A stretch of DNA of 64,000 bases, taken from assembly GCA_003868215.1 (NCBI GenBank), contig QWDQ01000022.1, positions 62,001 to 126,000 on the forward strand, in the 5' to 3' direction. Position 1 is the stretch's first letter. Each line of letters opens with the position of its first letter. The notes below the pieces were generated by a model. The model saw only the letters and a program-made list of their open reading frames with translations, did no database searches and was not told where the DNA came from. Source of the stretch: Pseudophaeomoniella oleicola (Eukaryota; Ascomycota; Eurotiomycetes; Phaeomoniellales; Phaeomoniellaceae). Shown piece after piece: positions 1-64,000 of the stretch. Position numbers and translations under genes: made by a program.

Positions 1-1330
1 ACCCGGATTCTTTATATGTGTCGACGGCTTCCGGTATGGAGCGGTACAAGGTTGCAACGCATACTTCCTTAGTCATTTTCATAGTGATCATTACATTGGT
101 TTGACGGCCTCATGGCGCCACGGACCAATCTATTGCAGCAAAGTAACAGCCAACCTCGTGAAACAGCAATTAAAGGTCGATCCAAAATACGTTCGGGCTC
201 TGGAATGGGACGAGACCGTTGAGGTCCCAGAAACGAACGGAGTCGTCGTTACCATGATACCAGCTAACCATTGTCCTGGTAGCTCTCTGTTTTTGTTCGA
301 AAAGACTGTTGGCAAAGGCGCAACACCGCGAAAGCATCGCGTCTTGCACTGTGGAGATTTCAGAGCTTGTCCTGCTCATGTTAGCCATCCTCTCCTCAGG
401 CCTGACATTGTCGATAGAATTTCAGGCAAGAAGAAACAGCAAAGCGTTGATGTTTGTTATCTGGATACCACATATTTAACACCGAAGTACTCTTTCCCCA
501 GCCAAGAAGATGTGATTGAGTCATGCGCCCAAATGTGCGTTAGTCTCAGCAAAGAGATGGTTGATATTGGCGATGCCTGGGAGAAGGTTAAACGTGAGCG
601 TGCAGGTACTGGAATGGTCAAATTCCTCGATAAGGAGCCCAAGATCAATTCCCAGGATGACTTCATCAAACAAGAGGGGGTCGAAGAGATGAAACCCAAA
701 TCCCGAGGTCGACTACTGGTTGTCATTGGCACGTATAGCATTGGCAAAGAACGAATTTGTCTTGGGATTGCTCGTGCTCTCAATTGCAAGATATATGCTC
801 CACCTTCAAAACAGCGTATCTGTGCAGCGCTTGAGGACCCGGAATTGTCATCATTGTTGACGACAGATCCTCTCGAAGCACAGATACATATGCAGATGTT
901 GATGGAAATCCGGGCCGAAACGCTTGCGGAGTATCTACAGTCATTCAAACCTCACTTCACTCGTGTAGTAGGCTTCCGCCCAACTGGATGGAACTATCGG
1001 CCTCCGTCCTCCCGTTTTACAGATAATCCGGCGGTGAGTACCGTTCTACACTCCGATGGCTGGAAAAGCCGATTCACCATGAAAGACCTGGTACCTCAGC
1101 GTGGGAGCACCAGAGAAAGCAACTGTTTTGGGGTCCCGTATTCTGAACACTCGTCGTTTCGTGAATTGACGATGTTTTGCTGCGCTCTGCGGATCGCCAA
1201 GGTCATCCCCACGGTCAACGTGGGTAGCAAGAAAAGCCGTGAGCGGATGAAAATGTGGGTGGACAAATGGGATGCTGAAAGGAAGAAGAATGGGTTATTC
1301 CAGGTCGCTGAGGGAGCTACGAGCTGGTGA
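1..1330 (+). CDS. PSO2: DNA cross-link repair nuclease Pso2/Snm1 (5' partial)
   Basis: 5'-3' exonuclease of the metallo-beta-lactamase/beta-CASP (SNM1) family that acts in interstrand cross-link repair in the nucleus. The reading frame is open from base 2, so the N-terminal part, including any UBZ zinc finger, lies outside the window. The HxHxDH metal-binding motif is at bases 74-91, inside SHFHSDHY. A DRMBL-type C-terminal block follows: VVIGTYSIGKERICLGIA near base 720-780, GWNYRPP near base 990, and PYSEHSSFREL near base 1135-1170, where YSEHSS carries a conserved His. No intron is seen in the visible 443 codons, and the stop is TGA at 1328-1330. The order of motifs matches the family closely. 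The identity is secure; only the missing 5' end limits it. Confidence 0.95.
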   Translation, partial: PGFFICVDGFRYGAVQGCNAYFLSHFHSDHYIGLTASWRHGPIYCSKVTANLVKQQLKVDPKYVRALEWDETVEVPETNGVVVTMIPANHCPGSSLFLFEKTVGKGATPRKHRVLHCGDFRACPAHVSHPLLRPDIVDRISGKKKQQSVDVCYLDTTYLTPKYSFPSQEDVIESCAQMCVSLSKEMVDIGDAWEKVKRERAGTGMVKFLDKEPKINSQDDFIKQEGVEEMKPKSRGRLLVVIGTYSIGKERICLGIARALNCKIYAPPSKQRICAALEDPELSSLLTTDPLEAQIHMQMLMEIRAETLAEYLQSFKPHFTRVVGFRPTGWNYRPPSSRFTDNPAVSTVLHSDGWKSRFTMKDLVPQRGSTRESNCFGVPYSEHSSFRELTMFCCALRIAKVIPTVNVGSKKSRERMKMWVDKWDAERKKNGLFQVAEGATSW

Positions 1331-1956
1331 AACATCTTGAATCGAACCATGTCTGAATAGATGATGACAAACCTCTGTACTTCGTGCGCTCAGAAAGAAG
1401 AGCAACAGGTTCAGCGTTGTTATAACATCAAGCCCATAGATTCAACGAGATGTAAATTATTCATGTTCTTCGCCTCTGGTCACCATAACTGGTTTCAGGG
1501 GAACGGGCACCAATATCCTTGGCAAAGTTAAGGTACGTTTCCACGACCGAAGACGTATACCCATACACTTCACATTAGTTCTGGCTGGCTCCAAGCAACC
1601 GTATCATTACTATCTGTGGTTCTATATGCATCTCGGTCGATGTGCTTCTCAGTGCATACTATGGCAGAATGTATGCATTAAAGATGCATTATCGGTACAA
1701 TTGTTCCATTTATGTCAGCCGACGTCATTGTGCCCTCATCTGGTCACGTTGAACATTGGACGACTATAACAGACTGTCATCCAAATGGCGGTTGTTGGCA
1801 GTGCAGCATTTACGTTGTAGTCATTTCAACAGCAACATCCGTAGCATCTCCAGTCTTCTCTTTTTTCACAGAAATCCTGTCGGATGATTATTCTATCTTC
1901 TGCTTAACACAGACCCTAAGCTCACTGCAGAGATTTTGATCCTCTGCCATCCAAGC
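1331..1956. other. intergenic, PSO2 3' end to dehydrogenase promoter
   Basis: No gene seen. It holds the PSO2 3' region and the dehydrogenase promoter. A pyrimidine-rich tract at about 1850-1870 lies roughly 90 bp before the dehydrogenase ATG, as is common in fungal promoters. The short open frame at 1712-1939 has no recognisable product. Confidence 0.6.
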
Positions 1957-3017
1957 ATGACTTCTGGTGCCAAGAATGAAGACCTCAAGCTGGAAAAGTT
2001 GTTCAGCATCAGAGGGCTGACAGCTGTTGTCACGGGAGGTGGGACTGGTATAGGTGTGTGTTCACATGCCAAGTGTGATCGGTTTCTAACAATTACACTG
2101 GTAGGTTTAATGTGTACGCAGGCTTTGGCAAGCAATGGGGCTAAGGTCTATATTACTGGGAGACGAAAAGAGGCCCTTGACAAGGTAGTAAAGCAGTACT
2201 CGGGACCCGGCAAGATCATCGCCCTGCCTTGCGACATTTCAGAAAAAGCCAACGTTCAGCAATTGGCTTCTGAAATAGAAAAACAAGAGCCTGATGGGAT
2301 CCACTTCCTTGTCAACAATGCTGGTGTTGCTTGTGAGAATGAGACAAATTACAGCAAAGTAGGAAAGCCAGACCTGACCAGTGCTCAAGCCATTTCGGAT
2401 CATTTCATGAAGAGCGAACCTGAACATTGGCAAGAGACATTCAAGACGAATCTAACGGCACAGTTTTTTACCACGATGGCTTTCCTACCGCTGCTGGCTA
2501 AGGGGCAAGCGTCTACATCTGGGTATAGTCCGAGCGTAGTTAACATCACCAGCATTGGGTAAGACATAACCACCTTGTCTTCAGAGGGACGAGGGCGTTA
2601 ACATCCACGCGTGTAGTGGGCTGATGAAGGTATCATCGTCTGGACAATTTGCCTATGCTACGAGCAAGGCTGCGTTCATTCACATGACGAGAGTGCTTGC
2701 CAATACTCTCTCCCAAACCAAGATCCGAGTAAACTCGATCGCCCCAGGTCTCTTCCCAAGCGAGATGACTACGGGCGAATCAGGTGATGATCAAAAGTCA
2801 CGGATCGAGAAAAAGATAGACAACCCTGCAGGTAAGTCAAAAGCTGACGGATGAGGATGAAGCAAACGAGACTAAAATTCGAACAGGACGACCAGGCTCA
2901 GACCGGGATATGGCAGCTTGCATTCTATATCTGGCAGGGCCTGGAGGATCGTTCTTGAACGGCCAAATAATCCATCCGGATGGTGGTCATATCACCGTGC
3001 ATCCAGCCGTGGTTTAG
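1957..3017 (+). CDS. Short-chain dehydrogenase/reductase (classical SDR)
   Basis: NAD(P)-dependent oxidoreductase; the substrate is unknown. Four exons: 1957-2053, 2105-2558, 2617-2831 and 2887-3017, giving 298 residues. The cofactor motif TGGGTGIG is in exon 1, NNAG in exon 2, and the catalytic YxxxK (YATSK) in exon 3, followed by IRVNSIAPGLFPSEM, typical of classical SDRs. The C-terminal end carries LNGQIIHPDGG. The ATG at 1957 is preferred because the upstream in-frame codon at 1936 is not ATG. Intron 1 is 51 bp, in frame and free of stops, so retention would insert 17 residues right after the TGxxxGIG loop; splicing restores the usual GIGLM sequence and has a CTAAC branch site. Fungal relatives are often named gluconate 5-dehydrogenase or RhlG-like reductases, but that substrate cannot be inferred here. 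Confidence 0.9.
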
Positions 3018-5859
3018 AATGGTAGAAACCCCAGCTGGGTGCTGATTTCAAGACATTTACTGTATCTGCAACGCCATTATTAGGACAGTACGGCTCGATA
3101 CCCGACAGAGATAGGCCTTGAAGTCATAGCTCATGACGTGGATATGAAGAAAAACGTGTTCGAAGTAGGTGCTGCAACTACAGGACGTTTCCAGTCCTGA
3201 AGCTGGTCTTACTGGCAGAGATGAGGCGACGGCAAGGCAGGCGGGTATCCTCTTGTCTCTGCCAATATATGTTTTCCATGGCTATCTTCGGAACTGCCTC
3301 GCTGCTAGGAGAATATACTGTATATCTGAATCACAGGGATCACCAAGGCGAAACGAACGATGTGAACTCAAAACCTGGTCAACGGGAAAGCCAGGGGGTG
3401 TATTGACCTCTCAAAATGGTAGGCAAGTCCCTGAGGTCCTCTCACCCCCTTTCTTGAATTGTCTTATCATCTGCCGGGATGATATTGCTGAATAGAGCTA
3501 TGCTATGCCAAGTGTTGCGGAACAAGGTCGCTATGGGGCGCTGGAACGTGACCAAGATAAGGAGATTACCGAGGAAGATACGGCGTACTACGTATCAGTT
3601 TACGTTAGTACGACTAAGATAGCTCAATGGATTGAAATAGCATACTACGGTAGAAGTGGACAATGTGAGTGGTAACCTGACGACCAGCGATGCCAGGTCA
3701 AGTCAGCTTGAACATCCGACAGATCGAATCAGCTGCAAGCACCTTATCAAGACGACCGGCCTAGTCCTCACACCCACGATACTACGGTACTGTGTTCTGT
3801 ATTCTTCCATGCGGACCACGCGGGTCTGCTACTACAGTAAGAGTACCGACCGTGACGCACTGCTGACTATCGACTATCTAACGTTGTACGTAGTAATTAG
3901 CCCCAAAGGCATCTCGCTTGGTTTATATATACGTATGGGGAACGGTGGCTTGATGCTCATTACAGGACCTCCTCACCTGCCCATCGTATACTCTACTTTT
4001 CTCATCGACAAAATCATCAAAGGAACCACTGCCAGGGGCACGTAGCGAGGTGAATTAAATATATACGACAAAGCTAACTACAACATAGCAAGATAGTTCA
4101 TCATCTGGGCAACACTCGCCCTTCTAGAACAACGTATGATACGAAAGTCTCTTAGAGGCTGGCAAGGATTGGGGGCTTGGCATTACTGTATGGTTACCTT
4201 ACCCATCGATTGGGAACCTCTACTCGCTCAGTGAATGGGATAACGATGGCGAAGGCCATGGCGATGACGATAGGCGCATCCTCCAGGGCCTGTTATTCAC
4301 GTTTCCAGGCCGCGCCTGTGGGTGCCTAGCGGAGAATACTACGTCGTACTGTACTATGTAGGAGTTTTGCCTAGGCATCCCCACTTATCCCTTCTAGGGA
4401 CCCCTTCCGGCTCTACTTTGTCCCCAAGCGGCTTGACCGTCTTCTAGAATGGAGAAGTATTGCTTCTTCATATCCAACCAGAGCGAACAGAAAGGAAATG
4501 GCCATCATCGATCGGGGTCGTGTCCATTTGCGCGACTTTGCTACTAGTTGTACATAGTATCTCGCAGGGCACATACATATCACAGTAAGTGACTCCGCTC
4601 TCTTTCATCCGTTCGCTGGTTCCGTTCAGTGGTTCCTTTGCTAAAGGATTAGACGACTGTTAACTGGAGACCAATCCAGCAATATTGGCCTTCGCTGCCG
4701 CGGTACCTGCCTCGTCGCCCTGCGGTGGGCTTGCATTACAACGTATGTGCAGTAGACCGTGGCTCTGGGAGATATGGGAGAACCTTAGCCTTCGAACCGG
4801 CCAAGTCGGGGCTATACCTTAGTCACCGGGATCTGAGGATCCATATTCGCGTAACGCAGGACGGCGAGGCAGCGACATGGTTCTCTTCTCTTTTCCTCTT
4901 TGGGTCCAACTGCGAGAATTGCAACGCATGAACATCGCGTTATCACGTACATCTTTAACGTTCCCGTCATCTCTCTTCAGACCCAATTTGGAATGGATAC
5001 AGATTAAGTCATCGTCGGATCTCTCGCGGAACTTCCATTTCGATCGATCAGGGGCGAGGGAAGAAGCAGAAGGCCGGACGAAATTATGCCTTTCGATAAG
5101 CGGCGGATAGAGTTCGTTGCCACGATGATATAGTTAACTTTGCAGGGAGTTTGCAGGGTTTAGGCGTTGTTCCCTGTGCCCTTCATGATGATCGAGGTTC
5201 ACGAATACTGCCCCTCAACCAATGTTGACGACAACGACGACGACGACGACGACAGCGACGACCGTACAGAGCATTGACATCTCGAATGATGCTTCGTCCT
5301 CACTATCTGCTGTAAAATAGACAAAGTCCCCTACTTTGTGCCCACAGAATCCTAGTGCACCCCTTCTTGAGGTCATAAACCATATCCTGACCCACCACTT
5401 GAAGCCAAGGTCAGCCCAGCGTGGCCCAGCGCAGGCGTAGCCCCAAACGCCCCAGTGCCGTCCCCATTCAAACTTACCTTAATCTTTTGCCGTGTACTGT
5501 ACCTAAGTAGTACAGTGTGGTAGGGAACACTTGCCTTTTATTACCATTATTACCATCAATTACTATTCCTTTTGCTGGATAAGGTGGAATAGTGCTGGAC
5601 CCCCCCCCCAAGAAGAAAAAAAACGAGAAGTTAAAACAACCAAGACGACAGGATAAGACCAAGGTTGTCTGGCCTTTATTTGCTTTCCCTGTCATTTTTT
5701 ATTTTATCTTTCCGTCAAACTCTACCTCGTGGAAGAGAGTCTTGCTTCTCTTCTTTTTTTCTGTTTTCATTGCGGTTGTCTGTCTTGGTTTATCACAGTT
5801 CAGACCCCTTCTTCGAAACATTGTCGTATACCTGGACCTTACATCGGGAAAACGCCACT
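3018..5859. other. 2.8 kb gene-poor intergenic region
   Basis: No convincing gene. It contains the candidate solo LTR at 3513-4085 (listed separately), copies of a TACGTAGTA-type palindrome near 3586-3594 and 3887-3895, a GAC-rich trinucleotide tract at about 5226-5262, and a run of ten C at 5600-5609. The last 150 bp is pyrimidine-rich and serves as the permease promoter and leader. Several open frames of 60-130 codons are present, but none shows a domain or plausible splice structure. Confidence 0.55.
3513..4085. mobile_element. Candidate solo LTR of an LTR retrotransposon (fossil)
   Basis: A 573-bp segment begins TGTTGCGGAACAAGG and ends CTAACTACAACA, so the ends form the inverted TGTTG...CAACA typical of LTRs. 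Near its right third there is a TATA-like TTTATATATA followed by a C/T-rich stretch, as in a U3/R boundary. No internal gag-pol frame adjoins it, so it would be a solo LTR. I could not recognise a matching target-site duplication (CCAAG on the left, TAGCA on the right). Family and age cannot be set from one copy; it looks old. Confidence 0.35.
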
Positions 5860-8144
5860 ATGACCAGCAGTGCGGTCGATAAGCTCGACCCCACGCTGCG
5901 CAGACGCAGTGTTGGCCAAGTCGAAATCAATGGACCAGATGGACGAAGACGAACGGTCGATCTGTCGGAATTGAACGAAGCTGATCGTGCCCTCGCCGAA
6001 CAATTCGGGTATAAGCCTGTACGTTTAATCGCATTCCAATGAAGTGGTGGTGTTCCGCGCATAATTATGATGTGTTGGAGGAGTAGGCTGACTCGAGTGA
6101 TCACACTATAGGTCTTCAAGCGCGAGTTCGGTTATCTTTCAGCTTTCTCTTTCGCTGTCAGTATTTCCGGCTTGTTCTCGACTGTCGCCACCACCTTTTC
6201 CTATCCTCTATACGCCGGTGGTTCTTCCTCCGCCGTATGGACGTGGTTGATTTCCGGCGCGGGATGTATGTGTATCGCATGCTCAGTAGCCGAGCTGGTG
6301 TCCGCCTACCCAACCTCTGGTGGTCTATACTACACCGTTTCCCGACTTGCGCCTCGAAAATGGGTACCGTCCATCAGTTGGCTGGTCGGTTGGTTGAACT
6401 TGCTCGGTCAAGTTGCAGGTGTTGCATCATCTGAATATGGTTCCGCACAGATGCTACTGGCAGCCGTCTCCATGAACTCGGGTGTTGTATCAAACGACGA
6501 TGGAATTCCTGTCTTCTCATACGCGCCCACCGTTGGGATAACCATTGGTGTGATGGCCGCTTTGACTGTGCTATGTGGCTTGGTGAACTCGCTGTCAACG
6601 TACTGGATGGAGAAGGTCACGAAATCCTACGTTATCTTCCATGTTTGCATCCTGGTCTCATGTTGTATCGCGCTACTGGCAAAGACACCCGATAACCTCC
6701 GACACGGTCCCAAATACGTTTTCACCCATGTTGAGCCAGACTCAGGATGGAATCCTGCTGGTTGGTCATTCCTTTTCGGCTTCTTGTCCGTCTCATGGAC
6801 CATGACCGACTATGGTATGTACTCCAAATCATTTTGAAAGCGCATGCTCTAACCAACGCCATAGACGCAACGGCTCACATCGCAGAGGAGATCTCCGAGC
6901 CCGAGAAGAAGGCTCCATGGGCCATTTCGATGGCAATGGCTTTCACTTACGTAGCTGGTTGGCTCTACACGATGACTCTCTGCTTTGTTATGGTATGCGG
7001 TCCACATCGCCGTGTTCGAATACATCAGCTGACAGAATTCCACAGGGCGAACCTGCCGATCTCTTGAGCAGCTCCCTTGCGCAACCTGTTGCCCAGATCT
7101 TTTACAATTCTCTGGGCACCGGTGGTGGTATTTTCTACACCGTTTGTGCTTTCTTGATCTTGCAATTCGTGTGCTTTACGGCCATGGTGAGTCCTTCCAT
7201 ATCTCCTTGTGTAAAGTCTTTGCGTATGATTATCCTACGCGACTGTTTCTATTCATCTTCGTGGACGTTTGATGGCTGCGGTATGCGTGTGAAAGTGTAA
7301 GTCAGGACGAGGAAGAGATGAACGAGTCCAGCTTGAAGCGCGTGTGCCTATACCAGATGCGACATTGTAAAAGAGAAAAAGAGCCACGGCTCCCAAATGC
7401 AGCAGCAAGCACGTTTTGTCGTTTTCCCCTTGCATTGCCATATGCACCATCGCCCGACAGCGCCTGTGAAATTCGTGGATCTAACGAGTATTACTACTAT
7501 CTAGCAATCACTTGCCCGTACTGTCTTCGCCTTCTCCCGCGATCGTCTTGTTCCATTCTCCAATCTTTGGACGAAGGTCAACCGATTCACTGGGATCCCT
7601 CTATTGGCCGTCTGGATTTGTGTTTTCTGGTGTATTGCCATCAATCTGATCGGTCTGGGATCTTACATTGCCATCGCCGGTGTCTTCAATGTCTGTGCTA
7701 TTGCACTTGACTGGTACGTTTTCAAAGTTCCCTCTCCTCCACAGCTCCAGCTGGTCCGTCTCGAGGTCCCATACTCATACAATGCCCTACAGGTCCTATA
7801 CCATCCCCATCTTCTGCAAACTCCTCTACGCCAAGAACTTCCAACCTGGACCATGGCACATGGGCCGTTTCTCTCCCTACGTCAATGCTTGGGCCTGCAT
7901 CTGGACCCTCTTCGTTTCGATCATCTTCATCCTTCCAACAGCTCGTCCCGTCGCCGCCGACAACATGAACTACGCCATTGCCTTCCTCGGTGGAATGTTT
8001 GTGTTCGCCGGGATTTACTGGTGGAGTGGTGCAAGGAAATGGTACACTGGTCCCGTCACTGAGGCTGAGGTCGTGGATGAGGCAAGTCTGAGAAGTAGCC
8101 AAGAAGGGCTTGAGAAGAAAGAGAAAGAACCTGAGTCTGCTTAG
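5860..8144 (+). CDS. APC-superfamily amino acid / GABA / choline-type permease
   Basis: Multi-pass plasma-membrane transporter of about 563 residues in six exons: 5860-6018, 6112-6814, 6865-6992, 7046-7186, 7505-7713 and 7793-8144. The N-terminal about 75 residues are hydrophilic. Alternating hydrophobic segments then start around SAFSFAVSISGLFSTVATTF, with the family motif GGLYYTVSRLAPRKW and the conserved segment DATAHIAEEISEPEKKAPWAI, which is diagnostic of the ACT/GABA-choline permease group. The tail is Glu/Lys-rich. Introns 1, 2, 3 and 5 are 93, 50, 53 and 79 bp; intron 4 is 318 bp and unlike its neighbours. Substrate is uncertain: relatives include Uga4-type GABA permeases and Hnm1-type choline carriers. 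Start chosen as the first ATG of exon 1 in frame with the conserved core. Confidence 0.9.
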
Positions 8145-8994
8145 ATAGTGCCAGTTTTTCCCACCCCTGAGTTGTATCCTGTCTGTTTTACCTACGAGAG
8201 TCCCAAGATCTATCAGGGTCACGGGGTCAATGAGTCCAGGATCTCTTCACATTTGTGTGGCTTATTGTACCTCCATATCCCGGAATAAACTTCATATCTA
8301 CCAGGGATTCGCTCAGCCATTCTCGTGTGCAAACGGACAGAGAAGTGGATGGGGAACGATATGGAACGGGGTTTCGTCGTCATTCATCTCAACCTCGTTG
8401 TATTCTTGTCCATGTTCTCCTGTACTACAAACATTCTTTTTTCCACAATCAAAATATAAGACAACAAGATATCACCGTGCTTCGATGATTTTTGATCATT
8501 AAATCGTCCAGAAAGGGCCATGTTCACCTGTTGTAGAGTAACCGATTGATCTTAGACGGTCCACGGAAACCCGTTTCGTCAGCACCATTGATTGGAGACG
8601 TTATGTACATGCAAGCAGTTTACATCCATAATGCCGTTTCGAATTGAAAATGCTGAATCCATATCGTGAATCTATGTGCCTCGTTAGCCCAAGTATTTGA
8701 CCGAGGTGACAAGAGACGTACCTTGATGTACCTGACGTATCCTACTACGTAGTACGTATTTCTGCGGGGAACTCAGGCAGGGATTCCTTACCTCACAGCT
8801 TCCGTCTCGCGCGCAAAGCAAATCAAACCAGCCCAGCCCAGCCCAGCCCAGAACGCGCGAGTGTCCCATCCCAAAAAAGGGAAACATCATCATCACCACT
8901 AACTTACGATCACCACTACCAGAGCTCTTACACATCGCAGTTCTTTAAGTTTCATCATATCATCTTTATTAATTGGTCGTGACGAAAAACAATC
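8145..8994. other. intergenic, permease 3' end to THO1-like promoter
   Basis: No gene seen. It holds a perfect 12-bp palindrome TACTACGTAGTA at 8743-8754, a CCAGC pentanucleotide repeat at about 8828-8852, and an A/T-rich leader before the SAP-protein ATG at 8995. Confidence 0.6.
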
Positions 8995-9992
8995 ATGACG
9001 GACTACGCCAAGAAGACGGTCGCAGACTTGCAGGAGATTCTGAAATCACGCTCGTTACCTCATACTGGGAAGAAAGCTGAGCTTGTTGCGCGACTACAGG
9101 AGGATGATGCGAGTAGTGCGAATGGCGCTGAAAGTGAGTATCCTTGATTGTAACTGCGAGCATGGATCTATGAATCTGGTGCATCTCTTTTCTTGCGCAC
9201 ATCGTGAGCTATTCAGCTAACATGCCGGGTTTTCTTAGCCGCGACAGAACCAGCAGCTCCAGAGACGGTAGAGGCAATACCAGCACAAGAACCGACGCTA
9301 TCCAAACCTATCGATCCGGTTGATGCGCCCGCAGGTATGTGATCATACATCGCAGACAGCTCAATCACAAGTTATCGGATTCCCCTCCCGAAAGCTGGCG
9401 CAAACGTCTGCTTGTCATCGTTGCTTGTTGCTTTCACCTCCTCATTCTAACCCCTTGAACAGTTCCGGCACCTCCAGCTCCTGCAACAGATCCCGATGCA
9501 ACCTCAAACGCCGTTCCATCTTCCGAGACCGCAGGCCCAGGGGAAACAGCGACCGCCACCAAAGACACCTCAGCATTTACCGCAAACCTTGCTTCCACGG
9601 ACCTACAATCAGAGCTTGAGAAACGGAAGGCCCGTGCAGCTCGCTTCGGTGCCCCTGTCGAAGACGTCACGGAAGCCGAGAGAGTCGCCCAACGTGCCCA
9701 ACGGTTCGGTGTCTCTGGCCAGAACGGCGACAGCACCGGCGTAAAAGGTCTAGACGAAGCACTTCCCGAAAAGCGAGAGCGAAAGGCTGGGCCGCGAGGA
9801 GGTGGTCGCGGGGGCTTCAGTCGAGGCGGCAGCGGTGGTGGTGGCAGGGATAGGAAACGAGGCACCACACCACGAATCGGCGAGAGGGGCCAAATACAAA
9901 AACAGCAGAGCACTGGCACCACACCCTTCGCCAGCGAAAAAGACAAACTCGCAGCAGAAGCTCGGAGAAAACGATTCGCCGCTCAGGCATAA
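8995..9992 (+). CDS. THO1: SAP-domain RNA-binding protein, Tho1/SARNP type
   Basis: Nuclear protein linked to mRNP assembly and export with the THO/TREX pathway. Three exons: 8995-9133, 9239-9334 and 9463-9992, 254 residues. Residues about 4-38 form a SAP domain (VADLQEILKSRSLPHTGKKAELVARL), the DNA/RNA-binding helix-extended loop-helix. A Pro/Ala/Thr/Glu-rich linker follows. The C-terminal half carries the short repeats typical of Tho1/SARNP (RAARFGAP, RAQRFGVS, RRKRFAAQ) and a Gly/Arg-rich RGG-like stretch (GPRGGGRGGFSRGG), both expected to contact RNA. The introns (105 and 128 bp) are longer than most in the window. The SAP domain at the extreme N-terminus plus RFG repeats makes the assignment good; the name is by family, not demonstrated orthology. 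Confidence 0.88.
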
Positions 9993-10851
9993 TAACTCCA
10001 TTATCCCAATCCAATCAGAACCAGATTCAAATCAAAATCAAAAAGCCTCTCTCTCTCTCTCTCTCTTCTTTTCTATTTTTCTGTTTCTCCTTCTCTCTTC
10101 TGGGATTGTACTTGTACTGTAATTGTACTGTTATGTTACTGCTACTGTTGCCACCAGACTCTGAACCCTTTTTTATTTTTTTTATTTTTTTTGGAATATA
10201 AAATGCAAAAGATGTTGTCTCTTGTTGACATCCTCTTTTGTTCCTGATTGGGGTTTTAATGGGATGGTCTAGTCTATCTAAGAATGGATACTTGGGGGGG
10301 TGGGGGGAGGGCAAAACAGAGGGGTTCGGGAATGGATTGGGGAATGGATTGGGGATGAATGGGGAAAAGGAGAAAAAGGAGGGATTAGCTAATAGATAGG
10401 TTATTAGATAGGTACCTGTATTGGTTCATTCTTATTCTTGACTACCTGAGATACGTACCTAAGGTATTATGATTATTACCTTACCCTAGTATCTGTATCA
10501 GTATCAATATCAATATCAATATCAGAATCAGAAATTGGACTTTTGTGAGATGGGATGGATAGTCAAGGAAGGCAAGCAAGCAAGCAAGCAAGCAGCAATG
10601 TTAGGTATATACCTCTCTCCCCTGAACTATCATAGACGGACGGTCGGTCGGTCCTGCATGAATTTGGAAAAGCCAGCGGAAATAGCAGCAGAAGCAGCAG
10701 AAGCAGCAGAAGCAAACCCCCCCCTTTTCTTGAACTCGTTAAGAAGAAGAAGAAGAAAAAGAATACCTTTAACCCAAACCAAAGGGAACCAAAAACCAAA
10801 CCAATTTTTCCTCAATTTTCACTTCTGGATTTTCTCTATTTCAGTCTCAGT
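9993..10851. repeat. convergent intergenic region rich in simple repeats
   Basis: No gene seen between the 3' ends of the SAP protein and POB3. It holds a TC microsatellite at about 10047-10070, T-rich runs at 10170-10191, a G-run cluster at 10294-10324 with G-quadruplex potential, tandem copies of GGAATGGATTGG at 10327-10355, an ATATCA-type repeat at about 10498-10527, five CAAG units at 10573-10592, and GAAGCA-type repeats near 10683-10710. Confidence 0.65.
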
Positions 10852-12704
10852 TCATTTCCTCACCTTCTTCTTCGTCCGTTGATCCTCTTCACTATCCGCC
10901 TCGCCATCCGCATCATCCATCTCGACATCCTCATCATCTTCGTCATCAACACCCCCCTCAGCATCACTGCCTCCAGACCCGGAACTCTCATGGTCCGAGT
11001 CGTATTCCTCCGCGACGTCCGAGTCGCCCGACGAGGCTCGGAAATCTTCGTCGACGGATTCTTCGTCTTCGTCGGCGGAGCCGCGGACCTGGACGGGTTC
11101 ATCGTCGGAGTCGTCGTCTGAGGCGTCGATGCCGGCGGCGGCGAGGAGGGTGGCGGAGTCGTCGAGCATTTCGTTCTTGAAGCGGATGTTTTTGGCGCGG
11201 AAGAAGTCTTCTAGTGGTTGTTGTTCTTCCCTGGAAGCAAATGGGTTAGTTATTGGTTATGCAGCAGCAAAAAGGGAAATTAGTATCGGACTTTACCTGT
11301 TTATGTTGCTGAATTGATGTTCACCGGCACCATTCTTCATCGTCATGGTGATATCAAAGGTTCGAGAGGCAGAAATCGCGCCTCCAACTCGAGACATTGT
11401 GATAGAAGCGATGCTCTCGATCTGCACATATGTGGCAGGTTTGGGAACGAACATGAATGACTTGTCGAGACAGTAAAGGATGCCCTCATTCGCCTTGATG
11501 GAACACTTAATTCCGTTTTGGTTGTGGTGGGACGAGAAATCTTTGGATGGCATGATGATCTTCTTTCCAGAGAGGCCTTTGAAGACCTTGCTGAAGACGT
11601 GGTGAATAGGTGCTTCATAGTGCGACTCCAGTTTATCCTTGTACTTTGATTGAAGGAGCTCGTCCGTCATGTTGAGATCAATGCTCACTTCTTCATCCAG
11701 CTTGAGTTGCATAACAATAAACGGATACCGAGTTTGGCCTTGTCGGAGTGGAGGGTCAAGTCCCAGAGTGATAAGGGTGTGGGTCTCGTCTGGTTTCGGT
11801 AGGAGGAAGAACTTCTTGATTGATTGATACTGGATCTTGTAGTCGTATGTCTTACCACGTAATCTGAACGAGTTCTCGTACATATCGATATCGAAACGAC
11901 CACGGGGCGTAAGATGAAGGATGTCCAGGAAGGTGGCAAAGGTGTCGCCGGCGACCTCTCCGATCTGAGCCTTCTCAATTAATGTCTCGTAAAAGTGATT
12001 GGCAGCATTTTGCTGATCGTACTCTTCTTCGTCGGCACTGTTGACTTCACCTTCATCCTCTGCTTTCCTTGCGATTGTTCCAGGAATGTAGAAGCGCATC
12101 TCTACAAGCTCATCTCTGGCCGCGGCTGCTTTGTGACCTGTATTCTTGGTGGTACCAGTTTTGTGACCATTTTCCCCATCCACGTCTTCTCCCAGCTTAA
12201 ATTCTACTGCAACCTCGTTCTTGCCGGCAAGATTGGTATTTGAGATTTCAGTAAAAGGTATCTCGAAAGCAGGTCGACTTGCGACATTGAATGTAAGCTC
12301 TTCCTTGGTGAACTCTGCTTTACCCCAGTTCCATCCACGTAGCGCATGTTCTCTGCTGTCCACGGTGATCCCGTACCAGATTTTGAAAGCTTTCAGGATC
12401 CGGTCAAAGTCTTCCTGCTCGAAACCGTCCAGCTGTAACACACCCCCCGACTTCGGAAATATCTTAAGCTCATGGCCTTTTGACGCTCTGGACCACTGCG
12501 CAGCGCCGATGTTGTTACCGTCCAAAGTGAAAGTATCACCACCGCCTGCCGGCTTCCAACCAAGACCACTCTCGGCAAATCTGCATTTCCCTGGTGATTT
12601 CTGAAGATCGAGATAGATATTCTCGAAGCTCTCCCTAGTGAGAACGTCAGTATCCATGGTGGCGTTGAAGATGAAAGGATTCAAGGCTGGAGAGGCGCAT
12701 ACAT
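10852..12704 (-). CDS. POB3: FACT complex subunit Pob3 (SSRP1 family)
   Basis: Histone chaperone subunit; with Spt16 it forms FACT, which loosens and restores nucleosomes during transcription and replication. Exons on the minus strand: 12704-12703, 12634-11297 and 11230-10852, 572 residues. The N-terminal SSRP1/POB3 domain starts ESFENIYLDL..GKCRFAESGLGW, followed by tandem PH-like domains (ALRGWNWGKAEF, PAFEIPFTEISNTNLAGKNEVAVEF, then LTPRGRFDIDMYENSFRLRGKTYDYKI in pieces). The C-terminus is a long Asp/Glu/Ser-rich acidic tail ending in a basic KKKVRK; there is no HMG box, as in fungal Pob3. The start codon appears split: AT at 12704-12703, then a 68-bp intron with donor GTATGC, branch ACTGAC and acceptor CACTAG, then G at 12634, giving MESFENIY, the N-terminus I recall for filamentous-fungal Pob3. 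The alternative is the unspliced ATG at 12657, adding MDTDVLTR. The 3' intron (11231-11296) is ordinary. Confidence 0.93.
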
Positions 12705-13382
12705 GATGAGAGCAAAAAGAGTAAGGGTCTGAGTTCACTTGAATGATACTCTTACGATTGCGATGCACGGCGCCGAGCACAGACGACTGACTTGTTTGTA
12801 CAACGGCGGCCTCGTGAATGAGTGATCACTTCCGGGTACTTGCAGGTGGTGAATTTTGGGAGTTGGAGAAGCGCGACTGACGCGACCTTCCAGGCACTTT
12901 AGTTTTATCGTTCAGAGTCACGCTAATGTGGCCACTTCCCCGGATCTCCTCCTCCTAACTTATCGCCGGTCTACTCTACGTAGTACGATGCTAGACACTG
13001 AAGAAATCAACACAATAGAATAGATGCAAAAATCATCAGAAAGGCACATCCAACATAGTGTGAATTGATGCTTAAGGGAGTTGACAGGCTCTGATGGTCC
13101 TTCTTGCAACCTGTCAAGCAAGAGATATTACGCTGGAATCGACCGTCTTTAGGAGGTGAAAACATGTACTCTCTTGCCGTCAATACCAGATAATCGCAGG
13201 ACTAGGGCTATGGGCCCAGACAATGAAGCAGACAACATAGACTTAGTGTCGTCTATGATACGGACGTTACCTATATGGGTATATGATATCTCAATTTCAT
13301 AGATGCGTCCACGCTCCGATACAGGTATCAATCAATGCAATTCCCCTTCCCCTGTTACAATTCTGAACAGTGCAGTCTCCTT
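12705..13382. promoter_or_regulatory. POB3 upstream region / RSC4 downstream region
   Basis: No gene seen. It supplies the promoter and leader of POB3 (minus strand) and the 3' region of RSC4. A TACGTAGTA copy lies at 12977-12985. A 60-codon open frame at 13149-13331 (minus) has no recognisable product. Confidence 0.55.
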
Positions 13383-15713
13383 CTATTGACGTAAGAGATG
13401 GGCATAGATGGTTACCCTTTCAAAGTCTGTCGCCTCCCCGATGTTGTTGGGTTTTGCCTCAGTTCGAAGAGGGCCAGCAATAACGTCGACCCAAATGACA
13501 TTCATCCCGGGATTCAGTCGAAAATCATAGACAGGTGCATCAGCGTCCCCCGGAAGAGCAGCACGTGGAAATCCATTTTGAGACACAACAACTTTTTTCG
13601 CCACCCTCTCTTTGGCATTGGCGCTCAACTTTACTCCAAGGCGAATATAATAGTGTGACTGCGGTAAGACGACGGTGTGGGAATGTTGAGTCATCTTCGC
13701 TGAGGGAGGAATATCCAGATGGTACCGGCGGGCCACCTTGATACCAGGGTGCGTAGACATACTGACATTGGATAGTAAAGCAGAAGTGATATCTGAGACG
13801 TATAAGTAAGAAAGAGGTATGATTACATCAAGTGAGGATTGTTTACCTTTTCCAGAAGATCGGAAGCGAGTGTCAAGAATGGACGTTGGCTTATGGACAG
13901 GCCGCGGAGGAGGTGGAGGAGCAGCTTGAGGTGCTGGAGTCCCCTGAGACGGAGCTCCTGGAGGTGGAATAGACGGTCCCTTGGTAGTTGCCGCACCAGT
14001 CGGAGTAGTGGGTGTCCCCGTGGTCTTTTCCGCATCGACTCCGTTGACTTGTGAAGCAGGAGTGCCGTTCGTTGTAGCCTGTACAATCTCGCGTCGGGGT
14101 GCTATATTCAAGCATTGTCAGGACACAGCATCGAGAATAATCTAAAAGAATTGACACACCTTCACTAGCTCTTGCCTTGACATCTCCAGAAGATCCTGGG
14201 CGTACAGTCTCTTGTTGTCGTTTGGCGGCATCAGTCTCAGTAGTCACCCGTGGCGGCGTTGAGACCGGCGGGGTCTTGCTTGGACCATTATGAGTTAGAA
14301 TGAGCTTCTTCTGTGCCGGCTCTGGTGTCTCGGAAGCGTTGTTCATCGTCAACTTCAGCTTGGGCAACCCATTGGCATTCATAGCTGCTGGATCTTTGAC
14401 ATGTTTGCGAGCCTCGGCTAAGCGAGGTTCAAAGTATTCCTAGTAAAATGTCAGCGTCCTTCAAGAGATCATCGCCTAATCTTCCAGACCTCTAGTTTGC
14501 CTGCTAGCTCGTAGATCTCAGAGCCCTCTTCGTTATACGCCCTGGCATTTTTCCAAAGCAATCGAACATCGTCGGCAAAGGCGTCCCATGAATTATATAG
14601 GGAAGTGCCTGTCACGCGATTATGCACGACGCCCCTCGCACGTTTCTGCAAGATCAAGAGAGCAACTGGTTTGGATATCTTGCGATAGTAGTCCGCATAT
14701 CGCTTCTTGTCGGGTCTCTCCAAGAAGTTGACCGCAATATCATTACCCCTGGGAGCCTGTTAGACACGGTGAATTCGCGAGATAAACCCTTAAGAGGTAC
14801 TCACTCATCATCTTTGAGGTTAATCAACTCATCCATGATCATTTCCTGAGCTTGTTGGAAAGTTACACCTTCGAAGCTATCAAGAGTAGACACAGGTGGA
14901 GGTGCAGGAGTAGGTGCAGGTGCAGGTGCAGGTTTGCCCAGCTTGAGTTTTGGTGTTGCAACAGCTGGGGACCCTGTCACCGCTCGCTTGTTCGTGAGCT
15001 TGATCTTCAGAGAGCTCCTTCTCTTTTCTGTAGGCGGCTCTTCCTGCGGCTCGTCTTTCGAAGGGCCGTCTGGGATGGGTGTGGGTACGGCTTTGTATGT
15101 CGGATCACTGTATCTAGGATTGTACTTAGGCATGAAGTTTGCCATAGCTTTACGGAGCCTCTCAGCATCTTCTGTGATCTGTGAACCTCGCTCGTTGAAG
15201 TCTCTTGCATTCTGTATCAGCCGCTTCACGTCTCCTTCGAGCGCCTCAAGCGTTGGATATTCATGGCGATTCAACTTCCTCTAGACAGAGTCAGTCACTT
15301 TGATATCTTCGAAGGTACGGTATATATGTTCCCGCGTACCTCAATAGTATCCAACGCCAATGGTAGCTTGATCTGCTCATAATACTCTGGGATAAGTTTC
15401 TATCTCCTGTGTCAGATCAATGCATATTGACAAGCATGGCGGAAAACTTGGTTTACCTTATCCGGGAGATGAAGGAATTCGGTCGCAACCTCGCGACCCC
15501 TGCACAAGATCAGTAAGATGCAGGCGTCAGAAGCAATGATGGAAGTACGTACTGCGAGTCTTTGCATTTTTTCAGTATTTGCAGTAACTTCAATCCGACC
15601 TCTGTTGTGCCTTCTGGCGTCTCTTCATTGTCACCGCCCTGGGAAATTCAAGATACGTGTTAGTCGTCAGTGACATTACGTACTGCGCGATCAAAAGATG
15701 ATAGTTGTGTCAT
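13383..15713 (-). CDS. RSC4: RSC chromatin-remodelling subunit Rsc4 (tandem bromodomain)
   Basis: Subunit of the SWI/SNF-type RSC remodeller that reads acetylated histone tails. Nine exons on the minus strand: 15713-15684, 15638-15553, 15499-15457, 15399-15340, 15280-14805, 14748-14490, 14439-14160, 14101-13847 and 13792-13383; about 632 residues. Bromodomain 1 spans roughly residues 40-130 (FLHLPDKKLIPEYYEQIKLP ... LIQNARDFNERGS). Bromodomain 2 follows a basic/Pro-Ala linker (NFLERPDKKRYADYYRKISKP ... LWKNARAYNEEGS). The last about 200 residues, after a Pro-rich stretch, form the conserved Rsc4 C-terminal region. All junctions keep phase. The first exon is uncertain: the modelled ATG at 15713 gives a short N-terminus, and an upstream ATG at 15819 opens a different frame, so a missed 5' exon is possible. 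The 54-bp intron at 13793-13846 is in frame and stop-free. Confidence 0.88.
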
Positions 15714-16868
15714 TAGATGACCGCTGTGCAGGGAGCCGGGTAAAGTTTGAGATGGTCCTAGCGAAGAAAGCGACTTGGTAGCGGAGCTTCTTCGACTTAT
15801 TGGAAACCATCTTTCTTTCTATCATTCGCAAAGCGTCTCCTGTGCAACTCGATGCAGTTGCAACAAACAATAACTGGGAGATATTCGATTACGGATAGAT
15901 TCAAAGATTATGACATACATTTGTTCTCCTTCTCTTATTATTGCTCGGGGTCGATAGTTCTGGAGATGCAGCTTGAGCTGCTCTCCTCTTTGCACTCATC
16001 GTTGCGGGCGTGGTGGAGGAGGCGCGAACCCTATAGGTGCCTCGCTTGCGACGTCTCGGTGCGGCGCAAGTCGGACTGCGCGCCCAATGAGGGTCGTATT
16101 GTGCGGAAAATCGAATGTAATCCTAGGCAATACCTGAATAAGAACAAGATGTCAATTGGAGGATATTTGGTGTTGAGTTGTGTGGTCGCAACAGTGGCAG
16201 AGTGCACGCGTTACAATCCTCTCCCCGGCGCATTTGAGATGCTTCTCACGCTTCGCAAGGATCCTGGGCTCTCTGCGCTGAAGGTCTGGACGTCTGACCG
16301 TAGGCTGTGTATGGAAAGTATGGGGTTTCACGTTCGCCGTAACTTTATTGCTTGGCAAACACGAAGCAATGAATGAATGCACGGACCGGAAAGTTTGTTA
16401 TTCCTCAGCCGCGCGCCGAGATCAGATCAGAACGCACGTTCCAGTGTGTAACTTAATACGTAGTGGGGACTGATTGATCCTTCTCCAAATCTTTGGTGTG
16501 TTTACACTGTGAACTCCCCGCTGTCAACGGTCTTCCTGTTATGCATTTAGTACGTCCTGCGTTCGAAAGCCTCCTCTCTGTCTCCTGCTAGACGTCGTAG
16601 ATAGACGTTGAACTTGACTTAGCTGCGACGAATTTCAAATCTATCCACGTCGCCCTCCAGGAGGCCCTCTTCCAAGCGTGCATAACGCACACAAGACGTA
16701 TTTTACATCGCAACAGTCGCGGATCAAAACGCTCCCTTATTGAAACATACCGCTCTTTCTTTGTCGTTCGATTCTAGAACTAAAGCCCAACCTCAAAACT
16801 GAACGTGCCAGCGCCCTTACTCGCGGAATTCCAGTTACCCTCGCTCATATCTCTTGAGAATTCCAACA
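15714..16868. promoter_or_regulatory. divergent promoter region RSC4 / CKS1
   Basis: Divergent intergenic region of 1.15 kb. A 174-codon open frame at 15852-16376 (+) has no recognisable domain and no homology I know of; I do not call it a gene. A TACGTAGT copy lies at 16457-16464. It probably also contains the true RSC4 5' exon or leader. Confidence 0.5.
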
Positions 16869-17376
16869 ATGGCCGACTCGGACTATAACAGGAGAAATAA
16901 GAAACCGCGCTTGTTGACGGATTCAGAGAGAGCAAGACTTGATGAGTTCGTAGACTCGATTCAATACTCAAATCGGTGAGAGAGGCAATCCAAGCAGAAC
17001 AGTAGAAACGGGGAACTAATACAGCTCAGTTATTCCGACAACACCCACGAATACCGACATGTTCAGCTACCGAAGGCGATGCTCAAAGCAATCCCACGCG
17101 ATCTCTTCGATCAGTCAAAAGGAACGCTAAAGTTACTCTGGGAGGAAGAATGGAGAGGGTTGGGCATTACACAGGTATCTCTCTATACAAGCGTTTGCAA
17201 ATGGCGCGCATCTCTGACCAGGAGTAGAGTCTAGGTTGGGAGCATTACGAAGTCCACGAGCCAGAGCCACATATTCTTTTATTCAAGTAAGTCTCTGCCC
17301 TACTGCATCAAACTCCGTGCAGAATGACTCATCCAATTCTAGGAGGCCGATCAATTACCAACCACCTCAGCAATAG
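16869..17376 (+). CDS. CKS1: Cyclin-dependent kinase regulatory subunit Cks1/Suc1
   Basis: Small adaptor that binds the cyclin-dependent kinase (Cdc28/Cdk1) and phosphorylated substrates in the cell cycle. Four exons: 16869-16975, 17030-17174, 17228-17286 and 17343-17376, giving 114 residues. The hallmark segments are spread across junctions: [21 protein letters not shown] (phosphate-binding surface), then [36 protein letters not shown] in pieces, including the [14 protein letters not shown] hinge that controls domain swapping (here [11 protein letters not shown]). All four exons are needed for the fold and all junctions keep phase (introns 54, 53 and 56 bp). The N-terminal extension before the Cks fold is short and charged. 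Identity is secure. Confidence 0.96.
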
Positions 17377-17656
17377 CCAACGGATCGACTTTACCCAGAA
17401 AGAAATATGTTATGATCGCAACCACCGACAGATTCCGTCGAAGTAATGAGCTATGTCAGCGTCTCTTGGCAGTGGGTTGAACCTGTTTGAATTTTTTTGG
17501 GTTTGCTCTCCTTGGAATAAGGACCTCTACTCTGTGCATAGTTACAGTGCAGCCAGATCTTAGCAGCGGCTGTCATCATTTTTTTGACTGCTACAGAACC
17601 GAATGAAGATATTGTCAAACATCCCAAGTTCCTCTACCACAATCGTGCTCATTGGC

Positions 17657-18586
17657 CTAGACGATGTTTTTCTCCAACCATTCCAGCCATTGTTCGACGG
17701 TCCAACTTGAACTGATGGCCCCTTCTTCGACTCCGTTGAATAGTACAGTGGGTGTGACGTGAACGCCTACAAGTCGGTTCGCCTATATCTCATTGCTTTA
17801 GCATCAATCTGGAAAAAGCCCACAACGGCTCTGGATGTCTTCACATAGTTCTGGACGGATCCTAGCGGCCTCATCTTCTCCGTTGCCTTGTCGCCTTGCT
17901 AGATCATAAAGCAAAAATTGGCACTCACCTTAATCATCCTCTTCAAGTCTGTTGTTACCCCGTTGCCAATATTGAGTTCATCACCATCCACCTTCTCAGG
18001 GATCTTTAGTAGGTCATAGACCTCCTGTTCCTTGACCCCGACGGTCTCGGCAGCCAACTTTGAAAGCCTCTTATATGTCTCATTTCTCGGTTCGTTCACG
18101 AGGCTCACATCAAAATATTCCTTCTGCTTGTCGAAAAGAGCCGCACTGTACTGCCAGAAAGAGGATGGTGCTAGCTTGAGTACCGCAACCGCCGACTCAT
18201 GCACAAGGGTTGACGACGGGTGCCATGGCTGGATCTGGGGACGGAGGATGACCTCGAGGTTGGTGGAGTATTTCGGCGAGTTGCTTATGTGGGGGAGAAG
18301 CGAGGTGTAGACCGTTCTGAACAGCTTTGCGGAGAAGGGGCAGACGTAGTCGAGATCTAGGAAGATAGTCGGTTAGACAAGTGAGTAGATGCTGACAGAG
18401 ATACCGGAATCTTGAAGGCAGCAATCGGCTCTACAAAGAAAAGGAATTGAGAAGTTCAAATGACCACTTCATCCCAGACTCGAACGCCCCTTGTAAGCAC
18501 TTACATAGCTCAACTGTATGTTTTGCGTGGGGTTGGTTCAAGGCAATTGGCAAGATAGTGCCAGCTAACTTAGGAGGTACCGCCAT
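17657..18586 (-). CDS. DsbA-like thioredoxin-fold protein
   Basis: Probable oxidoreductase-fold protein of 211 residues, exons 18586-18505, 18356-17929 and 17782-17657 on the minus strand. The active-site region reads YLDYVCPFSAKLF, a CPFS variant of the CxxC motif. The C-terminal thioredoxin-fold signature is GVHVTPTVLFNG, with the cis-Pro before the strand. A helical insertion of about 120 residues lies between, as in DsbA/HCCA-isomerase relatives. Only one active-site Cys is present, so a plain disulfide oxidase role is doubtful and a glutathione-dependent or non-redox role is possible. The ATG at 18586 (MAVPPKLAG) is preferred over an in-frame ATG at 18613. Both introns are about 147 bp, long for this window; the first contains a possible 26-nt poison exon (18405-18430). 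Confidence 0.82.
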
Positions 18587-20285
18587 CTTTGAACAGATTG
18601 CCTTCAATACCAATGAATAATTGACTTATCAATGGAAGAGCAATATGATCCGAGAGCCAAATGAACGGCCAATGGTACTATAGGTTTCATCGGTAGAAGA
18701 TGAGGAAGATGATGTTTATGTCGTAATCGCAATGGTGGGGATGTTGGCCAATGTCCCCTCGATCGGTGTGATCCCCGTTATCAATTAATTATTACAGTAA
18801 TTAAGTTAAGTTCGTGTTATCACTTGCATGTGCTTGCTCAGCTTGATCCGAATCGATCGTAGATTCGGCCGGGGCATTTCTATGGAGTCTTTCTGTACTA
18901 CGTAGTAAAATGCATAAAGTAATTACCACCGTTATGTAAGAAGGATTATTGTATTAGTTGCTAAAAAAAGAGGAAGATGTTCACTCCAAAGTAATCAGAT
19001 TGTTCATTTTAAATGATTGATTCATTGACTGACCGCCGTATCTCTCGGTCTCGTTCAACATCTGTACTGAGCTCGCTCGGCTATTATGTTGACTGCTTTG
19101 ATGGCCCGGCCTCGTGCATTCAAGCGATATGCCCGGATGAGAATATGTCCTTTGACAAGCAGGGAAATCCGTAATATACCCATATACCTCGAAGACCTTA
19201 CGACAAGCGGGTGTTGAAGGGGACTCCACACTTTGTACCTTGCTTATGTACCTATGTGCTATCAATATCTTATGTAAGTACATTTGTATGGACCTGGGTT
19301 AAGAATGAGCTATTTGTTATGATAGGTTTCTCATTGGAACTCGGCAGGCCAGTGGATGTCCCGGAAGCTGTGTCGGTAGTCTGCACATTTGACAACGCAG
19401 GATTGGATATGTGGGAGTTTTGGAGCCGGTTTGCAATGAAATGATCCATCTGGGGTCCCCTTGCTCCTGATATTCCCAGCCAGGACCCGGTTGAGACCGT
19501 AGACAAAACCACAGAGACTCAAGACCGGTTGCGAGGAATGGGAATGGGCTTTGGCTTTGGAAATTCCAGGTCTGAGATCGATGCTGGCCTACGATGTGGG
19601 TGGTCAATGCCTTCCTGGCTTAAGGAGATACTTGATCATCGACACCTTACACGTGCTCGAGATCCATATGCGCGAACTACGCTGGTCGCTGTCATGGGAC
19701 TGTGATGTTCCCGATATTCGCTCTCCATCTAAAAGGATTCTGATAAGGTAGACGATAGGTAACTAACGTACTTTGGTCCTTAGCGATTGGACTGAGGTAA
19801 ACTGCCGTCGCTAAGTACGGGAACTAGTCCTCCCTTTAACTAAACACCGTAGTACAACCCGATGATAGCGAGTAAAAGAACTACTGCAAGAAATACCTAC
19901 GTAAGTCAGTAAAAAGATCTGGGGTTTACCTTTTTCTCCGCTGCACTTTGTCTTTTACTTGAGTTCCAGCTTCCTTGTAGACGGGTAAGATAACTACACC
20001 ACATTTGTAGCTAATCACACTATCACGTTTCACCTACTTTCTTTCATTGACACTCTCATATCTGTTGTGAGCAGGCATTTTTCTCTTTTTCCTTAAGTTT
20101 ACAGGCTCTGCGGACATCATTTTAATCCGTACGAAGCAATCTGCGCATTGCATAGCGTTTCCATGTCTTAGTTTTTTCTCTCTCTGCAGGATTCAGGCAG
20201 CAGCGTCTCCAACTCGACGGACCCCGCCCAATCAATCCTGCAATCCGTCTTGCCTGCTAACGGGGAGCACCGTCTGATACGTCCT
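18587..20285. promoter_or_regulatory. divergent intergenic region, DsbA-like gene / exonuclease
   Basis: No gene recognised in 1.7 kb. It contains a perfect TACTACGTAGTA palindrome at 18896-18907 and an 8-bp inverted repeat (CTTAGCGA at 19779-19786, TCGCTAAG at 19808-19815). The last 100 bp before the exonuclease ATG is T/C-rich. Open frames around 19211-19751 on both strands overlap each other and have no domain, so I leave them out. Confidence 0.5.
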
Positions 20286-23200
20286 ATGCTACAAGATGTG
20301 GCGACAAGAGGTGTTCTGCCATGCTATATCCATCAACGCTCCGTTTCGTTGCTACCTCGTGTATCTAACGCCCGCGCAAACAGGCCCTGGATAGCGAGCG
20401 TAGTTCCTGGCACCGAGGATGCGCGCGAAGCTCGTGTTGCAGGCCTAATGTCCACGCCATCTTGCGAGATCATACCTTCCGCAGGGGAAACTCGGACTCA
20501 GCGCTCTTCCTGCGGTCTGCCACATGCAACAGTGACGCCAGCGGGCCGGACATGGAAACCAGCAAACGGCGTCGTCTTTGCGAACGAACGTCGCGTGACT
20601 ACCTGGCAACCATCAGATGGTATTATCTTTGCGAGCACTGGCGCACCCTCTTCGATCACTCATCAAGACATGATTGTTCGCAGTCAGAGCAGGCACTTTT
20701 CCGCCACCACACAAAAAACGAGAATTGGCCGATTGCCCACTACCCAGCCGTTCGATCCCTCGAAAGTACGCAAGGCAGAACTACCGCCGGTGGAAGTTCC
20801 CGCGGACGAGTATGCTGAAGAGAAGGATGATCTGGACGATATCGAGGAGGTTTCGCTCGCACCTTTCGAGAAGGTGAAACTACCAGAGAACCAGTTCAAG
20901 CCAAGTATAAGAAATTACACACGTTCAGAACCAGAATATCAAGGTCCACAGGGGACCTCGTGGTGGCGTTCTGCACTTAATGCGTTGGGCATCGCAAGAA
21001 GGCCGCTGATTGAACCGGGAAAGGTCCAGCTCACGCCACCGAGATTGCGTCGCAGACAGAAAACCCGGTCCCCCAAGCGTGAGCCACAGCTCATTGAGGC
21101 TTCTCATGTCGATGTCTCCGTTGATCCTGAATCCATGAGGGGTTCAAGCGATGACACCATGACTACGCAACTCGAGGATGTCGACTGGGAGGTCTTCAAT
21201 AGGCTCACGTCTGATAATTTTATGCTCCCCAAGGAAGTCATCTGCCATCAGCAACTGGATCTGCCTTGCGATCGCTCGAGAGTCTCTGATCCAGTCAGAT
21301 TAAGCACATCGTTGAGCTTGAAGCAGCGCTACATCCTGTGGGCCATTCGCACTACCCATGACCACAACCTACAAATGAAGGATATCTTCGATCTCAGGGA
21401 TATGTTCTGGTCAGAGTCGCTGGCCGAAGGTGACCAGATGAAGCGCATTCAAAGTAGGATGCTCCAGGCCGCCATTGCTACCACATATCTGCTTGCTGAA
21501 CTTCTCGCATTGAGCCGGGATAGCGAAGACCCTGAAATGCGTGTCCGTGCAGAGAAGATCTACGCCGTTGCCAGGTGGAAGCACGCTAATTTCATTAGCG
21601 ATTTTCCGTCTCTCGCACATCAGGTAAGGTATCTTTATAGGTGCCGTGGCAACCTTTTCTTTGAATATTGGATGGAGGAATTGGGAAGCCGATCGCCCGA
21701 AATCTATCGCAGCAAAGCCTTGAATGCATATAACTCCAAATTGAGGGCTCTGAGCTGGGTACGGTACCGGATCTCCCAAGACCATCACACCCTCATACAT
21801 CGTGAAACCGAGGACATGCTTTGGCTGCCTGGAGATCCCGCATTCGCTCAATTCGAAGATAAACTGAAATGGATGCAAAAGGGTGTGACGCTTGCAGCGG
21901 CCCGTATGGATTCTATCATGCTCGATATGAAACGCATGGAAAAGCCACCAATTCTTGACGAGCCATCCTATTTGTCACTACGTGAACACCTCACCCCTTA
22001 CGTAGAAAGCCTGATCCGGTTGATGCGTGGAATTCGGGCGTATGACCGGCGACACTGGGAGTTAATAGACAGGGTATCCGATATGGTCCGTGTTCTTGCA
22101 CGAAATGAAGACCAGACTAAGGCGACCGCTATCTACGTTGAAACCAATGAGTGTGTGTCAGCACTGAAACAGAATATCCATGAAGTCCATAGGGAGTTGC
22201 GGTCTTTGAGTGACTGGGCTAGCTTGCCATCGGGTGTCTCGCTCGTCCACCTGGAAAATGCGTTGGAATCATTGGAAGGGGTTCGAAAATGGCGAGCCTT
22301 GGGTACACCGTCAGATTTCAAGCTCACTTCCAAGACGCCCAAAACATGGTCACACAACCTGTACCGTAATTCCCACGACGAGATGGTCACGACACATTAC
22401 TGTGCAGACTTCGGTCATGCACGGGATGTACTAAGCTTGTTCAAGCATTGCAGCGTCGTTGGGCTAGACTTGGAATGGTTGCCATATGCTTGTTCTACTG
22501 ATGGTCCTTTCTCGCACGTCTCAATGATTCAAATTGCCAGTGAAGACCAAGTAGCTTTACTGCACCTGGCCCAAATGGACCGCCTGAAAGAACTGGGTAA
22601 AATAGGCTCCTCGCTAGCGAATACCTTTACACGGGATCTACGAGAGATTCTAGAAAACCCTTCAATCACGAAAGCTGGTGTCAACATCAAAAATGATTGT
22701 ACTCGACTCGAGAAACATCTAGGGATATATGTGCAGGGCGCCGTGGAACTCAGTCATATACACAAGCAGTTGCAGTACCATACAGGCCTGCTAGCGAAAG
22801 CAGACAGAAAGGCCGTAAGGCTTGCAGACCTTGTCAGACACTACTTCGGGATGGAAATACCCAAGGATAATAGGATTCGCCTGCGTGATTGGACCCAGCC
22901 GCTGGAAGACCCGAAAGCTATATTCTGTGAGTCTGCGTGTGTGTGTGTTGCGCCAGATGTGCTTATTGCTAACATGTGAAAGATGCGGCTGCGGACCCTT
23001 ATGCTACTTTTCAACTATATCATGAAATGACACTGAGACATTCGGCTCTGCTTCCTCGTCCGGAACTACCGGCAGCTGTTGATCAAGATCTGCCAATCTC
23101 TTGTTTGAACAATGGCAAATCTGGTTTTTACGATTCGGCTTCAGCGAAGAAGAATATTTCCGCCATTCAATCCCTTATATCGAAGGAAGACGTTGATGCT

Positions 23201-24097
23201 CGACGGTTACACATTCCGGGAGACATCGGCCCCATCCGAGGATTTGAGTACCAAAAGTCATGGTTATTGGCTACGAGGCTGGCAAAGATTATGCCGCAGA
23301 ATGGTTGGCCGGTTCCGTTGAAAACCTTGACCATGCATGTAGCTTGGCATGTTTTTGGAATTCCTCCTCTTTTCATCGGTCTGTATGCCAGACTTTCAGA
23401 GGCGGAAGTTGAGGACATCCTTTTGCAAATTATTTCCCAGAAGGGACTCCCTTTCAGAAGCCACTCTTTAGGCAAGATCGTCCTGCATTTGCCAACGGGC
23501 CGCGCACCCTTAAGTACAGCTGAGGTTCTCCGCTTACGCGATAGCGAAATACCGAAAGCCAAGGCTTTCATTCGGAAGCACTTGCCCTCCTTGAAGCATT
23601 CGCTACAAGCACAAAACGCACTGCTTCCATGGGCGCTGTGGCGCACGTCCAGGCGATCACTGGCTGAAGTCTTCCTCATTGGGCTTTACAAGTTTCAGCC
23701 GACTCTTCTGTCAATTCAGGAGGGAATCTCGAAAACACGTGATTTAAAGGACCCAACACTGTTGACTCCCCTAGAGGAAAAGCTCCATCCGCACCTAGGC
23801 CAGATTCTTGCCATGGGAATAGACAAGATCGGCCCCGGAAATCCCTTGTTCGAAATGACCTTCGACATGTCTCCTGACATAGTAGACAGGTTGGACGCTC
23901 GTTCATCGTGGTCTCTCCCTCCTACTGAATACCTTGACGAAGAGGACGGCGAGGGATCATCACTATCCACGGATCCTGCTTCTGCTCCAGTTGGTGTAAT
24001 CCAAGAAGGATTGGACTTATTGGATCCGCGGGTCTCGGACTACTCTTCAGATGTCACCGAGGACTTGGAGCGAATGGACTATGAGGAGGGCTATTGA
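20286..24097 (+). CDS. Large protein with DEDDy 3'-5' exonuclease domain
   Basis: A 1251-residue protein in two exons (20286-22926 and 22983-24097). A DEDDy 3'-5' exonuclease domain lies at roughly residues 720-910: VVGLDLEWL supplies the first Asp and Glu, VNIKNDCTRL the next Asp, and YAAADPYATF the final Tyr/Asp pair (Exo III). The 56-bp intron falls inside this last motif, and splicing is needed to rebuild it. The N-terminal about 700 residues have no domain I recognise; the first 45 residues are Arg/Ser-rich with few acids, which would fit a mitochondrial presequence but does not prove one. A long conserved-looking C-terminal region follows. Such domains occur in Rrp6, WRN and mut-7-like proteins; this one is not Rrp6 (no HRDC recognised). 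The ATG at 20286 is the first in the frame. Confidence 0.8.
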
Positions 24098-25845
24098 AGG
24101 AGTTGGGATTATACAAGCCACCACGTAGCTCGTGGGCAGGCAGCGCTTAGAGATCCATTCGTGCGGATATCTAATGAAGGAACATGCGGCATAAGCAAAC
24201 CTGTTGTGTAATCCCTTGAGTTAGACTAGCTATGAGGAAGAAGGCCGTAGAGTCCTTGTGAAGCTGATCGAGGCAGGTGCCTTGATTGACAGCTATGCAC
24301 TGCCGAGTATTAACATGATGCAGGGATGTCGCTGAATATGGCTAGCATGCAACCCAGCGACTTTACGCTTGATAAGATAGTTGGAAGCTATTTCCCATCT
24401 TCACGTCGACGGAGACCTCTCGTAGCTCTTGTATATTGATACGTTGAAAGGAACAGATGCCGGAAGTACTAGGTAGCAGTTGTGTTGCTACTTCTGCCAT
24501 TCATAAGGCTACGTCGTTCGTCGTTGTCTCGCTTATACTCCAAAATACCAAAATGGCAGAGCGAGAACCGAGGCAATCGAGATATTTACTGTACAGAATT
24601 AGGATTAGCGTCTATACGCCAAGGAAGGTCACAGATGCTCGTCTATAAATTTGATTTTAATCTCGTTTTCTTTCACCTCTTTCACCTCCTTCACCTCCTT
24701 CACTTCTTTTCCTTTTTGTGTGTTGAAATGGACTTGACAACATTGACGATAATGAGCCGTTGGGGCCTACTGTCTCTGTAATGAATACTGCTCAAATATA
24801 TGTATGCAACAGAGTTGGGCAGTATCCTCTATTGCTCTTCTGTCTTGGGCATGGTAGGCAAAATGCGCCTTTTGTCGAGGGGAGGAAGCAATGGTTTGCA
24901 TCACAACAGCTGGCCTGTTTTCTCGATTGATATATCGTGGATAGTGTCGGGGGATCTCTTGGTCGTCACGACATCACTACGGTAGATGACGCGTGGTGGT
25001 GCTGCCCAGCTTCAATCAATCTCGCCGTCCTTCGCATACGCCCGACAGACAGAGGCTCATGCTCGCAAGCAAAATCGATTTCGATGATGTAATAAAGAAA
25101 CAGCTGATTCATTATTCTATCTCTCGAATGCCCTCAGGGTGCTGCGAGATACATTTCTTTCCCCAACTGAGGAATCGATTTTGCTTGCGAATGGACTTCG
25201 CCATGCGTGAGGCAGACTACCTGATTGCCTGGAGGTTGCAAGCTATCTTATTCGCTTTACAAAAGCTTATCACGATTTTCATCAATGCGTTCACTTTTCA
25301 TGCAATACCATCTCTATCCTGAATTCCTACCATGTGCGATGTCTGATTCATGTACAACCACCCCCCCCCCCCCCCCCCCCGGATTAGAAGAGGACTCTGT
25401 CTGGAGATGTCTTGTTTGTGCCGGGTCATGATAGCTAACACAATAAGCAAAAGTCAGGCCGCGTAGAATGGTACTTGACTCCAGATTGATAGATGTAGCT
25501 GTCGGTACGCAATCTTTAGCAGGCAATACCTTGTCCACTGCATGATCCGAGCTACTGCTATCTTACCTTCCGAAACCGGATATAGTGCTGCCAACAAGCG
25601 GAGATCAACTTGAGTCACCCTCGACTCACCAAATGCCACGCAAGTAGGTCGACGATTATATAGCAGCACAGCTTTACATCCTCTCATCCTCGGCTTCGGA
25701 GACGCCTCCTCTTGACTTTTGGAGCTGTGACTCTAGCCTTTCGTTTGGTAGCAGCTCGGGTAAGCCACGTATTAAAGGAGTAACATCTCACCATATTCAT
25801 ATCTGTCCTTCCCTTGGTCTGTCAGCCTACTTTGTTCATGCTAGA
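24098..25845. other. 1.7 kb gene-free intergenic region with simple repeats
   Basis: No gene recognised between the exonuclease and the S9 peptidase. It holds a 9-bp tandem TTCACCTCC-type repeat at about 24670-24706, a perfect 18-bp inverted repeat (25063-25080 and 25173-25190), and an uninterrupted run of 20 C at 25361-25380. The final part is the S9 peptidase promoter. Confidence 0.6.
25063..25190. repeat. perfect 18-bp inverted repeat with 92-bp spacer
   Basis: TCGCAAGCAAAATCGATT at 25063-25080 recurs as its exact reverse complement at 25173-25190. The arms contain the small palindrome AATCGATT but match over all 18 positions. The flanks do not extend the match. It may be a MITE remnant or a stem in a transcript; no coding frame explains it. 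Confidence 0.8.
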
Positions 25846-28029
25846 ATGGTCCTACGTCGTATCGTCCCAGAGATGCCGGTAATGGCACAACAAGAGTTAT
25901 CCCCGGAGGCGCTCGTGGACATCCTCCTCATCTCCTCTCCGCATATCTCCGCAGATGGAAAGCAGATCGTCTACAGCACCAGCCCGGCTACCAAGGCTGG
26001 CGAGCATAAGACATCCCAGCTGCATCTCGCCGTCCCGGGCAAAAAGCATTCCTCCAAGCCGTTGACTTCGGGTTTATACAGCGATACATCACCGAAGTTC
26101 TCTCCCGTAGAATCGGCCGTGGCGTTTGTGTCCGACCGGGCCAAACCAGGAGAATCGTCAGCGATATACCTGGTATCTACTACAGGACCAGGGGAGCCGT
26201 ACCCGGTGACTTCGACGGAGTACAAGAAGGGTATCGGTAGGATTGAATGGTCCCCATGTGGCCAATTCATCGCCTTCATCTCCACGGATGAGACGTCGGT
26301 AGAGCAGGAGAAGAAGGAAAAGGACAAGGACGACGCCAAGGTTTGGGGCCAGGACTGGGAATACGGAAGGTTGCGAGTCGTTCACGTCGGCACAAAAGAG
26401 CTCAGGACCTTAGTCAGTATCGAGAGGCACATCAAGGACTTCGCGTGGAAGGAAGACAAGGAGCTCGTTTTCCTGTCAACGAGGACGCCCGAGATCGACA
26501 ACGGGACTGCAGAAGGAACGACTTTCGGAGTCGTGGACTTGAAGACCGGTGAGATCGAGGAGGATGTCAGTCGCTTTCCTGGCTCCGTGAACACCTATAA
26601 CGGTGGCATTGTCGCCCAAGGTGAAAAGGTGTACTTCCTCGGTGGTCTCACGCCGTCATCCACATGCACCTCTATGGCAGTGTGGTCTCTGGACCTCTCA
26701 GCAGAAGATCCTGAACCAGCACTCTTCGTCGAACATGGGAAATTCTGCTTTCAAGCCCTCCGTGGTGACAATGCAGGGGCTGTTGCAGCAAGCCGCCAAT
26801 TCGGTCTAAGGGATCAGATCGGCTCCGTCGACGGCTCGGGAAAATTCACAACTCTCTACGATAGTGATTGCACAGTGCTGGCATGGAATTTTACAGCTGA
26901 AACAGCTGTGTTAGTGAAGTCCGACATCAGTCAACCCCCAGAGATCTACTCGCTCGACCTCACTCAGAAGGAGGCGTCACTGGTCCCTATCTCAGCACAC
27001 AATTCCAGCGTTTTGTCCTCCGTCCCCAATGGCAAGCTGGGCACCGGGATCCCCATCCTCACATCACACGCCGACGGCACGCCTTGTAGCGGCATTCTGA
27101 TCCTCCCTGCATCCGGGAAAGCCCAACCTTCTCCGCTTGTGGTCAACATCCACGGAGGCCCATACTCCCGTTCATCGAAAGCGTTCTCCGAAAGCCCCCG
27201 ATCTTGGGAGCCGTACCTCTTGTCCTGCGGATATGCCATCCTGCTGCCCAACTACCGTGGTGGCAGCGGCTGGGGCGAAGAATACGCGGCCGCCGTCAGA
27301 GCCGGTGTCGGCATCAAAGATTACGAAGATGTCATGGTCGTGCTGCGCACCGTGCTGAAACAATACGGCGATCAAGGCCAAGGCGTGATCGACGACGATA
27401 ACGTCGCCGTCGCAGGTTGGAGTCAAGGCGGCTTCCTCAGCTACCTGAGCACTGTGCGCGGGACCAAAGCCGGTGCCGAAAGAGCCGCCTCCTCTTCGTC
27501 GGCCTCAGCCACCGAAACACCATCATCAGCAGAACCGTCGCTCACGGCACCTTTTCACTTCCGCACCGCCATCTGCGGCGCCGGCATCACCGACTGGGAC
27601 CTCATGTCCATGACCTCCGACGTCCCCGTCTTCGAATCCGAACTCACCGGCTCCACCCCCTGGACAAGCCCGAAATCCAACACAACATCTCGCCTCGGCA
27701 GCCCGATCTGGGAAATGCACGACGCCGCCCTCGCTGTGCGCAAAGCTTCTTCCACCACCACCACCACCACCACCACCAAAAAAACGAAAGAAGCTTCTTC
27801 CTCTTCCTCTTCTTCTCGGCTATTCACCCCCGTCCTAATCCTTCACGGCCTTCTCGACGACCGCGTCCCCGTCAGCCAAGCCGTCGGTTTCCGCCGCGGG
27901 GCCCGCGAATACGCCTGGCCGTGCGAAATGGTGACGTATCCGCGCGAGCCGCACGGGATCGCTGAACGGGCCCATGTGCTGGACATGTTGAAGAGGGTCA
28001 GGGGGGTTTTGGATCGGAGGTTGAGGTAG
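25846..28029 (+). CDS. S9C-family prolyl oligopeptidase / acylaminoacyl-peptidase
   Basis: Intronless 727-residue serine peptidase with an N-terminal beta-propeller and C-terminal alpha/beta-hydrolase. The propeller region shows WD/TolB-like blades (SPHISADGKQIVYSTS, SPKFSPVESAVAFVSDR, IEWSPCGQFIAFIS). The catalytic domain starts near NIHGGPYSRSSKAF (oxyanion region). The nucleophile is Ser526 in GWSQGGF, the Asp is at 671/672 in LLDDRVP, and the His is His703 in EPHGIAE. No signal peptide is seen, so it is probably cytosolic, unlike secreted Dpp5. Low-complexity Ala/Ser (about 545-562) and Thr/Lys/Ser runs (about 632-655) interrupt the hydrolase domain; the latter comes from ACC and TCC repeats at 27755-27815. 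An in-frame ATG a few codons downstream is a possible alternative start. Confidence 0.92.
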   Translation: MVLRRIVPEMPVMAQQELSPEALVDILLISSPHISADGKQIVYSTSPATKAGEHKTSQLHLAVPGKKHSSKPLTSGLYSDTSPKFSPVESAVAFVSDRAKPGESSAIYLVSTTGPGEPYPVTSTEYKKGIGRIEWSPCGQFIAFISTDETSVEQEKKEKDKDDAKVWGQDWEYGRLRVVHVGTKELRTLVSIERHIKDFAWKEDKELVFLSTRTPEIDNGTAEGTTFGVVDLKTGEIEEDVSRFPGSVNTYNGGIVAQGEKVYFLGGLTPSSTCTSMAVWSLDLSAEDPEPALFVEHGKFCFQALRGDNAGAVAASRQFGLRDQIGSVDGSGKFTTLYDSDCTVLAWNFTAETAVLVKSDISQPPEIYSLDLTQKEASLVPISAHNSSVLSSVPNGKLGTGIPILTSHADGTPCSGILILPASGKAQPSPLVVNIHGGPYSRSSKAFSESPRSWEPYLLSCGYAILLPNYRGGSGWGEEYAAAVRAGVGIKDYEDVMVVLRTVLKQYGDQGQGVIDDDNVAVAGWSQGGFLSYLSTVRGTKAGAERAASSSSASATETPSSAEPSLTAPFHFRTAICGAGITDWDLMSMTSDVPVFESELTGSTPWTSPKSNTTSRLGSPIWEMHDAALAVRKASSTTTTTTTTKKTKEASSSSSSSRLFTPVLILHGLLDDRVPVSQAVGFRRGAREYAWPCEMVTYPREPHGIAERAHVLDMLKRVRGVLDRRLR

Positions 28030-28522
28030 AAGTAGAAGTACAAAGGAGAAGGGGAGGGAAGGGGAGTGGGAGTGGGGGAATATGTATGAGAAGGACGATG
28101 ATGATGATGATGATGATGATGATGTTCTCTTAAAGTGCTAATTAGACCTGTGATGAAGCATCCATCCTCTTTTCGTTATTATGAGCAATTAATCTAGTCT
28201 ACATGATGATGATGGAAATTTCCCATGGCGAAATTTTGCAAGTGGAAATGGAAATCGGGAATGATAATAAAAACAATAACATATGGATATATATTTCTCT
28301 TCTACTGACACAAGGTAAAACCCGCTACATGAAAAACACTATATAGATCGTACCGTAAGCCATCCAGAAGATCAACAAAGAGGCAATGTTCATGCTTGAC
28401 TTGGATAGATAGCATGCTCGCCAGTCAGTCAGTCAAGTGACCTATCTATACACCTTCGGCGGGTATGGCTCCGAAGTTTTACAAAAGTAATCATTCACCC
28501 CGTACACGCGCACTTTCCCTTT
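28030..28522. other. convergent intergenic region, S9 peptidase / VPS10
   Basis: No gene seen. It contains a GAT trinucleotide microsatellite at about 28095-28124 and the 3' regions of both flanking genes. Confidence 0.6.
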
Positions 28523-31500
28523 TCACACCTCGGCGTCCTCGTCGAGATCATCTCCCAATAATTCGTCTTCGTCGGCAACAACGCTGGAGTAATCCTGCCT
28601 CCGAGCAGCAAAGGCGCCTCGGCTCCTATATGGTTGTTCACGGCCGACTGGCAAGTAACCTCTAGCCGACCTCCACAGGCTCATGGCTAAGAGGGGAATG
28701 GCTTGGATTACAGCCCATGTGCCGGCTATGATGTTGACGGGGATCGTAACCAACGGACTGTCGCGTTCGGGAGAAGTATCTCCCAGACGAATCTGTCCGA
28801 AGCTGGCAAGTCTACCCGATTGATATTCGCCCCATACCCAGTATCCGACACCACCAGCGACGGCGATTGGAATGACGATGGCAAAGAAGAGACCAAGACC
28901 AGATAATCCGTGCTTCTTGCTGAACTCCTTGCCTTTTCCTGGACACGGTTTGATGTTGTCTTTGTCGTATTCTGATCCACCCTGACAAGTCGTGAGAGGA
29001 ATGCGGCGATAACCGGTAGGTTCATAAAATTCGATTGCATCGGGGTTTTCTTTGCACACTTGTGAATGATCTGGCGCCGCAAGACCTCGAACCAATTGAC
29101 AAGATCCATCAGACATCCGCTCGTAGTTATAATCACATTCGAAATCGCGCCGGGTACACGTGCAATTCCTAGCGTAGTTGTGTTTCTTCTCGATGGTCGG
29201 TCCGTTACGGCATTCTGCTTCAATTCTCTTGCGATGATATTGAGCGACGTGCCCAAAGAGGCAGTCATCATCCATCAAGGGATGTTTGGGCGACCATAGG
29301 TAGTAGTCCTTATTGACCGGATTCGATTCGTCGAGGTCACATAATCTTTCCCTTTCCTTAAGTCCCGAGAAATCTAGATTGACGGTTGCTATTCCGCTCT
29401 TCTTAGCCTCACCCGCCTCGCGGCCCCACAATAAGAAATTGAAAGAGGTGTCCGAGGGAACCGTTGTTATCGTGTCGATGTTCATGTCAGTCTCAGAGAA
29501 ACGATGTTCTTGCCAGGTCTCCCCTTCGTCAAGTGTGTAGTAGACCACTTTCGTCGGTGCAAGCTTCTCGACGATGACGATGACCGAACCTTGATCCCCA
29601 AATTCCCAGATATAGTTGCCACGCTTGAGCGCTTTCCAAGTAATACCAGCGTCTCTGGTGATGAAGGTATGCGTGCTAGGATCAGTCTTCGGAAGGAGAA
29701 ATTCACCGACATTTCCAACGGCTAACATCATCCCTGTAGCACTATTTGAACCGAAAGTTGCATCCTTGTGGTCTCGTTCCGTAAAGCTATGCAGGTGCAA
29801 TGCACATTTGTTGGTAGCTTGACCAACCTTGGGCGAGCAAGCGAAATTCTTCCCCTCGGCGTTCTTTTGTGGAGGCACAATCAACGACCATTCAGCAGCG
29901 TCATTATGGGTGATCATTGTTTTGAGCCTTTTAGCCTCTCCCTTGTCCGATTTCTGCCAGTTGGCAACAATGTTGACCATTGCAACGCCTTCGAGACCCT
30001 GCATCTTTTCAAAGTCGACATAACCTTCCCTATCCCGATTGACAGCGTTCATGCTCAAAGTGTATGAAGTTCCATTACTGTTGCTCTTGATGATAGTGCC
30101 ATGCTCATGGTCTTCGTCATTGTTCACGGTGACGTGGAGGAACACGGCATGAGTTGAGCTGTCGAGGACAGTATATGCTTGTTGATGGTCAACTTGGAAA
30201 TTGGGGGGGAATTGGGCGTCGGCGAATGTAGATCCATCAACGCTAGCATCCACTTTCAGGCTTTGCTGATCCTTGGCTCTAGCTGCAACAATGATGAACT
30301 CTGCCATTACCGCAAAGGTAAGGATATCGGTGAAGTGTGTTTCTCTATCGGCAAACCAGTTCTTACTTGACAATAGCTGAAGCGTGTTATCAGGATTCTC
30401 CTTCTCGAATTGTTCACAGTAAACCAGTTGCTTGTTGTTCTGGTTCGGATCCTGACCTTGCTCTGGATCCCTGATAAATTCGCACCTTCGGACATAGCGG
30501 AGCAATGTTTCCCAATGATCTCCTCTGTCTTTTGTGTAATGAGCAACTGCGTGACAATCCTTTCCAGGGCAGTCAACGGCTCCTGTCCAGATCAGCCAAT
30601 CCTCGTAGTCTGGATGGAAGCTAAGAGGAGAGAGACCGAGTTCAGTTGGCGGATTAGGGGCTTCGAAGGAGTGCCATGTATCAGCACCGTCGATGGAGTA
30701 GATGACCTTGCGAGTGTCGGTAAGAAGGAACACGACATCACGATGGGACGTATGGGGTATAATTGCTGTGACATGCTCCTTTTCGAGTATCCGCTTCCAA
30801 GTCTTCCCGTGGTCCTTCGTGAGGAAAATCTCGCCTTCATCTGATCTCATGATGATTGTTTCATCCGTGCTCTTGCTGATTTCTGATCTCTCCAGGTAGT
30901 AGTAATCCCCAAAGTAGTCGGTTTTGAAGGTTTTCTTTGTTGCTGTGATCTCTCCGGTGGCGGGTTTCCACGAGCTCTCGCTACAAGGCCGATCGACCGG
31001 ATCATCGAGTTGTTTCTCGTTGCCTTTGCGCTTACACTCATTCCCTGGTATGAGGCGCCAACCAGAAGTGCCCTTGAAAGTGTCTTTTGGGTCTTTACAT
31101 GCTCCCTCAGGAGCAATGATATCGCCAGCGGGTACACACTCTTTTCCATCTTCACTTCTGACAAAATTGTAGTCACATTCGAAGTCTGCCTTCGAGCACT
31201 CACAGCGCTCGAATTCGGGGACAGGGTCTTTGAATTCCTCATCAATAAAGCAATCAGCATTGGGCTTACGTCTCCGGTACAGCTGTTTATGACCCATGAG
31301 GCAAGACGGCTTGCCTTCTTCGTCGACGCGTGCTGCCCATTTCTCGAAATCCCCAAGACCACACTTGCGCTCATGTAGCCCTTCAAAGTCGATAGAGAAC
31401 GTGAACCACTTCATATCCTCCCCAGAACCCTTGGAAGCCAGGAGGAGGAATTTCAGGCTCGTCGAGTCTGGCGTGGTGAAAAGATTTCTGGCTTCTACCT

Positions 31501-33001
31501 TTTCTCCTAGTTCGGCCTTGGTCCAGTCCTTGCCATGATTGATCGAATATTGGATTACGTCTGTCGGACCACCGTCTGCAATAGCAACGAGCACCGACCC
31601 CTGATCACCAAACTCATATTTATGGGGGCCATCGAGGCCTTCGCGCCATGTCAAACCAGCATCATCTGAGACATACAAATTGCCATCAGCGTAAGACGTC
31701 AAGTGTTCTCCCGTATTACCAATTCCCATGACCAGACCTGGCGCTGGGCTGGTGAACACACGGCCCGAATTCGATAATTCTGAGACCGAATGCAGGTGGA
31801 GCCGTTTGTCCCCAAGTTTCAGAGGTTGGAACGTCCGCCCATCATCAAAGCTGATAGATGACTGAAGTTTCTTGTTTCCTAAATTGGTCTTCTCGACATG
31901 TTCCCAGTTCTTAACTGTGTTGACAATAACAATGCCTTGAATACCCGAGACCTTCTCAAAGTCAACATGGCCGGTTATGTCACGGTTCGTGTGTTCAATA
32001 TTGCTTGTAAAGTATGTGCCGTTGGAGTTCGACGTAAAAAGAACGCCCATAGCACTCGTCGGCTTCGTCGTCATGACGTCGACCTGCAAACTGTAATTGG
32101 TGCTTTCAAGGATGGTGTATGCACCCTGCACAAGCTTATGCGTCCCAAATTCGGCTCTATGCCATGTGCTGGCATCATGTGTGACATAAAGAGCAAGCTC
32201 TTCGGATCCCTCCGCTTTCGCAGCAGCGACGACATAAGACTTGACAGGCGCAAAGTTGATGTAGCCGTTCACGGACCGACCAGAGCTCATGGTAACTTCG
32301 CGTTCCTCCAGAAAAAAGTTATCAGACGATACGAAACGGTTGTCCTTCGGCCACGGGGAGAAAGATCCTCTGACGATACAAAACACCCTATCTTCGATTA
32401 TGCCCTCGAGCTTGGAAGACTCGCCAAATGTTGGTGTACCCATCGCCCACACGCAGCCGCGGGTGTCTTCTCGCAGCAAGTCGATGGTTTTGAAATCATC
32501 TTCGGTGTAATATGAATTCTCGTCGCAGATCCAGCCATCGCAAAGCTGTCCATTGAAAATGACTTTCTTGCTGTCACGTCCGTGGAAGGTAAGAGGCTCT
32601 CTAAACAGCGACGGAGTGGCTTCGGTTTCGAAAGCAGTCCAAGTCTTCCCTCGGTCGTTGGTCATCCAATGCTTGTGTTCGAGTCCGAGGATATAGGCTG
32701 TTGACGTATGCCAGGGATGTTGCCAGACATCCCAAACTGCGCCTTTCTGCCCATCGTCGTTGACTATTTCCCATGTCTCACCAGCATCGGGAGAGCGCCA
32801 TACTGTGTACGCCTCTCTGTCATGGCCAATAACAACGTTCGAATCTTCAAAAAAGAATGTGTTCTGGAGCGGAGCGTCAAAGGCGGTACGTGTAACCTCA
32901 GGGCTGTCTTTCTTCGCTGAGATCTGAGGACAATATGAGAGGATGGAGAGAATAGTAAGGAGGCTAAGCGTCGCGGTGCTTGTCAAGGATCGCCAGATCA
33001 T
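28523..33001 (-). CDS. VPS10: Vacuolar protein sorting/targeting receptor Vps10
   Basis: Type I receptor cycling between late Golgi and endosome; it delivers carboxypeptidase Y and other hydrolases to the vacuole. One exon, 1492 residues. The start is the ATG at 33001; the hydrophobic segment TATLSLLTILSILSYC just after it is a signal peptide. Two lumenal sortilin/VPS10 units follow, each with BNR-type repeats (SPDAGETW, SDDAGLTW, TKDHGKTW, TRDAGITW) and a ten-Cys module (for example CSKADFECDYNF and CTRRDFECDYNY). A membrane segment lies at about 1366-1390 (LGLFFAIVIPIAVAGGVGYW), a second hydrophobic stretch at about 1417-1443, then a cytosolic tail ending in an acidic DDLDEDAEV. Length and double-VPS10 layout match the fungal family. 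An uninterrupted 4.5 kb frame is unusual beside its intron-rich neighbours. Confidence 0.96.
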   Translation of the reverse strand: MIWRSLTSTATLSLLTILSILSYCPQISAKKDSPEVTRTAFDAPLQNTFFFEDSNVVIGHDREAYTVWRSPDAGETWEIVNDDGQKGAVWDVWQHPWHTSTAYILGLEHKHWMTNDRGKTWTAFETEATPSLFREPLTFHGRDSKKVIFNGQLCDGWICDENSYYTEDDFKTIDLLREDTRGCVWAMGTPTFGESSKLEGIIEDRVFCIVRGSFSPWPKDNRFVSSDNFFLEEREVTMSSGRSVNGYINFAPVKSYVVAAAKAEGSEELALYVTHDASTWHRAEFGTHKLVQGAYTILESTNYSLQVDVMTTKPTSAMGVLFTSNSNGTYFTSNIEHTNRDITGHVDFEKVSGIQGIVIVNTVKNWEHVEKTNLGNKKLQSSISFDDGRTFQPLKLGDKRLHLHSVSELSNSGRVFTSPAPGLVMGIGNTGEHLTSYADGNLYVSDDAGLTWREGLDGPHKYEFGDQGSVLVAIADGGPTDVIQYSINHGKDWTKAELGEKVEARNLFTTPDSTSLKFLLLASKGSGEDMKWFTFSIDFEGLHERKCGLGDFEKWAARVDEEGKPSCLMGHKQLYRRRKPNADCFIDEEFKDPVPEFERCECSKADFECDYNFVRSEDGKECVPAGDIIAPEGACKDPKDTFKGTSGWRLIPGNECKRKGNEKQLDDPVDRPCSESSWKPATGEITATKKTFKTDYFGDYYYLERSEISKSTDETIIMRSDEGEIFLTKDHGKTWKRILEKEHVTAIIPHTSHRDVVFLLTDTRKVIYSIDGADTWHSFEAPNPPTELGLSPLSFHPDYEDWLIWTGAVDCPGKDCHAVAHYTKDRGDHWETLLRYVRRCEFIRDPEQGQDPNQNNKQLVYCEQFEKENPDNTLQLLSSKNWFADRETHFTDILTFAVMAEFIIVAARAKDQQSLKVDASVDGSTFADAQFPPNFQVDHQQAYTVLDSSTHAVFLHVTVNNDEDHEHGTIIKSNSNGTSYTLSMNAVNRDREGYVDFEKMQGLEGVAMVNIVANWQKSDKGEAKRLKTMITHNDAAEWSLIVPPQKNAEGKNFACSPKVGQATNKCALHLHSFTERDHKDATFGSNSATGMMLAVGNVGEFLLPKTDPSTHTFITRDAGITWKALKRGNYIWEFGDQGSVIVIVEKLAPTKVVYYTLDEGETWQEHRFSETDMNIDTITTVPSDTSFNFLLWGREAGEAKKSGIATVNLDFSGLKERERLCDLDESNPVNKDYYLWSPKHPLMDDDCLFGHVAQYHRKRIEAECRNGPTIEKKHNYARNCTCTRRDFECDYNYERMSDGSCQLVRGLAAPDHSQVCKENPDAIEFYEPTGYRRIPLTTCQGGSEYDKDNIKPCPGKGKEFSKKHGLSGLGLFFAIVIPIAVAGGVGYWVWGEYQSGRLASFGQIRLGDTSPERDSPLVTIPVNIIAGTWAVIQAIPLLAMSLWRSARGYLPVGREQPYRSRGAFAARRQDYSSVVADEDELLGDDLDEDAEV

Positions 33002-34287
33002 GATTGCGACATCTGCCTGAGCAGCAGACAAGGGGAGGTCAAATCTGCTCTATTTCTCAGTTGCGGAGAACACAGAGTGAGAAGAACAGAATGAACTTTC
33101 ACATGCGCAATATATGGTACATGTAGTCGAGAGGACCGAAAGAATGAGCTACAAATAATTACTTCCAGTGTCCAGTCCAGGCTGTCAGAAACACGATTTG
33201 GAGATGAGATGATACGTAGTACAATTACTACGGCTGAAGCTTAGGTGGCCCAAGCGCTGCCGACGCGGCCAAATCCCCAAGGGTCTCCTTAAGCTTTTTA
33301 ATTGGATAACTTATGACGCGGGCTCCCACTCCCTAAGTGGCTGGAGCTGACTAACATAGTAAGTGGTTTCCTCGATCCGGCATCAGGGGTATTTGGTCAT
33401 CAATCTAGAATATGGCACGGCAATATATATCTCGCACTCATATGAGGTGATAATGGCCGGTGACCATACTACGATATTCCGAAAACTATGGGAAATGTAT
33501 CCAGGAAACAGGAAATGTCATACGATATGCGAGTCAAATATCAGTCTGTATCGGATGAGAATCATCAGTCACCCAGACCTACTTCTGTCTCGGACTTTCG
33601 AGTTTACTAATGTACTTGCGTCTGCGTGATGCTATCAATCCATAAGAAAAGGGTGACCGAAGACTATATATGTAGAAAGTACAATGAAGATATGATCTTT
33701 GACCCCTCTTTCGAGCCGAATAGCAGTGTTGAAGTGACTTAACTATTAGCGTTGCGGTGTGATGACTTCAGAGATCAGTTGAATAGAAACCCCTTGGGTG
33801 CCTCGCAAGATATGCCAGCAGCTGCTTCAAGGCGACTGGGATAGCTTTGCAGTGAGTGTGCTTATACAGAACCAGGTGACTTAATTCTCGGCCCTGCTGT
33901 CAAAATGACAGATGTCCGTCCTATTGTCTCATAGTAGCATTCACAGCCTCTGAAGAATTACTACAGCAACTGGTGTTACGAAATGAAAGATAAGGCAAGT
34001 TCACCTTCAGATATAATAAATAGTAACAAATCTTTCGAATCCTATCCGAGCCCCACAAGAGCAATAGCCAAAACTACGGGAACATGCTTCCCCGCCAAGG
34101 CCTCCTCCGAAAAAAGTTCCGCAGGTCGTTGCAACGGATCGCGAAAAACACCAGTCCATTGTTTGCGCCTCGAAATTCAGCTGGTTGGCATTCGCTCTGA
34201 GCTCCTACGTCCTTCCGTATTTGATCGCCGTACTCTACCATCCACTGTTTCTCTGCAGTACTCTACGACCTAAGTCTTTGACTGAAG
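33002..34287. promoter_or_regulatory. divergent promoter region VPS10 / RPO26
   Basis: No gene seen in 1.3 kb. A TACGTAGTA copy lies at 33213-33221. Short open frames at 33363-33629 and 33983-34273 have no recognisable product. Confidence 0.55.
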
Positions 34288-34967
34288 ATGTCTGACTATG
34301 GCGGCGACGATGATGGGTAAGCTATATTCGCTGCCAATCCCTCCCTCAGGGCACCACTCTTCATGCGCAACTTCACCACCGCTATTTCTTAGTGGACAAG
34401 GTTAACCGTTACTCGTAGCTATGATGCCCCCGACGAACCCCTCGATTACGAACCCGAGGAAGATCTTGACCCAGAGGGCGCCTATGCCGTAGCACCAGAA
34501 GAACCAGAAATCGACGACGCAGTAGATGACAACGTCGACCCTGAAGACCTCGTCGATGGGAAAACAGTTGTCACAGGAGACGCGAACGCCTCAGCTGCCA
34601 AAAAGGGCACGACAGCTACCGACAAGAAAATTCCAGATGATCAGAGGACGACGACACCATACATGACCAAATATGAGCGTGCGAGAGTTCTAGGGACGAG
34701 AGCTCTGCAGATCAGGTACGTGCTGTACTCACCCCAAACCGCAATGCGCAAAACAGCACGCAAAGCTTTTTCAACGACAGCTAGAAAGCTAACCCCTCCT
34801 TTCCTCATTTTAGTATGAATGCCCCTGTCTTGGTGGATCTCGAAGGCGAGACCGACCCCTTACAAATCGCCATCAAAGAACTCAACCAAAAGAAAATACC
34901 GTTAATCGTCAGGAGGTATCTTCCGGACGGATGGTACGAGGACTGGACATGTGAGGAATTGCTGTGA
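34288..34967 (+). CDS. RPO26: RNA polymerase I/II/III shared subunit Rpb6 (RPABC2)
   Basis: Common subunit of all three nuclear RNA polymerases, needed for assembly and stability. Three exons: 34288-34316, 34419-34715 and 34814-34967; 159 residues. The N-terminal about 75 residues are strongly acidic ([20 protein letters not shown]), as expected. The conserved core is [41 protein letters not shown] in pieces, ending [13 protein letters not shown] short first exon of 29 nt is followed by two introns of 102 and 98 bp. Junctions keep phase and reconstruct the invariant core exactly. Length is normal for the family. Confidence 0.96.
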
Positions 34968-36215
34968 AACAGGATCAAACGACGAAAACGACGGTGATCT
35001 CTTCTCCCTCCACCGCAACCGACGACTGTTCTCTCCTACGCTAGATCAGCAACCTAAGGAGAGCTCGAGAAACGTGGGCACATCAGTACAACTCAAAAAA
35101 CCGAACATCTTCCTCACGCTAAAATAAATCCTCTGATTCGATTCAGAGTATGTACACAGCGGCAGCGGGCTGAATCCTGAAAGCGATATCCTGAGCAACA
35201 GAGTCAAGGATCAAGAAAGAAGTGAACCTTCTACCAAAAAAAAAAAAAGTGCCATATTTAGCGACGGCGTTTCAACATGTTTTACCTTTGTTCTGAACTT
35301 ATCACGTCCCTCACATGAAGAATCGGGACTAAAAACTCTTTCCATTTCCTCCTTTCCTCCTCTTCATCTCTCTCCCAAAAAAGAAACGAATGCTCTCTTC
35401 GATTCTCGTAGAAACAGAGATTCGGCTACGAGGATTAGAAGGGACATATATGTATTGCTTGATTTGACTCGGTTTGATTGGAAAGGCAGAGAGAATGAAA
35501 GAGATAGAGATAGAGAGGAGAGAGGAGAGAGGGAGAAAGAAAGAAAAGGAAAGGATGATGGCCCATCAGAATCCATAGCCATATGAATGGTATGTACGTA
35601 CTACTTACATGCATCCATACATCATGTCGATTCCCCCCTTCGAGATGTATAATAGTTTACATGTACTGTATGTATTTATGCCAATCTATGTTCACCAGAG
35701 AGCAACATCTGACGTAGGTAGACACATCCCTACAGGTCCTTACGCAGATTACAGTATATATACACCTTCCGCCATCCCATCATATCAAATCATATCATGT
35801 CATATTCACTACCTCATTTATAATAATTCTGCTTTTCCACTCTTTTGTAAAGAAGAAAAGCCATTGATAAAAAGATAAACATGCATGCATGCAAAGCTCC
35901 CCAAAGCAAATGAAACATTGAATCATCGTTTGTACGTGCGCCGGGTTTCTTCCTCCGTGTTCGTTTGTCCGGAAACCTCTTGTCTGTTCCGGGTTCCTTT
36001 CCTGTCTAATAATAGGTAGAATTCGTTCGTGTAAATCGTGGTTGGGTGCTGCAGAGGATGGGGTTTCGATCTGGATCCGGGGGAGGGAGACATAACATGG
36101 AATGTTGGTCACACAGTACCCTCCATGCCGACAGACAAAACTCCAGCGAAGGTCGTAACGTAAGACATAGATGTAATAATCGAGAATTAATGGCAGTCAT
36201 CTCCCTACTCCATCA
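34968..36215. other. convergent intergenic region, RPO26 / unrecognised gene
   Basis: No gene seen. It holds an A-run at about 35239-35252, a 70-bp GA-rich purine tract at about 35489-35558, and an ATGCATGCATGC repeat at about 35881-35892. This is the 3' region of both neighbours. Confidence 0.6.
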
Positions 36216-37481
36216 TCAGGCTGCAGCCACTCCTCCTTCTGCCAATAGTCTCTCTCTCCAGCTTTCACAGCTCCTCTCGAAGCCGCTGACAACCTCTCCG
36301 CATATCTTTTTGGCCTCTCTGTTTCTTAACCGCTCGTCCCACTTCCCTCTCTCAATCCACGCATTTCCAATATCTCGTTCTTCCTCTTCCTTTCTTATCT
36401 CAGCCACCATATCCTTGACAGTCTTGAGCCGTCTGGTAGCGGTGTTGGTGACTAGCCGAGATTCATGCAGGGTATCGGAAAGAGCGCGAAGAAGATGTGT
36501 AATCTCCGCTGTAGATGTGATCAGGAGTTGAACGGATTGTAGGGGTGAAGGCTGCGGTGGAAAAGGGAGTAGAGGGAGCAGATCGGTTGTCATGGAGATC
36601 AGCTGGTCCGCCGAGTCGGGATCTATGTCAGGGAAAGGAGTCCTGAGTATGGAATGTGTAAGAGTCTGTATAGTTCGGGTTTGATGTGCAAGATGGGAAG
36701 CCAAGGAAGCATGAGCCGTCATGAGACGAGATGCTCCATTTTCGATACCGCTCTGTGCACCTAGATCTCGAAGAGATAATATAGTTCTTTGAATTACCCC
36801 ATCCGCGTCTAGACCTGTGTCCCCTTTTCCGAGCCGCGCCAGCGCCTCGATGTCAGCTATCCTTGCGGCAAGGGTTGGCGAAATACCTTCCTCTACCTCG
36901 AGGTCTGACTGGTCACCGTAGTCTGAACCGTCATAAGCCGAATCTGTCCTATGATGGTATCTCTGCTTCCCTGATTTCTTGGGCGATCTACGCCCCGATG
37001 GAGGTAAAAGATGGGCACCGTGCCGGAATCTCGTAGGGGAGGACGAACGTACTCGACCCAATGAACCGCCAAAACCAAAGTCGTGCATGTCGTTGAAGTC
37101 TAACGCCCCATCGCCATTACGATCTGATTGTGGTATTTGCTCCTCCCCATTGCCCAAATATGATATAGACTGCTCGATGTCGTCCTCATCCCATGCCTCG
37201 GCCAATTCGTCTGCCAAATTGCCCATCCCTCCAGTCTCTTGTAAAGCAGGAAAGCCACCGTCACTGGACATGCTGACTGATCCAGACATCTTTCTACGGC
37301 TATGTGGCCGAGGAGTACCGGGTGACTGTGGAGAGAATGTTCTTGATGTGTCGGGAGACATGGTCGGGCTAAAGTTGTCTGTTACGTGGGCTGAGGGAGG
37401 AGTCGAGGATAGATCGTGGTTCAATGAGTATCTGCTATACTCTCGAGAAGGAGTCGCAGGAGATGACGGGATCGTAGACAT
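36216..37481 (-). CDS. Unrecognised protein, low-complexity N-terminus and helical C-terminus
   Basis: Intronless 421-residue frame; I do not recognise the family. The first about 95 residues are Ser/Pro/Thr-rich with repeated SP sites (TIPSSPATPSREYSRY, SPTMSPDTSRTFSPQSPG), likely disordered and a candidate for proline-directed kinases. Next comes an acidic patch (LADELAEAWDEDDIEQS) and another basic/Ser-rich disordered part. From about residue 205 the sequence is Leu/Ala-rich and heptad-like through the end, with a charged helix KDMVAEIRKEEEERDIGNAW, so it probably forms coiled coils. No membrane segment and no signal peptide. The ATG at 37481 is preferred to the preceding in-frame GTG. Coding is supported by length and composition and by the lack of any competing frame; a role in a cytoskeletal or scaffold complex would be speculation. 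Confidence 0.75.
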   Translation of the reverse strand: MSTIPSSPATPSREYSRYSLNHDLSSTPPSAHVTDNFSPTMSPDTSRTFSPQSPGTPRPHSRRKMSGSVSMSSDGGFPALQETGGMGNLADELAEAWDEDDIEQSISYLGNGEEQIPQSDRNGDGALDFNDMHDFGFGGSLGRVRSSSPTRFRHGAHLLPPSGRRSPKKSGKQRYHHRTDSAYDGSDYGDQSDLEVEEGISPTLAARIADIEALARLGKGDTGLDADGVIQRTILSLRDLGAQSGIENGASRLMTAHASLASHLAHQTRTIQTLTHSILRTPFPDIDPDSADQLISMTTDLLPLLPFPPQPSPLQSVQLLITSTAEITHLLRALSDTLHESRLVTNTATRRLKTVKDMVAEIRKEEEERDIGNAWIERGKWDERLRNREAKKICGEVVSGFERSCESWRERLLAEGGVAAA

Positions 37482-38168
37482 CACGATGGGTAATGTAACG
37501 TGGTCTCGGACTCAGATTGTCATGGTCAACACTTGGCTTGAAACAGTCCGTTATTGTTGCTGTCGCTGTTGCAACGAAGGGTGTTGTATCTAGTACAGCT
37601 TACGGCTGATGCATAGAATGATTCCAGTAGTCAAACATATGATGCGCACAGCCTGAGGATATTGATGTTGCCCACGCAGGTAACAGGAGATGTTCGGATA
37701 CCGTCAATGATTGAAAAGTTATTGAAATCGATATTTCCTGGATTCAAGTTGACGGCTCGGCCACATCTACAACGTGCATTGACGGGGAGTAAATTAGTCG
37801 CATGCCTGTCCTTCCACCTAAACTAAATGTAAATCTAAATTCAGGGACCTTTGACAAGGGTTCCGGGAGGCGTTTATTAAACAGGCCCATAGTCTACTGT
37901 ACCTTAGTTGTATGGCAAAGTTAACTCATTGTTATGGGAGACTAAGTAAATCGACTAACGCTCACCTCTAACAAAGAAATCATCCTGCCGAGATGTAAAA
38001 GAAAGAATATCCTTGGCAATATCAAAATCCGAGCATGACGCTTTTCGATTCTTACCTGCATATGCAAGACAGGAAGCAGTACTTACCTACGCTGGACCTG
38101 AGATTATGGAAATGAAGAGGAGGAAGCTGAAAACGTTCTCAACTTATACCTTTTAGATTACAACGACC
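37482..38168. promoter_or_regulatory. divergent promoter region, unrecognised gene / NAA20
   Basis: No gene seen in 0.7 kb; it serves both divergent genes. I see no clear motif beyond A/T-rich leader sequence. Confidence 0.5.
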
Positions 38169-38919
38169 ATGGCTACTACAAGGCGGATGAAGCCAGAAGA
38201 TCTCTTCAACCTGAATCTCTGCAATCTCGATCATTTGACTGAGAACTACGATTTGAATTTCTACTATCAATATCTGATGAAGTGGCCTTCATTATTTACG
38301 GTGATTGAGGACGACGGGGAGATTGTTGGATATAGTAAGGGCCTTTTCTTCCTTCGCCTTTTGGACTCCTCGCACAAGTGGTTACTCTGTTCTTCTTCTT
38401 CTTCTGTTCCTCGATTTCTCGGATTTCTTACGTCGTTGAGCCTCTTCTGCGTTGTCATGCTTTGGTCTTAGATTCTTTTACATATGATAAGTGTTATGTC
38501 TAATCTATGTCCCGCCTACAGTCATGGGCAAGCTGGAGACCCAACCTCCATCCATGCGTTCATCTCCTCACTATACTCCCTGGCACGGTCACATTACCGT
38601 TCTCACAGTCGCACCCCAACATCGTCGACTTGGCTACGCTCGATTACTCTGCGAGTCTCTTGAGGCCGCTTGCGGTGCTCAAAACGCATGGTTTGTTGAC
38701 CTGTACGTCAGAGCAAGCAACAGGGTTGCTATCGATATGTACAAGAAAATGGGCTATTCGGTGTATCGCAGGGTACTAGGCTATTACGGCGACGGAAGCG
38801 GGGAGAAAGCAGAGGACGCTTTTGATATGAGGAAACCATGTAGCAGGGAGGGCGCCATGAAATGGATCAGGGAAACTGGTGGAGAGGATTTCTGTGTCGA
38901 TCCTGAGGATGTCTACTGA
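38169..38919 (+). CDS. NAT3: NatB catalytic subunit, N-alpha-acetyltransferase Naa20/Nat3
   Basis: Acetylates the alpha-amino group of nascent proteins starting Met-Asp/Glu/Asn/Gln at the ribosome, together with the auxiliary subunit Mdm20/Naa25. Two exons, 38169-38334 and 38522-38919; 187 residues. The GNAT fold is complete: MKPEDLFNLNLCNLDHLTENYDL at the N-terminus (in pieces), TPWHGHITVLTVAPQHRRLGYARLL with the acetyl-CoA-binding RxxGxA motif, and WFVDLYVRASNRVAIDMYKKMGYSVYR. The 187-bp intron is three times the local norm but keeps phase (A|TC). Match to the family is near full length. Confidence 0.95.
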
Positions 38920-39203
38920 GCATCTAAAGTGAGGTAATTGGAAAGGTCCAGTTCTTCGCTCCGGGGTTCAGCCGGGGTAGTCGGACACTTCACATAGCTT
39001 ACAGCTACGAGCATAGAAAATGCATTTATAACCATGTGTCCAACGTCTTGTTACGGAGATCAATTTTTCCTAGAGTACTACTATCTGCAACGCCTCGTTG
39101 TGAAACGCAATATTCGCCCACATATCATACAAAGTCAAGAAAGCTAAGAAGACTTGAACGAGCATGATTAGCATGCAAGGACACTATACCACCGACATAT
39201 GTC

Positions 39204-42200
39204 TCAACCACGGTTGCGTAAGTGAGGAGGTACCCATCTGCCACCAGCTGGTTTCGGTGCAGCACCATCAGCTGATGAAGGCGTAGGCTCCCGACGCGGG
39301 ACTTCAGAGGGGGATTCACTGGTACGGCGTGGAGCATCTCCTCGAAGATGTGGTGGTACATACCCAGAACGCTTTGGTCCTTCCTGTGGTGTTGAAACTG
39401 GCGGCTCTGGTGTTGCTGCAGGTTCAGGAGAATCACCACCAGCTTCTTTAGCTGCAAGACGCTCTCTCCAGCCGCCTGTCTTACCGGCGAACGGCAATCG
39501 AGGGGCGATACGTTCTTCGGCGGCAGCAACTGGTGGCGATACTGCTGCTCCTCGGACAGGTGGTGCGGTCTTGGAAGCAGCGCGACGAGCCGCAGCCTCT
39601 TCTTCCCGCTCGCGTTGCTTTTGTGCAATTTCGTCCAGCTTAGCCCGCTCGGCTTCTGCCTGCGCCTTGCGTTCCGCGAGCTGTCTCCGGCGTTCTTCGT
39701 CCCTTGCTGCCTTCTCCTCCGCTTCTCGGGCAGCCTGCTCCTCTTCCTCGCGGATACGCCGTTCCTCTGCTTCACGCGCCATACGCTCGCGATGACGGGC
39801 TTCACGTACTTCCTTGATTCTCTGTTGCTTTTTGTTCTCGAATTCACGTTCGGCAGCCTTGCGTCTTCTTTCGAACTCCTCGTGTCTTCTCTCCGAGATG
39901 TCTTTCCTGAAGGCATCATAGACTGGGACAAGACGCTCGAGACGACGTTTGAGAGCAATGCTCTCTTTGTGTTTGATCTGAGCTTCTTTCAGAGTCTCAC
40001 TCTTCTGTTGCTCGTAGACCTCGAGATCCTCCTTTCGCTGGCGTTCGTAATCTTCTTGCAAATGCTTAATCTCCTCGCGACGGAACGCACGCTCCAAATG
40101 ATCAACGCGTTTAGCTACAGCCGCAACACGCTCGTTGAGTTCATTCTTCTCCCTTTCGAGCTGAGAAAGTTTGATCGCACGAATGCGGTTGCTATCAAGT
40201 TCATTGATATCAATGTCCTTGAGATCAAGACCCTTCAATCCACCCTTTAGCTCTTCCAACTGTTTCTCCATTTCTTGGCGACGGATGCGAGCTTGTTCTT
40301 CTTGCATTCTCTTCCTGTCACGTTCACGGGTCTCATCAAGCAGACGCTGACGCTCGGCATCGGCAGCTTGCTGATTCCTGATACGCTTTCGCGTCTCTTC
40401 TTCGCGTTGTTTCTTCTGCAGAGCTTCTGTGGCAGCCTCTTTCCTCTTTTCGATTATCGCGCGACGAGTAAGAAGCTCCTCGTGTTCTTGCTCAGCACCA
40501 GCTTGTGCATTCGCAATAGCCGCTTCCTTCGCCACAAGCCTCGCTTGTGTGTATGACGGATCAACATACAAACATGTGACATGGAGAGACTTCGCAAGGC
40601 GTGCAAGCTGGGATCGCGCAATTTCCGAAGGCGTGTTCTGGAGACGTTGGATAGAACCGAGGTCTTGTTCTGAAGAGCCTGCGGCGCTGCCTGAATGCAG
40701 AGCCTTCGCAGATGAGAAGACATCGTTGTCAAATGTAATGATCCCGGAAACGTGGTCGAGTCTGATAGCGAGGTCACCCTTCTTGCAGCCATTCATTATG
40801 AACTTCTCAATCATGGCTGGGGTGACCTCATATGGGCTTGGAAATTCAGCCAGGTTGTAGACGAATTTGAGGTCGACTGATTCATAAACTTGAGACAACT
40901 GCTGGAATAAACGAGTAAGGATGACTTGCTGGAGTGGCAGGACGTACTTCTCCATCTCAGGGTCAGCGCCAATCTGCGACAGAATTGGGGAAATCTTCTT
41001 GCAGATGGACAATGGGTGGAAGTCGACCTCGAGGATCTCGTATAGTTCCCGAATCTCCGGACGAACTCGCTTCAATAAGCCCTTTGAGATTGCATCCTTG
41101 AACAGAACCGCCCGAGTTGGCGAGGAGGACATGCTAAGGAGGTTTGTAAGACGGCTGTTCTTGTTCTTGCGGATCTCGTCAACGTCAATCAAAGCACCAC
41201 GTGAACGAGATGTGCTGATGACAGGAATTGCCAACGCAGAAAGAATCACGAAAGACGCAGCTTTGGTCATTTCTGCATCGGTGACTACGGGATTGTCCTT
41301 CTTTGGGCTCTGACCAGTCGCGACGGCACTGGCTGATTGGCGAAGCAAGTTGTAGTAGCGGCTCCAAGCAGCAGCATGGAAGAGGAAGTTGTCGCTGACG
41401 AGGAAGATCCTGGTTAGCTTCTCATAATAGTTGGCCATCATGATGTTCTTTGCAGGACGCTTGCTCAATGTCAATAGCATGTGTATATCCTCGACGCTAC
41501 GGAACGCCTCCTGCCAGAGCTCGAGCTCAACCGCAACATTCAGCTGTTGGAATCGGGTATCAAGATGGCGTTGGAGTGTGTCGGGATCGCTGAGGTTGAT
41601 TGCATGCATTTGAGACGAGTATTTGGCGGCATTTTGAACGTGGTTACGAAGCAACTCGCAAAGTCTCCTAAACTCTGTCTTGCGAGTGTGCTTGAGACAG
41701 AACTGGAAGGCCTGGAGCGCTGTCGTCTGGTACATGACTTCGAGGCGGGCATTGTTCTTTAGAATTTCCAGGACTGTTCGATATGTCTCCCACAGGAACT
41801 TGAGCCATGGTGTGACAATAGCGCGATCCGTCCTGTCTTTTGATTGTTCACCAGAAACAGTTGCAAGAAGGATGGTCTCAGGAGTTTCGGTGGCTTCCAG
41901 ATCCTCCACTTTTTTGTCGACGTTGTCCGACGGCGCAGCGGTCTCAAGGGATGATTGGACCTCATCAGCCTTGGCTTGAGCCTCTGCAACCTTCTCCTCG
42001 GCCAGGTCGATGAATTTCTTGAGGACCAGCTGATCATAGAATTAGTAAAAATTGTCAAATTCCCCCTTAATTCTTTAACTCACCTCAATTGTTCCAACAT
42101 TCGTATTCTGCGCGATATTCTTGTATTGATAGAGCCCATCCTTTGCTGATTTACCCTTTCGAAGATCCACGGAAAGTTCAACGAAAAGGATCATCACCGG

Positions 42201-42403
42201 CTCCAAGGAGGCGATGGGGCTATTACGCGACCTCTTGGATGTGACATGTTCGTGGAGCACCGTAAGAGCAGCGGAAGATTGGCCCACGGCAATGAGTTCT
42301 TGAGCCCTCTGATATATTGTCAGCAAATTTCTGTCGCTTCTTGCGGTTTGCGAGATCTTACCTTGAGAACATTCTCGGGCTTGATATGTGGTGGAGGCGG
42401 CAT
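39204..42403 (-). CDS. TIF32: Eukaryotic translation initiation factor 3 subunit A
   Basis: Largest scaffold subunit of eIF3, which recruits mRNA and the ternary complex to the 40S ribosome. Exons on the minus strand: 42403-42362, 42308-42084 and 42029-39204; 1030 residues. The N-terminus [20 protein letters not shown] and the helical repeats leading to a PCI domain at about residues 340-520 are typical. From about residue 560 to 880 the chain is an extended charged helix rich in Glu, Arg and Lys (spectrin-like region), including many Rx[11 protein letters not shown] repeats. The C-terminal tail is Pro/Gly-rich and ends [12 protein letters not shown]. The two introns are 53 and 54 bp, near the 5' end, as is common in fungi. 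The extensive open frames on the opposite strand are shadows of the charged helix. Confidence 0.96.
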
Positions 42404-42795
42404 CTTGGAAAACCCGGATTAGTCCTCTGCGTCAGCGACCTGTTGAGGACACTGATCAGAGGTAGAAGACACTTGAGCTGATGGCAGCTGCGATCAGTTC
42501 AAGCTTGAATCCGGTGACAATGGGCTTGTCGCGCGCCTGTGAATTGATGTGGTTGAGGTTGTCGTCGACGGATTTTCGATGTGATGATTGCCTAGTAAGA
42601 GTTCAGTGTGCCGGCTTCCAAAACGAGCCTAGTCTATAATTTCCAACTCCAAAGTTGAATTCACGAAATTTCGGCAATAATAAATTTCGGCGAAATGTTT
42701 TTCCGATCGGACTTTCACAATACCGTACCACTTCTCTATCTTCAAAGTCACGTGAAATCTCAAAATCCGCTAGACCAGAAGCGTATTCAACTAAA
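42404..42795. promoter_or_regulatory. divergent promoter region eIF3a / G-gamma
   Basis: A 392-bp region between divergent starts. It contains a direct repeat AAATTTCGGC at 42665-42674 and 42681-42690, about 110 bp upstream of the first G-gamma ATG. Nothing else stands out. Confidence 0.6.
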
Positions 42796-43489
42796 ATGGC
42801 GCCGGTTGAACCGCCGTATGTACTCCCCTATCTCACTTACCATTGAACCTCTCCAGGATAACTGACCTGCTGAAAGCTCTACTCCTCCGCGTGCACCTCG
42901 ACCTCACTTCAGTCAACTCGTTCAGTTTCCTTTCTCTCCTCCAGCTTCGCCACCGTCGCCTCCTGCCAAAGTCTATTGCCATTACTGTGCAGAGCGTGGC
43001 ATCAATCATCACGATTACCCTGCCAATCTCCCTGAGAACGCAGCCGAACCGACTACGAACTTCCGCTCGACCTTCGACTCCAAGATGGCCGGTGCTTATG
43101 AGATCCGTAGTGGTGGCGATGGCAAGAATAAGAAGCAGAGCATGGCTGATCTGAAGCTTCGTCGTCTGAATGAGCTCAACATTCGCTTGAAGGAAGATCT
43201 TGACCGCCCAAGAACCACTGTTCGCGAGGCATCTCTTTCGTAAGTAATTACCTTGCGCTCACTTTTGTGCTCGCGCGATCATGCGATACTAATGCGCGCT
43301 TCTCTACAGTCTCATCCAATACTGCAACAACACTCGCGACTTCATGGTTCCATCCATCTGGGGTCAAGTAAGTTTCACTTTCAAGGTTGATGTTGTCGGG
43401 CTGCAACTAACCCAACACTCGTTCAGGTTGACAAGCGCGAAGATCCATATGCTCCTCAACAAACCAACGGCTGCTGCGTCGTCATGTAA
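42796..43489 (+). CDS. Heterotrimeric G-protein gamma subunit, possible N-terminal extension
   Basis: G-gamma subunit (Ste18/GpgA family) that pairs with G-beta to signal from pheromone and nutrient receptors at the plasma membrane. The canonical 91-residue protein starts at the ATG 43085: AYEIRSGGDGKNKKQSMADLK, coiled-coil helix LRRLNELNIRLKEDL, FMVPSIWGQVDKREDPYAP, and a CaaX box CVVM preceded by another Cys (farnesylation and palmitoylation). An upstream exon, 42796-42815, splices over a 61-bp intron (donor GTATGT, branch CTGAC) in frame to 42877-43239, adding 76 residues: a Pro-rich stretch and a C-x2-C-x6-H-H motif (VYCHYCAERGINHHDYP). Later exons are 43310-43367 and 43427-43489. Both ATGs have A at -3 and G at +4. 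Whether the long form is translated is unknown. Confidence 0.88.
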
Positions 43490-44227
43490 TTGACTTGGGC
43501 AAAAAGCGACAAAGCTTCAATCTTGTACCACAAGCACGGCGTTTACGAGGTCTATTACGGGTGGCATGAATTTCTTCAAAACAGGCAGGATACCTTTCAC
43601 TTTCTCAACGATCACTTCCACGCTGCAGTTCACTTGTGAGCTGCTGGCTGGATAGTGCATCTGCGACTGTTTCTTCAACACTTCGTGTAATTTCTTTTGT
43701 GATTTTCAGAGAACAGCCCCCAGAGACAGGAGGAGCACCAACTGGGAGAGGCATAATGGAGTACAGTTAAGCAAGCGAGACCACAATTGACCGCTGGTTT
43801 GATATTTCATTTACTGTAGCCTCACGGCCGAAAGTTCATGATGCAATAAATCACCACGGGTTACATTCAAAATTCTAAACAATTCATTCAAAAATTGATC
43901 CCATTGAGTCCCAAATGTTGTAGTTGAAGCCAATCGATATTCTCCGATGGCAACATATCGCCACTTCTGACAGTGACGGAATCGTTATCTCTACCTTGTA
44001 CCTTGAAACACATCACTTTGCCGACCACCAGCTGATCTGTTCACCCGATTCATCGTTTCATATCTTGATATCTTCTCGTTACTATTAAAACGTCAAACAG
44101 TAATTAGCGGGTTGCGGAGTAAACTCGCATCTTGGTGAAACGATCGAGTCCCTCCGAATAATACAAGATTGTTCCGATCTCCCAGGACGCATAGACGTCA
44201 GGACCACACACCCTAGAAGTCCTCCAG
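43490..44227. other. intergenic, G-gamma 3' end to Rdx-protein promoter
   Basis: No gene seen in 0.74 kb. Ordinary 3' and promoter sequence; no repeat or motif stands out. Confidence 0.5.
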
Positions 44228-45142
44228 ATGTCTGAGACGCAGGCTCCCAGCACGAGTATTCTTACGTCGTCGGTCAATGTCCCTCGAGTGACGATTAAGT
44301 ACTGTACACAATGTAGGTGGATGCTAAGGGCTGCATATGTAAGTTACCTCATGATCAGACCGAGTTTCCTAGGTATTATATTTCTCGAGTCATATGCCCG
44401 CTGTGATTCCCTATATACGTCGTCTTTTTGATTTCCATTGTGTCAAAGATACTCCTGCGTTTCATTTCTATCTGTATCGCGCCGCAGTCAGGGTATTCGA
44501 GTCTTCTAACCATCTGCTGTAACAGTTCGCACAAGAGCTCCTATCGACGTTCTCGACACAGATAGGAGAAGTCGCTCTGATACCTGCCACTGGTGGAATT
44601 TTCACTGTGACAGTGATACACCCAGATGGCGAAGCAGTAGGAGGTGCTTCCGAGATCAAGACCAAGGAGACAGTCCTTTGGGATCGGAAGACTGAAGGAG
44701 GATTTCCTGGTACGTTCCTTTTTGACGATCTGTACAACCAGCTTCAATTTTCCTTTGGGGTTTCTTGCATCCTCTTCTCTTGTCTCTGCTTCTTGTCCAT
44801 CAGTCTCAGCATCCATCCATTTCCTCACCCCGGAACGCCTCTATAAGTCCCTTTCAAATCCCGCCACTGACACACACACCCACAGAAACGAAACAACTGA
44901 AATCCCTCCTTCGCAACATAATCGATCCAACTCGAGATTTAGGGCACGTCGACCGTGCTCTCAAAAAGAACAAGGACTCTTCTTCGAATGTGACCAACGC
45001 CGAGAGCACGACGGCTACTTCCGTCGGCTCAATTCCCAACACTCCCTCTACAGCTACAGCAGCAACAGCAGCACTGCAAGAAGCAGCCACGACGAGTCAT
45101 GATGCCGGGGAAGTCAAGGAAGTGTGTGAGGACTGTCAATAG
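44228..45142 (+). CDS. Rdx (SelW/SelT/SelH-like) redox protein
   Basis: Thioredoxin-like fold protein of the Rdx family, 183 residues in three exons: 44228-44338, 44526-44709 and 44886-45142. The redox motif is CTQC in IKYCTQCRWMLRAAY, where animal relatives have CxxU; fungi lack selenocysteine. The core continues FAQELLSTF ... EVALIPATGGIFTVTV ... GGFPETKQLKSLLRNIIDP, the family's second signature. After about residue 120 there is a Ser/Thr/Ala-rich tail of about 65 residues ending EVCEDCQ, a second CxxC-type pair at the very C-terminus. Introns are 187 and 176 bp, much longer than the local norm. Function in fungi is not established; a role in glutathione-linked redox is inferred from the family. 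Confidence 0.9.
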
Positions 45143-46716
45143 CTTCCGATCCGTCGCGGGTTATCCGGAATGTATGAGATTATGTATATAAATATATGTA
45201 TATAAGATCGAGAATCTACAATTTCGACACCGTATATAAAAAAAAAAAACTGTTGACATCCGACCAGCTAGCTCCCTTGCAGCTGTACAACATGTCTATC
45301 TATCTGAAGGTGGAATCACCATCAATCACCCTTCATTCACGGCGTCAAAGAGATAGACGGATAAGGTATACACGATCAATCCCCTTACACCAACCAACAA
45401 ACCAAGAGAAAAAACTGAATCAACCATGTAAACACTTATCATTCATCTTTCCCTTCCTCACTTACTTACTTACCTAGGTACCTACCTACCTACCTAATTA
45501 CCTCTTCACACCATTCATAACACATGTAAAAAATTCCAAGGATATAATATATGAATTAAAGTACCCTCTCTCCCTACCTACCTACATATACATATATATA
45601 TATATATATATATACATGCATTTTCACCATTAGCTCAGGTACCTAATTAGATACATACAGTAGGTAAGGTAGGTATATAGATCATCTCCTTTTCTATCTT
45701 CTCCTCCCCGGCCCCCCCCCCCCCCTCCCCCCTTTCCGAAAACCATATTATTAGCATACCTGACTTAACCTATTACAACTTCTTTTTGGAATTTTCGACA
45801 ACTTGCAGAACGGTACCTAAGCCAAGTAAGTACCTAGGTAGGTACGCTCTAAGCTTCCTTGGATAAAGATCCCCCCCCCCCCCTCTTACTCAAGAACATT
45901 GAGAGAACAAAAGAAACGGATGGAAAAAATACTTGTCGAAGACGGAAAAGTCAATTCCGGTTCCGGGAGAGAGAGAGAGCTCAGAATTCCCGTCTTATCC
46001 TGTCAAAGGACCGAAAGTAGAATTGGATGCTTTGGATAGCAATTGTAATTTTTGATCCATGTAGATAGAACATACTCCATCTAGGTACCTACCCTACCTA
46101 CCTACCTTACCTACTGGGAGGAGGCACGTAGATTGGGATAGACAAGTTTAATTTGAATATTTGCTCCGTCTGTCTTCCTTCCCGGTCTTCCATGCTGTCA
46201 ACGACTTTACTTTTCCCATCCCATTCCGTTCCATCTTGATAACCCCCGTCGTGTCCTTGTCCTTCGTAAAAGCCCCCCATTCCCCCCCAAACCATGCAAC
46301 ACCTACTCAGCCCAGGCGTAGTAGACTGAAAGCCCCATGTTAAAACCGGAATAGCCACAGTACACTGCCATTATAGAAACATGATGGGACCCCTCTTGCG
46401 AGCATGAACTGTACAGTAGAAAAAGAACAAGCCCAGTATGCCAAGCCGTTGTGAGAAAGAGAAAAAGAAGCCCCCTTACCACATGAAATTGTCCATCGTA
46501 GTGATCTGAAGGCCATCAAATAATTCCAGGGCGCCATCAACTCCAAGCATTTTCATCAGAACCCTCATATAAAGACACAAACGATGCATCGCCTTGTGCA
46601 TCGTTTGAACTGCCAATGCGTACAGTCGTTCCGTCCCAAAAATAAACGAACCCTCTTTGTGTATATCCCGAGGTTCAGCGAAGAGACCTCGCGTATATTC
46701 AAAGCCTTGAATGCCC
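45143..46716. repeat. convergent intergenic region with TACC/AGGT, TA and poly-C tracts
   Basis: No gene seen in 1.57 kb between the 3' ends of the Rdx gene and the phosphodiesterase. ACCT/TACC tandem tracts lie at about 45462-45499, 45574-45584, 45830-45845 and 46081-46111, with reverse-sense AGGTA copies at about 45660-45677. A TA microsatellite is at about 45586-45614 and C-runs at about 45712-45725 and 45871-45883. A perfect 11-bp hairpin lies at 46578-46607. Confidence 0.7.
46578..46607 (-). repeat. 11-bp stem hairpin in phosphodiesterase 3' region
   Basis: CAAACGATGCA at 46578-46588 and TGCATCGTTTG at 46597-46607 are exact reverse complements with an 8-nt loop. It lies 110-140 nt past the phosphodiesterase stop codon, so it is probably in the 3' UTR, where it could act in 3'-end formation or message stability. 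Confidence 0.65.
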
Positions 46717-49700
46717 TTACTCTTCACACTCAGTAGCTTTGCTCTTCTTCCAGAAGGCAAGCTTTAGTCGACTGCGTTTCCGTGGCATTGCCTTGACAGT
46801 CCCGTTATTAAGCGTCGTAGTAGGACATGATTGATTCTTAACATCCGAATTTCCCGTCTGATGCAAAATGGCTGTTTCAAAGTGGTTCTTGCCTCTGTAG
46901 TTTCTTTCGTTGCTGACCGCGTTGGCTTTCGGATCTTGATTCCGATCAGCATCGGTCTGTGCGCCACTTGTTGAGATGGTACTCTCAGTTGCCGTTCCCG
47001 CTCTGCTGCTATTGTGTTCGCTACCTTGGCCCATGGGAGATGCCTTCTGCATCTGCGGAGAGGCAGATGTCACGCCAAGTGGCGTGCTAGGGGTACTCCG
47101 CTCCGCGACATAACTGAGGTGACTTTGACTACGACGCGTGTACAATGGAAGAGCTGCAGGGGCAGAAGATCTTGACTCGTCCCCACGTGACGGCAGCTTC
47201 AACTGCAATTTCGGGGGCGCATACCATTTCGGGGTTGCCTTACTCTCCGGAGCTGCACTGGAGACGGCAGACGTTGCTACAGTACTGCCACCTGTCCCCG
47301 GCCTCTGATTTTCACTCGAACCACCATTAGAAGGTATGGAGGGCGTCAAAGTGCCTTGTCCACTTGATGAGCCATCGTACGTGCCGCCTAGGCTAGTGAC
47401 GTTATTGGACACTGACGGCGCTGGCTGAGACGCGCCGGGAGACGCACCTGAAGAATTTTCCGTTGAGGACTTTTGGGTAGCCAAGGAAGGGTCGGTAGAG
47501 GGTACATATTGACCTGAGCCTTCCTTGGTCACATCATTCGTACCAGGGGATGGCGTGTCAGTTTTCCTCCGGCAGGGTGATACTTCATCGCGAAGAGCAG
47601 AAGTTGCGAAATAACCTGGAGGTCCAGGACCTTGGACCCTCTGGACTGTCGGAGGTTGAGTTCTGGGCGATATCAAACCTTCAGGCAATTGTGCTTCGCG
47701 TTTCAACATTTCTTTCTGTTTCTCTTGCTCAGCCCGAGAGAACCAAATAGCTTTATTCTTGCTGATCTCTTCTGGAGCAAAGGTCATTTGCGGGAAGACA
47801 TCGGCAACACCGTCGAACAACGGGAATGCAAAGAGTCCCATGAAGCCAATCTGCGAATTAGCCAACTTGAGCATGTTACCGAGCTCCGGAGGACCCCCGA
47901 AAAGGCAGCTCTCCATGCCAACTTCACGCTCCATTTGTCCTTGATTAGCGAACTCTTCCTGCAGCAAATTGGTCCATCGTTCGGCTACACTCCATGGCCT
48001 AGCCTATATGCCTGTTAGCATCGGTGGTACATCAAAAATCCCATTGGTGACTTACGACATTACTGATGTCAGCGCATTTGATTAGAAGACCACAGGACAG
48101 CACTCTAGCTTGCTCCATATCCTTAGGAGACCAGCCATCGACAGACTTGCTGTCGCTGAACTTTGACTGGAGGTGACCCAATTGCTGCATGTAATCGGAA
48201 TGAATACCCATATCGGTTGCAAGAATGGAGCTAATGAGTAGTTTCCTCAATCCCTTATCTTCGAAAGCAGCAGGCCAATGTTGTCGTAGAATTTGTGAAT
48301 ATGCCGCACAGTGGAAAGCTTCAAGTACTGACTGGTCGTTATAGAGCTGTGCCAATGGAGCGCTGAGCTTGACCAAAAACATATTGTTTACACCGGGATG
48401 TCCAACGTCGTGTCCGATGGCCGAGATTAGTAGTGTCATTGCTTCGAATGGCTTGAGTAATGATGCGACAGTTTGCCTTTCCGAATTGTCGACGTTCGTT
48501 TCCGGCCCGTTCCGAGGGTACCGAGGAAGAGCATTGATTTGAAGCAGGAAGTAAAACACAGATTGCAGGACATCTATGGCATGACGGAAGTTGTGGTAGA
48601 TGACGAACGAGTTGTAGGCTGATCTCGCGGCTTGGACGAATACGATGAGTTCATCTAGAACACCGTCAGACAGGTCGGAGAGCAGACAACACGTATCAGA
48701 TACGAACCGAAAGACAGGCGCCACTTCTCAAGCTCTTTCATCTCGACAGCATGGTGAAGCATACAAACCGCTGCGTAGACGAGTTCATCTTCCGAGAAAT
48801 CATGCGCACAGAACCCCCATTTGCCAACGCTCTCACGGATAACGGATTTGCGATCTTCTTCAATAGACATTTCCCTGAGCTTTTGTTAGATTAAAGGAGG
48901 AGGTTGTAACGAATGGTCTCACGTACGGAATATGGGTTTCGTCTACCACTGCGTCCGGGTCGCAAATCCTGCTCATCAGTTTTCGCACCCTAGAGTATAT
49001 CGTCAGCCATGAACGCCGGGGATGATCAAGATGATACTTGCATTGATTCTCTCAGGTAAGAGTACGGCTTCTGTTCCTCTACACCTACCCAAGACTGTCG
49101 TCGCATCTTCTTAGAGGCGAGGAAGCTTGATTGTACCCTCTTGGCCGTTTTATAAGCTTTGTAGGCGTGTCCCAGTAAACTAACGACCCGTGCCTGGTCG
49201 AGCCCACTGATGACAACATCCACGGCGCCAGCGTCAAGACTCCTAACCATCAACTGGGGATCTCCGGGGGAAGGTTTCCGCGACATGACCGATATGGTGG
49301 ATTTCCGGCGGCCCATAGGGTACTCTAAGATGGATTCAAGCGGCTCATTAGGCGTCACAGGCACATCTTCAGCTCTTGACCGTGTGATAGCGATGGGTAC
49401 GACCAGCTGACCGTTGTCTTGTACTTGTAAATCCGATGCTATCTGCGAGAGGAGCTGTAACCCATACGACTCATCTGATTCTGAGGTGAATGTAAATGTA
49501 CGATGTAACGGTTGTAAGGGTGGTGATTCGGTATCTGACTGCGAAGACGTAGAAGTCGTTTTCCGATTACGACCCATGGGTGACATATCATGTCGCAAAT
49601 CTGGAGCTATGTCGAAAAGGGCCAGAATTGGGTTGCACTCCAACATCGACGCCTCAGATAGCTCTGCGAGTTTTGAAGAGAAAGTGCGGCCCGAATTACA

Positions 49701-49959
49701 AAGGTATACTATAATATGAATCAGTGATGTACGTGATGAAAGACTCAACTGCGGTACCTTGGGTGAACACTGATAATAATGCATCAACATTTGGCTGAAG
49801 TTCAGGCGGGATGGCCATTCCCCGGTAAGGATGGTTAGGGTCGCTCAGAGCAGTGACACTGCCTCTTGACACCCATTTCTCTCCCGGAAACCTGTCATCG
49901 ATGTATAAGACGCGACACTGGTTGGCATCCATTGCCGCTGCATAGGTGCGTTCTGGCAT
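46717..49959 (-). CDS. PDE2: Class I 3',5'-cyclic-nucleotide phosphodiesterase (Pde2-like)
   Basis: Hydrolyses cAMP and so limits PKA signalling. Six exons on the minus strand: 49959-49758, 49708-49042, 48989-48927, 48874-48708, 48654-48056 and 48003-46717; 994 residues. The catalytic HD domain carries HNFRH at about residues 387-391, IGHDVGH at about 447-452 and KCADISN later, the metal-binding His/Asp set of class I enzymes. The N-terminal about 290 residues hold a divergent response-regulator-like part (LYIDD, then VVISGLDQARV), as in other fungal homologues. The last about 300 residues are Ser/Pro/Thr-rich and end basic (KRSRLKLAFWKKSK). The intron at 48990-49041 uses GC (GCAAGT) as donor; only this choice rebuilds ESM|VRKLMSRICDP. 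Other introns are 49-53 bp. Confidence 0.93.
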
Positions 49960-52035
49960 GACTATTGCTTTTCTTGAAGTTGAAGGATCAGTGCCAAACG
50001 TTTGACAGAAGAACCCAGTAGCATGGTATATGGCGGATTAAATCTCTTTGGTAGATAGTTTGACTCGTACAGAACAGCGCGCTTTCAAGCTATAGTATAG
50101 CTCCTTTCGGACGTGCCGTTGACGGTGATGCTTCGGATCGCACGAGTACCGTAGGGGTACGCCTTCAGGCAGCTACAGGACAGCGCCCTGGTTCGAGCGC
50201 CGCTGATGTTACCCTCAGAACCGTCCAAGATGACCTAAGTCGGGCTCATCCTGAGCTGACTAGATGTAGTCCGGCTTCGAGTCTTGCAATGTACAGTGCG
50301 GCTTAGAGAGTTGACGACAGCAAGACCGAAATGATGTCGTCGACTAGTCGAGGTGACCTTGTTTGCGCAGTTGATCAACGCCAGCGATTCGATCGCGTAT
50401 GTTCGTTTTGCGATCCCCGAGCTGGACGGAGGTAGGGCGGAGGTTCTTGTGGGTCTGGGCTAGAGCTTGCGGGTGATGGACTCGAGATGTTCACCAGGCT
50501 GACCAGAGATCTGTACTCGCAAGGAGAGGTTATAATAGATGGTGATGATGGATATGCAGTTGGTCGCAAGAAGACGATAGTAACGTTACAGCAGATTAGA
50601 CAGTCGAGATCGGATTCATCGAGAGGGAGAGGGCGAAGGTAGAATTGGGCCAAAAAGCATGAATGGGCGACATGACAGTATTGGAGCGCTGCATTTGGCA
50701 ACTGGGGATCGATGCGCAGCTGTGGAGATGCGATCAAAATGCGCAAGACTTGGCCCCGTTCGATTCGAAGAGGGAAAAAGGGAAGAGCGAAGAGGGGGGA
50801 AAACGGACACCGCAGGGAAGGAATGGCGAGTTAAGGCTTAAACCAAAGTCAACTCTTGGGCATCCTGATACGCGTACAACTATGATAGATACCTTGTACC
50901 TAGGTCTGCTTATAGTGCGCTATAGTCCCAGGTATATAGTCCCAGGTCTCAAACACTTTCTGCCCTATTGCAACTGTCAGATCCAACAAGAGACAAGGTA
51001 TGGAATTCCGGAATGATGGGTATGATTTGGGTTTGTTGGAGATGTACGTGATCACCGGTGATCGAACAGTCTTATAGAAAGGGATAGGCAGCCTGACGAG
51101 ATGGAACTATATCGCTGTGGGAATCAGGATCTAAGCCTGGACATGACTAGAGACAAATAGATGACTCGCTTGTGATCTTGAAGACGGTAGCAATAGTCGG
51201 CTGATCAACAGAATGCCTGCAGGATAAGATAAATATAAGCTGTGCACTATGGTGTATATAGGGTAGCCATTGATGTCGCATCTGTGCTCTCCAACCCTCG
51301 AAGGTGACGACTTAGAGGCAATCGTTAGTAGTGTTGCTCTTTCCCGTAGTAATAATGAAGGGTTTCCCATTCTCATCTGACGGTGAATGCGTGGAATCAT
51401 GCATGCATGGACCAGAAAGTAAGCGGATCGATCTGATTTCTAACTTATATATAGAGCCTGCACCCTGCCATCTTTCTAGGACGTAGAGGGAGTCAGAAAC
51501 AGTTTTCCAATATGATAACACTCGAGGAAGAGCCCAGTCCAACATGAGGAACTGCCATGGATTTCAGATCGAAAGGTATTTTTAACCACGAAAGCCCTGC
51601 CCAGACGTCGCCAACAACCATTCATGATCACCATGTTTCTCAATGAGCTTCCAACACACAAACAGAATGCCCGCCGACCAACCGTATCTCCTTTAGATAC
51701 TATATACGTACATAACATACCATAAGTAGAACGAATCTATCGAACACATCATTTCCAATTTCCTGTCCTCCCCATCTATCTGCATTGGTGAAGTGACTTT
51801 ACGCCTATCCGAAAGCTTACCTTTACTTCTCTGTAATAGCCATAACAGAAAACAGAGAACACGAAACCAAAAAATTCCCCTTTCCCTGTCAACAATACAC
51901 TTTTTGTTTTCACCCCTTCCCCTTCTCGTCTTGTTCTTTGGGGTGTGGTTTAGAGATCGAAAATCTGTTTACGTATCTCTGGTTCTTCTCATGTGCTCTA
52001 CTGTAGGATAATAGACCTATTCACGTATTGGTAAG

Positions 52036-52068
<33 letters not shown>

Positions 52069-52840
52069 GTTACTTCCTCCAAAGAAGGCCAGCGAACAGA
52101 TTCCGGGGGAAAATGTAAATACGCATCGTACGCATCGTCTGATGAATACCCTCGTACCCGACATACGTTACATGCCTTCGTTGTAAAAATGTAGTCTTTT
52201 TTCCCATCATTCATTCCAATTCACTTTCCGAATGAGAATGTGGGATCTCCTGAAGACCCTTCCTTCCCTTCCTCGTCCATCGTGCAAACTTACTGTCCTT
52301 TACTGAGTCTTTAAGAGGAGAAAAGATTAGTCGTAATCAGTAATTTTGTGCTGGGATTGAGGTTGAAGGTGTTGAGTATTAGACGACTCTTGACGCCCAA
52401 TGGCCTCCTATTCAGAAACTGGAATGGAGCGGCAGGAAAAGAGAACCGTGGTTAGACGTGATTCATGTGGCTAGTATCTCACGTTGGTGTTGGTGGATTG
52501 CATTGACTCGACGACTCGACGCCTGACGTCCATAGACACCCAATAATTCATCCACGTAGGATTTCTTATCAAAGCTGTTCATTGCTTGGGTAGTATCTCT
52601 ATCGTGTCCGATATGTCCTCGATTACGGGACCCCACGAACGTTGTTTTTCACGATGCTATTCCCGGATTTAGATAATCATTCCTGCCAAATGCTGAATAT
52701 CCCTGATTGTCACAGCTGACCAGAACTCGCCAATTACAAATTCATGAGAATGCCCATCAGTTTCCTTCCTGTTCCATCCTTCACTTTCGATCGCATGGGA
52801 AGCGGACGGGGGATAGATTTCGCGGTCGTTCTCTTTTCTT
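49960..52840. promoter_or_regulatory. 2.9 kb intergenic region upstream of the phosphodiesterase
   Basis: No gene recognised between the phosphodiesterase start and the NPL4 3' end (both minus strand). It is the longest gap in the window. It holds a GCA/CAG microsatellite of about ten units at about 52037-52067 and tandem ATAGTCCCAGGT copies near 50930-50950. Open frames of 60-125 codons at 50375-51016, 51131-51545 and 51793-52011 overlap on both strands and show no domain. A long regulated promoter for the phosphodiesterase or an unrecognised non-coding RNA would both fit. Confidence 0.5.
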
Positions 52841-55002
52841 TCATTTCAGACTAGCTCCCTTGAACCTCTTAGCAAGTTGTTCGCCTGTATCCGTACGAGC
52901 AAAATTTGGACGGGATAAGAAGGATGAAGAGGAACGAGATGCAAAGCCAGCATCAAAGTCGTTGCTAGAGTTGGACAAGGGGTTGTCTTCCTCCCAGCGC
53001 CGCTTTTGATGTGCCGTTGGGGGAGGCCGCTCACCACTAGACTCCTGTAGTACCGCAAGTAAGGTTGCCCATCCCGGTGAATTCATCAACTGCATTCCTT
53101 CCGCAGTATCATGCGTCGTCGCAACTCTGCAGAGCAGTCCGAGTTCGTCCTATGCTAGTTAACATGATCTGTCCATAGTTACATGAGCTCAAACACTGCA
53201 CTGCACTCACCTTTGAAAGAATGCCAAGGCTGGCAATATAACAGAGCAGATGAAAATCGGAGACAGCCTCCATAGGATTGCCGCTCTTTGGAGGCGAGTT
53301 GAGTTTTTTCAACAAGGCACCGGGATGCTGTGACTGAGCGATCACTTCTCGGTTTTCAACAACAAAGCCAGGGGAAGTAAAGGTTGGTAGCGGATTTATA
53401 GGAACACCATATGTCAGATTGACGAGCAGATATTCGACGGGAAAGCTTGGTTTTGCATTCTCCTGAACGTTGGCGCCGTATTCATTTACCCTGCGGTAAA
53501 AGACTTCAGGGATATACCTAGATTGTTGAGGTCTCGATTCATCCTCTTCGGACTGAACGAGCATCACTGAGGGATCCGCGGAAGGTTCGACGATGTCTGC
53601 GCGAACCATTTCGACCGCTGTATTAGAAGCTTGGTAGGCAGTGACAGTTATGTCGCCGTTCTCGTCACCGCTGAGGACGCAGGTCACAAAACTGGATCCG
53701 AATTGTCCTGTCTCACTCCATTTGGATGGCTTGGGGCGCAGTGCTTGTTGCCGTGCAGCAAAACATATCTCCAGCGATGATAGGTAGTAAGAGTCGATGT
53801 GGCGCTTACATATGACGGTCTCATTTGGATCGTCCGATGGTATGAGGTCGGTAAAGATGACACCTACACGTTCCAGCCCGCAGAGGTGGGCCAATTCGTC
53901 AATCTCTTTTTCGTTATCCCAGTCTCGCAAAGTCACGCCATCGATCTCGTCGATCTGAGGTGGCTCATAGATTGCATGCACGACAGCCTTGACGCCGAGG
54001 GGAACCTCTTTATACTCTTCGTAGCGTCCATACAAATATCCTATCCTTTGAGCACCGGTGCTCCTCCAAAAGTCTAGCATAGTATCGATTATGTCTTTTG
54101 AAGCAAATTCGACATGGTCTACCATGCGAAATTCTTGAGGCTGTAGTGTGATGGCGCTAGGCTGACACTTGGAACAAATACCTTCTGGCCATGGTGCATG
54201 ACCGGACGGACAAGGTATTTTGACTCTGAAGTATGGCTCGCTTAACGGTGGCATATATGAACTGCCGGACTCAGGCCTGTTCTTGCCGGTATTGACTTTG
54301 CGTAGATAGGAGTGGAAGGAGAGGTGTTTGATCTTTTTCTCGGCCATGAAACCGATATCGTAGGGTTCGAGAGGCATGCAGTAATCGCACATCCCTTTAG
54401 GCCCATGTCGACACATGTTCTGATCCCGTCCTCGTGGTATTTTGCCATCTTGTCGATCTAAACGGTCATCCAGCGGTGACTGGCGAACGACCTCCCATGG
54501 GTTCTTGATTAAGGATGTTGGAGCCTGGACTGCCTTTACAGGGATTGTCACGGACGCATCTTCGACAACAACCTGGCCATTGAGCTTTCGACTCTGTGTC
54601 GTTTTGGCAACTTCCGTGTGACCATTTGAGAGCTGTTCCTGTTTCGTAAAGCCCACAAACAACTTGTCTCCATGTCTGAAGCGGACAGGCTGGTTAGATA
54701 CTTCAAGCAGGTAAATGCTCAGATGTTGCGCACCTCAAACCAACTTGTTCCAACCTTACACCTCCAAGGCTGTTGATAAGTCGTTCCTCACCCCCTGCGC
54801 CAATCGGTTTGTTCGATAGCGACACCGATGATGCGTCGACGTCTTTGGGTAATTGATCAAGGATCTGAACATATTGTTAGCCTGCCCACGGTCCTGAAAG
54901 CGGGTAAATATGACCAACTTTCTGAAATACAACATCAAAGGTATCTGAGGGTCCGGCACTGAGTCGAAACTGCCCTTCGCGGCTTTCGAAGCGAAGAAGC
55001 AT
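52841..55002 (-). CDS. NPL4: Nuclear protein localisation protein 4 (Npl4)
   Basis: Cofactor of the Cdc48/p97 ATPase with Ufd1; it binds ubiquitin chains for ER-associated and chromatin-associated protein extraction. Exons on the minus strand: 55002-54919, 54864-54734, 54675-53211 and 53149-52841; 662 residues. An N-terminal ubiquitin-like domain ([32 protein letters not shown]) is followed by the zinc-finger region ([20 protein letters not shown] and [19 protein letters not shown]), then the MPN-like Npl4 domain ([33 protein letters not shown] in pieces). The C-terminus is Ser/Arg-rich and ends GASLK. Introns are 54, 58 and 61 bp. The first donor GTTGGT is weak, but the junction QK|ILDQLP restores the family sequence. 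Confidence 0.95.
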
Positions 55003-55578
55003 GATGGTCGTGGGGGGGTTCTGATAGAGGATGTAGAGGGAACTAAAAGCGTTGTGAGATGAGAGTACTGTCAAAAGGCATGGCTGTAGAGATTTAAATC
55101 GAGTCAGACACGGAGTGAAGGGTATCTCAATTGTTCGTAATGTGGTTGCTATCAGCAAGTATTCACAGATCTTGTGCAACAAGGTAGTAACGGTCTACTG
55201 AGCGAGCTTCCGTTGGCGTCATAATTTAAAGCTGCAGTACTACGGAAAGGCGCACTTTTCCGCCTCTGCAGGTTTGCCGCCACTGACAGGCCACCATTGT
55301 TTACGAATCATTTTCGGAAGCTACTCACCGAATCACTCATCCGCTCAATGGGAGATTCTCAGATTTTGCGAATGATTTTCCTGGGAATAGAATGTAATGG
55401 AATCACAAAGTCTCGTGAAATCAAGCAACAACAACAACAAATCGTGTACAGATTAGCTATGAAACGACGAAGGCGAGATGACTCCCTGAACCGCTCCCTA
55501 ACGCCAAGCTCGTGTATATGCAAGAAGCAAAAGAATCTCATCATGCTAAGCAACCTATTGCTCGAGCCATAACGCTGC
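55003..55578. other. intergenic, NPL4 upstream / DUF2417 gene downstream
   Basis: No gene seen. It holds a short CAA microsatellite at about 55425-55440, the NPL4 promoter and the 3' region of the DUF2417 gene. Confidence 0.55.
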
Positions 55579-57323
55579 TCAAGCCGTGACATTTTCGTAA
55601 AGCTCTCCCAGTCTTTTCTCCATGGTCTGACGACCTTCCAGCGTCTTCCATACCTCGTGTTTAGCCTTATTGACCACGTCCCAAGCCAGGAGGGGTTTGG
55701 TAATCTTGGTGAGATCTTCCTGCTTGTTGGCCCACTCTCTGCTTTTGCGGACCTCAACGCCGGAGCTTATGACGACCAGAGGAACCTTTCTCCGTTGTAT
55801 GGTCCTAGCTTGCAAGATCTCGTTCTTTGTTAAGCTCTGAGCTACCAGGTTCTCTTGTAATTTGGCCTTGATGAACTTGCCACCCTGATAAGCGCTTTTA
55901 CCATATACGCGATCTTCCCTGGAACGGCCCTTGAACAATGCTCCAGCGAGACGGTCGAACCCAAGAGGCGACAATATACCCCGACCCCAAAGTGCGAAAC
56001 CCCTCCCAGGAGAACCGACCTTGTAGAGCAGATCTTCATGAACAGGATCTACTAAGAAGATCCCCTTGATATCACGGCCGTGTCGGCTCGAAAATATACG
56101 GCTGTGGATGCTACCAAAACCGGCTGAGACAAGGATCCATGGGCCTCGTTCGCCTGTCACGGCTAGAGCTTCGCTCAAAGCATCTGCAGACATACCAGCG
56201 GAATGCGACGACGGAGCATTATCGGACCATGCATATCCTGGTCGATCCCCTGTAGTCAATGACATTAATATAGATCCACGGCGTGGGGTAGAACGAGCTT
56301 ACAATAACAATAGCGATCAATTGTACCGTTCGCCCAGGCGTTGTAGGCGAACTCTTCGAAGCTTTCCTCTACTGGGTTCTCGCCGGCCTCAAGGAGCACA
56401 GTAGGTCTGCGTGACCCATCTTCATTGTACGTCACATTGCCGACACAGGCAAGGTGCACCTGGTACTGATCTCCATCTACGTAAATCCGTTCGCCTGGAG
56501 GGGCCAGCGTGGAATCGCGCGCGCGCAGTATGAGCGTCGCTGTGAGTAAGACGGTGATTATGACCATGACAGCCATGATGAAAGTCGCCGTGAAGACAGC
56601 ACACCATTCGCGGAGGGTCTTCCTTGTCTCTTCCCGGCCCGTAAGTCTCTCTTCCTCTTCCTTCTTTCCCCAGCGGACAACACGGGTACTTAAAATATTC
56701 CAAAGACTCATCAAAGTAGCCCACACGACCGAGGCGATTCCAATCCAGCCTTCCTCGAAACGCAATCGTCCCACAGCAAGGATGGTAATCATGTCGACAA
56801 GCAAGATGACCGAAATGACGAGACTGAGCACGATCATCGGTCTCGAAGGGACGGCAAAGAAGAGCAGGCCGACCAGTAGATAGCCGATGGTCAAGGTGGT
56901 GTAAGAGTAGTCGAAGAAGCCGGACCCACGAGAGTTGAAGGGGTAAGGGCTGATGAAGATGGATACAAGGAGGAGCACCCACCAGAGGAAGGTAATGATC
57001 AAGAAGAAGACGGTGATATATCGGAGCATCCGAACAGACCATAGATTGTACGGAGAGACCTGGACAGCTCATCAGTACAAGGTTGATCTTCCATTTGGGA
57101 GTGCGCAACTCACTGCTGGATCATCGGGGCTGAGGTAGCCCTCCTCGGGAGGGGCCAACAACCTCGTTCGTTCATCCGGGTCCCTCTGTCTTCGTGGTGG
57201 AGGAGCGTGACTATTGTTCTGCGATGGCGCTGAGGACACTTCATCCCCCTCTTGGTTGACATCTCCATCCTCCCCTCTGCTCTGCGAGCTGTCGGATTTC
57301 TTTGACCCCCATAACGATACCAT
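55579..57323 (-). CDS. DUF2417 membrane protein with alpha/beta-hydrolase-like domain
   Basis: Integral membrane protein of 545 residues, exons 57323-57114, 57059-56303 and 56249-55579 on the minus strand. The first about 70 residues are hydrophilic and Pro/Asp/Glu-rich. Residues about 78-255 carry six or so hydrophobic segments (YITVFFLIITFLWWVLLLVSIFI, YLLVGLLFFAV, MIVLSLVISVILLVDMITILAV, AVFTATFIMAVMVIITVLLTATLIL), the DUF2417 region known only from fungi. The rest is an alpha/beta-hydrolase fold (PTVLLEAGENP, PWILVSAGFGSIHSRIFSS, IFLVDPVHEDLL, KHEVWK). Where active relatives have a G-x-S-x-G nucleophile elbow, this reads SAGFGS: the Ser position is Gly. The protein may therefore be a pseudoenzyme. 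Function is unknown; mitochondrial or endomembrane location has been suggested for relatives. Confidence 0.85.
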
Positions 57324-58772
57324 GATTCACAGAGGCTGGAAAGACACGGAAATCAGGGATGTCCAAATCAAAAGGAGCCAATAGAGAGGAAATGGGATGG
57401 GATTCAAAGTAGGCTCGGAAATTAGAAGTTTAAACGAATATGAGGGAATGAGAGATATCTCGAGCAGGTATCTAGGTGAAAGCAAACCTAGCTACAGGAG
57501 AGACTCGATGACACAGTGGAAAGGAAGAAAGAAGCTTCCTGACAAAAGGCGGCACAACAAGAAGATTAAAATAACAGGAAGAGGTTGAGCAGTAGCATAA
57601 AGCTACTGGGAAACGGCTTGATCAAAAATTCCCGTGTCCAGAGGCAAAGAACGGTGTTCTTGTTGGAACGACATCATAGCTCAGGTTAGGTTAGGTAAGG
57701 TAGCTTAGCATCATCGGATTGTCTATGTACTGTCAATACATGTAATAAACCCTTCGTCATTGGCTGCTTGAGGTAACTAAACGGGGCTGAAGACTGGCGT
57801 TCTAGTTAAGAACACTACGTAGGTACGACAAGTTCACCCTAAGGCATACCTATCCTTGCTTCTCTTCTAGTGTACTGAGGGGAGCCTACCTACTACGTAG
57901 GTATCTATCTTGTCCGTATAATAACTAATTGCTCTTCACAGATCTAGTAGTATTTATCGTATCGATCAGGTATGGCAGGGATCCTTGCCGCAGGTCATCC
58001 ATTTAGTTGCAGATCCACCACGATCCTTCAAGCCTGTCGAACCCCCCCCCCCGCGCCAACCCACGATACGTACTACGTAGCTAGAAGGGAGGGCCGGTGC
58101 TGTGGCTTTACTCCCGTCTATGGGTATGCTACGTCCATTTCTCAGTCTACTTTTCCCTCACTTTCTCGATGCATTTACAAATCACAACGATAAGGACACT
58201 CTTCTCAACACGATGAGAGGGCGAAAGAGAAGTCCAATGTAGATGTCATGCTGTCCTCGCTACCATAGTTGCTGCCTATCTGTCTCTATAGTAACCCCAC
58301 CACTGCCACCGCCACCAAAGGCTGATCTGAGGGGTCAATATATATCATCATCGACAAAGGCCGGTCTCGACTCCATTTCCAGGTGTCTGTTGTACCACAC
58401 CAACAAAAATACACACACCAGAAAATATGCGCACTTATTATCGTTGCTTGGATGAGTGGCTCCTATTGGCCTCTTCCGTTAGGTTTCGAAAGTTGTTATT
58501 GATAAACTCCTCTTCCTTCTTCAAGGTGAGAATGTGTCAAATGATGGGTTGTACGATATGATGCTGGCCAATGACCGTGCTGGATTTCTGGTTTTCCGCT
58601 TGAAATCGCGCCTACTCTTTAGGAGGATTTCTGAAATCTGACGATGTGAAGTCGCCTAGTCTCTACGAGGAAGTAGTCAAGAAATGTTATGCAGCAATCA
58701 CTCCTTTTGAACGGGATGTAATCATACAGCAAGAACGAACAGAACAGAACAGAACAGAACAGGAGCACCGAT
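57324..58772. other. intergenic, DUF2417 gene upstream / valyl-tRNA synthetase 3' end
   Basis: No gene seen in 1.45 kb. TACTACGTAG copies occur at 57891-57900 and 58071-58080, a run of C near 58041-58053, AGGTTAGG-type repeats near 57685-57700, and AGAAC pentamers at about 58736-58762 close to the valyl-tRNA synthetase stop. Confidence 0.6.
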
Positions 58773-61700
58773 CTATCCCTCTAATGTCAACCGATCAAGC
58801 TCCTTGATCACCTCCTCGAATCTCACCACTTCTGCTTCTGCGTCCTTCAGTTTCTTCTCTTCCGTCTCTTGGGCTTCTGGAGACGCCTTGACCCATCCCT
58901 TGGCACTCATCGTTTGCTGTGATTTGGACACCTTGCCCTTGGCGCCATCAAGCTGTGACTGTGCCTTCTCCTTTTCCTTTCCAAGGTCAACACGACCCGC
59001 GATCCGAAGGTAGACTGCTGCATCGGCACTGACGGCGTAGACAACACATCCCTTCGGAGGGCCTTGATTTCCGGCGGCAAGCACCTCAAGGTTTCCGACG
59101 TATTTGCCTCCCAGTGATTTGATACTGGTGAGTTCAGATTTTGCCGTCTCGAAACTGCTGTCATTGTAGGTCTGGATGTACAGATCTCCTGGCTCCTTGA
59201 ATTGGTAGGTCGAGAGAAGGCTACGAATGCCTTGAGAGATACCCATGACAAATTCGTATTGAGCAGCTGCCGCCGCATTGTCGAAGGCTTTTTCAAACTC
59301 CGGGAAGGGAGCGACCATGATAGATGGAGTCTTGTCACCTGCTCTTCGGGGAAGCTTTTGCCATAGATGCTCAGTGATATATGGCATGATGGGGTGTAAC
59401 ATTAAGAGACCACCTTCTAGTGCAGTGTAGAGTGTCTGTTTGGCCGACTCTTGCTCTTCTTGTGGGACACCTTCTGCAATGATAAATTTGGAATTCTCAA
59501 TGAAGGTATCGCACAACTGGTTGAGCCAGTACGGATAGAGGGCATGGGTCGAATCTGTGAACTCTCGCTGTTCAATCGAGTCATCAACAGCCTTCGCACA
59601 CTGGTTGAACTTGTGAAGAATCCATTTTTCTGCTAACGATAAAGGTTTCGAAGACGTTGGTGACGCGGTAGGCTTGAAGTCATCACCCAGACGTTTCAAA
59701 GCGAAATTTGTTGCCTGTAGAATCTTGTTACAGAATCTGCGGTATCCGGCGATGACACGGATATCGAAAGCAATGTCACCTCCACCGGTGGTGTAATTTA
59801 CAAGTGAAAAGCGAAGAGCATCGGTTCCACATTCGGTGATACCCTGAGGGAATGCCGACTTTTGATAGTCTTTGGCTCTGTTAAGCTCCTTTTGATCAAG
59901 ATTTCCCGATAAGAGCTTTGCGTGTAGTTCTTCAAGTTTGATACCCTCAATGACATCGAGAGGGTCGACAACATTACCAAGCGATTTCGACATCTTCCGT
60001 CCATCCGAGTCTCTGATGAGCGAGTGACAGTACACCTCAGAAAACGGAATCTTGCCCGTCATCTTCAAACCAAGCATAATCATTCTAGCGACCCAGAAGA
60101 ACAAAATGTCCCACCCGGTCTCGAGAACTGAGGTGGGATAGAAATTCTCGAGGTCTTTGGTTTGTCTAGGCCAGCCTAAAGTCGCGAAAGGCCACTGGCC
60201 AGAGGAGAACCAGGTATCAAGGACATCCTCGTCCCATTTGAGCGAGAAGTTCTTACCAGGGAATCTCTTCTCTGCTTTCACACGCGCCTCTTCTTCTGAG
60301 TGGGCACAAACCCAGTAGTCGCCATTAGCATCATCATTGGTCTCTCCCTCGATCTCAATGAAATAAGCCGGCGCGCGGTGGCCCCACCAGAGTTGCCGTG
60401 ACAGACACCAGTCTTGAATGTTCTCAAGCCACATGTAATAATTTTTCTCCGCTGACTCTGGTCTGATCTTGATGGTTCCATTCCGTACCACTTCAAGTGC
60501 AGGCCCAGCGAGATCTTTCATCCGCATCCACCACTGCGCTTTCATCAAAGGCTCGATGATGTCTTTAGTCTTTTGACAAATTGGTACCGGCATAGGGTTG
60601 TCAACCCACTTGACATATAGACCTCTTTCTTTCAACGCTTCAATCACTGCGTAACGTGCATCATAGCGCTTCATTCCTTTAAACGGACCGGCATTCTCGT
60701 TCAAAGTACCGTCGTCATTAAGAATGTTGATAAATTCAAGGTTATGTTGTTTTCCACGAGCAAAATCTTTCGCGTCGTGCGCAGGTGTAATTTTCACAGC
60801 ACCAGTACCAAACGCTGGATCAACATCGTCTGCCGCAACGATCCTCATATATCTGCCTTCGATGAACGGATGCTTGGCTCTCTTTCCTAGAAATTCAGCA
60901 TATCTTGCGTCATTGGGATGCACAGCGATACCCGTATCACCTAGCAGCGTCTCTGGACGTGTCGTGGCAATCTCGATCTTCTTATCGGTTCCTTCGATCT
61001 CATAGTAAAAGTGCGTTAAGACTCCAAATTCAATCTTCTTGTCATAACCTGGAACGGAGAGAAGCGTCCTCCCGGCAAGGTCCATGTTGTCCACTTCCAG
61101 GTTTGACAATGATGTCTGAAGAGCTGTGCACCAATTGACCAAGCGATTGGCCCTGTAGATTATCCCTTCGTCGTGAAGCTTGACAAAGGTTTCCGCGACA
61201 GCAGCCGAGAAATTGCTGTCCATGGTAAAGGCTTCTCTTGTCCAATCCATCGAACCACCCAAGCGCTTCAATTGATTGTTGATATTCTTGTGATACTTGT
61301 CCTTCCAGTCCCAAATTTTTTCAACAAGCCCTTCCCGTCCGTAATCATGTCTAGTCTTGCCTTCCGTCCGCCACAACATCTTCTCAACAACGCTTTGAGT
61401 TGAGATACCAGCATGGTCACACCCTGGTACCCACAGCGTCGTCTTGCCCTTCATCCGCGCATGTCTGATCATTGTATCTTGTAGAGCGTTCGTCAAGGCG
61501 TGACCCATGTGTAGAGATCCAGTGACATTAGGTGGTGGGATCGGGATGACAAAGGTACCCTTATCTTTGGGCTTGCCTTCGGACGTGAGCTCCGGCTCGA
61601 AGAAGCCCTTGGACTGCCACCATTCATAGCGACCATTCTCGACGACCTTGGGTTCATAAGCTTCAGTAGACGTATGAGTTTTCACCTTTTTTTCTTTTGC

Positions 61701-62185
61701 TTTCGGTTGAGCAGCGGCAGCTGCAGCGGCAGCTTCTTGCTTCGCCTTTTTCTCGAGGTACTTTTTCTCCTTCTCGGCCTTCTTGCGCTCTTTCTCAACT
61801 ACAAAGCAGAAGTAGAGGTCAGAACAGTTCGTTATATTCATTACAACGAGTGACTATATGGAGACAAGTGTACAAGAAAGTGACTTGCAGGTCGTTCACA
61901 GGGGGCCAGGGTCATCCTCACGCTCTTTTGCAGACTTTGGCTTCACTTCTGCGCTATCTTGGCTACTACCAATGGCAGCACCTGCATCTTTCCCGCCAAT
62001 GTTTTGCGCAAGTATCTCACTATCGGCAGCTTTTTTGAGCGCCGCGGATGTCTCAGAAGAAAGGGGTGGAGGAGGTCCAGTCACAGACCCAGTGGGTGTT
62101 CCGGCTATGAATTCTAATTAGCGCATGACTTGTACATGGAGCAGGCGTATTTACTTGGGTTGTGCGAAGCTGCGTTCAAAGCCAT
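58773..62185 (-). CDS. VAS1: Valyl-tRNA synthetase
   Basis: Class I aminoacyl-tRNA synthetase that charges tRNA-Val and edits misactivated Thr. Exons on the minus strand: 62185-62155, 62104-61922 and 61798-58773; 1079 residues. A Lys/Ala/Glu-rich basic N-terminal extension (residues about 70-110) is typical of fungal cytosolic forms. HIGH signature PPNVTGSLHMGHAL and KMSKS signature DGRKMSKSLGNV are intact. The CP1 editing domain lies between (TTRPETLLGDTGIAVHP, DDVDPAFGTGAVKITPAHD in pieces). An anticodon-binding domain and a C-terminal coiled coil end the chain. In yeast one gene makes both cytosolic and mitochondrial forms; no strong presequence is seen at this start. The intron at 61799-61921 is 123 bp; donor GTGAGG is chosen because it alone keeps frame into EKERKKAEKEKK. 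Confidence 0.96.
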
Positions 62186-63018
62186 CGTCAATCGCGGAGA
62201 GCGCCTCCAGAACGGAGAGCGAGTGACAAAGCTCCTGACGAGAATTTTGAAGAGCCAACAGGCTATGCTGGATGGAATCAGACCAGAATGACCAGGTGGT
62301 ATTAGTTCAATGGTAACGAAACTTTGGCATGTATCTCAGCTTGGTTGACGGCAATCAATGAGTTACAGTGAGGGAATGACTCAGATAATTCTTTTTTGTT
62401 AAACCTGCGGCAACTGAAATTGAAACGTCAATTCTTGGCATTCATGTCGGAGGGGTCTACGAATGACATCTAATGGCGGAAAACATCATCAAATTGTTTA
62501 AAGATACAACAATTGTTGCTTTCGAAACGTTGCGTAGGATAACTATATGAGAAAGAAAAAGGAGAGGGATATTGCTATTTCAACGCAGATGCTCCCATAG
62601 ACATATCGTGCTTCGTCCGTTGTTTCGTCAATTTCTGTCAACCTCATATAGGCATACATCTTCTCCCATACCACAGGATGTATGGTTTGGCCTTGATGTC
62701 TGGCGCTGTAGGATCCAGACTCAAACGCTTCCTGCGTCTTTCGAATTAATGAAGAACCCCTAGAATCCCTGAAGCTGGTTTTGGCTATTTCGCGGAAATT
62801 CACCGGCCTTGCTGCATAATGGAGATGCGAATTTCACCGCATTTTACTTGATGAGTTTGCGGAGGATCCTCTAACTGCACAACAAGCCACCTTTGAGCTA
62901 GGAGGTATCAAAGGACATGGAAAGATACTAAAGATCTTCGCGTCATGGTAGAATGCGGGGTAGGCGTCTCGCACTGTTGCTTGGAGGACAACAGCTAACG
63001 TTCTGTTTCAAACAAAAA
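62186..63018. other. intergenic, valyl-tRNA synthetase upstream / CKA1 downstream
   Basis: No gene seen in 0.83 kb. It holds the synthetase promoter and the CKA1 3' region. The 86-codon frame at 62543-62803 (minus) has no recognisable product. Confidence 0.5.
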
Positions 63019-64000
63019 TCACGACGTCGCATGTTTCTGACCGCCCTGTGCAGCATTGTTCCTGACAGGTGCGAAATATGGATGTGCCATAGCCTCCTGG
63101 GCCGTAAGACGTTCCTAGATGAAGTAAGTAGCTATTACCGATAATTACCTTCTTCGGGACATACCTGGTGATCGTAGCGTAATAGTTTATCCAGGAAGTC
63201 AAGGGCGTCATTGCTGACGAAACGCTGATTCTCGGAATTGACGAAGCTGTGCCAGCTTTTCCTGGGGAATCTCCCGAGTACATCATCGTACTGTGCATCA
63301 AGCTCTATGTCATAGCGATCCAGGTACTCGAACAAATCATCAGTGCCAAGTACCTTCGCGATCTTCACCAGTTGATCGGTGTTGCTGTTTCCATGGAAGA
63401 ACGGTTCTTTGCGGAATATCATCGACGCAAACATGGCCCCAAGGGACCACATGTCAAGGGAGTAATCATACTCCTGGAAGTCGACAAGCAATTCCGGGCC
63501 TTTGAAATACCGCGATGCTACGCGGACATTGTACTCAGTGCCTGGATGGTAGAATTCAGCCAGGCCCCAGTCAATGAGACGAAGCTATTACGTGTCAGTC
63601 TGTGTTACATTCCGAGGGCATGATGACTTACTTTTCGCTTCTCATGATCTATCATAACGTTGTGCGGTTTGACGTCGCGATGCATGATACCCTTGCTATG
63701 GCAAAAGTCCAAGGCCTTGAGCAGCTCAAAGATATAGAAGCGGACGTCGTAGTCCACAAATCTCGGGTAGAGGGTCCGAAAGTCGGTGTTATTCACGTGT
63801 TCGAAAACGAGACTCGGGGTTTTGCTCTGTGGATCCCGGACAACATCCAGGAGGGCAACGATATTCGGTCCACCAGAGAGATTCTGTAGGATCTTGATCT
63901 CACGCTTTATCTTCTTCTTCTTCACAGGCTTTAGAACCTTAATCACGCATTTCTGATAGTTGACGACGTTAACGCCTTCGAAAACCTCCGAGTACTTTCC
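63019..64000 (-). CDS. CKA1: Casein kinase 2 alpha catalytic subunit (5' partial)
   Basis: Constitutive Ser/Thr kinase acting on acidic sites; works with the CK2 beta subunit. Exons on the minus strand: 64000-63632 (continues outside the window), 63584-63165 and 63114-63019. Visible features: Gly-loop end [18 protein letters not shown], the [20 protein letters not shown] segment with invariant Lys and the basic patch, catalytic HRDVKPHN, the DWG magnesium motif ([11 protein letters not shown]2-specific in place of DFG), activation loop [20 protein letters not shown], and C-terminal [15 protein letters not shown]. The missing part is the first about 45 residues. Introns are 47 and 50 bp. Identity is secure. 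Confidence 0.96.

Follow-up and report, generated by a model that had tools for sequence, protein, structure and literature searches.

The window, a 64,000-nucleotide stretch of the Pseudophaeomoniella oleicola genome, carries on its minus strand (12704-10852) the POB3 gene, which encodes the smaller subunit of the histone chaperone FACT (Table 1). The product contains POB3_N, SSrecog, PH1_SSRP1-like and Rttp106-like_middle domains in this order, all four above the Pfam cut-offs, which bears out the gene name given in a preliminary description of the locus; its relatives in the PDB are 7nky, 7xsx and 4khb. A single match to the POB3 query is reported in the 26.1 Mb assembly, and it is this locus. 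With both introns removed, the protein has 572 residues and the N-terminus MESFENIYLDL. The position of the second intron varies: here it follows NINR, and the related protein P0034 reads across that site and ends at DFFKVS. The gene upstream of POB3 lies on the same strand (13383-15280) and encodes an RSC4-type chromatin remodeller subunit, with bromodomain stretches at 14469-14759 and 14801-15280 and an RSC4 Ig-like domain at 13383-14114, so that a remodeller subunit adjoins a FACT subunit. Convergent to POB3 is an open frame on the plus strand (9459-9989) with a Tho1/MOS11 C-terminal domain (PF18592, E 1.7e-12). The 3′ flank of POB3 (10500-10780) contains, by eye, many simple repeats, including runs of GCTT, CTGCTT and GATATT.

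Table 1. Features of the POB3 gene in the window (slash, splice junction).
Feature	Position	Strand	Basis
Exon 1, final two bases AT, which open the POB3 start codon	12703..12704	-	Sequence and homolog N-termini
Intron 1, phase-2, 68 nt, GTATGC donor and CACTAG acceptor, cutting ATG as AT/G	12635..12702	-	Sequence and comparative signature
ACTGAC, branch-site-like	12646..12651	-	Sequence; commonest branch hexamer in candidate introns of the genome
POB3 exon 2, first base G completing the start codon	11297..12634	-	Sequence and Pfam domains
Intron 2, ordinary phase-2, 66 nt, GTAAAG..CTAAC..CAG	11231..11296	-	Sequence
POB3 exon 3, acidic C-terminal tail and stop codon	10852..11230	-	Sequence
Seven-codon frame MYAPLQP-stop if intron 1 is retained, stop at 12683-12681	12681..12704	-	Sequence
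In-frame ATG within intron 1, context CGCCACCATGGAT, start of the MDTDVLTR form of Pob3 on a retained transcript	12655..12657	-	Sequence

The preliminary description placed the AT of the start codon before a 68-nt intron and its G after it. The letters and coordinates of this intron are as described, and joining the exons completes the ATG and yields the expected N-terminus, with GAG AGC TTC (ESF) following the G. AT and G thus lie on separate exons with GT, AG and a branch site between them, at a branch-to-acceptor spacing of 12. Upstream of the split codon, the minus strand has no ATG starting in the interval 13035-12705, so that in a transcript whose 5′ end lies within about 330 nt the split ATG offers the earliest start. 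A GTAAGA donor further upstream, near 12755, was rejected by eye, as it joins no ATG to the acceptor.

The splice signals had been called good, which holds for the branch site and the acceptor, both common among candidate introns of the genome, but less so for the donor GTATGC, which is acceptable and not the best. A loose flank rule gave 29 candidate introns, against 10, 6, 15 and 5 in four decoys, so that genuine introns may make up half of the set or more. In this set ACTGAC leads the branch hexamers (5/29), a TAG end occurs in 14/29, and the branch distances include 11 in five introns, 12 in four and 17 in four. The GTATGC donor appears in none of these 29 and in one of the 14 unique introns that a strict rule retained from 17 groups; selection by coding score gave only 1 and 4 introns and was set aside. 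The combined pattern AT/GTRNG..CTRAY..YAG/G, scanned with an intron span of 45 to about 110 nt, has 10 matches in 528,000 strand-bases (264 kb, both strands), or 1.9e-5 per strand-base. This rarity, together with the placement of the match on the base that homologs predict, argues that the arrangement is not due to chance.

Three protein searches, represented by the best 120 of 1947, 120 of 927 and 120 of 1015 matches, provided 291 distinct orthologs for comparison. The residue read in each is the one directly before the E of the conserved E[ST]F motif, and this junction is readable in 280 of the 291 listed. Where a phase-2 intron lies at the junction, the residue combines two upstream bases with the first base of exon 2. 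If the latter is G, the residue must be encodable by NNG: M reflects AT/G after splicing, R reflects AG/G read through from the intron, and other NNG residues are expected where a gene finder attaches some other exon. Because an unbroken ATG also yields M, this residue was not counted as support for an intron, and counts are given without it as well.

The 113 Eurotiomycetes and Cirrosporium examined include 70 models that extend upstream of the junction (22 with M, 48 with another residue). Their -1 residue is NNG-encodable in 70/70 cases, compared with 521/693 at positions -2 to -13 (Fisher p 1.1e-8), and in 48/48 when M is left out (p 3.4e-6); the models are related to one another, which makes both p values smaller than they should be. 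The motif is absent from 10 of the 114 proteins on the Eurotiomycete list and from P0221; P0061, P0066, P0099, P0100 and P0116 have SFDN attached to other residues, and P0014, P0020, P0088, P0097 and P0109 are partial or odd at the junction. Among all matched proteins with a species name, Sordariomycetes aside, the residue is NNG-encodable in 150/150, comprising 82 with M, which are uninformative alone, and 68 without. These 150 come from Eurotiomycetes (103), Leotiomycetes (22), Lecanoromycetes (13), Dothideomycetes (5) and Geoglossomycetes (3), with one each from Xylono-, Candelario-, Coniocybo- and Xylobotryomycetes. In the Sordariomycetes (n = 92) the residues are I (64), F (16), S (6), M (3), T (2) and R (1). 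Here I would fit AT/C after splicing and S would fit AG/C read through, with the caution that the set of residues with C- or T-ending codons is broad and has no control. The conserved intron for which the preliminary description had suggested looking in related fungi is therefore marked at the same place in POB3 of relatives, as judged from proteins alone; many of these are automatic gene models, and the codon bases assigned to the relatives are deduced from the residues.

Only 34 of the 104 matched models on the Eurotiomycete list have the M of M-E[ST]F as their first residue; the other 70 have residues upstream of the acceptor. Such residues could mean that a different upstream exon, with an ATG of its own, is spliced to the same acceptor and that the AT/G form is minor. 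Some extensions do recur across species, for example SFSK-MESF in models from Aspergillus flavus, A. parasiticus and A. arachidicola. However, models of the same species conflict with one another (A. pseudonomiae P0056, P0059 and P0074; A. flavus P0053, P0075 and P0079), as expected of gene finders that are unable to place a split start, and the window has no ATG within 330 nt upstream. We consider a different first exon very improbable.

P0001 is the closest relative among the matches listed, with 93% identity over the exon-2 query and 87.6% at full length. This protein has 572 residues (longest contig 2,019 bp), carries M directly before ESFENIYLDL and is unbroken across the intron-2 site, a pattern as expected of a spliced transcript. 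More generally, the 38 matched proteins without a species name divide by length: the junction residue is R or S in 2 and another one in 26 of those with at least 510 residues, against 9 and 1 for the shorter ones (Fisher p 3e-6). The short proteins end prematurely, which is what translation of genomic DNA across a later intron would give, and the full-length ones, from longest contigs of mostly 1.8-3.6 kb, appear to be transcript-derived. The long proteins with R are P0112 (45-kb contig) and P0119 (2.2 kb); against the pattern, P0183 has a spliced-type residue despite its 318 residues.

These comparisons also bear on the possibility that there is no intron, that the splice-like signals are a product of chance and that translation begins at the unbroken ATG 12657 (MDTDVLTRESF...). 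The frame from this codon is open through exon 2 without a stop, and its surroundings, CGCCACCATGG, form what we take to be a strong start context. Yet DTDVLTR is found in 0 of the 291 orthologs listed, P0001 begins M-ESF, the junction signature calls for an intron in relatives whose 3′ end is at this base, and the combined splice signals are rare by chance. On the homologs and the junction signature, MDTDVLTR is rejected as the real N-terminus, and the intronless reading as a whole has only a marginal chance of being correct.

We thus return to the split start codon and assign a probability of about 0.92 to the reading in which a 68-nt phase-2 intron, itself old, parts AT from G, and the spliced mRNA, predicted to read CTCATC-ATG-GAG, encodes the 572-residue Pob3. 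The earlier proposal that splicing creates the POB3 start codon agrees with the sequence and with the protein-level comparison with relatives. By extension to this species, intron 1 would be removed from nearly every transcript, and the first start codon reached by scanning ribosomes would be CTCATCATGG. The consequences of retention were also described correctly as far as they can be read from the sequence, namely the seven-codon frame opened by the ATG at 12704 and the in-frame ATG at 12657. On a retained transcript, ribosomes would start at 12704 and stop after seven codons; reinitiation or leaky scanning at 12657 could then produce a Pob3 with seven extra residues, reading MDTDVLTRESFENI. 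It is more likely that retention would lower output, because of the upstream frame, and that initiation at 12657 would make up for some of the loss.

The preliminary description went further and suggested that retention could switch the start site. Such regulation, in which splicing licenses Pob3 and retention gives the seven-codon frame together with an extended Pob3 begun at 12657, is compatible with the split-codon reading, and the geometry it requires exists in the sequence. Retained 5′ UTR introns of Yarrowia lipolytica are discussed as sources of upstream frames in the part of PMC13309789 used here. The same text also reports that splicing is most efficient for introns close to the start codon and that expression varies least in the genes that carry them. 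For POB3, the peptide encoded within the intron is not conserved: it is missing from every listed ortholog, and P0034 reads MTDLESDRIYR. No conserved alternative start or retained product was thus found among the 291 listed, and a regulated switch, although possible from the sequence, is unsupported and in our view improbable.

The history of the intron was approached with a FastTree phylogeny of 68 Pob3 proteins, midpoint-rooted and built without an outgroup. The P. oleicola protein pairs with P0001 and is followed by Endocarpon, Knufia, Cladophialophora and Exophiala (support 0.997) within the Eurotiomycetes; the host POB3 is that of a Eurotiomycete near Chaetothyriales and Verrucariales. 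Eurotiomycetes have both M and the read-through R at the junction, which indicates that the start codon itself is split there. Proteins start exactly at M in 13/13 Lecanoromycetes, in Xylona and in Elasticomyces (one of the five Dothideomycetes); the Lecanoromycetes and Xylona are uninformative on the intron, since they have only the M that an unbroken ATG would give. The Dothideomycetes (R 2, K 1, V 1, M 1) and Geoglossomycetes (W, P and M, the P and M models both being from Trichoglossum hirsutum) are few, but the split codon is probably the initiator in both. Candelina and Chaenotheca have R only, which indicates that the intron is present and does not tell which bases precede it.

A different arrangement is seen in the Leotiomycetes (M 10, R 7, L 4 and K 1 of 22), with short forms MAM, MSM or MAL, and in the Sordariomycetes, whose N-termini are mostly MAAI or MTAI, with three showing M. 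In most members of these two classes an upstream ATG appears to start the protein, so that the split codon would be codon 3 or 4, and the residues suggest that it is also AT/C (Ile) or TT/G (Leu). Among the proteins without a species name, P0212 falls among the Leotiomycetes in the tree and starts M-ENF, unlike Leotiomycetes with a species name. P0267, P0268, P0271, P0273 and P0276 read M-E[AT]F, the last with an upstream in-frame M (contigs of about 5.4 kb for P0273 and P0276); four of the five are placed in the tree, where they group with Dothideomycetes, and loss of the start-codon intron is possible in their lineage.

Eurotio-, Leotio-, Dothideo-, Geoglosso-, Candelario-, Coniocybo- and Sordariomycete models share the mark of a phase-2 intron at the same base, which points to an old intron. 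The simplest account takes AT/G as start codon for the oldest state and lets the Leotio-/Sordariomycete line acquire an upstream ATG; the tree having no outgroup, the reverse direction is also possible. We tentatively suggest, at slightly less than even odds, that the POB3 start codon has been cut since the common ancestor of several leotiomyceta classes, that Leotio- and Sordariomycetes escaped through the upstream ATG, the freed codon drifting from AT/G to AT/C, and that Pob3 in the remaining classes depends on one splicing event for any start at all. If this is true, the split is either kept by selection for splicing-licensed translation or merely hard to lose.

The split POB3 start is not a one-off but an ancient peculiarity common to related fungi, and it misleads gene annotation. 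It explains the scattered POB3 N-termini in public fungal annotations, in which only about a third of the matched models on the Eurotiomycete list start at M-E[ST]F. Annotators have already met the split start, as MESF starts in database models attest, and as far as our searches show have not written on it. The function of Pob3 is unchanged by the finding. The locus is a natural setting in which to ask for how long a start codon made only by splicing can be tolerated, and how lineages leave this state.

An engineered split start codon has reportedly been the subject of one published study. Our searches of the open-licence literature brought up no publication on a split start codon in POB3. A search of viral contigs for fungal DNA gave four pattern matches and zero confirmed cases. 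At the level of the protein, the P. oleicola gene encodes an ordinary Pob3 with the POB3_N, SSrecog, PH and Rttp106-like domains of POB3/SSRP1 in FACT, and differs from the usual POB3/SSRP1 only in the layout of its start codon. The preliminary description called start codons interrupted by introns rare; this stands, yet there are precedents. In the microsporidian Nosema ceranae, a predicted intron interrupts the start codon of RPL19, according to the portion of PMC2685015 consulted. Yarrowia lipolytica has 42 introns with a 5′ splice site right after the A, T or G of the ATG, beside 561, 1700 and 118 introns at other places (PMC13309789, in part). The figure of 42 covers all three positions together, and the material drawn from that source gives no AT/G share and no ages across classes. 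Like the Yarrowia cases, POB3 is a fungal gene whose intron adjoins or interrupts the start codon, and like Nosema RPL19 it has the intron within the start codon itself. Unlike RPL19, which encodes a microsporidian ribosomal protein, POB3 is a histone-chaperone gene of filamentous ascomycetes whose intron mark is common to several classes, and its split start adds one case to the known class of start codons cut by introns.
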